From Stomatobaculum sp. F0698 (lineage in GTDB: Bacteria > Bacillota > Clostridia > Lachnospirales > Lachnospiraceae): DNA of 64,000 nt. The translations under genes and the position numbers were made by a program. This document shows positions 1 to 64,000 of this stretch, one piece after another; the first letter of the stretch is position 1; each line of letters begins with the position of its first letter. Location: NCBI RefSeq assembly GCF_030644385.1, contig NZ_CP130060.1, forward strand, positions 1,488,001-1,552,000, read 5' to 3'. The notes under the pieces were generated by a model. That model had not been told where the DNA came from, ran no database searches, and saw only the letters and a list, made by a program, of their open reading frames with translations.

Positions 1-912
1 CTCTGGAAGACCATCATTGCGAGCGCAAAGACGGTCATCTTTGAAATCAACGAGCACCTTCCCTTCCTGCCGGGTGTCGACGGCTCCAACCTCTGCCGCC
101 TCGATGAAGCGGATATGGTTGTCGAGGGCACGCACACGCCGCTGCCCGAGCGGAATTACCGTGCGCCTTCGGAGATTGACCAAAGAATTGCGGAACTCGT
201 GGTAAACGAAATTCCGGACGGTGCCGTGCTCTCGCTCGGTGTCGGCACGGTTCCCTTTGCGATTGCCTCCGCTCTCGCGGACTCCGATAAAAAAGATCTC
301 GGCTGCCACACCGGCACCATCAGCGACGCCTATCGGAAGCTCTACCTCGCGGGTAAGCTCACGAATGCCCGCAAGGAATTCGACACCGGCCTCAGCAGCT
401 TTAACCTTGCGATGGGCAGCGCTGCCTTCTATGACTGGCTCCGGGAGAATCCTGAGCTCTTCCGCCCGGATTCCGTCGACTACATTCACGATCCGCTCCG
501 CATCGCGAAGCTTAGCCGCGTCATCAGCATCAACGGCGGCGTGCAGGTGGATCTCATGGGACAGGAAAACGCAGAATCCGCAAACGGCATGCAGCTCTCG
601 GGCATAGGCGGCCAGATGGACTTTCTGGAGGGCGCGTTCCGCTCGGAGGGCGGTTGCGGCTACATCTGCCTCAATTCCTCCCGCCTCACGAAGGACGGCG
701 TGCGGAAATCGAACATTCTCCCCTTTATTCCGGGCGGCAGCACGGTCTCCGCGCCGCGCACGCTGATTGAGGCGGTCGCAACGGAGTACGGCATTGCCCA
801 CATCGCGGGAAAGAGTCTCGCCGAGCGCCGTGAGGCCATGATTGCGATTGCACACCCCGATTTCCGCGATGCACTCCGCAGCGAGAAACCGGATCTCTCG
901 CTCTTTCTCTGA
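1..912 (+). CDS. Acetyl-CoA hydrolase/transferase family CoA-transferase (5'-truncated by window edge)
   Basis: The frame is open from base 1, so this is the C-terminal ~303 residues of a longer gene; a normal family member is about 430-440 residues. The segment GIGGQMDF followed by a glycine-rich stretch is the conserved core of the ACH1/Cat1/AbfT family (butyryl-CoA:acetate or 4-hydroxybutyrate CoA-transferase). The glutamate in NAES at about 574-576 fits the catalytic residue that carries the CoA thioester in this family. These cytoplasmic enzymes move CoA between short-chain acids in butyrate-type fermentation. The exact acyl substrate cannot be read from this fragment. The antiporter gene begins 24 bases after the stop, in the same direction. 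Confidence 0.85.
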   Translation, partial: LWKTIIASAKTVIFEINEHLPFLPGVDGSNLCRLDEADMVVEGTHTPLPERNYRAPSEIDQRIAELVVNEIPDGAVLSLGVGTVPFAIASALADSDKKDLGCHTGTISDAYRKLYLAGKLTNARKEFDTGLSSFNLAMGSAAFYDWLRENPELFRPDSVDYIHDPLRIAKLSRVISINGGVQVDLMGQENAESANGMQLSGIGGQMDFLEGAFRSEGGCGYICLNSSRLTKDGVRKSNILPFIPGGSTVSAPRTLIEAVATEYGIAHIAGKSLAERREAMIAIAHPDFRDALRSEKPDLSLFL

Positions 913-936
913 CGCGGGCGCAAAGGAACCCTGCTC

Positions 937-2583
937 ATGAATGTAAACCTGCTGCTGATCACACTGATTATTTTTTCCTGCATCTTCTTCAATAAAATCT
1001 CGTTCCGTTTCGGCATTCCGACCCTCTTTGTCTTTATACTCCTCGGAATGGCCTTCGGGACCGACGGCTTTGCGCGCATTTCCTTTGATAACTTTGCGCT
1101 CTCGGAGACCGTGTGCTCCGTTGCCCTGATCTTCATCATGTTTTACGGCGGTTTCGGCACCAATTGGAAAATGGCGCGCCCGGTGGCGCGCCAATCCATA
1201 CTGCTATCAACGGCGGGCGTGTTTCTGACCGCCCTGTTTCTCGGGCTCTTCCTCTTTCTGCTGCTGCGGCGCGAGCTCTGGCTCTGCTTTTTGACCGGCT
1301 CCGCGCTTGCCAGCACGGACGCGGCCTCCGTCTTCTCGGTGCTGCGCTCCCGGAAACTGGACTTAAAAGAGAACACAGCTTCTATTCTCGAACTTGAGAG
1401 CGGAAGTAACGACCCCATTGCCTATATGCTGACCCTGGTCTGCCTTTCCTTTTTGACCGGCGAGGCCGATGTCGGCAGCATACTCCGCCTCTTGACCGCG
1501 CAGCTTGTCTTCGGCATCGCAATCGGCGTGCTCTGCGGCCTTCTGTCCTACCGCATTTTAAAGAGCGTTTCTTTTGAGGTAGACGGTTTCGACGTGATTT
1601 TTATCGCCGGCATCGCCCTCTTCTCCTACGCGCTCTCCGCGGCGCTCGGCGGAAACGGCTATCTCTCGACCTATCTGACCGGCATCATCCTCGGAAATGT
1701 GAAGATGAGCGACAAGAAGAACATTGTCCACTTCTTTGACGGCTTGACCGGTCTCATGCAGATTGCGGTCTTTTTCCTGCTCGGCCTGCTCGCTACGCCC
1801 TCACTGCTTCCGGGCGTCCTGATGTCCGCAGTTTCGGTGTTTCTGTTCCTCACCCTGATTGCGCGCCCGCTTGCGGTAAAACTTCTGCTCCTGCCGTTCC
1901 GCGCGAGCAAGGGACAGGGCCGCCTGATTTCCTTTGCGGGTCTCCGCGGTGCCTCCTCGATTGTCTTTGCGATTATGGCGGTGCAAACCTTAAAGAGCGA
2001 CACGCGCTTCTTTCACATTATCTTCTTTGTCGTTCTCTTATCCCTCCTGGTGCAGGGCAGTCTCCTGCCCTTTGCGGCGCAACGCTTCGATATGATCGAC
2101 TTAAGCAACGATGTCATGAAGACCTTCACCGACTACAGCGAAGAACTGCCGGTACAGTTCATTCAGCTCACACTCGCCGAGGACAATGAGTGGGTCGGTA
2201 AGCATATCTCCGAGCTCTCCCTGCCGCTCCAGTTTCTCTTCCTCTTGATTGTGCGAGAGGATAAAAAGCTGGTTCCGAAGGGCACCACCTTGCTCGAGGC
2301 AGGCGACTCTCTGATTCTCTGTGCCCCCGCGGTGCAGACGAAAAACGCCATGCAGCTCTCGGAGATCGAGATCGACAAGTCGAGCGAATATCTCCACCGC
2401 CATATTCGGGACATAAAATTACCGCGCGGAGAGATTATTTTCCTCATCCAACGCGGTAATCAAAGTATTATTCCGAACGGTCAAACCGAGATTCTTGAGG
2501 GCGATACCCTAATGCTCACACGCCTCAAAGAGAAGGAGCGCTCGCCTCACTCACCGTCAAGAGTTCTGACATCAGGGCAATGA
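937..2583 (+). CDS. K+/H+ (or Na+/H+) antiporter, CPA1 NhaP2/CvrA type with two TrkA-C domains
   Basis: The 548-residue protein starts with about twelve hydrophobic segments (residues 1-380) typical of the CPA1 cation/proton exchangers; the stretch around GSALASTDAASVF matches the conserved mid-membrane acidic motif. The cytoplasmic tail carries two TrkA-C-like modules, roughly residues 400-460 and 470-535, each ending in an LLEAGDSLIL-type strand. Such domains bind regulatory ligands in NhaP2/CvrA-type K+ antiporters. AAAGGA lies upstream of the ATG. The 3' end overlaps the convergent CutC-fusion gene by 59 bases. The ion specificity is inferred from family resemblance only. Confidence 0.85.
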   Translation: MNVNLLLITLIIFSCIFFNKISFRFGIPTLFVFILLGMAFGTDGFARISFDNFALSETVCSVALIFIMFYGGFGTNWKMARPVARQSILLSTAGVFLTALFLGLFLFLLLRRELWLCFLTGSALASTDAASVFSVLRSRKLDLKENTASILELESGSNDPIAYMLTLVCLSFLTGEADVGSILRLLTAQLVFGIAIGVLCGLLSYRILKSVSFEVDGFDVIFIAGIALFSYALSAALGGNGYLSTYLTGIILGNVKMSDKKNIVHFFDGLTGLMQIAVFFLLGLLATPSLLPGVLMSAVSVFLFLTLIARPLAVKLLLLPFRASKGQGRLISFAGLRGASSIVFAIMAVQTLKSDTRFFHIIFFVVLLSLLVQGSLLPFAAQRFDMIDLSNDVMKTFTDYSEELPVQFIQLTLAEDNEWVGKHISELSLPLQFLFLLIVREDKKLVPKGTTLLEAGDSLILCAPAVQTKNAMQLSEIEIDKSSEYLHRHIRDIKLPRGEIIFLIQRGNQSIIPNGQTEILEGDTLMLTRLKEKERSPHSPSRVLTSGQ

Positions 2584-5500
2584 GCCCGACCCGGTAGCCT
2601 GCCGCTGAGAAAATCGCGCAGTCACGGCCGCGACGCAAAATGCTGAGCGGCAACTGACCGGGTTCCAGGAAGAGCTTACGCGCCAGGACTTCCTCCTGTG
2701 CATCGTAATCAGCCGGGCAGGAAAATGCTTCGGGGAACAGGCTCTTCAGTATCTTACAACTTCCTCTCTCTGCCGCATCTGCCTCTCTGAGGTAGAAGCG
2801 CAGGGAGAGTTTTTTTTGCGCGCAGAGCGCCTTCAGGGACTCTGTCTCCGCAAGAATTTCATTTGCGATGTGCTCACTCGGCTCTTCGCCCGGCGCCATG
2901 AAAAACTCCATGGTAAACGGGGTCTCGTAGCCCTGCCCGCCGATTTCCGGAATGATGATTTTGCCGAGCAATTCCTCTGCCGTCACCTCCGGGAAGCCGA
3001 GCACAAGCGCTTTTTCTTCGCCGCCCGTAAGGCGGAAGGCCACGCGCTTTCCGTAGGCATTTCCGTTCGGCAGGCGCTTCTCGGTGAATAGCTCATACTC
3101 GCCGTCCGGCAGAAGCAGGGTAAGCGTATTCTCTTCCCACTGCTTCTTCTCAAGGTCCAGCTCCTTCCCGTCTCGGTAGAGCGTCCAGTGCTGCTCGTAG
3201 CGGAGCTCACCCTCCGGCTTCCTAAGCGTGAGATGATTTCTCGCCGCATCCGCCTCCCGGAAGGGACGAAAATCGCCGTCCTCAAAATAGAGCGGAGCGC
3301 CGTCCTCATTTCTAAGCTTCACCGGAATGCCGCTGCCTCTTAAGCGACGGAGGGCCGCGAGGGCCTCTACATCGCTGCAGTCGGCGCTCGCAAGGCGTGC
3401 TGTCAGTGCCTTCCGCTCAGCTGTGCTGAGCTCCTCTTCGCCGCGGAAACGGCAGAGCGGCTCAAGGCCGAAGCGCTCCGGCAGTACGCCCTCCAAGAAG
3501 GCGCGTGCCGAAAGGCTTCCGACATGGCTGATGGCAGCCTGAAATTCCGGCTCAAGTAAATCCTCTCTTAAGTCTATTCTGTCTTTTTCGGAGAGCGAGG
3601 CCACAAAGGCATTCCGATACATGCGCTCTTCCTGCGAACTTGCACGCTCCAAAAAGGCACGGGTACGGTCGCGGCGCGCGGCGCGCTTTGCCTTAAGCTT
3701 TTCATTGCAGCGCGCATACTTTTCGCGGCCGAGCGCCTGCTCTTCCGCGGTCTGCTTCGGCGCACTGCGGGAACCGTTCGGCGCAAAGAAGCGGTATTCT
3801 TGCTCCTCTGCCTCTTCTTTGCACTCGCGCTCCGCGATGCGAAGCTCTCCGGCGCGGAGATCCGCCATGACAGCCTTATTTTTTCCGGGATGACGGAAGC
3901 GGACATACACACTGCCCTTTCCGAGGGAGACCGTCTTTTCGACGCCCGCCTCCGGCTTGTACATCGAGATGGGGCGTATGCCCGCGCTGTTTAAGAGACA
4001 AAGCTCCACGAGCTCCGCATCTTCCGCCTGAATTCTGAGTTTCACGGGATCCGCGTAGCGCGCAAGCTGATTTAAGTAGAGAACACCGTTCTGACCGCCG
4101 AGAATTTCTTCTCCCGCGAGGGTCGCACGATCCAGTGCCGTGTCGGCCTGAGGGGTCAGCGGGTAATAGCGGGCGTGCACAAGCATGGCGCGTGCCGCCG
4201 CCGCGATGAACCAGCCGTTGTCATCCTTCTCCGTGGGCTCGCAGGCACCCGCAAAGTGCCAAGCGCCGTCCACCCAATACTCAACCCAGGCGTGATTGTC
4301 CTCGCAGTGCGCCCACCAGGGTGCATAGACCTGGCGTGCCGGAATGCCGACCGCGCGAAGCGCATTGACATAGAAAACCGACTCCTCACCGCAGCGCCCC
4401 TGCCCGGACTCCAAAAAGCCCGCCGCGGAAATGGTTCTGCCGTCGCTCGACACATAGCTGCCCTCGGAAGCGCAAGCATAGTTCACCGCGCGCGCCAGCG
4501 CTGCTCCGGTCAGTGTCTCCTCGCCCTGTTCCGCTAAGTGAGCGGCAATGCAGTTTGCGAGCTTTTCCCGCACCGGGCGGAGCTCCTCGTTGTTGACGCG
4601 CGGCAAAAGGACATACTGGAGGAAGTAGCTCTCCGGCAGTGCTTTTACTTCCGCCCGCGCGCGGTAAAGCGCAAGCGCCGGTCGAAGGAAGGAAAGCAAG
4701 GTCTCGGGCGAAAAGTCATAGCCGCAGAGATCGCTCTCCGGAAGCAGCGCATAATAGTAGCGGAGCGCCGTTTTCTCAGCGCTTGTCAATGTTCCCGCTG
4801 CGGCAACGCTCGCGCGGTAGCCCGCCCGGAGTGCTTCGCTTTTTTTGAGGCGCGCAAAGAAGGCAGCATCAATCTCTCGCTCCGTTTCCGCAGAGGGACG
4901 CCAATCAGATGGATTCCGTTCGCGGTCCAGGCGCTTAAGCACTTCTCTCGCCGCTTTCACCTTCTCTAAAGAAGTATAGCTCCGGCTGTACTCACTGAAG
5001 CCCGGAAGCCCCATGGAGACCCCCTCTCTCCGAAACTGCATGGGGCTCTCCTCGTTTACCTTGCCGGACATATGATACGAGAGTATCCCGGTCTCTCGGT
5101 AAAGCGCCTCGATTTTTTCCGCCGAGACACCGGAACCCGCCATAAGACGAAGGCTCTTTGCCTCCTGCGCGAGAGAGGCTAGAGCTGCGACGCCCTCTTC
5201 AGCGGTATTTGCCTGACCGGAAGTCAGAATGCGCGCTATCCCAAGTTCCTCCGCTGTCCGAAGCGCCTCCAGGGGATCTTTGCAGAGATCAAAGCAGCGG
5301 TGCAGCGTGATCGGCCGCCCGCCGCAGTGCTTCATGAGTTCCGCAATGCGCTCACGGTCTAAGCTTCCGTCGGGTTTCAGCATCCCGAGCACAAACCCAT
5401 CCGCCCCGGCCGCCGCAAAGCGCTCTGCCTCCGTTTCGAGCTCACGGCACTCTTCCTCCGTATAGCAGAAATCGCCGAAACGCGGACGCAGCATGACAAA

Positions 5501-5683
5501 GAGCGGCAGCGTGACCCGCTTTCTCAGTTCCAAAAATAAGCCGAAACTCGGCGTGATGCCACCGATCTCTAAGCTCCCGCAGAGTTCCAGACGGTCCGCG
5601 CCGCCCGCTTCCGCAGCGATGCCGGATGCCACGCTGTCCACGCATACTTCCAGTTCCAAGCCCCTATTCTCGTTCTCCTGCAC
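2525..5683 (-). CDS. CutC-family TIM barrel fused to a transglutaminase-like protein
   Basis: A single ORF of about 1,050 residues. Residues ~10-205 match the CutC fold (copper homeostasis family): LEVCVDS, then GADRLELC, FVMLRPR, ITLHRCFD and ILTSGQ in the expected order. From about residue 250 the protein becomes a transglutaminase-like enzyme. A candidate Cys-His-Asp triad is visible as GRCGEES (Cys near residue 434), DNHAWVEYW (His near 469) and KDDNGWF (Asp near 492), followed by a long beta-rich tail with no recognised domain. The open frame allows a GTG at 5698, but GGAGG sits 8 bases before a second GTG at 5681-5683, so the latter is the chosen start. No signal peptide is visible, so it is probably cytoplasmic. 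Copper binding and cross-linking activity are both unproven. Confidence 0.75.
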   Translation of the reverse strand: MQENENRGLELEVCVDSVASGIAAEAGGADRLELCGSLEIGGITPSFGLFLELRKRVTLPLFVMLRPRFGDFCYTEEECRELETEAERFAAAGADGFVLGMLKPDGSLDRERIAELMKHCGGRPITLHRCFDLCKDPLEALRTAEELGIARILTSGQANTAEEGVAALASLAQEAKSLRLMAGSGVSAEKIEALYRETGILSYHMSGKVNEESPMQFRREGVSMGLPGFSEYSRSYTSLEKVKAAREVLKRLDRERNPSDWRPSAETEREIDAAFFARLKKSEALRAGYRASVAAAGTLTSAEKTALRYYYALLPESDLCGYDFSPETLLSFLRPALALYRARAEVKALPESYFLQYVLLPRVNNEELRPVREKLANCIAAHLAEQGEETLTGAALARAVNYACASEGSYVSSDGRTISAAGFLESGQGRCGEESVFYVNALRAVGIPARQVYAPWWAHCEDNHAWVEYWVDGAWHFAGACEPTEKDDNGWFIAAAARAMLVHARYYPLTPQADTALDRATLAGEEILGGQNGVLYLNQLARYADPVKLRIQAEDAELVELCLLNSAGIRPISMYKPEAGVEKTVSLGKGSVYVRFRHPGKNKAVMADLRAGELRIAERECKEEAEEQEYRFFAPNGSRSAPKQTAEEQALGREKYARCNEKLKAKRAARRDRTRAFLERASSQEERMYRNAFVASLSEKDRIDLREDLLEPEFQAAISHVGSLSARAFLEGVLPERFGLEPLCRFRGEEELSTAERKALTARLASADCSDVEALAALRRLRGSGIPVKLRNEDGAPLYFEDGDFRPFREADAARNHLTLRKPEGELRYEQHWTLYRDGKELDLEKKQWEENTLTLLLPDGEYELFTEKRLPNGNAYGKRVAFRLTGGEEKALVLGFPEVTAEELLGKIIIPEIGGQGYETPFTMEFFMAPGEEPSEHIANEILAETESLKALCAQKKLSLRFYLREADAAERGSCKILKSLFPEAFSCPADYDAQEEVLARKLFLEPGQLPLSILRRGRDCAIFSAAGYRVGLIALMSELLTVSEASAPSL

Positions 5684-5707
5684 TTCTTTTTCCTCCACCG
5701 GATGTTG

Positions 5708-5926
5708 TTAACGCAAGAACATGAAAAACAACGCGAGTATCCCGGCAATCACCACCACGGCGCCTGCCAGAAGGCTCACGCCGAAACCGATAATCCCGAT
5801 TGCCGCGAGCAATATGTAGCCGATCACGCCAAAGGTAAGGCTGAGCGCCTTGCCGATGATGCGAAACAAAAGTCCCGTACCCTTTAAGATGAGCCACATG
5901 AGCAAAGCAAAAATTAAAAACGGCAT
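5708..5926 (-). CDS. Small two-helix membrane protein
   Basis: A 72-residue protein, almost entirely hydrophobic: an N-terminal helix (MPFLIFALLMWLIL), a short basic break, then a glycine-rich pair of helices ending in LFFMFLR. It sits 24 bases upstream of the CutC fusion and 15 bases downstream of the CmpB-type membrane protein, so the three are probably one operon. No family is recognised. Its length, clean start and tight spacing make it more likely real than spurious. Confidence 0.6.
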   Translation of the reverse strand: MPFLIFALLMWLILKGTGLLFRIIGKALSLTFGVIGYILLAAIGIIGFGVSLLAGAVVVIAGILALFFMFLR

Positions 5927-5941
5927 AGTTCCTCCCTTCTC

Positions 5942-7258
5942 CTACGACTCCAGAAACTTCATATTCGGCCAGAGTTTCCCGACCCTTTCTTCCGGATAAT
6001 AGCGGTCTATGAATTTCTCCACGACATTTGTCGCCTCGGGCTTTGTAAGCCTCGCATGGGCGCGCACCATGACGGCCGCCGTGACCAGCATATCACAAGT
6101 TAAGAATATCGCGATGCCCCAACTGAGCACCAGTCCGAGCACCGGCGTAATCCGCTGAATTTGTGCGGAAATCGGCGGGTAGGCGTAGCGAAGCCAGAGT
6201 AGCGAGAGCAAGCCCCAGAATACCATAAAGGGCACATTGGTTCTCCCGTCTATGTTCAGCGGGATATGACTGTAGTCCCAGAACTTCATGCCGAAAAAGG
6301 CCTCGGTAAAGACCGAGCAGAGATATTCAAAGGCCCCGCCGAAGAAAAAGCCGGCAAAGAAGATGCTCAAATTATTTTTCTTTTCGACCCGGGATAATAC
6401 CAGGGTCAATACGACCGCTCCGAGGCCCCAGACAATGCTGAACGGGCCAAGCACCAGACTGGAACGCCGCATCCAAATTCCCGCCGTAAAAAAGACATAA
6501 AAGGTCTCGATGACATCGCCGAGCATGGCACAGAGAAACAGCATCCAAACCAGTTTTCCGAAGCTGATACCCTCCGCAAAGACCACACCCTGCGCGCGGA
6601 GTTCCCGCTCCGCAGCCTCAATGCCGCCGCTCTCGGTCTGCCGAAGCGAAGGATACACACGGTACACCCTGTCCCAGAGATGCGCGGAAAGCCGCTCTCC
6701 GAGTTTCATCTTATGCGCCTGCAGAAACTGCCGCTCCGCAGAGTCCGTGACATAGCGCGCCAAGACAGCCACCAGCACGAGGTCGCTGAGCAAAAGAAGC
6801 ATCAACACCCCGGCAATGATGCGCAGCGCAAGTACGGGCAGCAGGGAAATCAGCGAAAAGAGCAGGGGCTGCACGACGATTAACAGGGATTCATAGATTG
6901 CGCTGAGTCCGAGCGCCCATAATAAGCGCAGCATAAAATTGGGTCGCAGTTTGATTCTGCCGAGCGCAGAGCGTTTTTTCCGGAGTAAGTGCTCCGCAAA
7001 AAACTCGGAGAGATATCCGATTGCCAAGGTCTGCACCAAACCGAACAAAAAGCGTGAACGCTCCGGCATCTCCCCGCTACTCACCAGAATCAAATTTGCC
7101 ATGGCCGCACCGTGCGTTAGGAGCAGCGGCAAATCCAGAATGCCGCAGTTTACGAAGCGCTGTTTTTTGAGGCTGAAAAATAAGGTTTCCAGTACCCACG
7201 CCGCAAAGGCGTAGAAAAAGAAATACAGCACCAAATCCGTGCCGCCGAATAATCTCAT
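5942..7258 (-). CDS. Putative ABC-transporter permease-like membrane protein (CmpB/PF06541 type)
   Basis: 438 residues with about ten predicted membrane helices. Two internally similar halves are visible: the pattern YFFFYAFAAWVLETLFFSL near the start recurs as GFFFGGAFEYLCSVFTEAFF near residue 310, followed by a WDYSHIPLNIDGR motif typical of the family annotated as CmpB-like ABC permeases. GAGGG lies 6 bases before the ATG. No ATPase gene is adjacent, and transport activity for this family is not established. It leads the operon that continues into the small membrane protein and the CutC fusion. Confidence 0.65.
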   Translation of the reverse strand: MRLFGGTDLVLYFFFYAFAAWVLETLFFSLKKQRFVNCGILDLPLLLTHGAAMANLILVSSGEMPERSRFLFGLVQTLAIGYLSEFFAEHLLRKKRSALGRIKLRPNFMLRLLWALGLSAIYESLLIVVQPLLFSLISLLPVLALRIIAGVLMLLLLSDLVLVAVLARYVTDSAERQFLQAHKMKLGERLSAHLWDRVYRVYPSLRQTESGGIEAAERELRAQGVVFAEGISFGKLVWMLFLCAMLGDVIETFYVFFTAGIWMRRSSLVLGPFSIVWGLGAVVLTLVLSRVEKKNNLSIFFAGFFFGGAFEYLCSVFTEAFFGMKFWDYSHIPLNIDGRTNVPFMVFWGLLSLLWLRYAYPPISAQIQRITPVLGLVLSWGIAIFLTCDMLVTAAVMVRAHARLTKPEATNVVEKFIDRYYPEERVGKLWPNMKFLES

Positions 7259-7294
7259 GCTTTTCCCTCACGACGCTCCCGGGGAGTCGCCGCT

Positions 7295-7326
7295 GTCAAA
7301 AAAGCTGCGGCTTTGACCCCGCAGCT
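7295..7326 (-). terminator. Intrinsic terminator of the flavin reductase gene
   Basis: On the minus strand an 8-bp perfect stem (AGCTGCGG / CCGCAGCT, 7303-7310 with 7319-7326) is followed by a run of six T. It lies just after the stop at 7332-7334. Confidence 0.85.
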
Positions 7327-7331
7327 CTCTC

Positions 7332-7889
7332 TCATTTTTTCAGTGCCAGACCGTCGTGATACGCCTTGCCGACCACCGGTCCGATCACGCGGTAGCTCAT
7401 GCTCGAAATGTCAAACATGATGGGGCGCAGCTTATCGTAATCCACCTTGCCGTCCGTTAAGACCGCTTCGTCCGCCTGCATCGCCACAATCTCGCCGACC
7501 AAAAGGCCGGTCTCATCGCTGTAACTTTTCACCCTGCACTCTAAGGTGACCGGATACTCTTCGATGACAGGCGCGTTCACATGCGCGCTCTTCCTCACAT
7601 GGCAGCCCGCTTTTTCGATTTTATTGATCTTGTTGCCGCTCTCGATGCCGAAATAATCGGAGATGACCACCGTGCTCTCGGTTGCAAAGGCGACCGTAAA
7701 GCCGCCGGTCTTCTTTAAATTATCCGTGGTCTTATGCTTTGCGAGCTGTATCGTAATTTCCCCGTAGTCACTCTGCATGCCCCAGGCTGCGTTCATCGCA
7801 TTCGGGACACCGTTCTCATCGTAAGTTCCGATAATAAATACGGCCTCCGGTGTGATAATCGACTGTTTTGCACTGAATTCCCGCTGCAT
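7332..7889 (-). CDS. Flavin reductase-like (flavoredoxin) protein
   Basis: 185 residues covering the flavin reductase-like split-barrel FMN-binding domain. IGTYDENGVPNAMNAAW near the start and HKTTDNLKKTGGFTVAFA around residues 50-70 match the flavoredoxin/DIM6 group, which bind FMN and pass electrons between NAD(P)H, flavin and other proteins. The tail ending in a GKAYHDGL-like segment is also typical. It has its own terminator, and 37 bases separate it from the helicase gene upstream. Physiological partner unknown. Confidence 0.8.
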   Translation of the reverse strand: MQREFSAKQSIITPEAVFIIGTYDENGVPNAMNAAWGMQSDYGEITIQLAKHKTTDNLKKTGGFTVAFATESTVVISDYFGIESGNKINKIEKAGCHVRKSAHVNAPVIEEYPVTLECRVKSYSDETGLLVGEIVAMQADEAVLTDGKVDYDKLRPIMFDISSMSYRVIGPVVGKAYHDGLALKK

Positions 7890-7926
7890 ATGCCTTTCCT
7901 TTCCGAGCGCCCGACATGGGCTTCTC

Positions 7927-10185
7927 TCAGCCTGTTATAGCAGGTCTATCACAATCTTGCAATGCGAACCGCCCGCGCACGCGCTCTAACATGGTCTCGA
8001 TGTCCAGCACCCCGCGCGCAAAGCCGCGCCGCACCAGTTCCTCCGGTACATAGCAGTCAAACTTTTCAAAAACCGGGACCTCACGCTCGTAGAGCAACTC
8101 TTCCGGCGCAAATTCTTTTTCGGCCTCGTCGAGCAAAATCTCAAAGAACTCCTCTTCCCCGACCTCCATCGAAAACATCATATAATACGGCCGCGCGGAG
8201 GTGAAGCCCCTTAGACCGAGCCTCTCCTTACAACGCAGCTTTAAAAAGCGCTCCAGCGCGAGAAAGGCATAGCTCCCGAGCCAGGGAAAGAGCGCCCATA
8301 TTTTTTCACCGAGGGGCAAGAGCGAAGTCTTTTTAAGCCGCGTGCGCGCCGCCAGCGTTCGCGCTTCCGAAAGCCGCCCCGCCGCATTCCTCTGTAGATA
8401 GGGATAAATCCGCTCTTCGAGAAGCGCCTTCCGCATGCGCTCCAGAATGTGCGTTTCAATCGCGCCCGGAACATCGCCAAAGTAGGCCGGAACCCTGCCC
8501 TTAATTAAGGTGCAGAGCACGGTGTGGGTCTTATGATCCACCTCATCCACGGCCCAGACCCGCCCCGCAATCGCGATTTTTTCGCCCGCAGGCGGCGGCT
8601 TCACAATGGTGCCGAGGGTCTCGCTCCCGGTTCGAACCGTATACTCCACATTCTCCTGAAAAACCGCATAGAACTTATGATTGTTCACCACACGCTCTCC
8701 CGCGATGCCGACGATGAGCCCGCCTTCCGCCGTGCGGTTGATGTGGTCTATGCGGAGTAAATGCTGTAAGAGAAGGCCGTATTCCTCCTTCCGGATGCGT
8801 TCAAACGGCGTAAGCGTCAAGACGCGGCGCGCAAGCTCCCGGGGCGTGAGTTCCCCCTCCGAGGCGAGCGTACTCATGGTCTGGTGGTAGAGGAGACTGT
8901 AGGGCAGACGCCGTGTGTCCGGCGGTTCCACATAGCGCTCCTCCGCGTAAAGCTGCACCAAGGCAATGCCCTGTAAGAGATACCAGGGAAAGGCCTCGGG
9001 GAGCGAAGCCCGCGCTTCGGCGGGCTCTTCCCGCATCACAAACCAGAGCTCCGCGGGGGCACCGCGCCGCCCCGTTCTGCCGAGCCTCTGCAAAAAGCCG
9101 GATACCGTAAACGGCGCATCGAGCTGAAAGGCGCGCTCCAGCCTGCCCACGTCGATGCCGAGTTCTAAGGTCGCCGTCGCGCAGATGCTCTTTAAGGAGT
9201 CCGCGCGCTGCATCTCCTCCTCCGCGCTCTCGCGATAGGAGGCCGAGAGATTTCCGTGATGAATGAGAAAGCGGTCTTGTTCCCGCATGGCCTCGCAGTA
9301 CTGCCTTAACTCCTGACAGACCAGCTCGCACTCCTCGCGGGAGTTTGTAAAAATGAGGCACTTTTTGCCGGCGCTGTGGGCGTAAATATAGCCGAGACCG
9401 GGATCCGCCCCCCGCGGCGCGCTCTCTAACGCCCGGTCGAGCGGCAGCGTGGGAAAGCGCGTATCCGCTGTGCCCGACTGCGGCCCTGTCTTCCAAAAGT
9501 GCTCGAGCGAAAGCCGCCAGTGCTCTTTGCCGGGCTCCATGCGCGGAATCGCGGTCGCACGGCCGCTTCCCGCCGCGAGCAGACGCCCCACTTCCTTTGG
9601 ATTGCCTATGGTCGCGGAGAGCCCGACCCGCCGCGGCCTGCAGCCCGAGAGCCGCATGAGTCGCTCAATCAGGCAAAAGGTCTGCCGCCCGCGATCCTGC
9701 CGAAGCAGCGCGTGAATCTCATCGATCACGACAAAGCGTAAATCCGAAAAGAGAGTCGGAACCGCCGCCTTTCGATGAAGAAGCAGGGCTTCCAGCGACT
9801 CCGGCGTAATCTGCAATATCCCCTCCGGGTGCTTGATAAGCCTCTCCTTTGCGCTCCGCGAGGCATCTCCGTGCCACTTGGTAACCCGTATGTCCGCGCG
9901 CTCGCAAAGCCTGTCGAGGCGCTCAAACTGGTCGTTGATTAACGCCTTCAAGGGCGCAATGTAGAGCACACCGACCGAAGCAGAGGGCTCCTCCGAGAGC
10001 AAGGTTAAAATCGGAAAAAAAGCAGCCTCCGTCTTTCCGGAGGCTGTGGCCGCTGAGAGCAGCAGGTTATCCCCGCTGTTAAAGAGTACATCTCCCGCCG
10101 CATTCTGCACGGCGCGAAGCGACTGCCAGCGCTCGCGGTAAATAAAGTCCTGAATGAAGGGCGCATAGCGCCGAAAGATATCCAT
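7927..10185 (-). CDS. Lhr-like DEAD/DEAH superfamily II helicase
   Basis: 752 residues with a full helicase core: Q-motif region, Walker A ATASGKTEA (residue ~50), DEIHAL (motif II), SATIGNPKEV (motif III), and GRTGRRGAP (motif VI near residue 370). The long C-terminal part resembles Lhr-type helicases but is much shorter than full Lhr. It starts 9 bases after the stop of the ATPase gene; GAGG of its ribosome site overlaps that stop region, so translation is probably coupled. It is the last gene of the TerB-type/ATPase/helicase operon. BREX-associated BrxHI is the closest functional parallel I know of, but no BREX core genes (pglX, pglZ, brxC) are in the window. Confidence 0.8.
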   Translation of the reverse strand: MDIFRRYAPFIQDFIYRERWQSLRAVQNAAGDVLFNSGDNLLLSAATASGKTEAAFFPILTLLSEEPSASVGVLYIAPLKALINDQFERLDRLCERADIRVTKWHGDASRSAKERLIKHPEGILQITPESLEALLLHRKAAVPTLFSDLRFVVIDEIHALLRQDRGRQTFCLIERLMRLSGCRPRRVGLSATIGNPKEVGRLLAAGSGRATAIPRMEPGKEHWRLSLEHFWKTGPQSGTADTRFPTLPLDRALESAPRGADPGLGYIYAHSAGKKCLIFTNSREECELVCQELRQYCEAMREQDRFLIHHGNLSASYRESAEEEMQRADSLKSICATATLELGIDVGRLERAFQLDAPFTVSGFLQRLGRTGRRGAPAELWFVMREEPAEARASLPEAFPWYLLQGIALVQLYAEERYVEPPDTRRLPYSLLYHQTMSTLASEGELTPRELARRVLTLTPFERIRKEEYGLLLQHLLRIDHINRTAEGGLIVGIAGERVVNNHKFYAVFQENVEYTVRTGSETLGTIVKPPPAGEKIAIAGRVWAVDEVDHKTHTVLCTLIKGRVPAYFGDVPGAIETHILERMRKALLEERIYPYLQRNAAGRLSEARTLAARTRLKKTSLLPLGEKIWALFPWLGSYAFLALERFLKLRCKERLGLRGFTSARPYYMMFSMEVGEEEFFEILLDEAEKEFAPEELLYEREVPVFEKFDCYVPEELVRRGFARGVLDIETMLERVRGRFALQDCDRPAITG

Positions 10186-10194
10186 GCACTGTCC

Positions 10195-11541
10195 TCAGAA
10201 GGAAAAATCAAAGGGCGCATCGTCCCCACCGCCCGTCTCCCTTAACTCGCTCGCAACACTCTCCAATGCCGCACTGGCCGCTTCCTGCTTAAGTAACTGC
10301 TCCATGCTGCTTTCCGGCTCCCGATGCAGTGCGTCCAGAAGAAAAATAAAGTCGCGCGTCATCTCCCGCGGTGTAAGCTGTGCGCTCGCCCCGACCCGCG
10401 CATAACAGGTCCGCACAAAGAGTTCCAATTCATCGGCACGGAAGCACCGCGCATCCCCGTAGAGCGCCGCGTGTATGGCAGAGAGCTTCTCCGTGAGCAC
10501 CAGCATCTCCTCCGGCGTGAGCGCCTCGAGGCGGAGCACCGGTGAAAACAAATCCTTGCTGCCCGCCCGGGAAAAGCGGCTCTCCGCAAGCCGCGAAGAA
10601 AGTGCCTCGTAGCTAAAGAGGCCGCGGCGCTTATCCTCGAGCGCCTCGGGCGTAGCTCCCATCCAGATGCCGATGTGCTGCGCCTTGCCCTGCATCATGT
10701 CGTTGTACATGGTGAGCAGCACCTCGTAGTTATACTGTCTTGCAATCGCATTCGGTATCTTGCAGAGATTCGCCGCCTCATCGAGCAGAATCAGCGTGCC
10801 CGCATAGCCCGCGCGGCGAAAGAACTGCGAGAAGAGTTTGATGTAATCGTACCAATTCTCGTCGCTCACAATGAGGTTGATGCCGAGCGCCTCCCGCGCT
10901 TCGCGCTTGTTCTCATACTCCCCGCGAAACCACTTGAGTATCAGCTCCTTTTTCTCATCGTCGCCCTCCGCCCCCGCGAGATAATAGCCCCGCAGGAGCT
11001 TGGCAAATTCAAAGCCATGCACCATGTCTTGCAACGAATCGACCGCGGCCGCAATCTTTTTTTCGACCAGCGAAAAGAAAGCGCCGTCCTCTCGGAAGCC
11101 GCCCTGTTCCTCCGCGGCTTCCCGCTCCGCCTGAGATACCCAGCGGTCTAAAATAAGGCGCAGCGCACCGCCCTCCGGCTTGGTCTTGGTCGCGAGGTTC
11201 GCAATCAATTCGCGGTAGGTCGCAAGCCCCTGCCCCTTGCTGCCCTGCAAACGCCGCTCGGGCGATAAATCCGCATCCGCGACCACAAAGCCCTGTTCAA
11301 AGACATAGTTTCGCATGGTCTGCAAGAGAAAACTCTTGCCCGCACCGTACTTTCCGATCAGAAAACGAAAGGAAGCGCCGCCCTCCGCAATGAGTTCCGT
11401 GTCGCGAAGCAGCGCCGCAATCTCCTCCTTCCTCCCGACCGCAATGTACGGCAAACCGACGCGCGGCACCACGCCGCTCTGCAGGGAATTTAAAATTGCC
11501 TGTGCAATGCGCCGCGGCACAGCGCGTTCCGTCTCACTCAT
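10195..11541 (-). CDS. BrxD-like P-loop ATPase (DUF2791 type)
   Basis: 448 residues. Walker A IGKYGAGKSFLL lies near residue 82 and Walker B TLILLDEAANLC near 250, in an ORC/STAND-like arrangement seen in DUF2791/BrxD ATPases. The N-terminus begins with ARRIAQAILNSLQSGVVPR-like sequence, the usual opening of this family. The ATG overlaps the TGA of the upstream gene (ATGA). It is the middle gene of the three-gene operon. In BREX type 2-like loci BrxD works beside an Lhr-like helicase, and the same pairing is seen here. Role in defence is inference from this pairing. Confidence 0.75.
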   Translation of the reverse strand: MSETERAVPRRIAQAILNSLQSGVVPRVGLPYIAVGRKEEIAALLRDTELIAEGGASFRFLIGKYGAGKSFLLQTMRNYVFEQGFVVADADLSPERRLQGSKGQGLATYRELIANLATKTKPEGGALRLILDRWVSQAEREAAEEQGGFREDGAFFSLVEKKIAAAVDSLQDMVHGFEFAKLLRGYYLAGAEGDDEKKELILKWFRGEYENKREAREALGINLIVSDENWYDYIKLFSQFFRRAGYAGTLILLDEAANLCKIPNAIARQYNYEVLLTMYNDMMQGKAQHIGIWMGATPEALEDKRRGLFSYEALSSRLAESRFSRAGSKDLFSPVLRLEALTPEEMLVLTEKLSAIHAALYGDARCFRADELELFVRTCYARVGASAQLTPREMTRDFIFLLDALHREPESSMEQLLKQEAASAALESVASELRETGGGDDAPFDFSF

Positions 11542-13499
11542 TTCTCTGTCTCCCGCAATAAAGTCTCCAGCTCTTCCCGGTAATCCGGCACAAGGAAAAG
11601 TTCCTCTCCCTCGGATTCAAGGCAAATATCCCGAAAACGCTCATACAGTTTCTCGTTGAACCGCTCGGCAAAGAGGCTGGTCAAACAATGCGCCGCGCGC
11701 AGTTCCGCGCGCACGCTCTCCCCGCGGAGCAAGGCCGCAAGGCAGCGGCGTTCGAGCGCATCCAACATTCCTGTTCTTTCCGTTTGGTCTGTTTGCTCCG
11801 TTTCGCCTCTGTTTGCAAGCTCGGCAGGCGTTGCACCGGCCACCACAACGTGAATCTCCTCGGTTTCACTCGTCGTGCCTTCGTAGCCCTGCTTGCCCGC
11901 TGCGCACGACGCAGCGCGCAAAGTCTCGGTATGCTCTGCTGACTCCGCACACACAGCCGACTCGCTTTGCGCAAACGCACTGCCGGTCTGCTTGCTCTCC
12001 TCGCCGTTTATAAGCTCTGCTAAGCCGCAATTTCTTTCTGCTTCCCGCCGTAGCAGTTCTTCCCGCTCGGCCCCGGCCTCTGCCTCGGTGAGCAGAGCCG
12101 CCGTCGTGATCTCGGCAGCTGCGCGTATGTCCGCGAGCCTTTCCCGCCGCACGGGAACCGCCGCAAGCTTTTGCGCCGCTTCCATAGCCTCACAACTTGC
12201 AAAGGCGCGCGAAAAGGTTTCTTGCAGCGCGATATCCTGCGCCGAAGACGCGCTTTTCGAAGCTTTGCCGCGCAAAAAACGAACGCGAAGCGCTGTATCC
12301 GCCTCTTTTAAAAAGGCAAAAAAGTGCTTGCTGTCAAACTGCTGCCGCAAATAGCTGTATTCCGTAAAGCCGTTTCCCGTCGCCGCGAAACTTCGAAGCT
12401 CGTTCAGTTGATAGGAAAAGCCTTGTCCCGCATTCTCGCAAACCGCCTTAAGCCGCGGCGCATCCGAAAAGGGCTTCCACTCGCGCATGCGCAAGTTTCC
12501 GAAACAGGCCGCAAATAAAAGCGGCGCTGAGCTTCTCCAGATTGCGGCATAGTAAAACGCTGCCTTATCCCCGAGTCCCTTGACGCCCCTCGCTTCCGTT
12601 AGCTTCTTGCCGCCTAACTCCGCGAGCGCCGCAAAAACAGCTTCATCGCTCTGCTTTTCCGGCTCCCGCAGCACGGTGAGCGCCTCGTCCCAGTGACGCA
12701 GCGCGGGGTTTTCATACGCCCGCACGCGCGCCGCATCCACGCGGTTTAACACCGCATATTCAAAGCGCCAATTTTTAAAATTCCGCTGCAGAGCCTCGCT
12801 CCCGTAGCCAGCGGAAAAATAGGCAGACGCAAAGGCATCCATGCAATCAAGCGCCTCTGCGGCAGTCGCCGCGCCGACCCCCAGCATGAGCTCGCTGAGA
12901 TAGAGATAAACAAAGGCATCGCAGTGCGGAGAGACCTCTCCTCGCCGAAGCGCCGCGCGCCAGGTGAAATAACCGCGGAGCTCGTTCGGCGTCAAATCGC
13001 GATACTCCGGCTGATAGAGCGGCACCGTGCCCGCAAAGGGGCAATCGTCCTCATAGTCCTCCATGGCACGCGCCGCAGAGAGAAAGTCCTCGCAGGCGTA
13101 GATTGCCTCTATCCGCGCCGGAAGCTCACTGCGCCCCGGTATGGCCGTCTCACGGTAATACCCTTCCACCTTCTCTGCCTCTTCCTCCATCGCAAGATCA
13201 AACACATGTAACAGGAACGCTCGCTCCGTTTCCGCGCCGAAGCGAACCCCGAGCCAGCCCGGCATGCGAAAGCCCTGTGTGAGATAGTCCCGCGCGGGCA
13301 GCTCGCGAAACGCGCTGTACTTTAAATCACAGCGCTCCCTGATTCTTCCGCCCGCATCCCGCTCCCGCATGAGCAGCGCAATCCACTTTCCGCTTGCCGG
13401 GGAGACTAAGACCGAGAGTCCCGGCATCTCCCGCCACTTGTGCAGCTCTTCGATATGATGGCGCTCCCGCGCATAGCTAATGAGTTCCGACAGTCGCAC
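11538..13499 (-). CDS. TerB-N/TerB-C domain-type protein
   Basis: 653 residues. The N-terminal 330 residues resemble the TerB-N region: the stretch CPFAGTVPLYQPEYRDLT followed by FTWRAALRRGE is the typical motif where the conserved tryptophan and arginine sit. Residues ~440-640 are charged and helical and end in a segment matching TerB-C style tails (REELETLLRE). Anantharaman and colleagues linked TerB-N/TerB-C proteins with a P-loop ATPase and a helicase in predicted stress or phage-response systems. Start is GTG with GGAG 9 bases upstream; a promoter lies at 13532-13560. Residues ~500-580 are low-complexity (A/E/S/T-rich), a likely flexible linker. Confidence 0.65.
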   Translation of the reverse strand: MRLSELISYARERHHIEELHKWREMPGLSVLVSPASGKWIALLMRERDAGGRIRERCDLKYSAFRELPARDYLTQGFRMPGWLGVRFGAETERAFLLHVFDLAMEEEAEKVEGYYRETAIPGRSELPARIEAIYACEDFLSAARAMEDYEDDCPFAGTVPLYQPEYRDLTPNELRGYFTWRAALRRGEVSPHCDAFVYLYLSELMLGVGAATAAEALDCMDAFASAYFSAGYGSEALQRNFKNWRFEYAVLNRVDAARVRAYENPALRHWDEALTVLREPEKQSDEAVFAALAELGGKKLTEARGVKGLGDKAAFYYAAIWRSSAPLLFAACFGNLRMREWKPFSDAPRLKAVCENAGQGFSYQLNELRSFAATGNGFTEYSYLRQQFDSKHFFAFLKEADTALRVRFLRGKASKSASSAQDIALQETFSRAFASCEAMEAAQKLAAVPVRRERLADIRAAAEITTAALLTEAEAGAEREELLRREAERNCGLAELINGEESKQTGSAFAQSESAVCAESAEHTETLRAASCAAGKQGYEGTTSETEEIHVVVAGATPAELANRGETEQTDQTERTGMLDALERRCLAALLRGESVRAELRAAHCLTSLFAERFNEKLYERFRDICLESEGEELFLVPDYREELETLLRETEK

Positions 13500-13531
13500 A
13501 GCCCGCTTCTCCGAATGTATGTTCTGATTTC

Positions 13532-13560
13532 AGTGTAGCCAAAACATACGTTCCTGTCAA
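13532..13560 (-). promoter_or_regulatory. Promoter of the TerB-type/ATPase/helicase operon
   Basis: On the minus strand TTGACA (13555-13560), a 17-bp spacer and TACACT (13532-13537) form a near-consensus sigma-70/sigma-A promoter. It overlaps the stop codon of the upstream cyclase gene, so the operon has its own transcription start some 30 bases before the GTG. Confidence 0.75.
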
Positions 13561-14210
13561 GTTTCCTCCTCAAACCAAGCGACCGCTCGCACCGGCGAAC
13601 CGTCACCATGTTCCAATTTCAGCGGAAAACAGCTGAAGGAAAAGAGCTCTTCGCCGCAGAGCCCCAGATTCTTGAGATTCTCGATGTTCACGATATCCTT
13701 CTCGCGGAACAGCTTCTTATGCCGCGGCAGTCCGGCATCCGCAATCGGGTCGAGGCCAATCACATCAAAACCGATGCCCTTATACGCGCCCCGAATTACA
13801 AAGTCGAGTGCCTCTTCATTGAGGCAGGGGTAGTCGCCGAAATAGCGCTCGCTCCCCCAGCGCTTGTCCCAGCCGAGATAAAAGAGAAGAAAGTCCGCCT
13901 TCTCAGCCTTCACCCCGTAGCGGGTGATGTGGGCAAGCGTAATCTCTTCCCCTTCCTTCAGGCTGCTGCAATCAATCACAAGCGCCTTGCCGATAAACTG
14001 CGATGCCGGAAATTCGTCCAGCGTGGTGCGCCCCGGAAAGAGATGTGCCGGCGGATCCATGTGCGTACCTGTGTGCGTAGTCATCCTTAAAAGACTCTCC
14101 CGAAAGCCATCCTTTTCATATACGCTCACCGGTGTGAGAGTCGGCGTCTCCGTGCCGGGATAAACCGGCATATCCTCTTTGATGGTATGGGTTAAATCAA
14201 TGACTCTCAT
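13557..14210 (-). CDS. Cyclase family protein (kynurenine formamidase-like)
   Basis: 217 residues. MRVIDLTHTIKEDMPVYPG at the start and the metal-binding motif HTGTHMDPPAH near residue 46 identify the cyclase/kynurenine formamidase superfamily, manganese- or zinc-dependent amide hydrolases. The conserved GFDVIGLDP stretch near residue 150 supports a complete protein. Upstream GGGAGG precedes the ATG. No tryptophan catabolism genes are nearby, so the substrate is open. It sits beside a cysteine hydrolase gene in the same direction, suggesting a shared amide-cleaving role, but that is speculative. Confidence 0.8.
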   Translation of the reverse strand: MRVIDLTHTIKEDMPVYPGTETPTLTPVSVYEKDGFRESLLRMTTHTGTHMDPPAHLFPGRTTLDEFPASQFIGKALVIDCSSLKEGEEITLAHITRYGVKAEKADFLLFYLGWDKRWGSERYFGDYPCLNEEALDFVIRGAYKGIGFDVIGLDPIADAGLPRHKKLFREKDIVNIENLKNLGLCGEELFSFSCFPLKLEHGDGSPVRAVAWFEEET

Positions 14211-14312
14211 TTCTTTCCTCCCTTAACCTTAGTGCCGCTTCATTTGTTGACTCCTGCCGACAATCGGACTGCTTCCGCAGCTAAGCATCGCGACAACACG
14301 AGATCCCGGAAC

Positions 14313-14834
14313 TCAGCCGCACTGAACCTGACAAGAGCGCAGCGTCTCCAGCGCCGCCGCATGTTTTTCCGGCGTCACACCGGCGCAGCAGGCGGGATCC
14401 ACGGAAATCTTCACCTCCGGAAGCGACGCCTTTAAGAGCAGCGCGTTCGAAACCACACAGATATCCGTGCAGAGGCCGATGAGCTCAAGTTCCACACTCT
14501 CCCGCGCCGCGAGCTCTTTCACAGCCGCCGCGAGTTCCGTCGAGCCAAAAGTACCCTTGTTAAAGATATGGTCTTTCGGAATCAGTGCCGCAATCTCCGC
14601 ATCCAGCTCCCAGCCGTCCGTTCCGCGAATGCAGTGCTTCACCGGAAGGTAATGCCCCTCCTGCGTGTTCAGATAGTCCTCGCCGTGCGTATCCCGCGTC
14701 GCAAAGACATCCTCCGGCGCATAGCCCTTGATTTTCTCGATAACCGCAGGGACAATGGCGCGCGCCTCCGCCGTTCCGAGTGCGCCGTCAATAAAGTCGC
14801 GCTGCATGTCAATGACCACTAAGATTTTCCGCAT
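14313..14834 (-). CDS. Isochorismatase-like cysteine hydrolase (nicotinamidase type)
   Basis: 173 residues. The Asp-Lys-Cys triad of the family is visible: VVIDMQRDF (Asp9), IFNKGTFG (Lys near 103) and LCTDICVVSN (Cys near 136). The TRDTH ... EGHYLPVKHC pattern around residues 46-70 is typical for the PncA/nicotinamidase branch. AAAAGGAG precedes the ATG. A role in NAD salvage by deamidating nicotinamide is the likeliest function, but the superfamily includes many amidases. Confidence 0.8.
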   Translation of the reverse strand: MRKILVVIDMQRDFIDGALGTAEARAIVPAVIEKIKGYAPEDVFATRDTHGEDYLNTQEGHYLPVKHCIRGTDGWELDAEIAALIPKDHIFNKGTFGSTELAAAVKELAARESVELELIGLCTDICVVSNALLLKASLPEVKISVDPACCAGVTPEKHAAALETLRSCQVQCG

Positions 14835-14955
14835 GATTCTCTCCTTTTATCTGTTAAACCCATCTATGGAATCGGCTATCCCGATGCCTAAAAAATCTCG
14901 TTTCTTGCCGTAACACACAGCGGTTCCGGCAAAGCAGTTGTCTCCTGAAGGCCTG

Positions 14956-15549
14956 TTATTCCGTTCTCCACTCTGAACTCTCCGAAAGGGCGCGCCGCGG
15001 CCGGGCGGCCGGTTCTTCCGCCGCAAAGCCGAGCGCCAACAGCGCGTAGAGCTCGCTGTCTCCGCCCGCCTCCTCTCTTAACTCCGCCTGCGCAAAGAAA
15101 CTGTCGCAAATCCAGAGACTGCCGATGCCAAGCGTCGTCGCCTGCAGGCACATGTTCTCGATGGCCGCGCCGACCGACTGCGCCGTGCAGATTTCCGTGA
15201 CCCGCTGGTCTAGCGTCATGGTCGCGGATAGCGGCCGCGCAATCGGCGATGTAATCAGGATTACTGCTGCCGCCTCCCGCATCACCCGCAGGGTCTCAAA
15301 TGCCCCGTCCAGATAATGGCGCGTGTCCGGCAACATGGGGGCATGCCGCTCCCGCTCGATACCCGCCTCCATGGCCGCGCAGACCCTCTCCTTTGCTTCT
15401 CCCTCGGTCACGACAAAGTGCCAGGGCTGCAAGTTCTTCGCGGACGGCGCCGCCATGCCTGCCCTTACAATTTCTTCCAACTGCTCTTTCGAAAGCGGCG
15501 TCGGCAAAAAATGCCGTATGCTGCGCCGCGCCTTGATTGCCTCAATCAT
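14956..15549 (-). CDS. Nitroreductase family oxidoreductase
   Basis: 197 residues. IEAIKARRSIRHFLPTPLS at the start, APSAKNLQPWHF near residue 36 and the later AAIENMCLQATTLGIGSLWI segment are the FMN-binding elements of the nitroreductase fold. These flavoproteins reduce nitro groups, quinones or flavins with NAD(P)H. GGAGG lies 7 bases before the ATG at 15549; a GTG two codons earlier is too close to the ribosome site. Natural substrate unknown. Confidence 0.85.
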   Translation of the reverse strand: MIEAIKARRSIRHFLPTPLSKEQLEEIVRAGMAAPSAKNLQPWHFVVTEGEAKERVCAAMEAGIERERHAPMLPDTRHYLDGAFETLRVMREAAAVILITSPIARPLSATMTLDQRVTEICTAQSVGAAIENMCLQATTLGIGSLWICDSFFAQAELREEAGGDSELYALLALGFAAEEPAARPRRALSESSEWRTE

Positions 15550-15605
15550 ATTCACGCCTCCTCAAAGGAAATCATAGCATAAAGTGAGCCCTTCGCGCGT
15601 CCGGA

Positions 15606-15634
15606 TTGACAGCAGATCGGCGCTTTGCTAGACT
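15606..15634 (+). promoter_or_regulatory. Promoter of the nucleoside phosphorylase gene
   Basis: TTGACA (15606-15611), a 17-bp spacer and TAGACT (15629-15634) give a near-consensus promoter about 30 bases before the ATG at 15666. The same TTG could be misread as an upstream start codon. Confidence 0.8.
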
Positions 15635-15665
15635 GCTAAAAATTCTTGCAAGAAACGGAGCTGCC

Positions 15666-16430
15666 ATGATAGAACGACACGAAATCCCGCTCTTTGAATA
15701 CGATGCGACTTCTCCCGAAGTGATTCCCCCCGCTCATGAATTCGGCGACTGCCGCTTTCCGAAAAAGTGCCTCTTTGCCTTCCTCGGCGATACCATCCAC
15801 CGCTACGCCGAGGCAAAGCATGCGGAAAAACGCTGCGAATTTCGCACCGTCTCCGCCACCTACCCCATCTATGTATTTGAGGAGAACGGCGAAGAAATCT
15901 GCCTTGCGCAGGCGCCGGTCGGTGCACCGCCCGCAAGTTCCATGCTGGATGCGCTGATTGCGAGCGGCTGCCGCAGCATCCTGGCGCTCGGCTCCTGCGG
16001 CGTACTGGAAAAGCTCCCGGAAAATGCTTTTCTGGTGCCGACCCGCGCGCTTCGCGACGAGGGCAGTTCCTACCACTATCTGCCCGCTTCCCGCTATATC
16101 GAACTTGACAGCGAAGTCCTTACGACCATAGAAAGCGTACTGAAGACAGAAGGCCTCCCCTTTGTCCCCTGCACCAGCTGGACCACAGATGCCTTTTACC
16201 GCGAGACCAAGGATATGGTCGCATACCGCCGAAGCGAGGGCTGTCTCTGCGTCGAGATGGAGTGTGCGGCGCTTGCCGCCTGTGCCCGCCTTCGCGGCGC
16301 TGCCTTCGGACAGCTGCTCTTTACCGCCGACTCTCTCGCCTGCATCCATGACTACGATGCCCGAAACTTCGGGCGGGATGCGCACGAAGACGCCCTCTTA
16401 CTCGGGCTGCGCATCTTGCGGGAGATGTAA
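15666..16430 (+). CDS. Nucleoside phosphorylase family protein (uridine phosphorylase-like)
   Basis: 254 residues from the ATG at 15666, which has GGAG just upstream and lies after the promoter. LALGSCGVLEKLP near residue 105 is the phosphate/ribose loop, and CVEMECAALAACARL near residue 205 is the nucleoside-binding MEC/A motif of the PNP/UDP phosphorylase superfamily. It probably splits a purine or pyrimidine nucleoside with phosphate in salvage. The N-terminal ~60 residues diverge from standard uridine phosphorylase, so substrate is not assigned. The MGMT-like gene follows after 37 bases. Confidence 0.75.
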   Translation: MIERHEIPLFEYDATSPEVIPPAHEFGDCRFPKKCLFAFLGDTIHRYAEAKHAEKRCEFRTVSATYPIYVFEENGEEICLAQAPVGAPPASSMLDALIASGCRSILALGSCGVLEKLPENAFLVPTRALRDEGSSYHYLPASRYIELDSEVLTTIESVLKTEGLPFVPCTSWTTDAFYRETKDMVAYRRSEGCLCVEMECAALAACARLRGAAFGQLLFTADSLACIHDYDARNFGRDAHEDALLLGLRILREM

Positions 16431-16467
16431 ACCGCGCCCATGTTTCGCTGACAGAGAAAGGAGTTCC

Positions 16468-16782
16468 ATGTCCGAGACCGCCGCACTGAACGATGACTTT
16501 GCCTATGCCGTGCTCTCCGCCGTCGCGGAAATTCCGGAAGGATGCGTCGCGACCTACGGACAGCTTGCCCGCCTGATCGGGTATCCAAAAAACGCGCGCC
16601 TCGTGGCGCGCGTTCTCTCGCATGCGGAATATTACGGCGACTATCCCTGCCACCGCGTGGTGAATGCAACAGGCCGCCTGGCCCCCGGCTGGGCAGCGCA
16701 GGCCACGCTCTTACAGGCAGAAGGCGTTGCGCTAATCGACGCAACACATGTGTCCCTTAAGCTCTATCGGTGGAAGGCCTAA
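16468..16782 (+). CDS. MGMT-family DNA alkyltransferase-like protein
   Basis: 104 residues starting after AAAGGAG. It contains only the DNA-binding domain of O6-alkylguanine-DNA alkyltransferase: VATYGQLARLIG near residue 26 and the active motif YPCHRVV near residue 62. Cysteine is kept in PCHR, unlike true ATL proteins that have tryptophan there, so acceptor activity is possible. It likely sits in one transcript with the nucleoside phosphorylase. Its 3' end is 20 bases from the convergent CAP gene. Confidence 0.8.
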   Translation: MSETAALNDDFAYAVLSAVAEIPEGCVATYGQLARLIGYPKNARLVARVLSHAEYYGDYPCHRVVNATGRLAPGWAAQATLLQAEGVALIDATHVSLKLYRWKA

Positions 16783-16802
16783 TTGCAAGCGCCACACCTT
16801 CC

Positions 16803-17645
16803 TTAATTCCAACCGCTGTTCTTTTTGCCGAAGTTCTGGACCCAATTCGCCCTTCCGTTCAGATTCGAATACCCCACACCGATGGAGTCATAATTCGGAT
16901 TCAAAATATTGGCTCTGTGTCCGCTGGAATGCATCCAGGAATCCATTACCTCTTCCGGATTTCTCTGGCCTGCGGCAATGTTCTCACCCTTATAGCCGAA
17001 TCCTCTCGGATACGCCGTAAAGCAGTCCGAGCCGTCGGGTCTGTCATGCGAGAACAAAACTTCGAGTTCCGCCGCACGCACATCCGCCGTATTTGTGAGC
17101 CCGGCGTCCTTTTTAACCGGCGAAATCCCCTGCTTTGCTCTCTCCTGATTCACAAGCTCGATTACCTGATCCTCAAACTGCGCCTCGGAAAGCTGCGTGC
17201 TGTTCTGTCCGCTGCTCTGACTGTTGTCCTGTCCGCCGGACTGCGCGGTGCCGACGCCCGGCCGGTACACTCCGTTTCCGTCCACATAATAACCGTCCGG
17301 CGTATAGCTGTTTGCGAGCATGCGGCCGCCGTTCGCGGGATTCATGTAATACCAGTTCCCGTTCACATTGACCCAACCCACGCACATGTTTCCGTTGTTG
17401 GTGTCCAGATAATACCAACCGCTTCCGTCATTCAGCCAACCGGTCTGCATGTAACCGGAAGCATCCATGAAGTACCAGGAATTGTTGACCGACACCCAGG
17501 AAGAGCGCGCGTACGAACCGTTCGAAAACTGATACCACCAGCCGCGGTTGTCACGATTCCAACCGTTGTTGCCGGCAAAAACCGGCGTAGCCATGAGCAT
17601 GGTGCCAAGTGCCACCGCAGCCGCAAGGAAAACCCTCTTCTTCAT
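16803..17645 (-). CDS. Secreted CAP/SCP-domain protein with choline-binding-like repeats
   Basis: 280 residues. A signal peptide (MKKRVFLAAAVALGTMLMA, cleavage after PVFA) is followed by four to five repeats of the type GWYYLDTNNG / NWYYMNPANGG (residues ~28-125), the aromatic cell-wall-binding repeat pattern. A Q/S-rich linker leads into a CAP domain (residues ~155-280) with the conserved FSHDRPDG, GENIA and HRANILNP motifs. It is probably held at the cell surface by the repeats. CAP proteins of bacteria have no settled activity. The gene has its own promoter and is convergent with the MGMT-like gene. Confidence 0.85.
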   Translation of the reverse strand: MKKRVFLAAAVALGTMLMATPVFAGNNGWNRDNRGWWYQFSNGSYARSSWVSVNNSWYFMDASGYMQTGWLNDGSGWYYLDTNNGNMCVGWVNVNGNWYYMNPANGGRMLANSYTPDGYYVDGNGVYRPGVGTAQSGGQDNSQSSGQNSTQLSEAQFEDQVIELVNQERAKQGISPVKKDAGLTNTADVRAAELEVLFSHDRPDGSDCFTAYPRGFGYKGENIAAGQRNPEEVMDSWMHSSGHRANILNPNYDSIGVGYSNLNGRANWVQNFGKKNSGWN

Positions 17646-17666
17646 CTCTGCCCCCTGTTTTGAAAT

Positions 17667-17688
17667 GATTGCTTAACTTTAAGCAATC
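17667..17688 (-). promoter_or_regulatory. 22-bp perfect inverted repeat before the CAP gene
   Basis: GATTGCTTAA and TTAAGCAATC are separated by 2 bases (17667-17676, 17679-17688). It lies just downstream of the predicted -10, so it is either a repressor operator over the start of transcription or a hairpin at the very 5' end of the mRNA. Confidence 0.6.
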
Positions 17689-17694
17689 TTAACA

Positions 17695-17722
17695 ATTATC
17701 ATTCTACTCACGCGCCGAACAA
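17695..17722 (-). promoter_or_regulatory. Probable promoter of the CAP-protein gene
   Basis: On the minus strand TTGTTC (17717-17722), a 16-bp spacer and GATAAT (17695-17700). The -35 is weak but position and spacing fit. Confidence 0.5.
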
Positions 17723-17804
17723 ATGTAAAGGACGGCTCCTCCCTTGGAATCAGGGAAGTCTCAAAGATGCATCACGATGAAGGTTTCAAGCCAAAAGCCC
17801 CTTA

Positions 17805-17833
17805 TTGACATAGCGCTGTTACGCCGGTAGAAT
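17805..17833 (+). promoter_or_regulatory. Promoter of structured RNA copy A
   Basis: TTGACA (17805-17810), 17-bp spacer, TAGAAT (17828-17833). Predicted start of transcription near 17840, about 18 bases before the conserved RNA domain. Confidence 0.8.
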
Positions 17834-17839
17834 AGTTGA

Positions 17840-18047
17840 TAACTAAATTGTACGGTGGGCTGACACCTAAATCCGACGCCTGACGAGAACGGCGTAAACT
17901 CGTCTAGTGGGCTTGCACATTAAGAGCCGTAAGGCAGCAAGAAACCTTGCCGGACGAATGTGCCGGTGGCTGGCGGACAGCGGAAAAATCAGCCGACAAA
18001 GGGGAAGATAGACACTACGGTGTCTATCTTCCCCTTTGAAATTTTTA
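17840..18047 (+). ncRNA. Structured RNA copy A (unrecognised family), with 3' hairpin
   Basis: A 137-nt domain (17858-17994) is closed by GGCTGA/TCAGCC. Inside are stem ACGCC/GGCGT (17876-17880 with 17891-17895), whose loop GACGAG (17882-17887) pairs with CTCGTC (17899-17904) to form an H-type pseudoknot; CTTGC/GCAAG enclosing a CC-GTAA-GG tetraloop hairpin; GCCGG/CCGGT; and GCTG/CAGC. An 18-bp hairpin with a C(TACG)G loop follows (17998-18037), then GAAATTTTT. A diverged copy lies inverted at 20098-20308, and paired bases change together between the copies. No matching riboswitch or RNA family comes to mind. Downstream lies the lipoprotein gene. Confidence 0.75.
17998..18047 (+). terminator. 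Long UNCG-capped hairpin at the 3' end of RNA A (possible terminator or attenuator)
   Basis: 18 perfect base pairs with a C(TACG)G loop, then GAAA and five T. The T run is set off from the stem by four bases, so termination may be partial, letting some transcription reach the lipoprotein gene. Confidence 0.65.
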
Positions 18048-18132
18048 CTCCGATAGTTCGCAGTGCAGTATCGTAGACCCCCATATGAACATGTTGTATA
18101 ATAAGAATCGCAAACGCCGAAAGGAGACAGAA

Positions 18133-18738
18133 ATGTTAAAGAAGAGAATTTTTGTTTTGATAACGGCAGTGGCGATGCTTGGATCTGTCCTTATTGGTTG
18201 CGGAAACGAGAAAAAAGAAGTTGAAACCACAGCAAGCACTTCTGTTGAAGCGTCCGCAGAAACAAGTGCAAGTCCTAAGCGCGAAGTAAAGATGTATACC
18301 TATAACGACGGAACATACGGCCCCTACAACATTCCGTCCTATGACGAAAACAACCAATATGCGCAGAAGCTCAAAGAAGCCTACGCCTCCGATGCATACC
18401 CCGGTGTTTACATTGCAAGAGTAGATAAGGGTTGGATCTGGTATTGGGAGCCTGAGACGGACGACGGAAATTATTACTATATCGGCAGCGTAGATAATCC
18501 CAATTATCTTCAGGGCGATGATCTGAATCGCTTCCTTATGGATATTAAAATCAACCTGAATAAGTTCATTGAGAAGTGTGAGGCAGGAGAACTGCATCCA
18601 ATCGATCTCGATGGCGACGGAAGCATTTCTTATCCCGAAGCGTATATTGAGTCCTTCTTTGCTATCAAATCAAATCAGGATAAGCCCTATAACGGTTTGA
18701 TCATTTTTTTTGATTTCGATGATATTCTATGGGAATAA
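18133..18738 (+). CDS. Predicted lipoprotein, unknown function
   Basis: 201 residues from the ATG at 18133, preceded by AAAGGAG; an upstream ATG in frame at 18085 lacks a ribosome site. The N-terminus is a lipoprotein signal (MLKKRIFVLITAVAMLGSV, lipobox LIGC), followed by a Ser/Thr/Glu linker. The rest has many aromatic and acidic residues, and DLDGDGSISYPEAY near residue 163 matches an EF-hand-type calcium loop. It is the first gene after RNA copy A and is followed by a 74-residue protein. Function unknown; base composition is lower in GC than flanking core genes. Confidence 0.7.
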   Translation: MLKKRIFVLITAVAMLGSVLIGCGNEKKEVETTASTSVEASAETSASPKREVKMYTYNDGTYGPYNIPSYDENNQYAQKLKEAYASDAYPGVYIARVDKGWIWYWEPETDDGNYYYIGSVDNPNYLQGDDLNRFLMDIKINLNKFIEKCEAGELHPIDLDGDGSISYPEAYIESFFAIKSNQDKPYNGLIIFFDFDDILWE

Positions 18739-18817
18739 GTCTAAAAAATAAAATGCTTTGATTGATTGTTCTAAAAGAACGTGTGCCGCCCCCCGTGAGG
18801 CGGGAAAGGAGGTTTAA

Positions 18818-19042
18818 ATGAGAATCAAGTTCACCGAAGAAGAGAAGCGATTGTTTGATAAGGTCAGGCCCTACGCCGCTACGAAAGGATGGGGGCTTCG
18901 CCCGGATGCGCCTCCGGAGATTCAAGCTATCTATGCCAGACTGGTAGAGATAACCAACCAATATCTGAGCCCGTATTCGATACCTATTAAACCTATTCAT
19001 AAGGATTCTTGCGATTTATCGGGCGATAACCAAGACAACTGA
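18818..19042 (+). CDS. Small hypothetical protein
   Basis: 74 residues starting after a strong AAAGGAGG site. The N-terminal half is charged and helical (TEEEKRLFDKVRPYAATKG), the C-terminus polar. No family recognised. It ends 14 bases before an intrinsic terminator, and with the lipoprotein gene forms the two-gene unit led by RNA copy A. Its size and position would fit an immunity or partner protein, but nothing in the sequence proves that. Confidence 0.6.
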   Translation: MRIKFTEEEKRLFDKVRPYAATKGWGLRPDAPPEIQAIYARLVEITNQYLSPYSIPIKPIHKDSCDLSGDNQDN

Positions 19043-19056
19043 ATCACAGCGACGAA

Positions 19057-19086
19057 AGCACAGCCATAACGGCTGTGCTTATTTTG
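19057..19086 (+). terminator. Intrinsic terminator at the meeting point of the two RNA-led operons
   Basis: AGCACAGCC, 5-base loop, GGCTGTGCT, then TATTTT. It separates the plus-strand unit from the convergent minus-strand unit. Confidence 0.85.
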
Positions 19087-19130
19087 TGCTCAGGGGGGCG
19101 GGGTAAGGACGACATGCCGCCTTCATTCCA

Positions 19131-19349
19131 TTAATCCCAGTAAACGTGATTCTGGGCAGCGATGTCGTCATATATCCTCTGAATTCTTCGCCCTTCCTCA
19201 TCCGGTTCATCATTATGCGAGACAATGTTATCTACTACCACATCATCAACAGCATCCAATAGCGCATCGACATCATCGGCAGATATCAATTCCCCAATAT
19301 TCTCGATGTAAGGTCTCAACGCCTCAATCTGCTCAACCGTTATAATCAC
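19131..19349 (-). CDS. Small acidic protein, possible partner of the PBECR4-like protein
   Basis: 72 residues, strongly acidic (MIITVEQIEALRPYIENI; later DDVDALLDAVDDVVVD). Its start overlaps the last 17 bases of the upstream gene, indicating translational coupling. A small acidic protein coupled behind a putative nuclease fits a toxin-inhibitor pair, but the link is inference. No family name is given. Confidence 0.6.
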   Translation of the reverse strand: MIITVEQIEALRPYIENIGELISADDVDALLDAVDDVVVDNIVSHNDEPDEEGRRIQRIYDDIAAQNHVYWD

Positions 19350-20085
19350 GTTTTTCTCCTTTCGCTTTTGAATAGGAAGAATTTACTTGCACAATATTTC
19401 CCGGGTCCGTGTGACTGATACGGATTATTTCCACGCGTGTAGGGAAGTCACCTATCGTAGCTCCAACCGTAGGTAGCTTCAAACACCTTTTTATATTTCT
19501 GGGCAAGACAATAGTATTGACATCCAACCCCTTCGCGATGTAACACAGTTCTTGATACTGACCAATGTCAACATGTTTTCTGAATATAGCCAGAACTTTT
19601 TGAGGCTGATAGAGTGAGAAATTGCGGATATCCCCTTCACGAGCAGTATTCGGTATATAAAATCCATTTTGGAAAATGAATCCCAGAAACGCTTTTGTAT
19701 TTCCAACCAGTTTATCGGTATATTGCATAGATCGAACGGGATTGTAGGTACCGACCATTTTAGCTATGAGATGTACTTTGGTTAGCCATGGGAGAACGGA
19801 GAGTTTTCTCTCAGTTGTTCCATTCACCGCCATAGAGAAGTCATTCGGATTTAGAATTCCATTCATGGCCTTCTGATAGAAAACACTGCTGCTCAGAATC
19901 TTATCAGAGACAGGCCTGACTCCCGTGAGATGAAGAAAATTACTTGGCAGAAAAATAGTTTCAAAGAAGTCCGGCTTGCTTGGAGAACCGTATACAATTA
20001 ATAGATTTCGGTTCTCCAGGTTATTGTGGTATTCCCTCGCACAGCATACGATGATTCTTGTTGCAAGCCTCTTCGAGATTTTCAT
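19333..20085 (-). CDS. PBECR4-like domain protein (predicted nuclease fold)
   Basis: 250 residues from the ATG at 20085, preceded by GGAG right after the hairpin of RNA copy B. The open frame runs further upstream but that part lies across the RNA. Segments such as IFLPSNFLHLTGV (residue ~55), NDFSMAVNGTTERKLSVLP (~95) and GFYIPNTAREGDIR (~155) recall proteins annotated PBECR4 (phage Barnase-EndoU-ColicinE5/D-RelE-like nuclease), common on Firmicute phages and ICEs. The name is from memory and not checked. The small acidic gene overlaps its 3' end. GC content is lower than in core genes. Confidence 0.5.
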   Translation of the reverse strand: MKISKRLATRIIVCCAREYHNNLENRNLLIVYGSPSKPDFFETIFLPSNFLHLTGVRPVSDKILSSSVFYQKAMNGILNPNDFSMAVNGTTERKLSVLPWLTKVHLIAKMVGTYNPVRSMQYTDKLVGNTKAFLGFIFQNGFYIPNTAREGDIRNFSLYQPQKVLAIFRKHVDIGQYQELCYIAKGLDVNTIVLPRNIKRCLKLPTVGATIGDFPTRVEIIRISHTDPGNIVQVNSSYSKAKGEKRDYNG

Positions 20086-20097
20086 TGCGTTTTCTCC

Positions 20098-20147
20098 TAA
20101 AATTTCAAGAGGGAACATTGGCACCGCAGTGCTAATGTTCCCTCTTG
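20098..20147 (-). terminator. UNCG-capped hairpin at the 3' end of RNA B
   Basis: CAAGAGGGAACATT pairs with AATGTTCCCTCTTG, with an inner GCAC(TGCG)GTGC; AAATTTTA follows. Like the hairpin in copy A the T run is offset, so it may act as an attenuator rather than a full stop. Confidence 0.6.
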
Positions 20148-20308
20148 GCGGCTGATTTTTTCGCTGTTCGCCAGCTCGCCGACCCATTCGTTCGGCACGA
20201 TTTCTTGCTACCTTACGGCTCCTCATGTGCAAGCCCACCAGATATGTTTACGCTAATCATATCGAGCGTCGAATTAAGGTGTCAGCCCACCGCAGACTAA
20301 ATGTCTGC
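20098..20308 (-). ncRNA. Structured RNA copy B (inverted, diverged copy of RNA A)
   Basis: On the minus strand the 138-nt domain (20287 down to 20150) aligns end to end with copy A. The closing helix GGCTGA/TCAGCC is kept. The pseudoknot helices change on both sides: ACGCT/AGCGT for ACGCC/GGCGT, and GATATG/CATATC for GACGAG/CTCGTC. GCCGA/TCGGC replaces GCCGG/CCGGT. Unpaired blocks such as GTGGGCTTGCACAT and GAGCCGTAAGG are identical. A hairpin with a C(TGCG)G loop follows (20147-20106), then AAATTTT and the ribosome site of the PBECR4-like gene, making this its 5' leader or an upstream sRNA. Confidence 0.75.
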
Positions 20309-20314
20309 ATGTTT

Positions 20315-20343
20315 AGTATACCAGAACAAACGAGATAAATCAA
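20315..20343 (-). promoter_or_regulatory. Promoter of structured RNA copy B
   Basis: On the minus strand TTGATT (20338-20343), 17-bp spacer, TATACT (20315-20320). The spacing to the RNA domain is slightly longer than in copy A. Confidence 0.75.
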
Positions 20344-20559
20344 TTAGTATCCAATGATATCTGTAAAATCAATCTTCCGGAAGTCGGCATCTGTAAGCGC
20401 AGAAAGCTTATGGAGAAGGCTTGTTAGTTGCTCGACCAATTCAGAGTCTTCTATTGCGGGAAGATTGTGCTCTATATTCTGCATCACCTTTTCGAGAGAC
20501 GAACTTCCCAAATCTGAATAGAGCTCTATTAGAGTTCGTTCTTCTATTGAAAAAGCCAT
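20344..20559 (-). CDS. Small helical protein resembling transposon-transfer-assisting (TTRAP-like) proteins
   Basis: 71 residues from the ATG at 20559, which has AAGGAG 9 bases upstream; a second ATG two codons earlier is too close to that site. MAFSIEERTLIELYSDLG followed by a helical, acidic region ending in KLSALTDADF resembles short proteins of Firmicute ICEs annotated as transposon-transfer assisting. That annotation is from memory. Its stop codon abuts the promoter of RNA copy B. It suggests an old integrative element in this region. Confidence 0.5.
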   Translation of the reverse strand: MAFSIEERTLIELYSDLGSSSLEKVMQNIEHNLPAIEDSELVEQLTSLLHKLSALTDADFRKIDFTDIIGY

Positions 20560-20765
20560 GTTCATTTTCTCCTTTTCATTGGTTTGTTCCGCTGTCTGCT
20601 TATCAGATTGATGGGACTCCTTGGAGTACAAATCCGCTTTCTTTAAAACGAAAGCAGATGTTGGGGGAAACTCCTCAGATTCCCTATTTGACTTTGTACG
20701 CGCCGGATTCTCTTCGTGTGTGCGGCAATAACACCCGGTAGCTCTTAGTCTCTATGTACAACGGG

Positions 20766-20915
20766 GGATTACCCCTGCGCATGCAGGGAAAACTATTCCA
20801 TCAAAACCACAGGCTGAGATTATCACGAATCACCCCCGCGTGTGCGGGGAAAACCGCGCCTTAGCGCGTCCGCGGGGCATAGGTGTTGGATCACCCCCGC
20901 TCATGCGGGGAAAAC
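20766..20915 (-). CRISPR. CRISPR block 1: three worn type I-E repeats
   Basis: 28-bp repeats begin at 20766, 20827 and 20888, keeping the 61-bp period of the main array. All carry changes from the consensus in the stem or loop (for example CTGCGCATGCAG). Two 33-bp spacers lie between. This is the oldest, leader-far end of the locus. Confidence 0.85.
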
Positions 20916-20972
20916 TGTGCTTACGTTACTGTTATTCAGTTGGTGTTGCTGTGGCCAGATATATTACCAGAG

Positions 20973-21224
20973 TTATCCATTATGAGCTTCGCCGTGCGAA
21001 GATAGTAGATCATTCAGATTGATATCAAGTCCGAACTTTCTCACGTCCGCATCGCGGGCCAGAAGCTCATTTTTTATTGTGTCCAGCGCTTCATAATACG
21101 CGAGAGCCCGTCCCGCCTTGTATTCCCTATAGGGCAGTTGTCTCGCCTCTTCTGCCGCGTCTTTAGCGTTTCGCAGAACTCTCGAAACTATATACTCCCA
21201 TTCATCGTTTGTCAGTTCTCTCAT
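20973..21224 (-). CDS. Small hypothetical protein lying between CRISPR blocks
   Basis: 83 residues, helical and charged (MRELTNDEWEYIVSRVLR; later YREYKAGRALAYYEALDTI). AAAGGAG lies about 10 bases before the ATG. The gene fills most of the 341-bp gap between CRISPR blocks 1 and 2, in the direction of array transcription. No family recognised; probably mobile-element cargo. Confidence 0.6.
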   Translation of the reverse strand: MRELTNDEWEYIVSRVLRNAKDAAEEARQLPYREYKAGRALAYYEALDTIKNELLARDADVRKFGLDINLNDLLSSHGEAHNG

Positions 21225-21256
21225 ATTCTCCGCGCTCCTTTAACTCTATGACTCTA

Positions 21257-21771
21257 GGATTACCCCCGCGCATGCGGGGAAAAGTTGGAACAACCTTAAT
21301 TCTTTGAATGCAACTTGGGATTACCCCCGCGCATGCGGGGAAAACCAAAGACCCAAGCCCCCGTTAATCAGCGCCTCGGGATCACCCCCGCGTGTGCGGG
21401 GAAAAGGTGGCTGCATACGACAAAAGCTGTACTTTCAGCGAATCACCCCCGCGTGTGCGGGGAAAAGCCATGATGGTACACTCTGCCATCTCACACCCCC
21501 GGATCACCCCCGCGTGTGCGGGGAAAACTGGCTCGTCAGAATCACGTCGGTGGTATAAACCGGATCACCCCCGCGTGTGCGGGGAAAACTCGATAATCTG
21601 GTATCTCCAAAATCTCCGATTTGGATCACCCCCGCGTGTGCGGGGAAAACAGCGTGAGCGCGGCAGTGAGCAGGCCGGAGGCAGGATCATCTCCGCGTAT
21701 GCGGGGAAAACGTGGTTTGTAAAATGGATGTGGATCAAGTGCCGGGATTACCCCGCGTATGCGAAGAAAAC
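21257..21771 (-). CRISPR. CRISPR block 2: nine type I-E repeats
   Basis: Repeats start at 21257, 21318, 21379, 21440, 21501, 21562, 21623, 21684 and 21745, an exact 61-bp period. Several carry changes at the first or last base, and the last (21745-21771) is one base short with a broken stem. Eight spacers. Followed on the low-number side by the 83-residue gene and on the high side by a tiny-gene cassette. Confidence 0.9.
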
Positions 21772-21820
21772 TGTGACAGCACCGCAAGCAAAGCGAGAAA
21801 AATGAAAGGAGGAAAAAGCT

Positions 21821-21997
21821 GTGAAACGGAAAAGAGCAAAAAAAGATAAGCGTCTTGAAAAGCTCAAACTCTTCGCTGAATACTGCACGGCTATATCTGC
21901 CATAATCTCTACCGTGCATATGGCAATCACCTATGCACCTGGCATAGTACAAGCGACGATGAAGCTGCTCAAAACGCTTTATCTAATCGCGAGCTAA
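21821..21997 (+). CDS. Tiny basic membrane protein, cassette 1 gene a
   Basis: 58 residues, GTG start with AAAGGAGG 8 bases upstream. The N-terminus is strongly basic (KRKRAKKDKRLEKLK), followed by one hydrophobic helix and a KTL-type C-terminus. It resembles in layout and in several residues the 61-residue protein at 23662 (RRKRARKKKR start, LSKTL end). It begins 49 bases after a broken CRISPR repeat. Charge and size recall small membrane toxins or holin-like peptides; function is unknown. Confidence 0.55.
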   Translation: MKRKRAKKDKRLEKLKLFAEYCTAISAIISTVHMAITYAPGIVQATMKLLKTLYLIAS

Positions 21998-22008
21998 TGC
22001 TCGCGAGA

Positions 22009-22045
22009 AGCGGGCGCCGGCCGCAACCGGCGCTCGGTTCTTTTC
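22009..22045 (+). terminator. Terminator-like hairpin between cassette 1 genes
   Basis: GCGCCGG pairs with CCGGCGC around a short loop, followed by TCGGTTCTTTTC. Cassette 2 has a hairpin with a T run at the matching place. Confidence 0.5.
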
Positions 22046-22063
22046 TAGTATAGCTTGAACTCC

Positions 22064-22215
22064 ATGAAAAGTACACTCCTGCTACGAATGGGCTTTGTAT
22101 GGGCTTGCGTCGCGCTTTTCCTACTCGGCGGGGGGCGCTTGTCCCTAGCATAGTGCTTGTAGTATCCACCGCTTGCTATCTGCTGTATATGCTGAAGCAT
22201 CGGACCGACCTCTAG
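22064..22215 (+). pseudogene. Tiny hydrophobic protein, cassette 1 gene b, apparently frameshifted
   Basis: ATGAAA begins a 29-residue hydrophobic ORF that stops early at 22153. Reading one base out of phase after the run of six G near 22131-22136 continues with LVPSIVLVVSTACYLLY and stops at 22213-22215, matching the LAPGMCVLAASTC part of the 48-residue cassette 2 protein. So a one-base change in the G run probably split the gene. Confidence 0.5.
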
Positions 22216-22304
22216 ATGTCCCACGTCCATGTATGTAGCTCGTCACGTCGCCGTTGGCATGCAGCTCTTCACGACGACAGCGGCTCGCATCGCGCGGACG
22301 TGTG

Positions 22305-22393
22305 CAGCGGGCCCCCCGCATGCGGGGAAAAACCGGATAAAGCGGGGGATGTTTCGTCCCGTCGCAATCCCCCCCCGCGTGTGCGGGGAAAAC
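22305..22393 (-). CRISPR. CRISPR block 3: two degenerate repeats
   Basis: The repeat at 22366-22393 keeps the stem but its first bases differ (AATCCCC). The one ending at 22333 is badly worn in its first half and has an extra A. A 32-bp spacer lies between. Confidence 0.7.
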
Positions 22394-22503
22394 GATTCAA
22401 TTATGTTTTAAGCACAGACCGACGAGACTCCGGGTTTCTTTTTTTTATTGACGACTATCAGTTTGAACGACTTTGAAATGACCCCTATCCTTATATAGAA
22501 CGT

Positions 22504-22887
22504 TTGAGGGAATTCCCGTGTGCCCTGACGCTAGATTTTAGCTTATATATGGATATACCCATGGCTATGAAAATTTGGAATGTGTATCGCTCTCGGCTTA
22601 TTGGTCAGATGATGCAGGATGCCGACATAGTGGTTATTTCAACGCTTAGTTGGGCTGAGCCCGAAACCTTTTCTTTTTGCTTTGAGATGCTGGAGCAAGG
22701 CGGCGTGGTTGCCGTATCAACAGTTGGGGTGATGCGTAACAAGAGTGCGCAATAAGTTTGGGCTGCTGGAATGAATGAAGCGGGGCAAAGGCTAAGGTCG
22801 TCTGGAATTCTTTGCTATGGATCCAAACCCGACTATGATTTTGGGTCGCTTCCGGTGAGATTCGTCAGCGCGAGGAAGTTCGGTTGA
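22504..22887 (+). pseudogene. DUF4417-like protein with internal stop codon
   Basis: The frame reads LYMDIPMAMKIWNVYRS, then LSWAEPETFSFCFEML and VAVSTVGVMRNKSAQ, which recalls DUF4417 proteins from phages and ICEs of Firmicutes. A TAA at 22753-22755 interrupts it; the same frame then continues VWAAGMNEAGQRLRSSG, LCYGSKPDYDFG to a TGA at 22885-22887. So one codon became a stop and the gene is dead unless read through. The N-terminal part also looks cut short. Confidence 0.6.
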
Positions 22888-23295
22888 TGGGGAAAGAGGG
22901 GCAAGCGGTGGTTATCACGTGGGAGACGCGCGGGACACTTATGGAGATGAATATCAGTTTGTGGATCAATATCGCAACATTAAGTTTATAAAGGTGAAAT
23001 CCGGATCTTCAAAGGCACCTTTGGAAACGAGAACGAGAGATTGCATATATGTTACGCTTGGAGGGAAAAATCAGGATACGCCAAAACAGTAACATATTAT
23101 GATAAAAAGGTAAAAAGCGAAAGCAAATTGATATCAGCAGCAACGCACATCGCATCGGCGATGTGGTTATTCCTACACCACATACACATTTGGGTTATAT
23201 GCATGATGGAAAGACGCGAAGTCTATCAGTGAGAGAGCAAAAAACACTTGACACTATTTTAAGAGTGTGGGACATTAGGAAAAGCAAAGACTAGC
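22888..23295 (+). pseudogene. Decayed mobile-element gene, at least two frameshifts
   Basis: Three frames carry connected coding: DTYGDEYQFVDQYRNIKFI, then TVTYYDKKVKSES, then HRIGDVVIPTPHTHLGYM and EQKTLDTILRVWDIRKSKD ending in TAG near 23295. Together they read like one protein of a phage or ICE, broken by frameshifts near 23090 and 23150. I do not recognise the family. Confidence 0.5.
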
Positions 23296-23305
23296 ATACG
23301 AAGGA

Positions 23306-23437
23306 ATGCCATTGGAGCCCGGTGCAAATCCGGGGATTTGCGTAAAGGATCGCAGAGATGCGGTCCTTTTTGCTGTGCAGAAAAGAGGAAAATATGGGGT
23401 ACAGATGGCCCGAGAAACAGAGAAAATGAACTGGTGA
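23306..23437 (+). CDS. Short ORF, possible mobile-element remnant
   Basis: An ATG at 23306 opens 43 codons (MPLEPGANPGICVKDRRDAV to a TGA) following directly on the decayed gene. No clear ribosome site. May be a fragment of a longer protein. Confidence 0.3.
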   Translation: MPLEPGANPGICVKDRRDAVLFAVQKRGKYGVQMARETEKMNW

Positions 23438-23448
23438 GAGGATGAATA

Positions 23449-23621
23449 ATGAAAAGAACATGGGTCCGGTTCGAAGCAGTGATGAAGCAAGGGATCGAGG
23501 GAGAAATGGCGGCATTGCCTCCGGGAAATCCAGAAGGCGAAAAAAGAGGTACGGGAGCGGTTAAAAGAAGCACTAAACTGTGCAGTGGTGAATCCCAAAG
23601 TGAAAAGCATGATGAAGCAAG
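23449..23621 (+). pseudogene. Small gene fragment cut off at a CRISPR repeat
   Basis: ATGAAAAGAACATGG begins MKRTWVRFEAVMKQGIEGE; one base out of phase the coding continues as EIQKAKKEVRERLKEAL and VNPKVKSMMKQGI. Coding then runs straight into the CRISPR repeat at 23622. The phrase MKQGI occurs at both ends. Frameshifted and 3'-truncated. Confidence 0.45.
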
Positions 23622-23649
23622 GGATTACCCCCGCGCATGCGGGGAAAAC
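23622..23649 (-). CRISPR. CRISPR block 4: single repeat
   Basis: One 28-bp repeat with the CGCGCATGCG loop variant shared with blocks 2, 5 and the first repeat of the main array. No spacer-repeat neighbour. It lies immediately before the ribosome site of the cassette 2 gene. Confidence 0.75.
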
Positions 23650-23661
23650 GGAGGAAGTGCT

Positions 23662-23847
23662 ATGCGAAGAAAAAGAGCAAGAAAAAAGAAGCGTTTTAGC
23701 TGGATATCAGCCACAGCATACGCGCTCGGCGCTATCGTAAAAGTGCATGTAGTCTATACCCATGGACACCATCTACTACCCGTAGTCGTCGCACTACTAC
23801 ACGAGCTGTCAAAAACGCTTCATCACCAATATAGCCTGCTCCGCTAA
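23662..23847 (+). CDS. Tiny basic membrane protein, cassette 2 gene a
   Basis: 61 residues: RRKRARKKKRF at the N-terminus, a hydrophobic middle with many His and Val, and LSKTLHHQYSLLR at the end. GGAGG lies 7 bases before the ATG and directly touches the CRISPR repeat ending at 23649, so the repeat would be in or next to its leader. Same plan as the protein at 21821. No family recognised. Confidence 0.55.
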   Translation: MRRKRARKKKRFSWISATAYALGAIVKVHVVYTHGHHLLPVVVALLHELSKTLHHQYSLLR

Positions 23848-23910
23848 TAGGTGTAGGGAATCCACCGCGTGTGCAGCGGGTTTCCTCTTTTTTATTCTAG
23901 CATAAACCGC

Positions 23911-24057
23911 ATGAAAGAAAATATCTTTTTTATAGCTATGTGCGTTTTCTATGTCGTGTATCTCATAAGCGGGCATGTGCTTGCGCCTGGTATGTGCGTG
24001 CTTGCAGCGTCCACATGCGACACGATGTCTCGCGCCTCGCACCGGCTCCGCCGCTAG
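23911..24057 (+). CDS. Tiny hydrophobic protein, cassette 2 gene b
   Basis: 48 residues, starting ATGAAAGAAAAT after a T-rich hairpin region. One long hydrophobic segment (IFFIAMCVFYVVYLISG), then a polar, basic tail ending in RASHRLRR. The middle resembles the out-of-frame continuation of cassette 1 gene b. The paired arrangement a-hairpin-b occurs twice in this region. Confidence 0.5.
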   Translation: MKENIFFIAMCVFYVVYLISGHVLAPGMCVLAASTCDTMSRASHRLRR

Positions 24058-24237
24058 TCATAGCGCGCCGCGCTTGCAGGCGTGGGGCGGTATGATATAG
24101 CTATCTCGCAAAGCGCTTACCTCGCAGACGGGCACACGAAAACGGCCACTATATATAGCTCTCTTTGGCGCTCTATGAAGGCGGACGCTGCTCCGCCGAG
24201 CGCTGTCGGATGCATGCTGACTCCTCTACGGAACAAA
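24058..24237. other. Intergenic stretch without a supported gene
   Basis: Contains short GC-rich inverted repeats (for example GGCGGACGCTGCTCCGCC near 24180) and TATATATA near 24152. I see no coding sequence I can support. Confidence 0.4.
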
Positions 24238-24265
24238 GAAAAGGCGGGCCTATGCCCTCCTTTTT
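24238..24265 (-). terminator. Terminator of the RHH-protein gene
   Basis: On the minus strand AAGGAGGGC, a 4-base loop and GCCCGCCTT followed by TTCTTTG. One mismatch in the stem. Lies about 30 bases after the stop. Confidence 0.6.
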
Positions 24266-24296
24266 ACTTGCCCCTTTCAACCTCGCTTTTCACCTC

Positions 24297-24500
24297 TTAA
24301 CGCCCGCCTACGCCATCCCGATTCGCCGTGTCTCCTATATGCTCCGCAAGTACTCGCTTTATAAAGCCGCTCACCGTCTCGCACGTCGCATCGGCTACGG
24401 CACGTACTCGCTCAAAGTCCTCCTTTTTCAGCTCCAGCATAAAGCGCTTGTATACGCGCTTTTTATAGGCGTTGATCTTCTGCGTTCTGCTCTTATCCAT
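24297..24500 (-). CDS. Ribbon-helix-helix (Arc-type) small protein
   Basis: 67 residues. INAYKKRVYKRFMLELKK followed by DFERVRAVADATCETVSGF and IKRVLAEHI fits the beta-alpha-alpha layout of Arc/MetJ repressors; small proteins of this kind are frequent on plasmids and ICEs of Clostridia. It could be a repressor or mobilisation accessory. It opposes the tiny-gene cassette and has its own terminator. Confidence 0.65.
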   Translation of the reverse strand: MDKSRTQKINAYKKRVYKRFMLELKKEDFERVRAVADATCETVSGFIKRVLAEHIGDTANRDGVGGR

Positions 24501-24702
24501 GTAGCCCCCACTCTCGCGCGTTTTTTTCCTGTCCTCTCATACTAACACATACCTCCGCAGTTGTGCATACAGCATTTCTCGCATTTTTTTGCTCTTTGTT
24601 TTTTGGATTTTTCTGGCATCTAGTTGTCTGCACATCAGCGTTATCATAAGGCCATCTCAAGCAAGCGCCGCGAGTGCGGCGCACACCCGAAAGGAGATGT
24701 AC

Positions 24703-24999
24703 CATGACAGTCAACTCTTCCGCCCTTACTGCTACTCGCGAGCTTCTCACGCACGCAAAGACCGCAGCGCGTGGAATCACGGCGTTACCGTTTACGCGCT
24801 TGATCTACCGGACGCCTTCATAGACGCCTCCGCAACCGAGCTAGAACGCTCTGCTCTACTCAACGGCGCCTCTAGCTGGGCAGAGTACAGCCATGGCGGC
24901 TCCGCCTTAATCTCCGATAGTGATATCGCAAAGCGTCTGTGCACTCCATCCGAGCTCAAGCGCAAGCGCGGCGACGAGCTGCCCCCGAACTCGCGAGAG
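24703..24999 (+). pseudogene. Mobile-element hypothetical protein, frameshifted and truncated at a CRISPR repeat
   Basis: After AAAGGAG an ATG opens 39 codons (MTVNSSALTATRELLTHAKT ...). Near 24760 the coding continues in another frame as RSAWNHGVTVYALDLPDAF, LLNGASSWAEYSHGG and AKRLCTPSELKRKRG, typical of a short protein common on Lachnospiraceae ICEs, whose normal C-terminal third is missing here because the CRISPR repeat at 25000 follows at once. Confidence 0.55.
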
Positions 25000-25027
25000 G
25001 GGTCACCCCCGCGCATGCGGGGAAAAC
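25000..25027 (-). CRISPR. CRISPR block 5: single repeat
   Basis: One 28-bp repeat (GGGTCACC start, CGCGCATGCG loop). It cuts a mobile-element gene on one side and touches the stop of the 64-residue gene on the other; a 278-bp insert with that gene separates it from the main array. Confidence 0.8.
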
Positions 25028-25221
25028 TACTGTAGCCCAGCGCCCTCTTTATCCTTGAGTAACCCTGAAATCTCATCTGCACTGACTTCAATCGTATCCC
25101 AATCAGGACCCTCTAAGTCTACATCTACGATATACTCGACGTTTTCTTTCAGAATCTCCACTACCGTAGCTGTCCTACCATCTTTCAAAATCACTTTAGA
25201 ATACTGTGAATATCGCTCCAT
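25027..25221 (-). CDS. Small beta-rich hypothetical protein between CRISPR blocks
   Basis: 64 residues from the ATG at 25221, with GGAG 8 bases upstream; the frame is open further up without a site. Sequence VILKDGRTATVVEILKENV followed by YIVDVDLEGPDW suggests a small SH3-like barrel as in DUF4926-type proteins, many of which look like immunity proteins. Assignment is loose. Its stop shares a base with CRISPR block 5. Confidence 0.55.
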   Translation of the reverse strand: MERYSQYSKVILKDGRTATVVEILKENVEYIVDVDLEGPDWDTIEVSADEISGLLKDKEGAGLQ

Positions 25222-25305
25222 TATCTCAGCTCCTGTTCGTAACGTATACACTGGTCAAACGGTAATCATCACCATACTGAATCCATGTGGCCATTACCTT
25301 AGTCG

Positions 25306-28300
25306 GGATCACCCCCGCGCATGCGGGGAAAACAAACCATCAATCAGATGCTTTCCGCCCACCTCGGGATCACCCCCGCGTGTGCGGGGAAAACCCGCCG
25401 CGCTTAGAGATTTCCACAGCATCGACAGGATCACCCCCGCGTGTGCGGGGAAAACTCCTTGAGTTTGCCCTTGGGTACATCGAGATAGGGATCACCTCCG
25501 CGTGTGCGGGGAAAACTTGTCCTTTTCCTTTTTCAGTACCTCGATGGCGGGATCACCCCCGCGTGTGCGGGGAAAACGACCACCTAACGCCATGCCGATT
25601 AACGCGCCTGGGATCACCCCCGCGTGTGCGGGGAAAACCCGTGCGGCGGAAGTTACTGCCGTGGGCGGCGAGGATCACCCCCGCGTGTGCGGGGAAAACC
25701 CTGTGCACGCCTTAAAAATCCCCGCATCAAAGGGATCACCCCCGCGTGTGCGGGGAAAACGGCATCATCCGCGCGGCGTCGGGGGTGGTCGAGGGATCAC
25801 CCCCGCGTGTGCGGGGAAAACAAGGAGGACGGTCCGAAGTTTGAGCGCGTAGAGGGATCACCCCCGCGTGTGCGGGGAAAACGGGAGGGCGGAGACGCTG
25901 ACGGCGGCTATACAGGGATCACCCCCGCGTGTGCGGGGAAAACTTTCACGGAGGTAGACGGATGAATCAGGTCGTAGGATCACCCCCGCGTGTGCGGGGA
26001 AAACGGAGACATCTCGCCTCTCACGGCGGTGGTGATAGGATCACCCCCGCGTGTGCGGGGAAAACCAAGTTCAGATTTTTATTCTGGATATGTCATTAGG
26101 ATCACCCCCGCGTGTGCGGGGAAAACTATAAACCCCGTTGTTTTATATAAATGTTGACAGGATCACCCCCGCGTGTGCGGGGAAAACAGTCGCCCTTGTG
26201 GTCGCGGCAGTGGTCACGCAGGATCACCCCCGCGTGTGCGGGGAAAACAGGAGCTGATACGCGCAGGCGGGGGCGACGGAGGGATCACCCCCGCGTGTGC
26301 GGGGAAAACTGTGTAGTCTGCTTGGTGGTTGTCCCGTGCTGGGGATCACCCCCGCGTGTGCGGGGAAAACGTTCTTCTCGTTCTTCTCGTGTTTCTGCGT
26401 TCAGGATCACCCCCGCGTGTGCGGGGAAAACTCAACAAATTCAGACAAAGCAGCCAGCATATTAGGATCACCCCCGCGTGTGCGGGGAAAACACATTTCT
26501 TCTATGTGCAAACAGCCGTCTATGAGGATCACCCCCGCGTGTGCGGGGAAAACTATATCACGAGTGAAAACGATGAAGAGATGCAGGGATCACCCCCGCG
26601 TGTGCGGGGAAAACTAACGCATCAAGATTTGTAAGAATCTCGGCATAGGATCACCCCCGCGTGTGCGGGGAAAACAACGGGCGACCTCGCAGAGGGCAGA
26701 GAGCTGGAGGATCACCCCCGCGTGTGCGGGGAAAACTTCTACGGACAAACATAGTATCACATGGGGAAAGGATCACCCCCGCGTGTGCGGGGAAAACAGA
26801 AGGGCAGTTTTTTGTTGATAGCGTTAGATAGGATCACCCCCGCGTGTGCGGGGAAAACTCTTTGCCGGTTCCGCAGCGGTCTTGACTCTGAGGATCACCC
26901 CCGCGTGTGCGGGGAAAACTAATGCGTCAAGATTAGTAAGAATCTCGGCATAGGATCACCCCCGCGTGTGCGGGGAAAACGTCGGTACCGTATACATAGA
27001 TGACGGCTCGCGGGGATCACCCCCGCGTGTGCGGGGAAAACTTGACTACAAGCAGAGACCGCAGCTTGAGCGGAGGATCACCCCCGCGTGTGCGGGGAAA
27101 ACGATTGCGTTCCTGCCGTTGTCGAAATTTGTGTAGGATCACCCCCGCGTGTGCGGGGAAAACCCTTTTCCGGTACTCCGTCCAGATCCGCATATAGGAT
27201 CACCCCCGCGTGTGCGGGGAAAACCTTGGACAGTCACGGATGATGGACAGAGAATCAGGATCACCCCCGCGTGTGCGGGGAAAACAGCGTTAAAGCAGGT
27301 TTCTAAAATAATGCTAAAGGATCACCCCCGCGTGTGCGGGGAAAACTTCTGGAAAGAATGCGGATGCCGTCCCGCGCAAGGATCACCCCCGCGTGTGCGG
27401 GGAAAACATGCAGAGCCCTGGGATTTAGAGCGCAGCACGAGGATCACCCCCGCGTGTGCGGGGAAAACTCTCAGAGCCGAGGTCAAAATATCCTTCGGAA
27501 AGGATCACCCCCGCGTGTGCGGGGAAAACCTCAACAAAATGCTTCACGACCTCGGCGTACAGGGATCACCCCCGCGTGTGCGGGGAAAACGTTTCACCTA
27601 CAAGAACGTTATCCTGCAGGGCAGGATCACCCCCGCGTGTGCGGGGAAAACGAAGTTTGCAAACATGGTAGTCGTACCGGAGCAGGATCACCCCCGCGTG
27701 TGCGGGGAAAACTGGGCAGGCGCGTGCATCCAGAGCGTGCGAGCGGGATCACCCCCGCGTGTGCGGGGAAAACCTCCTGAGTAATCTCTCCGGAAAGCAT
27801 CCGAAGGGATCACCCCCGCGTGTGCGGGGAAAACTTCCGGAGAGCCCGGAAGCGCTGCGCCTGCGGAGGATCACCCCCGCGTGTGCGGGGAAAACCTGCA
27901 CGCAAAAAGGACCGCTCCGGAATCACGAGGATCACCCCCGCGTGTGCGGGGAAAACGGACAATAACACATGAAAACAAGAGCGCTTATAGGATCACCCCC
28001 GCGTGTGCGGGGAAAACCACGCCGTTGATTTCCTGAGTTCTCTGATAAAAGGATCACCCCCGCGTGTGCGGGGAAAACCAGGTGCAATCCTCGGCGCGGA
28101 TAAGGTGGTCAGGATCACCCCCGCGTGTGCGGGGAAAACCGAAAGTCCTTCTCATGGAAAATGTAGAGGAAAGGATCACCCCCGCGTGTGCGGGGAAAAC
28201 GCCGGACCCGCAAGACTCACCTCCTGCTAACCGGGATCACCCCCGCGTGTGCGGGGAAAACGAGAGGATAGAGGGGGTTGAGCTGTGAGTCATAGGATCA

Positions 28301-29604
28301 CCCCCGCGTGTGCGGGGAAAACACCGAAAACGCTGCAGAGCTCCGTGCGGAAGCAGGATCACCCCCGCGTGTGCGGGGAAAACTCTTAAATTTGTGCAGT
28401 GCTCCGGTATTGTGTAGGATCACCCCCGCGTGTGCGGGGAAAACCTTTGTCTGTGTGATGGCCTTATCATATCGCGAGGATCACCCCCGCGTGTGCGGGG
28501 AAAACTATTGTAAGTTCCCCTGTATATATGCGTGGTTGGGATCACCCCCGCGTGTGCGGGGAAAACGGGCAATATTTTCGGATTAAAGGAACTTAACAAG
28601 GATCACCCCCGCGTGTGCGGGGAAAACTTGACGGTGTTAGATACTATGCAACCACAAGCAGGATCACCCCCGCGTGTGCGGGGAAAACTTATACCGTTGA
28701 GTTTCAGTTAACGCTGGATTAGGATCACCCCCGCGTGTGCGGGGAAAACAATTTATAGGCACGCTTGGAATCGCGCCAACAAGGATCACCCCCGCGTGTG
28801 CGGGGAAAACTCGCTGAAACTTATAACATTGCCGTTGTCAAAAGGATCACCCCCGCGTGTGCGGGGAAAACACGCCGCTGGGCGGCAACATGATCACGAT
28901 GCCGGGATCACCCCCGCGTGTGCGGGGAAAACGGCCGCAGTAGTCAGCGGGCGATGGAAAGCGCAGGATCACCCCCGCGTGTGCGGGGAAAACTGGGCAG
29001 GCGCGTGCATCCAGAGCGTGCGGGCGGGATCACCCCCGCGTGTGCGGGGAAAACAAGCCGCGGAGCTTCTCGGCAAGCGGTACGGAAGGATCACCCCCGC
29101 GTGTGCGGGGAAAACTGCCGAAACTTACAAGAACTTGACAGGCGAAAAGGATCACCCCCGCGTGTGCGGGGAAAACGTAGCGACCGTTACAAAGAACGGA
29201 AGCGATGTAGGATCACCCCCGCGTGTGCGGGGAAAACCCTGATAGACAGCAGCCATGACCGCGCTATAGGGGATCACCCCCGCGTGTGCGGGGAAAACTT
29301 CGGGTCAAACTCGTATGCGTGCATTCTCTCGGGATCACCCCCGCGTGTGCGGGGAAAACATAACATGAAAGCCGAAGTTTTTGGCTACTGGAGGATCACC
29401 CCCGCGTGTGCGGGGAAAACAAAAGGCGTCCGCATAAACGGACGCCAAAAAAATGGATCACCCCCGCGTGTGCGGGGAAAACAGTATGAAAAGGCCTTTG
29501 AGCGGCTGCGATATAGGATCACCCCCGCGTGTGCGGGGAAAACGGCGGAAGCTACGGGCGGACAGAGGCGGAGGAAGGATCACCCCCGCGTGTGCGGGGA
29601 AAAC
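25306..29604 (-). CRISPR. Main type I-E CRISPR array: 71 repeats, 70 spacers
   Basis: 28-bp repeats start at 25306 and recur every 61 bp to 29577, checked at several points; one unit (29393 to 29455) is 62 bp. On the plus strand the consensus begins GGATCACC, has the stem CCCCGC/GCGGGG around GTGT, and ends GAAAAC. Read on the minus strand it is a normal I-E repeat (starts GTTTTCCCC, ends GTGATCC), so crRNAs come from the minus strand and the leader end is near cas2. The first repeat has the CGCGCATGCG loop of the older blocks; nearly all others are identical. Spacers are 33 bp, one is 34. Confidence 0.97.
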
Positions 29605-29636
29605 ACTTTGGAAATGGCGTATTTCCGTGGTTGATC
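29605..29636 (-). promoter_or_regulatory. Short leader between cas2 and the CRISPR array
   Basis: Only 32 bases separate the first repeat from the stop codon of cas2. They contain GGAAAT-GGCGT-ATTTCC (29610-29626), a perfect 6-bp inverted repeat. No promoter is visible in this stretch, so the leader function probably extends into the cas2 gene. Confidence 0.5.
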
Positions 29637-30536
29637 CTAGTCCTCAGCCTCAATCCTCTTTAACTTCTCGTAGAGCTGATGCGTCAAGCGGCAGTCAGCG
29701 AGCGCCCTGTGCGGCTCCAGTATAGCAAAATGAAAGTACTTTGATAAGGTCAAGAGTTTGTAATCTTCCACCTCTTCTATCTTTTGCCGTGCAAGATTCA
29801 GTGTATCGGTAATGTGGGGATGTCCCGGCAAGATATCGTTTTGCTTGCAAGCCTGCTGCAGGAAGCGCCAATCAAAGCTTGCATTGTGGCTCACAATTCG
29901 AGTATCTCCGATGAACTCCAGTAGCTCTTTGAGCACCTGTGCAATCGGCCTTCCCTCATTTTTTAGCTGATCCTGAGTAATTCCGGTCAATTCAACGATT
30001 GTCTCTGGTAAAGAATCGCAGTGAATCAAACTGCTATAGCAGGAAACTTCTTGCCCTTTTTCTACCCGGATAGCTGCAACTTCAATCATCCGGTCATGCG
30101 CTATATTGAGTCCGGTCGTCTCTACATCCAGGACTACATACTCAGCTGTACTCCGTTTGCGTGCCTGATGCTTCTGAATCTGCTGCATCTGATAGCATGT
30201 CTCTGCACGGCTCATTGCAGCTTTTTCTGTCTCAACTTGTTCGGAATTCTTTTCTCGTTTTTTTATTCCGGGCTTTCTCACCAACTTGATGCCGTCATAA
30301 TCCACCGGCAGCCAACTGGTATTATGAATTGCAAAGTCTAGTTTCTGCTCTCCGTTGCTGCTGTAAACCATGGTCGCTCTGCCATCTTTGACGTGCTCAC
30401 AAATGCGTCTCCAAAGTTCATCGCGAACGCGTGCACTGAGATTCCCAACATAAACGCCTGTCGAAATTTCAAGCAACCATTTAGACAAATCCCCTCGCAC
30501 CTTGGGGGGACAATCGGTAAGTGTAATCACTATCAT
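29637..30536 (-). CDS. cas2: Cas2e fused to a DEDDh (DnaQ-like) exonuclease
   Basis: 299 residues. Residues 1-~95 are Cas2e (MIVITLTDCPPKVRGDLSKW, then TGVYVGNLSARVRDELW), the type I-E Cas2 that joins Cas1 in spacer integration. A charged linker leads to a DEDDh exonuclease, residues ~130-295, with VLDVETTG, SHNASFDWRFL and HRALADCRLT carrying the catalytic acids and histidine. In Streptococcus thermophilus the equivalent Cas2-DnaQ domain trims prespacers. Its ATG overlaps the stop of cas1 by 4 bases. Last gene of the cas operon, directly before the array. Confidence 0.93.
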   Translation of the reverse strand: MIVITLTDCPPKVRGDLSKWLLEISTGVYVGNLSARVRDELWRRICEHVKDGRATMVYSSNGEQKLDFAIHNTSWLPVDYDGIKLVRKPGIKKREKNSEQVETEKAAMSRAETCYQMQQIQKHQARKRSTAEYVVLDVETTGLNIAHDRMIEVAAIRVEKGQEVSCYSSLIHCDSLPETIVELTGITQDQLKNEGRPIAQVLKELLEFIGDTRIVSHNASFDWRFLQQACKQNDILPGHPHITDTLNLARQKIEEVEDYKLLTLSKYFHFAILEPHRALADCRLTHQLYEKLKRIEAED

Positions 30537-31477
30537 GGTGTATCACCCATCCGATATGAGGTGGCGTTTGGAACAGTATCTCTTATGTCATCCCAAAGGT
30601 AAACCGCACTCTCTTCCTCTCCCGCTTCTTCCCCCTCATCTGCAAGCAAATAGTGCAAATCTCGTATCATTCGCTCTAAAATGTGCTGCTCTACCATCGC
30701 ATCACGAGTCTTCCTTCTGACATAAGCGGGCAAGTCCGGCAAATCTTGCGAAGCCGCTTCAAATGCGATAGGGATAGTCACCTGAGCTTTGTAAAGGTCT
30801 GCAATATCATATACAAATGAGAGTTCATGTCCGACATGAACAAAACCGAGTCCCGGGGAACATCCCAAAGCAACAATAACTGCATGCGCAAGCCCGTAAA
30901 GACACACATGCCCTGCACTGAGTGCTTGATTCACCGCATTGCTTTCAAAAAAATCCTCTGGATTGTATTCTCTGCCGGACCATGAAACGTCGTATTGCTT
31001 GGATAGCTTGCGGTATATTTCCCGCACACGGCTTCCCTCACGTCCGCGAAGTTGCTGTAACGTTAACTTGCTTACATCTTCTGAAGGAAAGCGCATTGCA
31101 TACATCTTTCGCACGACAGCCAAATGTAACCGCTGATTACTAACTAATTTGGCTTGTTGCAACAAAAGACCCGCTCGCTTGGTGAGCGGGCGTCCGCTCG
31201 CATAATAGCGAACGCCGTGCTCTCCAACCCAAATGACAGTAACACCTGCATCTCCGATCAGTTCCATCGCACGATGCGTAATACTGCTGCCCGGCCCCAG
31301 CATCAGTACCGAGATGGCTGCTGCCGGAATATCTACCGTACCGTCATCGTCTATCACTTCAATCGCACCGTCACGTCGATTCAACTTGCAGCGCTCCAGA
31401 TACAGAAAGGTCATTCGATCCTTGACCTGTGGCAACTGTTGTAATTCCGGGCGTATGATGCCTGGAATCTCCTTCAT
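30533..31477 (-). CDS. cas1: Cas1e integrase
   Basis: 314 residues, normal for I-E Cas1. ITHRAMELIGDAGVTVIWVG near residue 75 and HVCLYGLAHAVIVALG near 190 match the family; the metal ligands fit Glu in GREGSRVRE, His in GFVHVGHELSF and Asp in VYDIADLYK. With Cas2 it inserts new spacers at the leader end. Starts 8 bases after cas6e and overlaps cas2 by 4 bases. Confidence 0.95.
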   Translation of the reverse strand: MKEIPGIIRPELQQLPQVKDRMTFLYLERCKLNRRDGAIEVIDDDGTVDIPAAAISVLMLGPGSSITHRAMELIGDAGVTVIWVGEHGVRYYASGRPLTKRAGLLLQQAKLVSNQRLHLAVVRKMYAMRFPSEDVSKLTLQQLRGREGSRVREIYRKLSKQYDVSWSGREYNPEDFFESNAVNQALSAGHVCLYGLAHAVIVALGCSPGLGFVHVGHELSFVYDIADLYKAQVTIPIAFEAASQDLPDLPAYVRRKTRDAMVEQHILERMIRDLHYLLADEGEEAGEEESAVYLWDDIRDTVPNATSYRMGDTP

Positions 31478-31485
31478 TTCTCACC

Positions 31486-32121
31486 TCAGGGCAGACGCAT
31501 AATGGTGAGCAATCCCATGCCGTAAGCTCTTCCTCTGCCCATCCCGCGGCACAGAAGCTCTTTGAATTTTTCTACATCCGTTACAGTTAAAATGCCTTCG
31601 TAACTCACTTCTCGCAGAGAAACAGACTTGTCTTTTTCTTCCCGCTTATGGAAAATGTGCCAACTGTTTCCGACAGCGCGAAAGCCTCCTTCTTCCAGCG
31701 TAAACCCATTCTTTTCAGCTCGTTTCTTGAGCCAACTCTCTTGCTGCTCTGCGCCCACGCAAGCCCTTACCTCGCCGCGTTGCCCTGTGCTTGCACGAGA
31801 AATGCTCTGCGTTGGATTCGCGACTAGGCGAAAACGCCACCGGCTCTGGTCGGTAATGCGCGCTAAGAGAGATTCATACTCTCTCGTCAAAAAGCCTTCT
31901 TTCGGATTCCCGTATTCACGTACCGCAGCCTCCAAATTGGGTTTTTCTTCACTGAGTACAAGGATATAAAGCCTACCTCCAAGTGAATCCAAGCGCCAGA
32001 GTCTCCGCTCTCTGCTTCCGGCAAAGGCACTTTCCACCATCCCGTGGATTTTACTGCGGGAGCTGAGGAGTCTCCTTGTGCTTCTTTTGTCTGTATCTAA
32101 TTCCATTCTTGTCAGATACAT
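31486..32121 (-). CDS. cas6e: Cas6e crRNA endonuclease (CasE/Cse3)
   Basis: 211 residues from the ATG at 32121, which has AAGGAGG 6 bases upstream; the frame is open 11 codons further but without a site and into cas5. MYLTRMELDTDKRSTRRLL and the C-terminal glycine loop GMGRGRAYGMGLL are typical of I-E Cas6, which cuts at the base of the repeat hairpin and stays on the crRNA. The usual N-terminal histidine near residue 20-26 is represented by KIHGMVESAF. Confidence 0.92.
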   Translation of the reverse strand: MYLTRMELDTDKRSTRRLLSSRSKIHGMVESAFAGSRERRLWRLDSLGGRLYILVLSEEKPNLEAAVREYGNPKEGFLTREYESLLARITDQSRWRFRLVANPTQSISRASTGQRGEVRACVGAEQQESWLKKRAEKNGFTLEEGGFRAVGNSWHIFHKREEKDKSVSLREVSYEGILTVTDVEKFKELLCRGMGRGRAYGMGLLTIMRLP

Positions 32122-32134
32122 ATCCTCCCTCCTT

Positions 32135-32809
32135 TCACAGTTCTGCCATGGCATCGTGTTCTTCTGCCGATTCTTCTGTATTCACATCATCCCGAAGCCA
32201 GATTTCCTTTGCACGCCGATAACCGAATTCTCGTTTCATCGGATTAAAAGAAATCGGCAAATCCTGTACAACAGCACCTTCTTGTTCCGCCACGCCACAG
32301 TCTAAACGAATGTAGCGATGACTCTGCTGTATGCTCTTCAGATCTTTATTTTGATTCTCTTCTTCCCGTAACGCAATCTCTAACGCCTCCTCTCGAATGC
32401 CGAGCACCAATGGGAGGGTAGGCGGACAAGAACGTCTTCCGAGAAAAAGCGGAAAGCAGGGATTCCGTAGCGCTCTCTCTATCTTTTCCAAGAAATTTCG
32501 ATCTTCCGATTCCAATCCGACTAAAAAAACTGCATCGGAAAGATAATAACGATAGGTGAGATATGAGGTTTTGTCAGCCTTCGCCATATGGAAATCCTTT
32601 ATGACTTCACCGTTTCTGTCGACGCGAACGCCAAAACGAAGTGCTGAGAGTTCCGATAAATCTGCATCTCGTCTAAGTCCCAAGGCCGCCGCCAACAGTC
32701 CAATCACTCCACTCTTCGAGGGCTCACGATTGGTACGTCTTACCTCAAATTTTGAATCGGTTCCCCACGCCTGCAGCGGTGCAGCGAGGCGCAGTAACAA
32801 GGTACTCAT
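32135..32809 (-). CDS. cas5: Cas5e Cascade subunit (CasD)
   Basis: 224 residues. LLLRLAAPLQAWGTDSKFEVR followed by TNREPSKSGVIGLLAAALG is the Cas5 signature of type I-E; the protein caps the 5' handle of the crRNA. Its start shares four bases with the stop of cas7 (ATGA), so the two are coupled. 13 bases separate it from cas6e. Confidence 0.95.
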   Translation of the reverse strand: MSTLLLRLAAPLQAWGTDSKFEVRRTNREPSKSGVIGLLAAALGLRRDADLSELSALRFGVRVDRNGEVIKDFHMAKADKTSYLTYRYYLSDAVFLVGLESEDRNFLEKIERALRNPCFPLFLGRRSCPPTLPLVLGIREEALEIALREEENQNKDLKSIQQSHRYIRLDCGVAEQEGAVVQDLPISFNPMKREFGYRRAKEIWLRDDVNTEESAEEHDAMAEL

Positions 32810-33885
32810 TCCGCCTCCCCTGCTTTATCCAAGAGTTCACGAACACAATTCTCCAGAGTATCCAGATTCTCTTTCACTGATTTGGTTCCGCAGAGTCTCT
32901 CGACGCCTTCGCCGGTTCCAAATGCATAGGCCGGAACTTCAACAAAGTTTCGGTAACTCTTCTCTGCGTATTCCTGAAGCCGCTCAATAGACGCTTTGCT
33001 ATATCCGTTGCGGCTCATCACTGCCTCTTCAAAGGCACCGCTGAAATTCACCGGCTGATCCTCACGAATCGCGATATAAACTGCATCCGGGACAGTACGA
33101 TTAGCGAACGTATTCTGCTTTCCGGTCGGCATCGCATAAATAAATGCCTCTGTAAAAACTCTGACAATATGCTCCGGATTCTTTACCCACTTCTTCAACT
33201 CTGACACGTTGACCGTTGCATAGCGATACAAAGTCGAAGAATTGAACTCAACCGTTCCAAGATGTCCGGCTCCAGCATTGTCCTCCGGCGCAAGATCATC
33301 CACTGCCGTAAAGTAATCATACTCACTGTGCACTGCATGGGTTGAAATACTGTGCGCAACCTGAGAAGCTGCGTCATAATTCAACGAAGGATCCGCGGCA
33401 ACCATGCGACCGAACAGTGCAATTTCAAATCCGGGAATATCTTTCAGTGCCTTCTTAAATGACTCTTTTTCTTCACAACCATCCGCTGCAAGCTGTGCCA
33501 ATGCCTGGATTTGTGCACTGCTGATAAAAAACAACGCGTCTAACTCTGCCTTCTTACCTTTTTTCTCATCGATCTTGACCTTGAGGCCTGCTTTCGTCAA
33601 AGCATCAATTGCCAGCTTCTCACCGTTCAGACTGGAATTTAACTTCTGTATCTCCTCTGCCAGCAATCCAACCACTTTCTTGCTTCTCTTAGAAAGCTCC
33701 TCCTCCGTCATCACATCCTTGAAGTACTCGCGCATTGCATGCTTCCATGCCTGAGAGGAAACCCTTGCTCGCGTGGTTCCACCGTAAATAGCGGTCTTCG
33801 GACTCCCAGTATCATCGCGGTTGATGCAGCTCGGCGGAACCGTCTGAATCACATGCAGGTCCACAAACAATCTATTCTTATCCAT
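32806..33885 (-). CDS. cas7: Cas7e Cascade backbone (CasC/Cse4)
   Basis: 359 residues. LFVDLHVIQTVPPSCINRDD and GGTTRARVSSQAWKHAMR near the start, then YRYATVNVSELKK near residue 225 and AMPTGKQNTFANRTVP, are the conserved Cas7e blocks. Six copies form the crRNA-holding filament of Cascade in E. coli. AAAGGA lies before the ATG. A 73-base gap to cse2 is the largest in the operon. Confidence 0.95.
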   Translation of the reverse strand: MDKNRLFVDLHVIQTVPPSCINRDDTGSPKTAIYGGTTRARVSSQAWKHAMREYFKDVMTEEELSKRSKKVVGLLAEEIQKLNSSLNGEKLAIDALTKAGLKVKIDEKKGKKAELDALFFISSAQIQALAQLAADGCEEKESFKKALKDIPGFEIALFGRMVAADPSLNYDAASQVAHSISTHAVHSEYDYFTAVDDLAPEDNAGAGHLGTVEFNSSTLYRYATVNVSELKKWVKNPEHIVRVFTEAFIYAMPTGKQNTFANRTVPDAVYIAIREDQPVNFSGAFEEAVMSRNGYSKASIERLQEYAEKSYRNFVEVPAYAFGTGEGVERLCGTKSVKENLDTLENCVRELLDKAGEAE

Positions 33886-33958
33886 ATCTTTATCCTTTCC
33901 GGTCTTTATGACCTCACCAGAGTTAAAATCTGCTCTTTCTTACAGCGAATCCGACGCT

Positions 33959-34591
33959 TTACTCTTTCGATTCGGTTCCTGCCTCATCTTCATCCTTCTC
34001 GCGATAGGATAGTTCCCTGTAAAAATCACGCCCCCATTTGAGCCGCACATTGTCAAGACGATTCAAGTCCTGATATTCGTACAAATCTCTCGCCATTGCC
34101 GCATAGTCCAACGGAATGCTCTCGCGCTTGCAAAGCTGAATGATGTTTCGTAAATGCCAACTGAACTCCGTCAGGTCTGCCGAGGTAACGACCACATTAA
34201 AGCGTCGAATAACTGCCTCTTCATTCCCATTCGATCTTCGTGCCAACTGTCCGACCGCACGTCCCAACGTATTGTTCTCCAGATACATGAATTCGCTGTG
34301 AAGATCTTTTCCCTGCTGATGCAAAGCGTAAAGTGTCAGTGCCGTATATACTGCCTTCTCTGCTCGACTGGGTTCATTCCCCTTTCCTTCCAGTTCCTCC
34401 GGCAAACCATCGAATAATAAATCCCAGAGCTCCGGAACTGCCCCCGGCTGTTCACCGATACCGCGCCGCATCTTCGCGAGCTTTGCACGAACCACAGCAT
34501 CTCTCGGATTCTGTTGTAGCTGCAATAGCTTGAACTTTACAAATCCGGAGATACGACTCGCCTTACTAAGTGCCCTCTGTTTTTCTTCCAT
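33959..34591 (-). CDS. cse2: Cse2 (CasB) Cascade small subunit
   Basis: 210 residues, mostly helical. KMRRGIGEQPGAVPELWDLL near residue 43 and the later DYAAMARDLYEYQ and RLKWGRDFYRE are typical for Cse2, a dimer along the belly of Cascade that steadies the R-loop. The C-terminus is acidic. 11 bases downstream of cse1. Confidence 0.92.
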   Translation of the reverse strand: MEEKQRALSKASRISGFVKFKLLQLQQNPRDAVVRAKLAKMRRGIGEQPGAVPELWDLLFDGLPEELEGKGNEPSRAEKAVYTALTLYALHQQGKDLHSEFMYLENNTLGRAVGQLARRSNGNEEAVIRRFNVVVTSADLTEFSWHLRNIIQLCKRESIPLDYAAMARDLYEYQDLNRLDNVRLKWGRDFYRELSYREKDEDEAGTESKE

Positions 34592-34602
34592 GCACGCCTC
34601 CT

Positions 34603-36237
34603 TTAATTCTTGTTCACGCTTCGCAAAGCAGGATATAACTTGTTAATTTTTCGCACCATGCTTTCAAATGCTTTCGGAGCCGAGTAATACACTTCTCCCT
34701 GCTCTCTTCCCACCATGGCTACCAAACCCGCATTGCGCGTCAGCTCTCGTCCGAGCACCAATGCTCGCTCTTTCGCCTGCCGCTGCCATTCCAGTATCTT
34801 TTCTTCCATCGCTTCACCCAAACTACTCGGTTCAATCGAATTTAGCCATGCACGGAAAGGAAAATCCAGGGCAGCGTAGCAAGTTTCTCTTGCATCCGGA
34901 AAAGCGCTCCCACCGGTATCATTTCCCGCTGCGATGGTTAAATCTTTTGCCAGTCCTCCGACAATACCGGCAAGCTTATCGCAACTTTCAACTTCACCTT
35001 TTATTCGTGACAACCAGGCTTCTCCGGAATTCTGTTGCATCTCTGAAAGCAAACCGGCCGCAAATGAGAGCCGATCTTCAAACGCATCATTGACAAAAAA
35101 GTCCTTGTCCCCGTATTGCACGGAAACAATTCTGAAGTTGCACTGCCGCTTTTCCCCTATCTTGGCTTTCTTGTAAAGCGCCTGATTCCACCTGACAATT
35201 CCCGGCAGATAGGTTCCTTCCTCCGCGCAAAAAATCGAAGCAAATTCTCTCCACATTTGTATACCGGCTCTATGCCGTTTCGGCTGATATTGAATAACTT
35301 TCTTGTCTGCCGTTCTTCCCCAAAGAGTCATTTGCTCTGTCGAGGCGCTTTCCTTCGGGAAGAAATCCCCACCTAACAGCGTAAATCCATCTACGGAGAA
35401 TTCATCAGCTCTATGCAGTAAAAGCCGTCTTGACTGTAAGGTTAGTAATTCCGCCTGATTTTCCGGCAATTGTATCTCTTCCCTCTCTTTGTAAGGCGCC
35501 TTTTCTTTCTCCCATACTGCAATATTCTCTTGCTGCCACGCTTTACTCCCATCTTTCAGCAAAGTTAGATTTAAGAGTAATGTTTCAAACAGTGTTTTTC
35601 CGGCAGCTGTGATGATGCCTAATTTTCCAAGCCATCCGGCTCCGGGCGAGGGCAGCCCCTTTTTCTTTGGCTTGGCTGAAGTGTCATCAAATCCATTGAG
35701 ATATAAGAGCCATCTTGCCGCTTCCGCATTGGAAAGCACTTTCTTTCCTTCGCCCGCACGCGTCGAGAATAAACGCAGCTTGTTGCTACTCTCTGAAATC
35801 TCACCGTTTAACTTAGATACTTCATATTCGGTTCCCGCTTCTGCGCTGGTTGCCTGCCAAAACGGCCTCTCCTCATGAAACAACCAGAACCGCTCCCGCC
35901 ACTGCTCTAGGTAGTCTTGAATCGGCTCTATCGGAAAATGTCCCCGGTCATATAGTGCTTTCCAGCGCCGAAACACTTCATCCTCTAACTCATCGTCCTC
36001 CAAATCAAACAGCAGGTTCTCTTCTCCGTTCTCATCTACCCGAGAAAAGGTGCAGTGAAGCACTGCAAGTAGCAGACGCAGCATAGCCACATCCTGCGCA
36101 GCCGTTTCACCGGCCAAATCCTCATATTCATGCGCATGGACAAAGACATCTTTGAGCGATACCTCTTCGATATGGCAATCTCGTGTTCGAACCCGTATCC
36201 ACGGCTCATCCAGCAGGTTAAACTCAGGTTTTATCAT
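34603..36237 (-). CDS. cse1: Cse1 (CasA/Cas8e) Cascade large subunit
   Basis: 544 residues from the ATG at 36237 with AAAGGAG upstream; the ORF extends 21 codons further inside cas3 but without a site. FNLLDEPWIRVR at the start and AAQDVAMLRLLLAVLHC near residue 45 are the usual opening blocks; the helical bundle occupies the C-terminal third. Cse1 reads the PAM and recruits Cas3. It overlaps the cas3 stop by 14 bases. Confidence 0.95.
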   Translation of the reverse strand: MIKPEFNLLDEPWIRVRTRDCHIEEVSLKDVFVHAHEYEDLAGETAAQDVAMLRLLLAVLHCTFSRVDENGEENLLFDLEDDELEDEVFRRWKALYDRGHFPIEPIQDYLEQWRERFWLFHEERPFWQATSAEAGTEYEVSKLNGEISESSNKLRLFSTRAGEGKKVLSNAEAARWLLYLNGFDDTSAKPKKKGLPSPGAGWLGKLGIITAAGKTLFETLLLNLTLLKDGSKAWQQENIAVWEKEKAPYKEREEIQLPENQAELLTLQSRRLLLHRADEFSVDGFTLLGGDFFPKESASTEQMTLWGRTADKKVIQYQPKRHRAGIQMWREFASIFCAEEGTYLPGIVRWNQALYKKAKIGEKRQCNFRIVSVQYGDKDFFVNDAFEDRLSFAAGLLSEMQQNSGEAWLSRIKGEVESCDKLAGIVGGLAKDLTIAAGNDTGGSAFPDARETCYAALDFPFRAWLNSIEPSSLGEAMEEKILEWQRQAKERALVLGRELTRNAGLVAMVGREQGEVYYSAPKAFESMVRKINKLYPALRSVNKN

Positions 36238-39031
36238 CCGCAGCTCCTTTCTCATAAAACAGACCTTCCTCCTCCGAGTACCACAAGCGAAACCCCGCAA
36301 GTTCTGTTTCCAACCGTTCGTTCAACAGGAGAAATGATTCCTCTCGCAACATCGGATCGTGCTTCCACTCACCGGATAACACAAGCTCATTCATCGGCTT
36401 CAGAGCTTCGAGAGTCTTTTTGATTTGATATTCACGGCAGAGCGCACCTGGCAACTTTACACTTTGCCGCAACAAGTCTCGCTTCTCTTCCGGGGAGGGA
36501 ATTCGTTCGACCGGAAGTCTCTGCCCCTCATATTGCCAGGGAAGATAGTGAATTTCGTTTCCTTTCTGCATAAATAAGAGCACCTCGATGCTGTTTTCGG
36601 AGTCTCTTACCTGTGCCTGTGCTTCCTCCTCGTCCAATTTGGTCTCCACATTGCTGATCCAGTTTTCAAGACTTCTTCTGGGCTTATCTAGGCAATAGGA
36701 ATCTGCCTTCGTCTTTTTATGTCCGGTCTTATTCGCCTCTTCCTTTTTCGCTTTTCCGTACATTATCTTCTCAGCTTCGGTTTCCCAATCAGGTTCCCGG
36801 TCGTCGTAGCAATCCTGCACCAAATTCGGAATATCCGTCGGCAGTGTGATTTTGTCCGGCAAACGCTTTTTGGTTCTCATGAGAAGATAGTCCCCGTAAA
36901 TGGCGCGCGTTCCGGATTCAAACGCATCTTCATCCGGCTCTATGACATAGCACTGCGCTGCTTTCAGCTGTTCCGGCCGCATATTGTCATGAATCGGATG
37001 ACGATGTAAGCGTCCCAGACGTTGCAGGAGTAAGTCCATGGGGCAGAGGTCGGTGAGCATCACATCTCCGTCAATGTCCAGGCTTTGTTCGAGCACCGAT
37101 GTTCCGATTACAATCAAATGATCCCGTTCCGCTTTGGTGGAGCGCTTTCCCAGTTTTTGCAACAATTCACGCTCACGCGCTGCGCGATCCGGCATCAAAA
37201 ACGCACTGTGCAGGAGGACAATATCCGTGTCCGGCATCTGCTCTCTTACTTCCTTGGCAAACTCTTGCGCTCGCCGTATGGTACTTAATATCACGATTGC
37301 GCAGCCGCCGTCCCGCAACTTTTCTTGTAGTATTTGAATGCGCCCTGATTCTTTGACTCGTCGAATCGCTACACTTCGCGATGCACTCTGTAGATGCAGT
37401 CCCTTTTGATGAACCTCTTTTCCGTCGGTCCAGGTGAGCAGCGGATACGCACGCGAATATCTCCAATCCGCTTCTTCGCCTTGCGTAAACCGCTTTTCGC
37501 GCTCACGTATTTCTCGCTTGGATGTATTCAGATAGGCATCCACAAAATCGATGCGCCTTGAAGCGGGCAGAGTGGCTGAGAGAAGAATCACCGGCACATG
37601 ATAGGCACCGAGCCAGCAGAGTGCGCGCTCCAGGTACACGTTCATGTAGGCGTCGTAGGCATGCACCTCATCGATAATCACGATTTTTCCCGCCATGCCG
37701 AGATGCCTGAGCATCAAGTGTTTTTGCTTCAGCGCGGCCATCAAAATCTGATCGACCGTTGCAATGACAAAATCGGAGAGCAATACCTGCTTGCGGCCGC
37801 GGAAAAAGCTGTGTACCACCAGCGCCTTATCTTCATCCTCGCCGATGCACGCTTCCCCCGTGAACTCTCCCTGTCCTGTTTCCAGCAAATCGGCATAGTC
37901 CTGATTTAACTCTGCTTTGCCGTGCGCAAGGCGTATCGAGAGTTTCTCTCTGCTCTCCCCCTGAACCGCAACCTGCTCCTCCGCCCAAGTCCTTATACGC
38001 GGGAATATACCGTTTGCCGTCGCCTGTGTCGGCAGGCCGAAAAAGAGCCCGCCGCTTCCGCACTTACCGGCAAATGTTTCGGCGGCCGCAAGTGCCGCCT
38101 CGGTCTTACCGACGCCCATCTGCGCCTCAACAATTAGGATACCCGGCGAGCTGACAGCATCTGATATCTCAAGCACTGCCTTCTGCAGTTCGTTGGGGGG
38201 AAAGCCAAAGTTCTCCGCAAAAGCTACCTCGTCCATTCCGCCAAGCTCGGCCGACCAGACAGCCGGAAGCTTTAACTTTTTCCAAGCACTGCGAGTCCGC
38301 TTGGGATACATTTCTTCCTGCCCCAACTCGTCAATCGAAATGGTCGGGTGGTAGAACTGATTGCTCGCGACCCAGTCCGCCATGACGAGAAGCCCCGAGA
38401 GTAAAACGCGCTGCGGTCCGGAGAGTTCCGGGATAATCGATGCATCTTGGATGCCGCTTACTTCTAAGGCGTATCGAAGAAAGGCATCCCAAATCTCAGC
38501 CCACAGCCGGGCATCACTATCCTTGCCTCTGAAGTTGACGAGATGTCCGTCAAACGTGGCATCACTCACCGCCTCCTGAGGTTTTCCGTGATGTGCGCCG
38601 ACAATCTCACAAATTCCTTCGTTCACACCCCGCTGCTGTAAAATCACCTGACCGGCCAACGCATGCGCTATCGCAGAGGGCTCTGTAAATGTTGATATAT
38701 TCTGTATCTCCAGCCCCTTTTCCGCAAGCCGTTCCCGCACCTCCGGCAACATTTCCAGAATACGCGCCTGAAACACGGCTGTCGCCTTGCCGATATCGTG
38801 CGCCATACCCAGGAATACACATACCTTCTGAAACAGCACTTCGTTTTCCTGCAGGGCCTCCTCGCTGCCGCCGCAGATTTCTCGCCGTACGGCAGCCGGA
38901 AGCCAATGCTTCCAGAGTTTCTCCATGATTCCCGCCGTGTCCCGCGCGTGCATCCAGAGCGGCAGCCACTGCGCGCTGTCGTTCGGATTGGTTTTTGCCG
39001 CAAGACTGCGCATCAGCTTGTTTACGTCCAT
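36224..39031 (-). CDS. cas3: Cas3 helicase-nuclease
   Basis: 935 residues, full length for I-E. The HD nuclease domain has LWMHARDTAG (His28), GMAHDIGKA (His78-Asp79) and VGAHHGKP; the helicase has Walker A AQMGVGKTEAAL near residue 305, IIDEVHAYD near 455, SATLPASRR and the motif VI region QRLGRLHRHP. Cas3 degrades DNA marked by Cascade. It is the first gene of the operon. Bases 38944-38961 match an 18-base part of two spacers in the array. Confidence 0.96.
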   Translation of the reverse strand: MDVNKLMRSLAAKTNPNDSAQWLPLWMHARDTAGIMEKLWKHWLPAAVRREICGGSEEALQENEVLFQKVCVFLGMAHDIGKATAVFQARILEMLPEVRERLAEKGLEIQNISTFTEPSAIAHALAGQVILQQRGVNEGICEIVGAHHGKPQEAVSDATFDGHLVNFRGKDSDARLWAEIWDAFLRYALEVSGIQDASIIPELSGPQRVLLSGLLVMADWVASNQFYHPTISIDELGQEEMYPKRTRSAWKKLKLPAVWSAELGGMDEVAFAENFGFPPNELQKAVLEISDAVSSPGILIVEAQMGVGKTEAALAAAETFAGKCGSGGLFFGLPTQATANGIFPRIRTWAEEQVAVQGESREKLSIRLAHGKAELNQDYADLLETGQGEFTGEACIGEDEDKALVVHSFFRGRKQVLLSDFVIATVDQILMAALKQKHLMLRHLGMAGKIVIIDEVHAYDAYMNVYLERALCWLGAYHVPVILLSATLPASRRIDFVDAYLNTSKREIREREKRFTQGEEADWRYSRAYPLLTWTDGKEVHQKGLHLQSASRSVAIRRVKESGRIQILQEKLRDGGCAIVILSTIRRAQEFAKEVREQMPDTDIVLLHSAFLMPDRAARERELLQKLGKRSTKAERDHLIVIGTSVLEQSLDIDGDVMLTDLCPMDLLLQRLGRLHRHPIHDNMRPEQLKAAQCYVIEPDEDAFESGTRAIYGDYLLMRTKKRLPDKITLPTDIPNLVQDCYDDREPDWETEAEKIMYGKAKKEEANKTGHKKTKADSYCLDKPRRSLENWISNVETKLDEEEAQAQVRDSENSIEVLLFMQKGNEIHYLPWQYEGQRLPVERIPSPEEKRDLLRQSVKLPGALCREYQIKKTLEALKPMNELVLSGEWKHDPMLREESFLLLNERLETELAGFRLWYSEEEGLFYEKGAADDKT

Positions 39032-39056
39032 GCTTCCCTCCCGGAGTTCTTAACAT

Positions 39057-39319
39057 TCTCTTACAGTTTAGCGCTTATAATCTTAATTTCAAGTTACAAT
39101 TGCATATTTTTGCTTTGATTCTCATCTCGATTTTGTCTAATTTGGTGCGGTAACATCATCTTTTCAATGTTTCGAATTGTCATTTCTATTCAGTGCAGTA
39201 TTCAAAACTCTCGACTGCAATCTCTAGCCCTCATCTTTGATAGTTTCACTTTACCACAGCACCTGTCCGAATTTCCGGACTCCATTATTCGCTCCCGTTT
39301 CCTTTTCAAATTTTTCCGA
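39057..39319. other. Intergenic stretch upstream of cas3
   Basis: AT-rich, with no ORF I can support. The cas promoter must lie here on the minus strand; TATAAG near 39075-39080 is a candidate -10 but has no good -35. Confidence 0.4.
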
Positions 39320-39357
39320 CACAAAAAAAGAGGCCGCTGCTTCCGCAACCGCCTCTC
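39320..39357 (-). terminator. Terminator of the prolyl-tRNA deacylase-like gene
   Basis: On the minus strand GAGAGGCGG and CGGCCTCT pair (imperfect) around a 14-base loop, followed by seven T. It insulates the cas operon from the gene upstream. Confidence 0.8.
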
Positions 39358-39425
39358 CCTTCTCTTCTCTTCAAAGATGCAATACCGTGTAACCAACTCT
39401 CTTGTCTTCTTAACTCCCCTGCACT

Positions 39426-39968
39426 TCATTCCCCGTGCAATTCCACGGAAAGGTAACTGTGCTTGACCGCTGGCAAAAAGGTCTCAAAAATATCCGCACG
39501 CCGCAATTTGATCGACGAAGTGTTCACGCAGGGATGGCAGCCGATGTACTCGTCCCGAAAGAGGTCTTGATCTACGAGGAGTTGCACCCTGTGCTCATTG
39601 TCGTTCATCAGTCCCATGACACTCACCGAACCCGGGTAGAGCCCCAGGTATTCGACCATCTTTCCGGCCGGGGCAAAGCTTAGGCGTGCGGAACCGATTT
39701 GCGCCGAGAGTTCCTTCGTTTTAAAGGGCTTATCCCCCGGCATCATCAGAAGATAAAAAGCGGTCTGCTGGCGGTTGCAAAGAAACAGGTTCTTACAAAT
39801 GTGGCAGTTTAACACCTCATCTATGGCCGCGCAGACCTCCATGGTCTCGGCGGGCGCGTGATCCACACGCGCATACGGAATTTCCAGTCGATCCAACAAA
39901 TCATAGACCGCGAGTTCCCGCGCCGTTCTTTCGGTGCAGTCCTTCGGTCTGCCGTGTTCTAAATACAA
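39426..39968 (-). CDS. Prolyl-tRNA synthetase-associated domain protein (YbaK/ProXp-type deacylase)
   Basis: 180 residues. VYDLLDRLEIPYARVDHAPA at the start, LFLCNRQQTAFYLLMMPGD near residue 62, KELSAQIGSARLSFA near 88 and the GSVSVMGL block near 113 match the ProXp/PrdX group of free-standing deacylases that clear mischarged tRNAPro. It stands alone with its own terminator. Confidence 0.8.
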   Translation of the reverse strand: MYLEHGRPKDCTERTARELAVYDLLDRLEIPYARVDHAPAETMEVCAAIDEVLNCHICKNLFLCNRQQTAFYLLMMPGDKPFKTKELSAQIGSARLSFAPAGKMVEYLGLYPGSVSVMGLMNDNEHRVQLLVDQDLFRDEYIGCHPCVNTSSIKLRRADIFETFLPAVKHSYLSVELHGE

Positions 39969-40071
39969 AGCATTTTCCTCTTACTCTTCAAAATGATAAA
40001 TCAGCACCATGATAGCGCATTTCCCGCGCCGTCGCAAAAGGAATCGGGAATCTAAGCTGCAATGATTCGCA

Positions 40072-40111
40072 GAAAAAGCCCCCGCCGAGTCTCTCGACTC
40101 GGCGGGGGGGC
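40072..40111 (-). terminator. Terminator of the rhodanese-msrAB operon
   Basis: A GC-rich hairpin, CCCCCGCCGAGT with ACTCGGCGGGGG and a short loop, then TTTTTCT on the minus strand. Confidence 0.9.
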
Positions 40112-40151
40112 ACTGCAGCCATTTGCTTTCAAACGCCTGCTTTTCTGCCAC

Positions 40152-41069
40152 TCAACGCTCAAACAATTTCTTGTATTCCCCGTAGCCCTCTTCTTCCAAC
40201 TTGTCATAGGGAATAAAGCGGAGGGAGGCGGAATTAATGCAGTAGCGGAGGCCGCCTGTCTCGCTGGGACCGTCGTTAAAGACATGACCCAAGTGCGAAT
40301 TTCCCTCTTTGGAGCGCACTTCCGTGCGAACCATGCCGTGTGAGCGGTCGGTGGTCTCCTTCAGTTCCTTTCCTTCAATCGGCTTGGAAAAAGCAGGCCA
40401 GCCGCAGCCGGAATCAAACTTGTCGAGGGAGCTGAACAGCGGCTCACCGCTCACAATATCGACATAGATGCCCTTCTCAAAGAAGTCATCGTACTCCCCG
40501 GTGAAGGGACGCTCGGTCGCGGCGTTCTGCGTGACCTCATAAGAGAGATCACCGATTTTTTCGCGGAGCGTCTCCTTGCTCTCCTCTTCCGCAAGATGAA
40601 ACATCTTCTGCGGAATGTGGCAGTAGCCGTCCGGATTTTTATCGAGATACTTCTGATGGTATTCCTCCGCGGAATAGAAGTTTTGGATGGGCGCCAGCTC
40701 TACCGCGAGCTTTGTGCCGTACTTTGCCTCCTGCTCGTCATAAACCGCCTGAATTTCCGGAAGCTGGCTCTGATCCGCATAGTAAATACCGGTGCGGTAC
40801 TGAATGCCTTTGTCATTTCCCTGCTTGTTTACGGAGAGCGGATCGATCACCAAAAAGTACTTATCCAGCAGCTCACGAAGTGAAATCTTATTCGGATCAT
40901 ACTCGATTTTTACGGTCTCCGCATGTCCGCTGCTGTCGCAGACTTCCCGATAGGTAGGAGCACTGTCCGGACCGTTTGCATAGCCCACCTCGGTCGCACG
41001 CACGCCCGGGAACTGGTCAAAGTACTTCTGTAAGCCCCAGAAACATCCACCTGCGAGATAGATGGTCAT
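40152..41069 (-). CDS. msrAB: Bifunctional peptide-methionine sulfoxide reductase MsrA/MsrB
   Basis: 305 residues from the ATG at 41069, which overlaps the TGA of the rhodanese gene (ATGA). MsrA occupies residues ~1-155 with the catalytic GCFWG near residue 9; MsrB occupies ~170-300 with [19 protein letters not shown] and [13 protein letters not shown], including the resolving and catalytic Cys. Both stereoisomers of oxidised methionine can thus be repaired. No signal peptide, so cytoplasmic unless anchored otherwise. Translational coupling to a rhodanese lipoprotein is suggestive of redox function near the membrane. Confidence 0.93.
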
Positions 41070-41569
41070 TTTACCAGTTCCCCCGTCCATGTCATGACGC
41101 CGCCAAAGTTGTAGACCTTTCGATAGCCGAGCTTTGATAACTTCTCCGCCGCAAGTCCCGCTCGATGTCCACTGCGGCAGTATATTAAAAGCACCTGATC
41201 CAAATCCTTCAGCATTTCCGGTCTCGTCCCGTTGATTTCCTCGTTCGGCAATAGCACCGCACCCGGAATGTGACCGCTGTCATACTCCTCCTTGGTGCGC
41301 ACATCGAGGATGATGTGACCGTCGTCCTGCTTCATCATCTCCCGCGCCGTATCCTGATCGATTGTCTGATAGCCCATGGTCTCCTGTTCCTCCTTGCTCT
41401 CGCCTGTTGCGCTCATCGAAGCGCTGCTGCTTGTCTCGGCAGCCGCCATCGATACCGCACTTTCTGTTGCCTTACTTGTCTCTGCAGACTCGGCCTTCTT
41501 CCCGCAGGATACCAGCAGCGGCAGTGCAAGTGCCGCAACAACTGCGAGGAGGTAGCGTCTCTTCTTCAT
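41066..41569 (-). CDS. Rhodanese-domain lipoprotein
   Basis: 167 residues. A lipoprotein signal ([16 protein letters not shown], lipobox LVSC) and a Ser/Glu linker precede a rhodanese domain (residues ~70-165) with [18 protein letters not shown] and active-site loop CRSGHR. Rhodanese cysteines carry sulfur or take part in thiol exchange; on the outer face of the membrane a reductant role is plausible. GGAGG upstream. First gene of the operon with msrAB. Confidence 0.88.
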
Positions 41570-41626
41570 GGCTTTCTTTCCTCCTTTTATCGTATCGCTT
41601 TCTCAAACTTTTGCTCTGATGCGTCA

Positions 41627-41661
41627 ATTTCGAAATTGCTTCGAAATTCACTTATAGTATA
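41627..41661 (-). promoter_or_regulatory. Extended -10 promoter with operator for the rhodanese-msrAB operon
   Basis: TATACT (41656-41661 on the minus strand) is preceded by TGG, an extended -10. Just downstream lies a perfect inverted repeat, ATTTCGAA and TTCGAAAT 5 bases apart (41627-41647), where a repressor would cover the transcription start. Confidence 0.55.
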
Positions 41662-41937
41662 CCACTTTGGTCGGAAAAAGAAACAGGGATTCATCATGAA
41701 AGGATGAAATGTTGCTATCAGTGGCAATGTTGATAGAATAATGAGTTTTCGTTTGTCGGGCATTATACTCCTGCTATTGCAAATCACCCCGCAGATATGT
41801 AATCCTCACTTCCATCAGCAGAAATGTACACTGCATAATCAACGACTAAAATATAGAGTTTCCAAGATACCATTTACCACCCATTTTTACTCCGTTTAAT
41901 ATAGTTAAAGACTGGATAGTCTATAGCTGTTCCCCAG
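41662..41937. other. AT-rich intergenic stretch
   Basis: No supported gene. Short direct and inverted repeats are present (for example TTGCTATCAGTGGCAA near 41712), but I cannot assign them. Confidence 0.3.
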
Positions 41938-42381
41938 TTATCTGACACACCATTTAACATTATTAAATCCCCATGACCAAAGTCTCCACGCTGCAATTTC
42001 TGCTCTTTCCCGATTCGCACACTCAATTAAAATTTCAAAATCTCGATTCATTGTAGGAAATGGGATATTTTCTCTATCTATATACTTATCTCCAAGCCAA
42101 CAAAATGGATTTAATGCAAGGTTGTCACATTTCAATTCATTGACATTTAAGATTACTAACCAGCAATTATTAACCCACTCTTTCTCTTTCTTTTCAAAGT
42201 ATGATTTTTCCACTTCAAAAGCGATTCTATTTTTATTAGTTGTACACAGTCTGTATTTTTTCTTCTTAATTTCTTCCAGCGGCACAATTCCAAAATCCGC
42301 CTGATATTCTTGCTTTAGATTCTCGCCGCATATTAAATTACCGTCCTTTTGTCCATAAACAAAATATCGACTCCCCCTCAC
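41938..42381 (-). pseudogene. C-terminal part of a split membrane-protein gene
   Basis: 147 residues, soluble, many Lys and Trp (CWLVILNVNELKCDNLALN ...). Its only start (GTG at 42379-42381) lacks a ribosome site and lies inside the preceding gene. The coding phases of the two ORFs would join if a run of five G near 42367-42371 lost one base, giving ISEGSRYFVYGQKDG. I read it as the tail of one disrupted ~370-residue protein. Family unknown. Confidence 0.5.
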
Positions 42382-43024
42382 TTATGAGCATGAGCTCTGG
42401 AACTCTGGTTTTCTGTCCTATTTTCAGCCATTCCACCCCAAGAGAAACTAGAACAATCCACTCAAATATCTCAACAGAAAGCACTTTGACTGAAAGTTCT
42501 GCGAATATAATAATATAATATAGTATCGAATCCCAAAGCAATCCACTCGTTTCCTGAAAGCTTTCTATATTAATCCCCCCTGGAATTACAGTGTTCTTTA
42601 TCAACCACGGAAACGCAACCCAAAACAATACTCCAACAATAAATTTTTTGAGCCAATTCCCCAAAGTTTTTGCAGTTATACACCAGTGAAACAATCGCAA
42701 CAAGATGTAAGCAAAAAATAAAAAAAACGTCAATATGCACAGTATTGTCAAAATATAATACTCGAGCCAAAACAAACGTTCTTCAATTCTTCTAGAAATC
42801 TCGACCAACATTATTAATGACACGCTTTTTACGCACAGAAGCAATAATTTTTCCAAAGATTCTTCGATAAACATCCCGAATTGTAGTAAAGCTTTATCCG
42901 CTCCCTCCAGCATCAATGCTTCTAATGGAGGCGTTTTCTTATATCTATAAACCGCCATTGAAAATAACAGTAGCGCTGACACTGTAGTCGCTACATTTGC
43001 TGCCATCTCCCAGTCAAAGCCCAT
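42338..43024 (-). pseudogene. N-terminal membrane part of a split gene
   Basis: 228 residues from the ATG at 43024, which has GGAGG about 10 bases upstream; an ATG six codons earlier has none. At least four hydrophobic segments (near 10-30, 85-115, 130-155, 175-205). The last ~10 residues after LMLISEGE appear out of frame. AT-rich codon use contrasts with neighbours, suggesting transfer. Could also be a real separate protein. Family unknown. Confidence 0.5.
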
Positions 43025-43159
43025 CTGTGTACTCACCTCCATATACTGAAGAATATAATATGCCTTCCTCTCCTATACACCCTTTTCTACTAAAAAGTAG
43101 CTGCCTCTATCGAAGCAGCTGCTTTCCCTTATCACCGTGCACTTATTCTCTTATATCTC

Positions 43160-43966
43160 TCATCCCATCTTCTCGCCCCAGTGCGCATTGACATCGTAGT
43201 TATATGCCTTGATGCGGCGGTAGGCGATCTCCTGCCACGGCTCGCGGAAGCTGCCGTCTCCGCTTACAAAGAAGCCGGAATCCATGTAGCGGATAATGAT
43301 GTACTCCGAGTTCTTCTGGTCAAAGCCGTTACCCTGGCTAAAGTCAATGCCGTTACCGGTATTGCGCGTCATCACGGCCTCGAGAAGCGGCAGGGTGACC
43401 TCGCTCAGCGGAAGCTTCATATCCGGCATGTCGAAGAAGCCGCCTTTCTCCTTCGTGTAAACACAGAGCACTCCGAGCGTACCGTTGCTCGCGCACTTCA
43501 CTCTCTTGATATCCGCGAGCTTCACCTGATGCTTTGCGCCTATGATGACGCCGCCCGAGAGGCGGATGATTTTTTCACCGAGCGTTGCGCCGAGCACTGT
43601 CTCGAGACTGTCCAGATTGTTCGGGAATTCAGCTCCCAATTTGCTCGCGGCAAAGGCAAGGAGAAGCGGCTTCGTCTCGCGAACGTTGTGGCCGTTATTC
43701 CAGGTTCTGGTATCGAGGTCCAGCTCCGGAACGCTCATATTCTTCATGTTCAGGTCGCGGAGCATAACCCTGTAGTGGAAGTTCTGGCTGCAGTAGTTGG
43801 TCAAAAACAGGGAGCCGATCTCCGCAAACTTCATATCCACATCGACCTTGCCGTTTAAGCTCTTATAGCTGAAACCGTCCTTCGCAATCCGGAGGGTATA
43901 GCCCGCACCGAGCATGCCTTTATTAGAAAACTCCATGGTTGCGCCGTCATCAAAATATGTCTTCAT
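43160..43966 (-). CDS. Hypothetical protein, mixed alpha/beta
   Basis: 268 residues, no signal peptide or helix spanning the membrane. It starts MKTYFDDGATMEFSNKGM and has a central region with KHQVKLADIKRVKCASNG, which looks like a PH-type beta barrel, but this is a visual impression. The next gene upstream (43997) is 30 bases away in the same direction, so they form an operon. Function unknown. Confidence 0.65.
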   Translation of the reverse strand: MKTYFDDGATMEFSNKGMLGAGYTLRIAKDGFSYKSLNGKVDVDMKFAEIGSLFLTNYCSQNFHYRVMLRDLNMKNMSVPELDLDTRTWNNGHNVRETKPLLLAFAASKLGAEFPNNLDSLETVLGATLGEKIIRLSGGVIIGAKHQVKLADIKRVKCASNGTLGVLCVYTKEKGGFFDMPDMKLPLSEVTLPLLEAVMTRNTGNGIDFSQGNGFDQKNSEYIIIRYMDSGFFVSGDGSFREPWQEIAYRRIKAYNYDVNAHWGEKMG

Positions 43967-43996
43967 CTCTTCTCCCCTCTATTGGCTTCCGCTCAC

Positions 43997-44584
43997 TCAA
44001 AGAAGCTCGTTGTCAATGGTATAGCTCATGTAGGCGCCCTTCTTAAAGAGACCGCCCTCCTTTAAACCCCAGGCAATTGCAGAGCAGGCAAGGCGCTGCG
44101 ACTCTTTCTTTTTGACGCTCCGCGAGGTCAGCAAAATGCCCGCCGGGAAGAGCTTCGCAATCAGAAAGCTGTAGAGAGAATCCGTCTCGCCTTTTTCGGC
44201 CAGCTTTGTGTGGTAGCTCGGATTGGTGTCCCACCACTCGTTCGGCTTACAGAAGGAGCAAACCGCACGCATCTCGCTCGTGCTCAGGTTCTCGGCGCAG
44301 ACCGCGCGAACCTGTTCGAGGTCCTCGTCGGCAATCACACCGTCCGTGATGGAGTAGGCATAATAGGCGTTTGCAAGGCCGTCGTTATCGTCCTCGGTCT
44401 CCTTTAAGAGGTACAGATTCGACACGCCGCGCTTTGCGTACTTTTTCCACTTGCCGCCGATGTCTCGAAACGCCTTTCCGCTGTAGCGCGCGGAATCACC
44501 GCTTTCCAGCGCACGGCGCAGTTCTTCGAGATCCACGTCCTTCTTTTCCCACTCGTCAATCCAGTTGATACGTAAGTCTGACAT
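43997..44584 (-). CDS. Hypothetical protein
   Basis: 195 residues, charged, soluble. Conserved-looking features are a Cys pair near VCSFCKPNEWWD (residue ~110) and a C-terminal amphipathic part. It lies behind a strong promoter (44649-44677) and before the 268-residue protein. I recognise no family. Confidence 0.65.
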   Translation of the reverse strand: MSDLRINWIDEWEKKDVDLEELRRALESGDSARYSGKAFRDIGGKWKKYAKRGVSNLYLLKETEDDNDGLANAYYAYSITDGVIADEDLEQVRAVCAENLSTSEMRAVCSFCKPNEWWDTNPSYHTKLAEKGETDSLYSFLIAKLFPAGILLTSRSVKKKESQRLACSAIAWGLKEGGLFKKGAYMSYTIDNELL

Positions 44585-44648
44585 GACTTTTCTCTGCCTC
44601 CTTGGCTTTCCGGATTACCCTACCGTGACTATGGTTCACATCTTTTTT

Positions 44649-44677
44649 ATTATAGAATTCCGCCCCGCAAATCTCAA
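44649..44677 (-). promoter_or_regulatory. Promoter of the 43997/43160 operon
   Basis: TTGAGA (44672-44677), 17-bp spacer and a perfect TATAAT (44649-44654) on the minus strand, about 65 bases before the ATG. Confidence 0.8.
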
Positions 44678-44882
44678 GCCAACGCGCCTGTTTCGGCACT
44701 TTTTCTAAAGTACCGACTTCCGATTAACTGTATACAGATTACCTGCTTGCGCTTCCGATTACACATTTCGCCCAAGATTTCGCTTCCGAAATACGGATAG
44801 AGCCGCTCCGGTTTTCTGCCTTTGGCTTTCTTCTTTTTGCCTCTTCCCGTACGCTGCACCCGGCCTTCTTAGCTCTATCCCG

Positions 44883-46016
44883 TCAGAACCCGGATGTCGT
44901 TCCCATGGTATTTTCCGCCGCATTCGCCTCTGTGTTTCCGAAACCGAGTTGCAGGCCGAGATACAGGATTACACCCTCGCGAAACACTCTGGGGTCGTAG
45001 CCGGTCAGCGCGTGTATCTTATCGAGCTGATATTGGAGCGTGTTTTTATGGATGTATAGCTTTTCCGCCGCTGTCTTTAAGCTGCAGTCCGCGGCAAAGT
45101 AAACCGCTAAAATGTGCCTTTCTTTTTCACTCAATTTCCCGAGCGTGCGCGCCGCATAGCTCTCACGAACCGCGACCGGAATAGAGCCGCTCAGCAGTTC
45201 CATATCGAGCTGCTCAAAATCCGCGTAGCCCCCTCTCTCATCGCCCGCACGGGCCGCAATCTGTGCCTCCCGAAACGAGCGGTACTGGTGCACCAGCTTG
45301 TGATCCGCCCCCACGCCGACCGAGAGAATTTCCCGGAACTCTGCGGCAAGCTGCTCAAATTGCTGCTGTCTCGGCGGATAGTCGCCCTTCGGCAGTATCA
45401 AGATGTACTCATTCGGAAAGCGGAAGGTAAAGAGCGGGCTTCCGGTCTCACGAAACACGGTCAGTATTTTCTGCTCCACCATTGAGAGGTTCGCGGGGTT
45501 ATAGCGCGTCGAGAGGCGCACCAGCACGGTGCGGTAACGCACCTCTTCGCTGAGGCCGTGGGAGGAAAGGAAGTCTAAGTAAAAGCCGTGGTTCATGGGT
45601 TTCCCGGAACTCAGCGCCCGCACCACATAGTCAGTCTCGACCTGCGCATTCCGGTTTCTCGCATCGTACTCCTGCTCGCGGAGCAGTAGGGCTGTGATGC
45701 GCTGGGCGAGATAGGCATACTTTCTCACTTCCTCGGGGACGCCGGTGATGCCGATGACCGCGACTATGGTCCCGTGGTGCGAAAAGGGCAGGTTCACGCC
45801 CTGCTGCGTGCCGTAGAAGCTGTCGTTCTCCATGACCTCAATCGACTGTCCTTCCTGCGCGGCGCGGTGCCCGATTTCATGGTATGTTCCGACTCGTTCG
45901 GAGTTTGTACTCGCCAGTATGCTGCCGTCCGGCTGAATGAAGTTGACATCGTGCCCGCAGACATCTTTCACGCTGTCCACAATCTGCTGGGCCGTCTTTT
46001 TGCTGATTTCTGCCAT
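44883..46016 (-). CDS. CdaR-type sugar-diacid transcriptional regulator
   Basis: 377 residues from the ATG at 46016 with GGAG upstream. The N-terminal ~130 residues are the diacid-recognition domain (AQQIVDSVKDVCGHDVNFI, PFSHHGTIVAVIGITG); the C-terminus has a PucR-type helix-turn-helix (SLKTAAEKLYIHKNTLQYQLDKI). In other bacteria CdaR activates glycerate, glucarate or galactarate genes. The divergent glycerate kinase and permease genes are its natural targets here. Confidence 0.88.
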   Translation of the reverse strand: MAEISKKTAQQIVDSVKDVCGHDVNFIQPDGSILASTNSERVGTYHEIGHRAAQEGQSIEVMENDSFYGTQQGVNLPFSHHGTIVAVIGITGVPEEVRKYAYLAQRITALLLREQEYDARNRNAQVETDYVVRALSSGKPMNHGFYLDFLSSHGLSEEVRYRTVLVRLSTRYNPANLSMVEQKILTVFRETGSPLFTFRFPNEYILILPKGDYPPRQQQFEQLAAEFREILSVGVGADHKLVHQYRSFREAQIAARAGDERGGYADFEQLDMELLSGSIPVAVRESYAARTLGKLSEKERHILAVYFAADCSLKTAAEKLYIHKNTLQYQLDKIHALTGYDPRVFREGVILYLGLQLGFGNTEANAAENTMGTTSGF

Positions 46017-46167
46017 TTCTTTGTTCTCCGTACCAATAACTCCACTTACACTATAGCACTTCTTAGTCCTTGAAACATAGACCCTCCCCGCCCTTTTCGT
46101 TATTCTAATCATAAGAGACAGCTCCGGCTGTCACAGAACGCAGAAAGTGAGGCAAGGAGGAAAACAA

Positions 46168-47304
46168 ATGAAAGTAGTAGTCGCCATTGATTCCCTCAAG
46201 GGTTCTCTCAGTTCTCTTGAGGCGGGCGATGCAATCCGCGCCGGAATTCTAAGGGCGGACAGCAGCGCCGAAGTCCTGGTGCGCCCGCTCGCAGACGGCG
46301 GCGAGGGAACGGTGGAGGCGCTCACCATAGGTATGGGGGGCACCCTGCAGGAGGTGCGCGTCACGGGGCCGCTCGGCGCGCCGGTCACCGCGGTCTACGG
46401 CATTTTGCAGGACGGCAAAACCGCTATCCTCGAGATGGCCGCGGCTGCCGGCATCACCCTCGTCGAGGAAAAGGAGCGCAACCCGCTGAACACGACGACC
46501 TACGGGGTCGGGGAGATGATACGGGATGCCATTGCGAAGGGCTGCCGCCACTTCATTGTGGGCATAGGCGGTTCCGCGACGAATGACGGCGGTATCGGCA
46601 TGTTACAGGCGCTCGGTTACGGGCTTCTGGACAGCGAAGGCAAGCAGGTGCCCTTCGGTGCCAAGGGTCTGCAGGTACTGGATTGCATCACGGACGAGAA
46701 CGTTATCCCGGAACTTGCGGACTGCACCTTCCGCGTGGCCTGCGATGTGACCAACACCCTTTGCGGTGATCAGGGTTGCAGCGCGGTCTTCGGCCCGCAG
46801 AAGGGCGCGGATCCGGGTATGATCATGCAGATGGACAAGTGGCTCGCCTACTACGCGGCTCTGGCGCGCGAAAAATACGAGAAGGCGAACCCGCGTGAGG
46901 CGGGCACCGGCGCTGCGGGCGGCCTCGGCTTTGCCTTCTTGACCTTCACCGATGCGCGGCTTGAATCCGGCATTAAAATCGTGCTCGAAGAAACCCGACT
47001 CGAGGACTATGTGAAGGATGCCGACCTCGTGATTACCGGCGAGGGACGTCTCGACGGACAGACGGTCATGGGCAAGGCGCCGAGCGGCGTCGCACAGATC
47101 GCGAAGCAGTTCGGAAAGCCTGTCATTGCCTTCGCGGGTGCGGTCACCCCGGATGCGGTTGCCTGCAACGCACACGGCATCGATGCCTTTTTCCCGATTC
47201 TGCGCCGTATCTCGACACTGCAGGAGGCGATGGAGCCCGAGAACGCAAGACAGAATATGACGGATACGGTCGAACAGGCCCTGCGCCTGTTCCTGATCAA
47301 ATAA
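46168..47304 (+). CDS. Glycerate kinase
   Basis: 378 residues from the ATG at 46168, after AAGGAGG. KVVVAIDSLKGSLSSLEAG at the start, VIGIGGSATNDGGIGMLQALG-like sequence near residue 130 and VITGEGRLDGQT near 285 are hallmarks of the GlxK/GarK glycerate-2-kinase family. It phosphorylates D-glycerate to 2-phosphoglycerate for glycolysis. It is divergent from the CdaR-type gene and 16 bases upstream of the permease. Confidence 0.93.
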   Translation: MKVVVAIDSLKGSLSSLEAGDAIRAGILRADSSAEVLVRPLADGGEGTVEALTIGMGGTLQEVRVTGPLGAPVTAVYGILQDGKTAILEMAAAAGITLVEEKERNPLNTTTYGVGEMIRDAIAKGCRHFIVGIGGSATNDGGIGMLQALGYGLLDSEGKQVPFGAKGLQVLDCITDENVIPELADCTFRVACDVTNTLCGDQGCSAVFGPQKGADPGMIMQMDKWLAYYAALAREKYEKANPREAGTGAAGGLGFAFLTFTDARLESGIKIVLEETRLEDYVKDADLVITGEGRLDGQTVMGKAPSGVAQIAKQFGKPVIAFAGAVTPDAVACNAHGIDAFFPILRRISTLQEAMEPENARQNMTDTVEQALRLFLIK

Positions 47305-47320
47305 AAAACGGAGGTTTCCC

Positions 47321-48583
47321 ATGGACTTACAATTCACGACACTCGGCGCACTGATCGGTCTGGTCGTCGCCATTCTTCTGATTATCAAAAAGGTACAGCC
47401 GGCCTACGGTCTGATTCTCGGTGCCTTAATCGGCGGCCTGATTGGCGGCGGCGGCCTTGCGGGCACAGTCTCCACGATGGTGAGCGGCGCGGGCTCCATG
47501 ATGTCCTCGGTGCTCCGCATTCTGACCAGCGGTATTCTGGCGGGCGCACTCATTAAGACCGGCGCGGCGCAGAAAATCGCAGAAACCATCGTCGATACCA
47601 TAGGCGAAAAGCGCGCCATTGCGGCACTCGCGGTCGCAACCATGATTATCTGCGCGGTCGGCGTGTTCATTGACATCGCTGTCATCACGGTTGCGCCGAT
47701 TGCCCTTGCAATCGGTGAGCGCGCCGGTCTCTCGAAGAGCGGCATTCTGCTTGCAATGATAGGCGGCGGCAAGGCAGGTAACATTGTCTCCCCGAACCCG
47801 AACACCATTGCCGTGACCGAGGCCTTTAAGCTTGACCTCACGGCTGTAATGATGACGAACCTGATTCCGGCGCTCTGCGCGCTCATCGCGACCATTGTCC
47901 TCGCTTCTCTCCTCGCAAAGAAGGCGGGCGACGGCATTTCGCAGAACGATCTCGAGGCAGCTCCCGCAGAAAAGCTCCCGAACGCCCTGCAGGCGTTTGC
48001 GGGCCCGCTGACTGTGATTGTGCTCCTCGCCCTTCGCCCGCTCGCTAAGATTTCGGTGGATCCGCTGATTGCGCTGCCGCTCGGCGGTCTGGTCTGCATT
48101 CTGGTAACCGGAAACATCCGCAAGCTGATTCCGTACACGGACTTCGGTCTCTCGAAGGTCATCGGCGTCGCGATTCTTCTGATCGGAACCGGCACGATTG
48201 CGGGTATCATCAAGGCTTCCGCGCTCCAGAAGGATATGACCGCGCTCCTCAGCGCCATGAACATGCCGGCCTTCATTCTGGCACCGCTCTCCGGTATCCT
48301 GATGGCAGCCGCAACAGCTTCCACCACCGCGGGTTCCACCGTTGCCTCTCAGACCTTCTCGGGCACTCTGCTTTCCGCCGGTGTCCCTGCGCTCTCGGCA
48401 GCGGCTATGATTCACGCAGGTGCGACTGTCCTTGACTCCCTGCCGCACGGCTCCTTCTTCCACGCGACCGGCGGCTCCGTCTACATGGACATCAAGAACC
48501 GCATGAAGCTGATTCCCTTCGAGGCATTGATCGGCCTCACTTCCACGATTGTCGCTGTCATTCTGTACCTCGTGGCGGCGTAA
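47321..48583 (+). CDS. GntP family permease (probable glycerate/gluconate:H+ symporter)
   Basis: 420 residues, about twelve membrane helices. KVQPAYGLILGALIGGLIGG near the start, GGGKAGNIVSPNPNTIA near residue 150 and the ATASTTAGSTVAS stretch near 330 mark the GntP family. Given the glycerate kinase in the same operon and the CdaR-type regulator beside them, D-glycerate is the likeliest substrate. Confidence 0.9.
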   Translation: MDLQFTTLGALIGLVVAILLIIKKVQPAYGLILGALIGGLIGGGGLAGTVSTMVSGAGSMMSSVLRILTSGILAGALIKTGAAQKIAETIVDTIGEKRAIAALAVATMIICAVGVFIDIAVITVAPIALAIGERAGLSKSGILLAMIGGGKAGNIVSPNPNTIAVTEAFKLDLTAVMMTNLIPALCALIATIVLASLLAKKAGDGISQNDLEAAPAEKLPNALQAFAGPLTVIVLLALRPLAKISVDPLIALPLGGLVCILVTGNIRKLIPYTDFGLSKVIGVAILLIGTGTIAGIIKASALQKDMTALLSAMNMPAFILAPLSGILMAAATASTTAGSTVASQTFSGTLLSAGVPALSAAAMIHAGATVLDSLPHGSFFHATGGSVYMDIKNRMKLIPFEALIGLTSTIVAVILYLVAA

Positions 48584-48635
48584 GAATTCGGCAGAATAAA
48601 GCGATAACAGCAGAAGCAAAGAAATAACAGCATAC

Positions 48636-48685
48636 AAAAACAGCGGGTGCAGCTGACAAGAGTCAGTTGCACCCGCTGTTTTTGT
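48636..48685 (+). terminator. Strong terminator after the glycerate operon
   Basis: A hairpin of about 20 bp (ACAGCGGGTGCA with TGCACCCGCTGT and an inner CTGAC/GTCAG) followed by TTTTTG; the leading A run makes it work in both directions, so it also serves the convergent cytidine deaminase gene. Confidence 0.92.
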
Positions 48686-48725
48686 ATGCCGCCCTTCCGA
48701 ATGCCCCTATGCGCTTCTACACCAA

Positions 48726-49118
48726 TTATATCCACCAGGATGGCGTCAACACCGCAAGGGAGACTACCGTTTCGTTTTCCAAATCTACCATAATTTCGAT
48801 TTCTCCGTAACGCTCCGGCATGAGCTGCGTCATCAGTTCCCTACATGCCCCGCAGGGCGGCATTATGTTTCCTCTCCTGCCGACTGCCAGCACACGTCGA
48901 ATCTCACATTCTCCCTCACTCAGCATATGAAAAATTGCATTTCGTTCCGCACAGATGCCGCGCGTACAGGCCGTATCGACGCAAACGCCGACATAGATCT
49001 TTCCGGAGACAGTTTCCACCGCCGCTGCGACGCCTCCGGCCTCAACAAATTTTGATACCACCCTGGGATTCAACGCCTTTTTGGCCGCAAGATATAAAGC
49101 TTCCCAGTGCTGATCCAT
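48726..49118 (-). CDS. Cytidine deaminase family protein
   Basis: 130 residues from the ATG at 49118 with AAGGAGGT upstream. The zinc site is clear: CAERNAIF near residue 58 and PPCGACRE near 92. It is close in length and motif order to small cytidine/blasticidin-type deaminases. Likely nucleoside salvage; substrate not certain. Confidence 0.85.
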   Translation of the reverse strand: MDQHWEALYLAAKKALNPRVVSKFVEAGGVAAAVETVSGKIYVGVCVDTACTRGICAERNAIFHMLSEGECEIRRVLAVGRRGNIMPPCGACRELMTQLMPERYGEIEIMVDLENETVVSLAVLTPSWWI

Positions 49119-49229
49119 CGAAAAGACCTCCTTCTGTAGGACACTTATCCTCACATCTCGTTGATGCGAATTCACGACCGTTTTCCTTGTATTCTTCTTT
49201 TCGCATGGCGTTCCTTTTTGCTTGTTTTC

Positions 49230-49607
49230 TCAGTTCTCGTTCTGCGTATGTTCGGACAGCCATTTTTCCGCCTGTTTACGCAGCCAATTCCGCCGGTAAA
49301 GCGTACTCGCGGTAACCGGCAAAATAGCAAACGGAAACATCATGATTACACCGGCGAGCGCGATTGTTGTGTAGTGTACTCTGCCTTTTGCGCGCGCCAT
49401 TTCGTTGACAAAATCCGCCGCGCGGTCAAGGAGCGCTCCGCCGCCGAAGAAACGAAGCAGCGCATACTCCGCGATAAAGATTCCGAGACAAATCAGTATA
49501 ATGGGAATCGTCACCCGTCCGCAGAGTTCAATCTTCTTCTCCATGGGGATTTTTTCTTCCCCCGGTATATTCCGAAACCAATTTTCCGCCCGTTCTTCCT
49601 TGTTCAT
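49230..49607 (-). CDS. Membrane protein, two helices
   Basis: 125 residues from the ATG at 49607. An acidic N-terminus (NKEERAENWFRNIPGEEK) is followed by helices near residues 32-52 and 80-103 and a charged C-terminus. A TTG three codons earlier is possible. Nothing in it is recognised. Confidence 0.6.
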   Translation of the reverse strand: MNKEERAENWFRNIPGEEKIPMEKKIELCGRVTIPIILICLGIFIAEYALLRFFGGGALLDRAADFVNEMARAKGRVHYTTIALAGVIMMFPFAILPVTASTLYRRNWLRKQAEKWLSEHTQNEN

Positions 49608-49769
49608 CTCCCACAATCCCCTTCACATGGTCAAGCGGCATTCCGCCTGTATCCCTTCATCCCGTTCGCGTATGTAGCCGCCGCGCTTGTTCGCGCGGCG
49701 TTTACTTGTCTCCGATTGCAACGAGGTGCAGACTCTTCTTTGCGCATGCATTTCGCATGGCTTTCCGTT

Positions 49770-50153
49770 TCAGCTCTCCGTATCGTAGACCAGCTCGCCG
49801 CTATAGTAGACTTCCAGGGACATCTCGATCAGGCTCTCATCGTCCGGTAAAGTCAGGTAGCCGCTGTAAGTGAGCGTGTGGTCTCCGTAGAGCTCGTCAA
49901 CCAGCTCAAAGCTGTATTCGGCATAGCCTTCCAAAAAATGCTTGAGCGACATCCGCTTTCCTTCAAAAGATCCGCGCTCCCTCCCGGGGCGCAACAACAG
50001 AACCGCCACAAAGTCCGGGTCTACATCCTCAATCGTGAGACTTCCCTCTTCAAAAAAGAGGCACACGGAAGTCCCCGCATCCGCAATTTCCTGTACGGTC
50101 CTGTCGTGCAGACTGAAGGGTGGCTTAATGGTAGGGCGGTATCTCGCAATCAT
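49770..50153 (-). CDS. Hypothetical protein
   Basis: 127 residues, soluble, acidic. Its ATG overlaps the TGA of the DUF2500-like gene (ATGA), which strongly supports it as a real, coupled gene. No family recognised. Confidence 0.65.
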   Translation of the reverse strand: MIARYRPTIKPPFSLHDRTVQEIADAGTSVCLFFEEGSLTIEDVDPDFVAVLLLRPGRERGSFEGKRMSLKHFLEGYAEYSFELVDELYGDHTLTYSGYLTLPDDESLIEMSLEVYYSGELVYDTES

Positions 50154-50539
50154 GTCGCACCTCCGGAATACTTATCCTGTTGACGCACAAAGCCTAGAAA
50201 GCGCGTTCCCTGAAAGCTTAACTGTCCGCGGTCACCCTCGGCCGACATACCGTAGACTCTGCCGTCCACATTGAACTCCGTGCGCTCACCGCCCTCCGTC
50301 TGAAAGGTGAGGAAATACGCGGTATTCGTACTCCCGACCGTGTTGGTGCCGCTGTGTCCCCAGACCGCGGTTCGTTTTCCCACGAGCACTGCGGAAACCG
50401 TTTGTTTCGGCGACTGATTGTTCTTATGCCAGGTTCCTATGCCCTGCACCAGTCTCGCAATGATCAAAACAAAGGCCACAATAAAAATCAGAGTAAATAC
50501 CGCACCGAATATCCCGCCAAACACATAGAAGTCGTCCAT
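50150..50539 (-). CDS. DUF2500-like membrane-anchored protein
   Basis: 129 residues from the ATG at 50539, with GAGGAG upstream. One N-terminal helix (FGGIFGAVFTLIFIVAFVL), then a beta-rich domain with QTVSAVLVGKRTAVWG and YFLTFQTEGGERTEF, which is the usual order in DUF2500 proteins. Function of the family is unknown. Coupled to the next gene. Confidence 0.7.
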   Translation of the reverse strand: MDDFYVFGGIFGAVFTLIFIVAFVLIIARLVQGIGTWHKNNQSPKQTVSAVLVGKRTAVWGHSGTNTVGSTNTAYFLTFQTEGGERTEFNVDGRVYGMSAEGDRGQLSFQGTRFLGFVRQQDKYSGGAT

Positions 50540-50755
50540 ACTTTTCTCCTCTGCCGCTGTCAACGCGACTCTGTTGTGCTGTCCTGTTCACTGTGTCTCA
50601 CGATCCGCTTATCGCTTTGTGCCTGCGCTTTCTTCCCTCTGTCTCTTCTTTCATATTAGCTGATTCCGGCATTTGCGAAAGATAGGCTTCGCTCGGTTCC
50701 GACTTTCATCTTGCATCTACCTGCCTGTATGCATTGCTTTTCAACTCTCTCGAAA

Positions 50756-51286
50756 CTACAGGGTACAGCTACGGATAAAGGGGCGGAGATCCGCACCGCT
50801 CTCCAGATAGCGGAGCAAAATCTCCGCGCAGGCACGGCTGTCGCTGTCCGCCTTGTGGTGATCCAGTTCGATTCCGTAGTATTCGCAGAGCACATTTAAC
50901 TTGTGGCTCATGCCGGGTAACAGGCTCTTTCCCATCTGCACCGTGCAGAGATAGGGAACCTTGGGCTTCCACGCGATTCCGTAAGCATTCAGGCATTTCC
51001 TGAGTACGCCCATGTCAAACACGGCGTTGTGCGCGACCAGAATCCCGCTCTCCATGAGCGGCGCAATCTCCTCCCATACCTTGGGGAAGGTCGGCGCGTG
51101 CCGCACGCTCGCCTCGCTGATGCCGGTGAGCTGCACATTGAAATAGTCGAAATGTGTTTCCGGGTTGACCAGACTATAGTAGGAATCCGCCACGGCGCCG
51201 TTTTCAATCACGGAAATGCCGATGGCACTCATGCGGTCGCTGAAACGGTTCGGGGTCTCCACATCAAAGGCAATAAATCGTGCCAT
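50756..51286 (-). CDS. DEDDh 3'-5' exonuclease (DnaQ/PolC-like)
   Basis: 176 residues from the ATG at 51286, with AAGAGG 5 bases upstream; the frame runs 50 codons further without a site. Exo I FIAFDVETPN, Exo II VAHNAVFDMGVLR and Exo III HHKADSDSRACAE give the catalytic set. Such stand-alone exonucleases proofread or process DNA or RNA ends. It is a separate gene from the DEDDh domain fused to Cas2. Confidence 0.88.
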   Translation of the reverse strand: MARFIAFDVETPNRFSDRMSAIGISVIENGAVADSYYSLVNPETHFDYFNVQLTGISEASVRHAPTFPKVWEEIAPLMESGILVAHNAVFDMGVLRKCLNAYGIAWKPKVPYLCTVQMGKSLLPGMSHKLNVLCEYYGIELDHHKADSDSRACAEILLRYLESGADLRPFIRSCTL

Positions 51287-51460
51287 AATAACCTCTTTCC
51301 ATCGAATTTCGATACCTTTATTATAACTGATTTTACGCGCCTTGCCTCTGCTTTCTCTGTCCCTCTGTTTTCTCTGTATCTCCTCTCTTTTCTCCTTGTG
51401 GCTCCGCGCAATTGCCTTCTTCCAACGCTCCGGCATCTCTCTGCCACTTATCTGTTACGC

Positions 51461-51488
51461 AAAAAGAGCCGTGCATTCGCACGGCTCT
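51461..51488 (-). terminator. Terminator of the first exchanger gene
   Basis: On the minus strand AGAGCCGTGC and GCACGGCTCT with a 4-base loop, followed by TTTTTG. Confidence 0.9.
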
Positions 51489-51503
51489 CCGATTCCTATT
51501 CTG

Positions 51504-52649
51504 TTACGAACCCAACATTGCCACCAGAAGCTTCGGCAGTATCACAAGACCCACGGTCGCAATCGGCTGGCAAGCCGCATAGAAAGAAGCTGCCTTGTCG
51601 TTTCCGGTCACGGTAATCAACGCGTTCAGAGAGGGCGCGGAAGTCATGGCACCGGTCGTAGCGCCGAGTGCACCGAAGAGCGGCATCTTGCAGAGATAGC
51701 GCGCCACAATGTAGGCGAGCAGAATCGAAACGCAGCTCATCAGTGCTCCCACGAGGAAGAGCATAATACCATACTTCTGTAGCGTTGAGACAAACCTAGG
51801 ACCCGCACCGGCTCCGTTTTGCAGCAGGAACCAAGCAATGCCGAGATCGCGGAGCGGCACCAGCGTGGACTTCGGCGCCGTAAGTTTGATTTTTCCGCAG
51901 TGCCCTATGGCCGATACCACGATGCCCGCAATGATAGCACCGCCGCCCGTTCCGAGCGAAAAGCTCGAGCCGCCGCCGAGCGGCAGCTCGACCGCACCGA
52001 TCAGCGCGCCGAGGGCAATCGCAACGCAAACAACAAATACACCCGGTCCGTCGACCGTGAGAAGAGAGGTATCGCTCTCGCTCTTTGAAACCGGCGGATC
52101 CGGAAGCTTTGCATTTTCCGCCTCGATATCCGCCTTTAAAAATTTCGGCACCAGCTGAACAAACATGACCACCGAAATAATGCCGAAGACATAGGCGAGA
52201 CCGTAGCCCACACCGGCCGCGGACTGATCGCCGAAGAGTTCTTTGGTGGTCGCGAGACTTGCCGTACAGGTCATGGCTCCCGCCATCACGCCGAGCGCAA
52301 GGTCCATGGGCAGCTTGAATACCTTGACTGCCAGCGCCACGGTGCCGCTCGCCGCAACCAGAATCGCACCGGTGGTCGCAAGAAAGCCCCAAAAGTTTGC
52401 CTTGAGATTTGTGATGAACGAAGGACCGGCCGAGAGCCCCACACAGGCCAGGAATAACGCGAGACCGGCCGTTCCTATGATGGCGGGCACTTCCATGCCG
52501 AGCGCGCCGAAAATCAACGCGACAATCAGTACGCCCGATGTGCCGAATTTAACACCGGCAAAATTGATCCGCCCGAAAGCGTACCCGAGCACCAAGGTCA
52601 AGAAAATCATGAATACCGTATTGCTGCTTAAACCCTGAATGAAACTCAT
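51504..52649 (-). CDS. Aspartate:alanine exchanger family (AspT/YidE-like) transporter, copy 1
   Basis: 381 residues from the ATG at 52649, preceded by AAGGAGGAGG. About ten helices. Two hallmark blocks, GVMAGAMTCTASLATTKELFG near residue 110 and LGIAWFLLQNGAGAG near 270, recur in the neighbouring copy. These Asp-Al_Ex proteins exchange amino acids or dicarboxylates; neither copy has the TrkA-C domains found in classical AspT. Substrate unknown. Has its own promoter and terminator. Confidence 0.8.
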   Translation of the reverse strand: MSFIQGLSSNTVFMIFLTLVLGYAFGRINFAGVKFGTSGVLIVALIFGALGMEVPAIIGTAGLALFLACVGLSAGPSFITNLKANFWGFLATTGAILVAASGTVALAVKVFKLPMDLALGVMAGAMTCTASLATTKELFGDQSAAGVGYGLAYVFGIISVVMFVQLVPKFLKADIEAENAKLPDPPVSKSESDTSLLTVDGPGVFVVCVAIALGALIGAVELPLGGGSSFSLGTGGGAIIAGIVVSAIGHCGKIKLTAPKSTLVPLRDLGIAWFLLQNGAGAGPRFVSTLQKYGIMLFLVGALMSCVSILLAYIVARYLCKMPLFGALGATTGAMTSAPSLNALITVTGNDKAASFYAACQPIATVGLVILPKLLVAMLGS

Positions 52650-52691
52650 GTCCTCCTCCTTTTCGCGAATGAAAAACAACTGTGTTGACTC

Positions 52692-52721
52692 ATTATAGGG
52701 GCAAGGACATTCTTGCGTCAA
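52692..52721 (-). promoter_or_regulatory. Promoter of exchanger copy 1
   Basis: On the minus strand TTGACG (52716-52721), 18-bp spacer and TATAAT (52692-52697). Confidence 0.75.
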
Positions 52722-52729
52722 TTCTTATC

Positions 52730-53875
52730 TTAAGCACCCAAAATCGCAACAAGGAAGTTCGGCAGGACCACCAGTCCCACGGTTGCAATCGGCTGGCAGG
52801 CCGCATAGAAGGAAGCCACTCTGTCATCCTTGCTGACACCGATCAGCGCATTCAGCGAGGGTGCCGCCGTCATGGCACCGGTCGTTGCGCCGAGCGCACC
52901 GAAGAGCGGAATCCGGAACACAAAGCGCGCCACCGCGTAGGCAAAGAGCAGGGACACGCAGCTAATCAGCGCGCCGATCAGAAGAAGCATGACACCGTAC
53001 TGCTGAAGCGTGGAAACAAACTTAGGACCCGCCGAGGCACCGTTCTGGAGAAGGAACCAGGCAATGCCGAGGTCGCGGAGAGGCACGAGCGTGGACTTCG
53101 GTGCCGTCAGCTTAATCTTGCCGATGTGACCGATCGAAGATACCGCAATGCCCGCGATGATAGCGCCGCCGCCCGTTCCGAGCGAGAAGGTCGCCCCGCC
53201 GCCGAGCGGAAGCTTAAAGCTGCCGATGAGAGCACCGAGCATAATCGCAAGACAGACAACAAACACGCCCGGACCGTCAATCTCCGTGAGCGCTTTCTCC
53301 TTCTCCGCCTTTGCTGCGGGAAGCTTGGGGAGCTTATCATTTTCCGCCGCGATATCCACCTTTAAGAGCTTCGGAAGCAGCTGCACAAAGAGTAAAACCG
53401 AAATGATGCCGAACACATAGGCAAGACCGTAGCCCACACCGGCTGCTGACTGATCGCCGAAGACTTCCTTGGTGGTCGCAAGGCTTGCGGTCGAGGTCAT
53501 TGCGCCCGCCATCACACCGAGCGCCAGGTCAAGCGGCAGACCGAAGGCCTTCACCGCCAGGGTAACCGTAAGGCTTGCGCCCACCAAAACCGCTGCCGTC
53601 GTCGCGATGTAACCCCAGAAATTTGCCTTTAAATTCGAGAAGAAGGTAGGTCCCGCAGAGAGCCCCACGCAGGCCAGAAAGAGGCCCAGTCCCGCCGTTC
53701 CGATGACAGACGGCACTTCCATGCCGAGGGCACCGAAAATCAGCGCGACAATCAAAACCCCCGAAGTACCGAACTCAATACCCGCAAAACTGATACGTCC
53801 CAGCGCATAGCCGAGCACCAAAGTGAGGAAAATCATGAATACCGCATTGCTGCTTAAGGATTGAATGAAGTCCAT
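52730..53875 (-). CDS. Aspartate:alanine exchanger family (AspT/YidE-like) transporter, copy 2
   Basis: 381 residues, same length as copy 1 and similar along the whole sequence; most differences lie in the cytoplasmic loop (residues ~175-205, AENDKLPKLPAAKAEKEK against a different stretch in copy 1). GGAGGGG precedes the ATG. Separate promoter, no terminator between the copies, so copy 1 may also be reached by readthrough. A tandem duplication that kept both transcription units. Confidence 0.8.
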   Translation of the reverse strand: MDFIQSLSSNAVFMIFLTLVLGYALGRISFAGIEFGTSGVLIVALIFGALGMEVPSVIGTAGLGLFLACVGLSAGPTFFSNLKANFWGYIATTAAVLVGASLTVTLAVKAFGLPLDLALGVMAGAMTSTASLATTKEVFGDQSAAGVGYGLAYVFGIISVLLFVQLLPKLLKVDIAAENDKLPKLPAAKAEKEKALTEIDGPGVFVVCLAIMLGALIGSFKLPLGGGATFSLGTGGGAIIAGIAVSSIGHIGKIKLTAPKSTLVPLRDLGIAWFLLQNGASAGPKFVSTLQQYGVMLLLIGALISCVSLLFAYAVARFVFRIPLFGALGATTGAMTAAPSLNALIGVSKDDRVASFYAACQPIATVGLVVLPNFLVAILGA

Positions 53876-53917
53876 AGACCCCTCCGAAAATTTAATTTAA
53901 TATTAAGAACTGTTATC

Positions 53918-53946
53918 AGTATATGCGAGCGTTTTCTCAGCGTCAA
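53918..53946 (-). promoter_or_regulatory. Promoter of exchanger copy 2
   Basis: On the minus strand TTGACG (53941-53946), 17-bp spacer and TATACT (53918-53923). Confidence 0.75.
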
Positions 53947-54065
53947 CCGTTCCGCGCCAAGTTAGAGGCCGCTTTTGCATTTTTGTGAATTGCCGCCAGT
54001 TTCGCTTTTTAATCCCTAGTATTTTTGTAGGCTTTTCTGTGCAAATGCGGGAACATGCTTGCAGC

Positions 54066-54109
54066 AAAAAAGCGGCGGAGCACGCTTCGTTGTGCTTCCG
54101 CCGCTTTTT
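54066..54109 (-). terminator. Terminator of the beta-helix lipoprotein gene
   Basis: AAAAAGCGGCGGAGCAC pairs with GTGCTTCCGCCGCTTTTT (one bulge); symmetric, so active on either strand. It lies about 85 bases after the stop. Confidence 0.88.
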
Positions 54110-54195
54110 AATCCTGTTGCACTGTTTCTTTGCTCAAAAACTGCGTTCCGTACTTTCATCAAATTCGCTTCTCAACGCTGAACGCATCTATATCC

Positions 54196-55569
54196 TCAGT
54201 TCCCATCATGAAAAACAGTGTTCTCAATGATGAGGGAGCGCTCGCTTTCATCATCCTCCGTATCGTTGTCCGCAAATTTCGCATACACATTGCCGTCGAA
54301 CTTGCAATTGTCGATTTTCACCTCCCAGCACTCTGCAAGTCTCATGAAGGCATGATCCTTGCTGCCGTTGTTGCGGAAGCGACAATCCCGGAAATTAAGG
54401 CCCGAACTCTGATAGAATTCCAGCATTTCATAGCCGCTGTTGTCGTAAAAATCACAGTCCGCGGCATCCAGATAGTATACATTTCGCAAGCACATGATGC
54501 CGTAGGTGCAGTCGTAAATTTCAGAGCCCTTGAAATGAATGTCACTGGCGCCGTCGGCATAGACGCCGTAACTTCCGCAACCGTAGAGCTTACAGCCCTC
54601 AATATCGATGTTGCTTGCGCCGCTCAGGTAAATTACGCTTCCGCTGCAATGTCCCGGCTCAATCCGGTGACCGAAGGTGATTCCGCTGAATTTGATATGG
54701 CCGGAATTGTAAATCGGCAACACCGGGCGAGCGGAGTCGGTGATATAGAGTTCTGTCAACTCCCCTGACTCTGCCTCAATGCAGAGATTCTCGATGCCTT
54801 CCAGATAAAAGCCCGGGACATCGATTACGGTGTCATAGGACTCCTGGACCTTGCCCGTAGTTCCCGCTGCCATGAGCGCCGTGATATCGTAAGCGCCCGG
54901 CTTCAAAATTATTTTTGTTCGGCTACCGATCGCCGCCGCCAGTTCCTCGGCAGTCGAAACCGTGACAACCCGCAAGTAGCGATACTCCTCCGCATTCTTG
55001 CTGTTTTCGCTGTCGTTCTTTACGAAGAGATCTCGATACTCCCATCTATCCCCATCTTCCTCGCCCGCGTTAAAGCGGAGTAATTCTCCCTTATCATTCA
55101 GCCCAAAGCGCGGGGGAATTTCCCCCCAGCGCCCCGGTTTTGCGACCAGACACCAGTCATAGCCCTCATAGCCCTCGTAGAGCTTTTCCTTCGACCGCTC
55201 CATCGGAAGATGATAGTAAGTCGTCACGGAATCTCGATAATCTGCGTAAAGCGCTCCGTTTTCCGTGTAGAGGACAAGATCTTTCTTATCCATCGAAGAA
55301 TCATCGCTCGCCATGGAAAACTGATCCGTTTTTTTGCCGTCTTCCTCATAGGAAGTAAAGAGACTGTAGACCGAGCTCCACTCGCCGCAGAGAGCTTCCA
55401 ACTCCTCTCCCGTGTACCCTTCCGCCTTGCCGCTTGACTGCTTTCCCTGATTCTCTCCGGCTGTCTCCTGCCCACCCTTTCCGCCGCAGCCGACCGAGAG
55501 AAGACTGAGCAGTAGCAAAATAAGCCCGAGTCCGCTTCGCTTCCTCATTTTTATGCTCCCGCGTTTCAT
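54196..55569 (-). CDS. Lipoprotein with right-handed beta-helix repeats
   Basis: 457 residues starting after GGAGG. The N-terminus is a lipoprotein signal (LGLILLLLSLLSVGCGG). After a ~190-residue region with no match, residues ~215-440 show the short repeat pattern of parallel beta-helix proteins: GHIKFSGITFGHR, SNIDIEGCKLYG, SDIHFKGSEIYD, LDAADCDFYDNSG, LNFRDCRFRNNGS. Such folds often bind or cut polysaccharides; no catalytic residues could be identified. Own promoter and terminator. Confidence 0.78.
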   Translation of the reverse strand: MKRGSIKMRKRSGLGLILLLLSLLSVGCGGKGGQETAGENQGKQSSGKAEGYTGEELEALCGEWSSVYSLFTSYEEDGKKTDQFSMASDDSSMDKKDLVLYTENGALYADYRDSVTTYYHLPMERSKEKLYEGYEGYDWCLVAKPGRWGEIPPRFGLNDKGELLRFNAGEEDGDRWEYRDLFVKNDSENSKNAEEYRYLRVVTVSTAEELAAAIGSRTKIILKPGAYDITALMAAGTTGKVQESYDTVIDVPGFYLEGIENLCIEAESGELTELYITDSARPVLPIYNSGHIKFSGITFGHRIEPGHCSGSVIYLSGASNIDIEGCKLYGCGSYGVYADGASDIHFKGSEIYDCTYGIMCLRNVYYLDAADCDFYDNSGYEMLEFYQSSGLNFRDCRFRNNGSKDHAFMRLAECWEVKIDNCKFDGNVYAKFADNDTEDDESERSLIIENTVFHDGN

Positions 55570-55679
55570 CTTAGTTCCTCCTTTTTGCCTTGCACCGGCC
55601 GATTTCCCGATTCGTGTTTAGTCACTTTCGTCTCATTTCGCTGCTTTTGTTTCATATTTTAAATTGGTTCTCGTATATT

Positions 55680-55725
55680 TTGTAATTAATTACAATCATC
55701 ATAGCATGCTTCTTGACTTTATCAA
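55680..55725 (-). promoter_or_regulatory. Promoter and palindromic operator of the beta-helix lipoprotein gene
   Basis: On the minus strand TTGATA (55720-55725), 16-bp spacer and TATGAT (55698-55703). A 16-bp perfect palindrome TTGTAATTAATTACAA (55680-55695) covers the expected transcription start, a good place for a dimeric repressor. Confidence 0.55.
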
Positions 55726-55834
55726 ACTGCTTTTCCGCAATCAAAAAACAGGCTTCGTGCCCCTCGGAAACCCGCTTACAACGCGTTTTCTTCCGGGAGA
55801 ACACCAAACCTGTCTCGGTAACATAAACACGGTC

Positions 55835-57394
55835 TCAACTCTGTTTGCCGAATTCCGGCGCAGGTACCAATCCTGTTTCCGTCAAACGCAGCACGCGCGT
55901 ACAGACCTCATCGATATACTTTCTGTCGTGGGAGATGCTGATAACAGCCCCCGGGAACGCGGCCAACAGGCTTCGAATCACAGGGCCCGAGAGCGGCGAA
56001 AAGTTGCGTGTCGGCTCATCGAGTATCAGAACATTCGCATCCGAGAGGCTCATTTTGAGGAGCAAGACCTTGGCCTTTTGTCCGCCGGAGAGTTCCCGCA
56101 TGGGATGATCCATCTCCTCCGCTGTGAATTTAAGCGCTCCGAGATAGGTGCGAATTTTGGTGCGCACTGCCTTATCGCCGCTGCTGTCCAAGAAGTCGAC
56201 CGAGGTTCGTTCCAAGTCCAACAAATCCTCATAGTTCTGCGGCATATACTGCGCGCGGAGATCTGCTCGCGCGAGCAAATCCGCCGCAATTCTGCGAAGC
56301 AAGCTCGTCTTTCCCGCGCCGTTCTCACCTATGATGCAGAGCTTTTCGGGACCACGCAGTTTGAGGGATATATCCTTTGCCAACAGACGTTCACCGTCCG
56401 GCGTTTTCAGTTCCGCGAGGGCATAGTCAATCACTGTTTTGCCCTGTGGCATCACTGCCGCCTCACCGCCGAGCCGAAAGAAAATTGCCTCCTCCTGCTC
56501 CGGCATTTCGGTCATCTCCGCGTCTTCTTTTTCAAAGCGCTTTCCCATGGCCTTCACAACATGCATCTTGTCTTTTAAGTTCTTTCCCTCGCCCGGTGCC
56601 TGACGGGAAACACTTGAAAGCGCTCGCTCCACCGAGTTGTAGAGCCGCGCGTATTTTTCATCCCGGAGCCTTTTCTCCTTGCGCTCGTTCTCCGCCTGTT
56701 GGGTCTTTCGCACAAAAAGTTCCGCGCGCTGCTGCCGGTAGCGAAGATAGCTATCACGCACCACCGCATAGCGGCTCTCACTTTTCCGCTTCAGTTGTTC
56801 TAAGTGAATCACCACAGTTGCCGTCCGCTCAATCAAGGTTTCATCGTGCGAGGTGAAGAGGACAATGCCTTCCCACTCATTGATCAGGCTTTCCAGTAAT
56901 TCGAGCGTGGCAAGATCTAAGTCATTCGAGGGCTCGTCGAGCAAAAGTACCGTAGGCCGCTCCAAAAAGATACGGAGCAGCTGTGCCTTCACCTTCTCGC
57001 CGCCGGAGAGTGTGTCCATGCGCTGCTCTCCGTAAAAAAACTCCGGCGACAGGCGAAAGCGCGCGGCGAGCTCTGAGAGTTCCTTCGGACTGCAGTTAAA
57101 AAACGCATCCGTCGCCGAAAAGAATTCATAGACCGAGAGGCCTTTCCGCTCATCCGGCAGCTCCTGCGGCAAATACGAAAGCCGCTCTGTCCCCAAGATA
57201 CGTTCACCGCCGCACTCCGCATAGGCCGCAACAAGGGCGGGGTCAAAAATCCACTTGAGCAGGGTAGACTTCCCGTTTCCCTCCTCGCCGATGATAACCG
57301 CCTTATCACCGGTATTCAGAACCAGGTTAAAGTTCTCCAGAATGACGCGCAAATCGCGCCGATGTTCTATGTTGAGATTCTTGATTTGGAGCAT
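55835..57394 (-). CDS. ABC-F family ATPase
   Basis: 519 residues with two ABC cassettes and no membrane part. First Walker A IGEEGNGKSTLL and signature LSGGEKVKAQ, with LLLDEPSNDLDLATL; second Walker A IGENGAGKTSLL, signature LSGGQKAKV and LILDEPTRNFSPLSGP. The linker between them (residues ~190-300) is charged and helical, as in ribosome-acting ABC-F proteins. It may protect the ribosome from antibiotics or aid translation; the N/F in the second box (TRNFSPL) is a marker of a subgroup common in Clostridia. Substrate range is unknown. Confidence 0.88.
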   Translation of the reverse strand: MLQIKNLNIEHRRDLRVILENFNLVLNTGDKAVIIGEEGNGKSTLLKWIFDPALVAAYAECGGERILGTERLSYLPQELPDERKGLSVYEFFSATDAFFNCSPKELSELAARFRLSPEFFYGEQRMDTLSGGEKVKAQLLRIFLERPTVLLLDEPSNDLDLATLELLESLINEWEGIVLFTSHDETLIERTATVVIHLEQLKRKSESRYAVVRDSYLRYRQQRAELFVRKTQQAENERKEKRLRDEKYARLYNSVERALSSVSRQAPGEGKNLKDKMHVVKAMGKRFEKEDAEMTEMPEQEEAIFFRLGGEAAVMPQGKTVIDYALAELKTPDGERLLAKDISLKLRGPEKLCIIGENGAGKTSLLRRIAADLLARADLRAQYMPQNYEDLLDLERTSVDFLDSSGDKAVRTKIRTYLGALKFTAEEMDHPMRELSGGQKAKVLLLKMSLSDANVLILDEPTRNFSPLSGPVIRSLLAAFPGAVISISHDRKYIDEVCTRVLRLTETGLVPAPEFGKQS

Positions 57395-57424
57395 GGACAG
57401 CCTCCTTTCTCAGCAGAAACAGCT

Positions 57425-58078
57425 TCAGTGACGAATGCGCCGCTGTAAGAGCACCGCGCCCCAGGCAAGCACTGCGTTTCCACCGAGGATCACGACAATC
57501 CAAAATATGGTCGCCTGTGCGCTCTGCTCCCGAATTTTTAAGAAGCTGTAGGGTCCCGAGACCAGTCCCGCCGCGTTTAAGAGTATCATGGGCACGGCAT
57601 AAAGGAGGGTCGTAAAGAGTGCGCGGGAAATGTAAGCAAAGGATGCGCGTTCATCGCCGAAGAGAAATAAAAGCAGCGATAAAAACGGGCAGAGAAGGTG
57701 ACTGAATAGTCTCGTGCCATCGAGAAACTCATGTGCAAAACCGTTCTCCGGGCCGAGTACCAGTAATACCACCGTGAAAGTCACAAGCAGGCAGCTTGTC
57801 GCAACAAAGCGGAGCAGCGTAAGCAGCCCTGCCTCGCTCCCTTTCACATTTCCGCCCCGGAAATGGGTCCAAAGATAGAGCGCCGAAGCGATGCCACAGA
57901 GCAGATTGGAATCCGTCGTGTAAAAGCGGAGTGTCGCTAACCCCTCGTCCGCAAAGCCGTGTACGACCACCGCCAGTTCAAAGAGCAAGAGCAGAACATG
58001 CCCGATCAGAATGGCTGCTCCCGGCTTGCTCCTTCCGCGATCTCTTAACTCCCTTGCTTGTTTTGTCTGATTTGTCAT
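57425..58078 (-). CDS. Integral membrane protein (Pr6Pr/FAR-17a-like)
   Basis: 217 residues, six helices. LRFYTTDSNLLCGIASALYL near residue 50 recalls the conserved YFTILSN-type motif of Pr6Pr/FAR-17a/AIG1-like proteins, a family of uncertain function. It lies 30 bases upstream of the ABC-F gene, in the same direction. Confidence 0.6.
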   Translation of the reverse strand: MTNQTKQARELRDRGRSKPGAAILIGHVLLLLFELAVVVHGFADEGLATLRFYTTDSNLLCGIASALYLWTHFRGGNVKGSEAGLLTLLRFVATSCLLVTFTVVLLVLGPENGFAHEFLDGTRLFSHLLCPFLSLLLFLFGDERASFAYISRALFTTLLYAVPMILLNAAGLVSGPYSFLKIREQSAQATIFWIVVILGGNAVLAWGAVLLQRRIRH

Positions 58079-58247
58079 GAATTCCGTCTCCTATTCCGAA
58101 AACCATTGCTCTGCCGTCCCTTCCGCCGCCCCTTAAACCGATGCAATGTGCGGCAAAAGAGCATTTGAGTGCCCGGTATACGGCAGTTTGAGTTGAATTC
58201 ATTATAGACAAAGCAAATAGACAGCGCAATCAAAGGCGACAAGGAAT

Positions 58248-59168
58248 TCAGGCTTTGCCGAGAAAACGAAGAGCCGATTTTCTCGCCTTTTCAATCGACT
58301 CGGACTCTGCCGCTTCCGCTGCCGCGGCAGATATCCACTTCTTTCCGAAGAGTGTCTGTACCGCCTCTATCATGATGCCGGCAGCATTCAAGTCGCCCTC
58401 CTTCTGTATTGCCGCCGCAAAGGCAGTCTTCGTTCTCTCCCGCAAAAACGCTGCATCGACAGCGTGGAAGGAGAGCTGCATGAGCGCGGCTGCCGCCCAG
58501 GCGCGGCAGAGTGCATCCGAATCGCTCTGCATAGAGTCAATCAGAAGATTGATTTCCGACTCAGAGCCGATCCAACCGAGGGCAATGATTTGCTTTCTTC
58601 GAAGCGCGATATCCGAAATTTCCCATCTTGCGGTCAGAAGTGCTGCCAGCTCTTTGGCGCGCGCGGCATAAAAGTCTCTGTGTCTTAACTGCGAGAGAAT
58701 TTTGGCGGCGAGGTAAGCGGTATCTGCCTCTCCCCCCTGTCTACAGTCCTGCTCGTGGTCTTGCTGACAGTCCTGTTGACCGTCCTGTTCACTGTTTCGC
58801 CGACAGTCCTGTTCACCGTTTCGCTGCCGGATCTTTCCCGCGTCTCGCTGCAGTTTTTTTGCACCAAGCGTGTCGGTACTTATCTCCCTACCTGCACCCG
58901 AACCGACAGCTGCATTTTCCTCTGAACTTGTGCCCGTTTTTGAAGCCGTCCCAAACGCTCTGAGCTGCTCAAGTAGAAAGATGATTCCCGCTTCCCCGTG
59001 CCGGTCAAAGCTGTTCTCGAGCAGGAGTTTTCCGCCCGCCGCCCAGTCCTCGCAGATCAGCGCATAGTGATAAGCGAGGTCATCGCTGCTCCCGAGCGCT
59101 GCAATGAGTTTAAGCCTTTCCCCGTCCGTTTTGATTTCCTCTGTCAGTTCACGATATGATTTCCGCAA
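58248..59168 (-). CDS. HEAT-like helical repeat protein with low-complexity insert
   Basis: 306 residues; start is TTG with AAGGAG 7 bases upstream. The first ~95 and last ~165 residues form helical pairs such as ALRRKQIIALGWIGSESEI and LCRAWAAAALMQLS, the pattern of HEAT/PBS-type repeats. In between (about residues 112-142) is a Gln/Asp/Cys/Arg-rich insert made of repeats of the EQDCRR/QQDCQQ type. These proteins usually act as scaffolds; no partner is known. Confidence 0.7.
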   Translation of the reverse strand: MRKSYRELTEEIKTDGERLKLIAALGSSDDLAYHYALICEDWAAGGKLLLENSFDRHGEAGIIFLLEQLRAFGTASKTGTSSEENAAVGSGAGREISTDTLGAKKLQRDAGKIRQRNGEQDCRRNSEQDGQQDCQQDHEQDCRQGGEADTAYLAAKILSQLRHRDFYAARAKELAALLTARWEISDIALRRKQIIALGWIGSESEINLLIDSMQSDSDALCRAWAAAALMQLSFHAVDAAFLRERTKTAFAAAIQKEGDLNAAGIMIEAVQTLFGKKWISAAAAEAAESESIEKARKSALRFLGKA

Positions 59169-59207
59169 TGCCTCTCTCCTTCGATACTCCGAAGCAAATC
59201 ATCAAAA

Positions 59208-59230
59208 GCCTGCACCGTTTCGGTGCAGGC
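59208..59230 (-). terminator. Terminator-like hairpin downstream of the amidohydrolase gene
   Basis: GCCTGCACC and GGTGCAGGC with a 5-base loop, then TTTTG on the minus strand. It lies about 220 bases after the amidohydrolase stop. No gene is supported in 59231-59450. Confidence 0.6.
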
Positions 59231-59450
59231 AAGCTTTACATCCGGTAAGCGCTGATTTTGCTGTTGCTCCTCAATTCTATTTCCACTTCTGTTGCTGACA
59301 CTGTTTTCAACTTTTCTTACCTGACTCTGTTTTCTGCTTCGCTTGCTTGGCGCTGTATTCCACAAGCTGCTCATTTCTTCGTATCACTATGCTTTCTTGT
59401 TTTTATCCCCCAACTGCTGTTTCCGGCTACCGCAAGCTAAGGATATCTCT

Positions 59451-60626
59451 TTATTCTTGCTCGTTGGCGTACTCCCGCACATACTCTAAGAAGTAGCGGA
59501 CACCGAGTTCCAAGGCACTCTCATCGATATCGAAGTAAGGGCTGTGCTGCGGGTAGCGCCGCGCCTCTTCCGAAAAACCGCCGCCGAGGAACAGAAGGCA
59601 TTTCGGCGCCTCGTACTTGGCAAAGTCCTCGCCGCCCATCTGCTGCTCCCAGTCGAGAAGATGATCTTTTCCGAAAACCCTCTCGGCTGCTCTCCGCCCC
59701 GTGTCCACGCAGGCATCGTCGTTGATGGTCGGCGGCGGTCCCGGGTGATAATCGAGCTGAATCTCGGTTCGGGTCGCCATGGCAACACCGTCCGCGACGC
59801 GGCGCAACATCTCGGGATAGCGGTCCCGTATCTCCGGGTTAAAGGTTCTCGCGGTTCCCATGAGGTGCGCTTCTCCCGGTATCACGTTCGAGGTAGTACC
59901 CGAGACAAACGAGGTCACGCTGATCACCGCGGGTTCCAGCGGATTCAGTTCCCTGGCTACCAGGCGCTGCAGGGACATAACCAGTTCCGCGCCCGCCACA
60001 ATCGGATCCACCGTCTGGTGCGGCAGGGCACCGTGCCCGCCCTTGCCCTTCACGTAAAAGTCGAAGGTATCCGCCGCCGACATGACAGGGCCGTAGCGGA
60101 GCGAGGCATAGCCCGCAGGAATCTTACTCCAGATATGCATGGCAATCAGGCGGTCGCAGGCAAGGACTTCCGGTTCATCCTTCATAAGCCCCGCACCGCT
60201 GTCCGCAATGAACTCCTCCGCGGGCTGGAATAAGAGCTTCACCGTAATCGTGAGCTCATCCTCCATCTTCTTTAAGAGCTTGGCCGTGCCGAGCAACATG
60301 GTAATATGCGTGTCATGCCCGCAGGCGTGCATACAGCCCTCGTTCTCGGACTTCCAAGCGACCTTCGAAAGCTCCGTAACCGGCAGCGCATCGATATCCG
60401 CGCGTATGCCGAGCACCTTTCCCGCGGAGTGCTTCCCCGCCACGGTCGCAATCACACCGGTCTTACAGACCTTCACATAGGGAATGCCGAGCGCATCCAA
60501 ATACTCGCAAATCTTCTTTTGCGTATTGAACTCCTGCCAGGACTGCTCCGGGTGCGCATGGAAATAGCGGCGCAGTTCCACCAGTTCCTCTCGAAGCGCA
60601 GTTCCCTCTGCCGAAATATCAATCAT
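59451..60626 (-). CDS. M20 family amidohydrolase (N-acyl amino acid/aminobenzoyl-glutamate hydrolase type)
   Basis: 391 residues. The metal ligands are visible: MHACGHDTH near residue 100, PAEE near 135 and GGEDFAKYE near 350, plus HPEQSWQEFNT near the start, the usual M20 layout of hippurate hydrolase, AbgB and similar enzymes. It removes an acyl group or splits a peptide-like bond in the cytoplasm. It follows the YfcC-type permease gene by ~110 bases, so the pair likely imports and splits one class of conjugate. Confidence 0.88.
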   Translation of the reverse strand: MIDISAEGTALREELVELRRYFHAHPEQSWQEFNTQKKICEYLDALGIPYVKVCKTGVIATVAGKHSAGKVLGIRADIDALPVTELSKVAWKSENEGCMHACGHDTHITMLLGTAKLLKKMEDELTITVKLLFQPAEEFIADSGAGLMKDEPEVLACDRLIAMHIWSKIPAGYASLRYGPVMSAADTFDFYVKGKGGHGALPHQTVDPIVAGAELVMSLQRLVARELNPLEPAVISVTSFVSGTTSNVIPGEAHLMGTARTFNPEIRDRYPEMLRRVADGVAMATRTEIQLDYHPGPPPTINDDACVDTGRRAAERVFGKDHLLDWEQQMGGEDFAKYEAPKCLLFLGGGFSEEARRYPQHSPYFDIDESALELGVRYFLEYVREYANEQE

Positions 60627-60739
60627 AATAGCTTACCCCCTGACGTTTCTCTTATCGCGCGGGGACAAACGCCCTTCCGGCTTCCCCGCGCTCATCATGC
60701 TTTCTCCGCGTATCACGTATCTTTAAGCTTTATCCCTGC

Positions 60740-62149
60740 TCAGAACGGCCCGTAGTGAATCTTGGTCGCGACAATCAAGGCTATCATACAGACCACAAAT
60801 AACATCGTAATCAAGGGCGTGACAAACTTCCACCATTTCTTTAAGGGAATACCCGCAATCGTTAGGAAGATGAGCAGGGTTCCGCTCGTAAACCAGAGCG
60901 AGTTCGTAAGACCGTCGCCGAACTGGAAGGCGAGTATCATCGTCTGCCGCGTCATACCGATGAGGTCCGCGAGCGGAATCAGTATGGGCATGAGTGCCAT
61001 GGCTTTCGCGGAACCCGAGGTGATGAGACCGTTAAAAATCGCAATTACGAACATGACCGCAATCGCAGCGACCGGCCCCGGCAGACTCTTTAAAGGTCTC
61101 GAAATGCTATAGATAATCGGGTCGATGATGCCGGACGCCGTGAGTATCCACTGAATGCCGCGCGCAAGGCCTATGACCAAAGCCGGCACCAGGCCGTCCT
61201 TCGCACCAGCGCAAATTGCATTCACGATATCGTTCGGTGCCATGCGGTTAATGAAGCCCGCCGCAATCGCCGTGAAGAGGAAGCAGGCCGAGAGGTCATT
61301 CATCGACCAACCGAATTTCGCAACACCCGCGATTGCCGTGATGAAAACCACGACAAAGAAAAGCAGGGAAAGACTCTGCCCTCCGGTCAGCGGCTCCCGC
61401 ATCTCCTGCGAGTAGTCGACCCGGAACTTGTCACTGTCCAAATCCGCGGTGAGCGACTGAATCTTTCCGCTCCGCACACCGCGCGCATAGCGAAGCACAT
61501 AGAGGATGATGATAAAGTCCGCGATGCAGAGCAGAATAAAGCGGAACAGGAAGCCCGAGAACATCGGGAGCTCCGCGATTTCATCCGAGATACCGACGGT
61601 GTACACGCTGGTCGGCGAGAACGAAAAGCTGATCATATCGATCATCGCCGAGCAGGCAATGCCTGTCATCAGATCATAGCCAAGCGCCAGGCAGAGCGAG
61701 AGCACAATCGGTATGAAGGGCACAATCTGTTCGTTCCAGCCGAGGAAGCCGCCCAGCGCGCCGAAGATAATCATGATGAGCACAAGTATCTTCTCATGTC
61801 CCACGCGCTCCGACTTCGCGAGGATGCGCGCAACGCCCTTATTGAGTGCGCCGGTTCTCTTGTAGACTTCAATGCATCCCGCGACCAGCATGACAAGGAA
61901 CATCATCCCCGCCGAGGAGACCAGGCCGTTCGGCACCGCCTGGAAAATTGCCTGCGGACCCAGATAAATCTTATCTGTGACGTGATAGGAATTTGCAATG
62001 ACCACCGTGCGCCCGTTCAGCTGCTCGCGCTCAAAGGCGCCCGGGCTGATGAAGAGCGAAAGAATATAGCATCCCACAATGACGAGAAACACAATGACAA
62101 AAGCATTAATCGAGCCGCGTTTCTTTGTTTTGTTTATCTGTTCTCCCAT
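60740..62149 (-). CDS. YfcC/DcuC-type membrane transporter
   Basis: 469 residues from the ATG at 62149 with GGAGGT upstream; about twelve helices. NAFVIVFLVIVGCYILSLFI at the start and GALGGFLGWNEQIVPFIPI near residue 135, then SGSAKAMALMPILIPLADL near 385, are typical of the YfcC family (amino acid, peptide or C4-dicarboxylate carriers). The M20 gene behind it suggests uptake of an acylated amino acid or small peptide. A long ~190-base leader precedes the gene. Confidence 0.8.
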   Translation of the reverse strand: MGEQINKTKKRGSINAFVIVFLVIVGCYILSLFISPGAFEREQLNGRTVVIANSYHVTDKIYLGPQAIFQAVPNGLVSSAGMMFLVMLVAGCIEVYKRTGALNKGVARILAKSERVGHEKILVLIMIIFGALGGFLGWNEQIVPFIPIVLSLCLALGYDLMTGIACSAMIDMISFSFSPTSVYTVGISDEIAELPMFSGFLFRFILLCIADFIIILYVLRYARGVRSGKIQSLTADLDSDKFRVDYSQEMREPLTGGQSLSLLFFVVVFITAIAGVAKFGWSMNDLSACFLFTAIAAGFINRMAPNDIVNAICAGAKDGLVPALVIGLARGIQWILTASGIIDPIIYSISRPLKSLPGPVAAIAVMFVIAIFNGLITSGSAKAMALMPILIPLADLIGMTRQTMILAFQFGDGLTNSLWFTSGTLLIFLTIAGIPLKKWWKFVTPLITMLFVVCMIALIVATKIHYGPF

Positions 62150-62337
62150 GTTGCACCTCCGCACAACGTTTCGCTTTCCGTTTCCGTCTGCTTCCTATTA
62201 ATTAAATTCCGAAAAACCGCTCCTTCCGCTCTTGTCTCCGCCGCCTCCCTTCCGTGCGCCCGGCGCTCTATCCAAAGGCAGCCTCGGCGCAAGTTTCTCT
62301 TACAATAATGTTTCTCTTTGCAACTTTGCTTTCCTTT

Positions 62338-62366
62338 ATCATATACAATCCATTCAATTGAATCAA
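62338..62366 (-). promoter_or_regulatory. Promoter of the permease-amidohydrolase operon
   Basis: On the minus strand TTGATT (62361-62366), 17-bp spacer and TATGAT (62338-62343). The leader is about 180 bases long; I see no known riboswitch in it. Confidence 0.6.
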
Positions 62367-62554
62367 TCATTCGGCGCAAATATTTGTTTCTTTTATCAAG
62401 TTTACTCGTAACCCCCAATGCTTCTGTTGTGCACTTATTGCTAATATCCACTCTATTTCTTTGTTAAGTTGCAACTTATCAACAACCCGCTTCTTTTCTA
62501 TCTCCCCTTTGCGGAGACCTTCCTGAAAACCAAGCGCCTACGAGCCCTTCTGCC

Positions 62555-62608
62555 AAAAAAAGAGCGGCCGCCGTTTGCGCCCTCGGGCACGGCTTCCGCT
62601 CTTTTTCT
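62555..62608 (-). terminator. Terminator of the VOC-protein operon
   Basis: A long hairpin in which GAGCGG and CCGCTC close inner GC-rich stems, flanked by A and T runs. It lies ~115 bases after the stop; the bases between are a T-rich run of repeats of the TTTCTTTTT kind with no gene. Confidence 0.75.
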
Positions 62609-62722
62609 TTGTGTTTGCTTTTTGAATTCCTTCTTGGTTTCTTTTTAGGTTTCTTTTTTGGTTTCTTTTCAGGCTCGCTTTTTGTATTTGCTTTCTTTGT
62701 GTTTTGCTTTTGCGATTTCTTG

Positions 62723-63106
62723 CTACACCGTCAGTTCAATCTGATTCCCCTCAAAATCCAGAATGCAGGACTCGTAATATCCGTCCCCCGTGGTGCGCGG
62801 CCCGCTGATGACTTCATAGCCCGCCGCTCTTAGTTGTTCTGTCAGGGCATCCACCTTTTCTTTGCTGCCGAGCGAAAAGGCCAGGTGCGCATAGCCCGCA
62901 TGATTCAAAGCCTTTTCCTGTAATACCAAATCAGGCTTTGTCATGAGCTCTAAACGAGCACCGTCCGCAAATGTTATAAAATAGGAGCGAAAGCCGGTCT
63001 TCTCATTGTGATACAGCGCATTCGCGCTTCCGCCGAAATAGCGGACGAAGAACGTCCGCGCGCGCTCCAGGTCAGAGACATAGAGCGCCACATGTTCGAT
63101 TCTCAT
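62723..63106 (-). CDS. VOC (glyoxalase/bleomycin-resistance fold) protein
   Basis: 127 residues. IEHVALYVSDLERARTFFVRY at the start, NHAGYAHLAFSLGSKEKVD near residue 68 and the closing SCILDFEGNQIEL are typical for the VOC metalloenzyme fold; candidate metal ligands are His5, Glu near 53, His near 74 and Glu near 123. Lactoylglutathione-lyase-like in name only, as substrate is unknown. It follows the next gene by 3 bases. Confidence 0.85.
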   Translation of the reverse strand: MRIEHVALYVSDLERARTFFVRYFGGSANALYHNEKTGFRSYFITFADGARLELMTKPDLVLQEKALNHAGYAHLAFSLGSKEKVDALTEQLRAAGYEVISGPRTTGDGYYESCILDFEGNQIELTV

Positions 63107-63109
63107 GCG

Positions 63110-63964
63110 TCACTTTTTCCCGAAAAGTCTTGCAAAGAAACCGGGCTTTTTCTCTGTAGCTTTCTCGGGCTCTCGCGCCGCTTCCTCTGCCGCCTGTGTT
63201 TCTTCCGCCGGGGTATCGTAATGGCGCTTTTCGTACTTCACTTTTTCTATGATTTCTTCCGCCTCCATCCCGCTCGCGGCTTTAACTTGCTCAATAGCGA
63301 CTTTTTGATAGATGAAGGCGCCCTGCGGGTCACAGAGACGAATGTCCGAGTAGCAAGTCGACTGGTTGAGATCAAAGGGATTTACCTCCATGACCTCGGC
63401 CGCTTCCATGAGACCGCTCTCTAACTCACTTGCCTGACGGAGCGAAGTCAAAAATACCGCTAAGTTGTCACCGAAAAAGGTCTCAAGGCAGTTCCGCACG
63501 CTTGCATCGCCCTCGTAATCCCGAAGCAAGGACTTCACCTGTTCCGGAGCCATGTAGATGCCGGCCGCGTAATTTTCACTTAAGATGTCATGGTCGGGTT
63601 CCGGAATCCACTCAGGCACGAAGCTCTTCCACGGACTGCAGTAGCGCTTCATCTCCGGATGTTCCTCAATGAGGAACGAGTAAGCCGAGCCGCGGACATA
63701 CTGATATTCGGTGAAGAAACCGCTGACCACCGCCATTCCGTAGAGTATGCCCTTCTCACTGGCCCTCCGGATATCCCAGGCCGCAACGGTCTTCATAATG
63801 TCTAAGTACTTCTCCCCGTAAAAAGACTCGTGTTCCGCCTGATACGCCTCCGCAAAGCGCTCTGCTACGCTACTGTCTCCTTCCTTTAACGCCTTCATCG
63901 GCGCAAAGAAGCAGCGCTCCATCTCATCCCTGCGAATCGCATGGTAGGTAATGTCAAACCCCAT
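63110..63964 (-). CDS. Hypothetical protein with amphipathic basic tail
   Basis: 284 residues, soluble, acidic, mostly helical. It opens MGFDITYHAIRRDEMERCFF and ends in a lysine/glutamate linker followed by KKPGFFARLFGKK, an amphipathic basic helix that could lie on a membrane. GGGAGA precedes the ATG. The same operon carries the VOC protein. I do not recognise a family. Confidence 0.65.
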   Translation of the reverse strand: MGFDITYHAIRRDEMERCFFAPMKALKEGDSSVAERFAEAYQAEHESFYGEKYLDIMKTVAAWDIRRASEKGILYGMAVVSGFFTEYQYVRGSAYSFLIEEHPEMKRYCSPWKSFVPEWIPEPDHDILSENYAAGIYMAPEQVKSLLRDYEGDASVRNCLETFFGDNLAVFLTSLRQASELESGLMEAAEVMEVNPFDLNQSTCYSDIRLCDPQGAFIYQKVAIEQVKAASGMEAEEIIEKVKYEKRHYDTPAEETQAAEEAAREPEKATEKKPGFFARLFGKK

Positions 63965-64000
63965 GGTGAAATCTCCCTTCTGTTTCCTGAAATTGTCTAG

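Follow-up and report, generated by a model that had tools for sequence, protein, structure and literature searches.

A family of pseudoknotted RNAs that often precede PBECR4 genes, and their probable role as RNA antitoxins

The two structured RNAs in this 64,000-nucleotide stretch of DNA (the whole stretch analysed, here called the window) are members of a family of knotted RNAs, so far without a name, which are often found directly before the gene of a predicted RNase. One of them, RNA B, precedes a gene of the PBECR4 family, and we put at roughly 0.73 the probability that the pair is a type III-like toxin-antitoxin module consisting of an RNA antitoxin and a BECR-type RNase. RNAs of this class (class 1) are most likely the antidotes of the PBECR4 proteins, which presumably are toxic and are neutralised by them. 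A first-pass annotation of this DNA described both RNAs and overlooked that the gene behind RNA B encodes a predicted RNase and that RNAs of this kind accompany its relatives.

RNA A (positions 17840 to 18046, forward strand, with an inferred transcription start) is a class-1 PBECR4-associated RNA with no PBECR4 gene behind it, and RNA B (20098 to 20308, reverse strand), the proposed antitoxin, is one located upstream of PBECR4. The places and inverted orientations assigned in the first-pass annotation are correct. The copies are ~80% identical (E 1.6e-43 in a whole-genome search) and are the only two found in the 2.15-Mb genome, the other nine rows of that search being one match to the palindromic terminator of RNA A itself and eight matches at E >2 that are due to chance. 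The promoters with 17-bp spacers proposed for both are borne out by pattern, as TTGACA-17-TAGAAT at 17805–17833 (forward, 11/12 consensus positions) for RNA A and TTGATT-17-TATACT at 20343–20315 (reverse, 9/12) for RNA B; in the region as a whole neither promoter-like sites (8 vs 5.6 in shuffles) nor terminator-like sites (3 vs 2.6) are enriched. RNA B begins with a hairpin, GCAGAC-loop-GTCTGC (20292–20308, from folding and a scan), and both RNAs can be seen by eye to end in a hairpin with a UNCG-type loop (TACG and TGCG) before TTGAAATTTT, as had been described. The one in RNA A (17997–18046) is intrinsic-terminator-like, with 19 pairs, a UACG loop and a T-rich tail, and was found by the terminator scan, whereas that of RNA B (20098–20148), with a UGCG loop and a T-rich tail, was recognised from the fold and the alignment and is absent from the scan list because the scan requires a longer T-run.

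Behind RNA A there are a lipoprotein-like ORF (18133–18738), which has its own promoter-like site (18074–18102), and a 74-aa ORF (18818–19042), both on the forward strand and without a Pfam family. Behind RNA B, on the reverse strand, are the PBECR4 gene (19333–20085), the proposed toxin and a predicted BECR-fold RNase, and a 72-aa second ORF (19131–19349) that overlaps its end. The PBECR4 protein passes the PF18813 gathering score (96.8 bits vs a cut-off of 27, E 2.6e-27) and has a C-terminal tail of ~50 aa that is missing from aligned relatives. Sequence searches against solved structures gave no match, and a structural second look returned weak rows only, from which no clear fold emerged; ToxN-like toxins are absent from these rows, which is uninformative on kinship with ToxN. 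The PADLOC defence models gave no match either. A putative transposon-transfer protein (TTRAP) adjoins RNA B. The two gene pairs do converge on a terminator-like hairpin (19056–19080, terminator scan), as first annotated, and the operons of that description are best called putative, as the window promoters are recognised by pattern only and one plasmid has the RNA on the strand opposite PBECR4.

A sister species (G072) has the same RNA arrangement and the same flanks at 92–97% identity, and the 72-aa second gene was not found there. This arrangement bears on the earlier proposal that the RNAs are the RNA-encoding inverted ends of a mobile unit, for which the two inverted copies and the TTRAP protein beside RNA B would speak. 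That reading does not hold up and we regard it as extremely improbable, since the genome has only two copies, the sister species keeps the same place and flanks, and relatives elsewhere do not occur as such pairs. The covariance model R1 described below matches 36 of 394 family genomes, only 6 of these with two matches, and outside the window's genus the two copies are on different contigs or far apart.

The fold of RNA A opens with the hairpin H0, GGTG[GGCTGA]CACC (17854–17867), the loop of which (17858–17863) pairs with TCAGCC in the closing strand (17989–17994). The following block (17872–17904) starts with the strand b' (17872–17875) and contains an H-type pseudoknot with helices 17876–17880/17891–17895 and 17882–17887/17899–17904, both of which have compensated changes relative to RNA B. 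The stretch from 17907 to 17994 then holds H1 (17907–17918), a small hairpin, a helix (17949–17953/17963–17967), H2 (17969–17981), whose loop pairs with b', and the closing strand. Covariation of the pseudoknot between the copies is as the first-pass annotation had it, with one compensated pair in ACGCC/GGCGT and three in GACGAG/CTCGTC. The third case, GCCGG/CCGGT, shows one compensated pair together with one single-sided change, and a fourth covarying helix can be added (TCCG/CGGA in RNA A vs TTCG/CGAA in RNA B).

The two RNAs differ by 28 substitutions in 148 aligned columns, and 12 of these make up six compensated pairs; 44 of the proposed pairs are kept in both copies, 6 show a change in each partner and 2 in one partner only, and none is broken. 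The same number of substitutions placed at random gave a mean of 0.68 double changes and never six in 5000 trials, a control that flatters the structure because both copies had already been consulted in drawing it. Folding z-scores are -6.1 and -5.8, with the strong end hairpin included. The selection on RNA structure that had been argued for is supported, and further homologues with compensatory changes were found.

Rfam does not recognise these RNAs, as had been supposed: no match at the gathering score is present anywhere in the window, and a search up to E 10 in 17750–20400 gave only nine sub-threshold rows, the best at 0.17. A known RNA family was ruled out by this absence. The drum RNA (RF02958) does not appear in the window at its 43-bit gathering score and the abiF RNA (RF03085) has no covariance-model match there, and neither is among the rows up to E 10. 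Neither phage nor plasmid DNA yielded a copy of the window RNA by blastn, and a 14-base block, GTGGGCTTGCACAT, occurs at 80 loci in viral contigs, as expected for so short a pattern. Among 17 places from the first family blast, L014, L018–L021, L024 and L025 were dropped by eye as chance-like matches in coding DNA, and L012 and L013, which are without the 5' part, were left out of the alignments.

A covariance-model search, a check that the first-pass annotation had called for, does recover homologues. Model R1, which defines the class-1 PBECR4-associated RNAs, was built from 28 relatives without the window sequences, and finds both RNA A (17852–17994, 57.1 bits, E 2.5e-12) and RNA B (20293–20150, 53.0 bits, E 2.9e-11). 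A pattern scan of named genomes gave at least 119 loci, and among the 120 pattern matches listed 95 have two hairpin units by pattern, 22 are without a recognisable H0, and 3 were counted as single-unit. Covarying pseudoknots are present in these RNAs as a class. Alignment A7 contains L131 and 27 representatives (<86% identity) chosen from 87 distinct two-unit RNAs. The search pattern fixed H2 with its loop and some of the closing strand, so that there was little room for variation in those columns, and the helix between b' and H1 is unscored because its MAFFT alignment is out of register by one column from one subgroup to another. Repeat units of 57 nt (x 2.1) and 32 nt (x 2.2) are seen in class-1 RNAs; in the window RNAs the two units are no longer alike, and the H-type pseudoknot lies in the first of them.

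These RNAs are closely linked to PBECR4. Among the matches listed, 113 of the 120 pattern-found RNAs have at least 300 nt of downstream DNA, and 76 of these are followed by PBECR4 within 400 nt on the same strand (median E 2.4e-69, worst 7.8e-05); a PBECR4 remnant is present behind 6 of the other 37, vs none of 35 control stretches. PBECR4 is found in 69 of 397 genomes of the window's bacterial family, and in the family sample a PBECR4 match begins no more than 300 nt downstream of 21 of 42 R1 places and of 15 of 18 drum places. One drum exception (L343) is followed by a 42-residue PBECR4 remnant (tblastn, E 1.3e-14); the other two (L342 and L344) were considered as remnant loci and gave no significant tblastn match. 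Seen from the protein, 37 of 66 PBECR4 loci examined have an RNA upstream by covariance model (15 R1, 22 drum), and five further recurrent RNA types, recognised by eye, occur at another 18. A terminator-like hairpin lies within 140 nt upstream at 52 of the 66 loci vs 109 of 600 control ORFs in a relaxed scan, which was chosen after the strict result (35/66 vs 88/600) was seen, the strict version having lost T-runs to outer A-T pairs of the hairpin; the enrichment is present in both versions.

The RNA class follows the toxin tree, co-segregating with the toxin clade. In a tree of 93 toxins the division between class 1 and drum needs one change, and all eight RNA labels need 9, where the least possible is 7 and the shuffled mean is 34.3. 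The tree started from 130 labelled loci, from which 18 were dropped (14 with a matched stretch of <120 residues and 4 that gave no protein match at E 1e-3) and near-copies then removed to give 93 rows; it leaves out L121, L123, L125, L126, L133, L134 and PBECR4 loci of partial sequence. The drum RNA, like the window RNAs, occupies the slot before PBECR4 genes, but those of other clades, and the window RNAs give no match to the drum model. Rfam lists drum only as 'Gene; sRNA', and we know of no function for it.

So tight a pairing of RNA class and protein clade would fit any obligate ribonucleoprotein, including one that attacks invaders and in which the RNA is a guide, cofactor or sensor of PBECR4 and not its antidote. 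We think this quite improbable, because the variable parts of A7 are by eye mostly helices with no free guide-like strand, because some RNAs persist where the protein gene is a remnant, and because the RNA of a phage that shows no PBECR4 across the 9.8 kb examined fits a decoy. A structured RNA beside a toxin-like gene could also work in a type I-like manner, as an antitoxin or regulator of the antisense type, by base-pairing with the mRNA of the toxin. We think this very improbable, as the conserved letters sit in a covarying fold common to the class and the RNA of a Ligilactobacillus plasmid lies beyond the stop codon rather than over the gene.

Eight loci that came from protein comparison alone were examined, corresponding to the one phage record, 6 of 29 plasmid records and the one viral contig. 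An R1 RNA is located upstream of PBECR4 in an Erysipelothrix phage, an Avibacterium plasmid and a Macrococcoides plasmid, and drum is in this position in three Enterococcus/Streptococcus plasmids and the viral contig; in the Ligilactobacillus plasmid the R1 match is on the strand opposite PBECR4, past its stop codon. On a phage contig that also encodes portal and terminase proteins, the RNA is flanked by tRNA-Ile and tRNA-Thr and lacks a terminator, and no PBECR4 is present within the 9.8 kb examined. The opposite-strand plasmid RNA and the tRNA-cluster RNA without PBECR4 indicate that class-1 RNA probably acts in trans, one of the roles that the first-pass annotation had offered.

The same loci weigh against a cis-acting leader, a 5' region that would work like an attenuator or riboswitch and control how much transcription reads through into PBECR4, possibly by binding the PBECR4 protein, without neutralising it. 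Such a leader would account for an RNA upstream on the same strand with a terminator-like hairpin between RNA and gene, and the AbiF RNA is described as acting also on the expression of its toxin gene (PMC12373285, in extract). Copies without the gene exist, however (RNA A and the remnant loci), as do the opposite-strand RNA and the one inside a phage tRNA cluster, and the tandem repeat units and several different RNA types in one slot also speak against a leader; we consider it unlikely.

In the antitoxin reading that we prefer, the RNA B promoter would give a short, multiply pseudoknotted RNA, with most transcripts ending at the end hairpin and a minority continuing into the PBECR4 gene. Free PBECR4 protein would be toxic, presumably through RNase activity, and RNA B would pack its repeated hairpin units into a compact particle that binds the protein directly and blocks it, perhaps after PBECR4 has cut the RNA at the A-rich stretches that link the units. 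Should the RNA supply fail, for example upon phage takeover, the toxin would be released, giving the module an anti-phage role. RNA A would be a second, toxin-free copy, either a backup of RNA B or the remainder of a lost module.

We lean towards a broader view, in which a large superfamily of RNA-neutralised modules, unrelated to ToxN, has PBECR4 proteins as its toxins, the RNA classes (that of the window, drum and at least five unnamed ones) are clade-bound, and phages counter with antidote RNA in tRNA clusters. If this is so, the type III class would be considerably broadened by a second and diverse family of toxins that have RNA antidotes of their own, a predicted nuclease family frequent in the window's bacterial family would be accounted for, drum would gain a function, and several unnamed RNAs a testable role. 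It would also make a clean prediction of phage counter-defence by RNA mimicry, with tRNA processing releasing the antidote RNA from the phage tRNA cluster.

PBECR domains have been described as predicted metal-independent endoRNases, predicted phage BECR RNases (PMC5512222), and the protein behind RNA B is likewise PBECR4 by Pfam; in the part of PMC5512222 available to us they occur in polyvalent and solo phage proteins and no RNA partner is discussed. AbiF likewise has a structured RNA motif before an abortive-infection-type protein, and there a published motif was shown experimentally to be an RNA antitoxin that neutralises its protein by binding it directly, both in cis and in trans (PMC12373285, in extract); its protein family (Abi_2) and RNA are different ones, and the window RNAs have no RF03085 match. 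Type III families are ToxN relatives in the text seen of PMC5086642, with AbiF a recent outlier (PMC12373285). The PBECR4 modules differ from them in their toxin, a PBECR4 protein with a predicted BECR fold, in their RNA classes, and in the one plasmid with the RNA on the opposite strand. The layout is that of the type III precedents (PMC5086642), namely ToxIN, CptIN and TenpIN, in which a pseudoknotted-repeat RNA and an intrinsic terminator are followed by an endoribonuclease gene (here a predicted one): RNA B, its end hairpin and PBECR4 occur in this order, and class-1 RNAs as a whole are tandem-repeat, pseudoknot-forming RNAs. Both kinds are present on plasmids and phages, and the pseudo-ToxI of phage PhiTE (PMC3475682, in extract) is a published parallel for phage-borne RNA mimicry.

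The two inverted structured RNAs that the first-pass annotation described as bracketing a ~2.5-kb island are present at the places claimed, RNA A at 17840–18046 on the plus strand and RNA B at 20308–20098 on the minus strand; they are the only copies found in the 2.15-Mb genome, and are 80% identical across 194 bases. Promoters with 17-base spacers were confirmed for both RNAs, and end hairpins with UNCG loops are seen on both, of which the terminator scan lists that of RNA A only; promoter-like and terminator-like sites are not enriched in the region over shuffles. The view that the RNAs belong to no known Rfam family was borne out: nothing in the whole window reaches the gathering score, and with permissive settings the RNA region yields just nine sub-threshold rows, the best at E 0.17. 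One common structure of 44 pairs, including pseudoknots, was drawn for RNAs A and B, which differ by 28 substitutions over 148 columns. All 44 pairs are kept and none is broken, with six altered on both sides and two on one side; the compensated changes include the three paired cases noted previously, and a fourth covarying case is TCCG/CGGA versus TTCG/CGAA. Random placement of the substitutions gave a mean of 0.68 double changes and never reached the observed six in 5000 trials, although this control favours the drawn structure because both copies were in view when it was drawn.

Blast against 250 genomes from the window's family (Lachnospiraceae) matched a sister species (G072) and gave short matches in six other genomes, all to one part of the RNA. 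Another seven places in family genomes look like chance matches in coding DNA. A degenerate pattern of 25 bases, taken from the RNA's 3′ part, was run against named genomes and gave at least 119 loci, with one viral contig in addition. Twenty-eight diverse members of this RNA class (class 1) were aligned without any window sequence (alignment A7), and share a plan in which the loop of hairpin H0 (strand a) pairs with the final bases of the RNA (a′), strand b′ has the loop of the last hairpin (H2) as its partner, and hairpin H1 lies between these pairings, with its loop (c) paired to the strand directly behind it (c′). Pairing is seen in 97.8% of cells versus a shuffled mean of 90.3, 67 cells are changed on both sides versus 24.3, and covariation is 0.242 versus 0.107, with 0 of 500 shuffles as high in each case; pairs with both-sided changes number 9 versus 6.5 (2 of 500 shuffles as high), and further pair types, at 16, are not above shuffles (17.4). 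Pairing falls to 29–59% when the partners are slid by 1 to 3 columns. The most telling helix is c/c′, occurring as CAGG/CCTG, GGAG/CTCC, CGGA/TCCG, GAAG/CTTC, GGAA/TTCC, and TGGA/TCCA. Further homologues with compensatory changes, to be expected if the first-pass reading of a structured RNA is right, are found in this alignment. Covariance model R1, built from A7 and so without window sequence, scores 57.1 bits on RNA A (E 2.5e-12) and 53.0 bits on RNA B (E 2.9e-11); the window RNAs are a diverged class-1 form with an H-type pseudoknot in place of the first internal stem. Four class-1 RNAs (L016, L017, L244, and L247) have one internal unit and not two, as if a repeat had been deleted.

The gene behind RNA B (19333–20085, minus strand) is PBECR4 (Pfam PF18813, 96.8 bits versus a cut-off of 27), which encodes a putative toxin. 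Metal-independent endoRNase activity is predicted for PBECR domains (PMC5512222), and predicted PBECR4 models (mean pLDDT 76.5 and 87.8) gave at best weak RelE-like rows. PF18813 has matches in 69 of 397 family genomes and, across the phylum, in 3 of 249, of which two belong to the same family as the window. By visual inspection, nearly all of 30 PBECR4 genes have a promoter, a structured RNA, and a hairpin upstream; one of the 30 (L133) has too little upstream DNA. The Rfam drum RNA (RF02958) is the upstream RNA in 11 of 20 loci scanned, the remaining ones resembling the window RNAs. Among 66 PBECR4 loci, R1 matches upstream in 15 and drum in 22, and 18 carry five recurrent RNA types recognised by eye (c5 in six, c6 in five, c7 in three, c8 in two, and c9 in two); six have an upstream stretch fitting none of the types, one is at a contig edge, and four have no RNA directly upstream. 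Three of these four are short or split frames (L320, L322, and L329), and the fourth (L334) is a 197-aa frame matching profile positions 2–70 only. For 52 of the 66 genes, versus 109 of 600 other ORFs, the 140 nt upstream contain a terminator-like hairpin. The c5 loci (L318, L323, L325, L326, L328, and L331) have tandem GGTCGGGnnnnAGACC pseudoknot-like units before PBECR4 and no Rfam match, and a 32-base unit is repeated 2.2 times in one of the c5–c9 RNAs. The R1 place at L334 (G302:C1:151868-153708) lies 1.5 kb upstream of the partial PBECR4, with which it shares the strand; something may have separated the two.

On a tree of 93 toxins built by a quick method, one change parts the class-1 partners from the drum partners, and eight RNA labels need 9 changes (minimum 7, shuffled mean 34.3, 0 of 200 as low); as c5–c9 are visual labels, and the tree includes long branches and near-copies, the test speaks to clustering and not to exact history.

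The linkage also holds from RNA to gene. At least 120 pattern matches were listed, of which 7 were too close to the end of the available DNA and 113 were scored, and in 76 of these 113 among the matches listed a same-strand PBECR4 follows within 400 nt. A recognisable PBECR4 stretch is retained behind 6 of the remaining 37 listed RNAs, versus 0 of 35 control stretches, and none is recognisable behind the other 31. In the family sample, 36 of 394 genomes contain a total of 42 R1 places; 21 of these have a PBECR4 match no more than 300 nt downstream, as do 15 of 18 drum places in 200 family genomes. One drum exception precedes a significant PBECR4 remnant of 42 residues (64% identity, E 1.3e-14); the other two have no significant remnant behind them. 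RNAs kept beside gene remnants are the expected residue of a toxin and its antidote. A few class-1 RNAs without PBECR4 closely precede DUF3990, NADAR, and SocA_Panacea genes (L202, L258, and L197), and at L164:2195-2665 (minus strand) a 157-aa protein of no Pfam family, possibly another toxin, sits directly behind a class-1 RNA and hairpin in PBECR4's place.

Outside the family, eight places taken from protein comparison alone were inspected (the sole phage record, 6 of 29 plasmid records, and the sole viral contig). The RNA in front of PBECR4 is drum in four of them, the viral contig and three Enterococcus or Streptococcus plasmids, and class 1 by R1 match in three: Erysipelothrix phage phi1605 (63.4 bits; the PBECR4 frame contains one stop), a 4.3-kb Avibacterium plasmid (62.4 bits; a 57-base unit repeated 2.1 times), and a Macrococcoides plasmid (38.4 bits). 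In a Ligilactobacillus plasmid, where PBECR4 is identified by the record annotation and a weak tblastn match (E 5e-4), the gene has another gene upstream rather than an RNA, and the R1 match (41.9 bits) is on the opposite strand ~60 bases past the PBECR4 stop. Judging from its placement this RNA should have its own promoter, and a leader-only role is therefore hardly possible. The viral contig of the pattern scan (L274, again the only contig in a second scan) has portal and terminase genes and a class-1 RNA, itself among the 28 of A7 (R1 100.9 bits), that takes up the space between a tRNA-Ile and a tRNA-Thr gene; it has no terminator, and the 9.8 of 38 kb examined contain no PBECR4. We infer that this RNA would be freed by tRNA processing and serve as a decoy, a parallel to the antitoxin-like repeats against ToxIN reported for phage PhiTE (PMC3475682).

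The convergent pair is also present in G072 at 92–97% DNA identity; window positions ~19110–19481 (the PBECR4 C-terminal tail and a 72-aa ORF) have no match there, unlike the rest of the island, which shows 92–96% identity. RNA A would be a second copy without a toxin, and the DNA behind it shows no detectable trace of PBECR4. The lipoprotein behind RNA A (18133–18738) matches a Sie-like superinfection-exclusion family of PHROG at E 0.0065, probably too weakly to mean anything. A TTRAP gene (PF14203, putative transposon-transfer assisting protein; 20344–20559, minus strand, E 1.2e-10) directly adjoins RNA B and is possibly a conjugative-element remnant, and Type I-E-looking CRISPR repeats (e.g. 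GGATCACCCCCGCGTGTGCGGGGAAAA), seen by eye at ~20760–26100, start ~450 bases past RNA B.

The term 'PBECR4' goes unmentioned in 5.39 million papers, and PF18813 in the literature searched, papers under other licences being outside its scope and an earlier report possible; 'PBECR' and 'drum RNA' or RF02958 do occur, drum in RNA papers, and titles and abstract openings on type III systems make no PBECR link. The RNA and PBECR4 most likely constitute a type III-like module in which the RNA would act as antidote of the putative toxin. Type III toxin-antitoxin systems are described as a repeat RNA, a terminator, and an endoRNase gene (PMC5086642), the same layout as the RNA, hairpin, and PBECR4 here, where the RNase activity is a predicted one. 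AbiF is reported as a case in which an RNA motif before a toxin of a non-ToxN kind can be the antidote, both in cis and in trans (PMC12373285).
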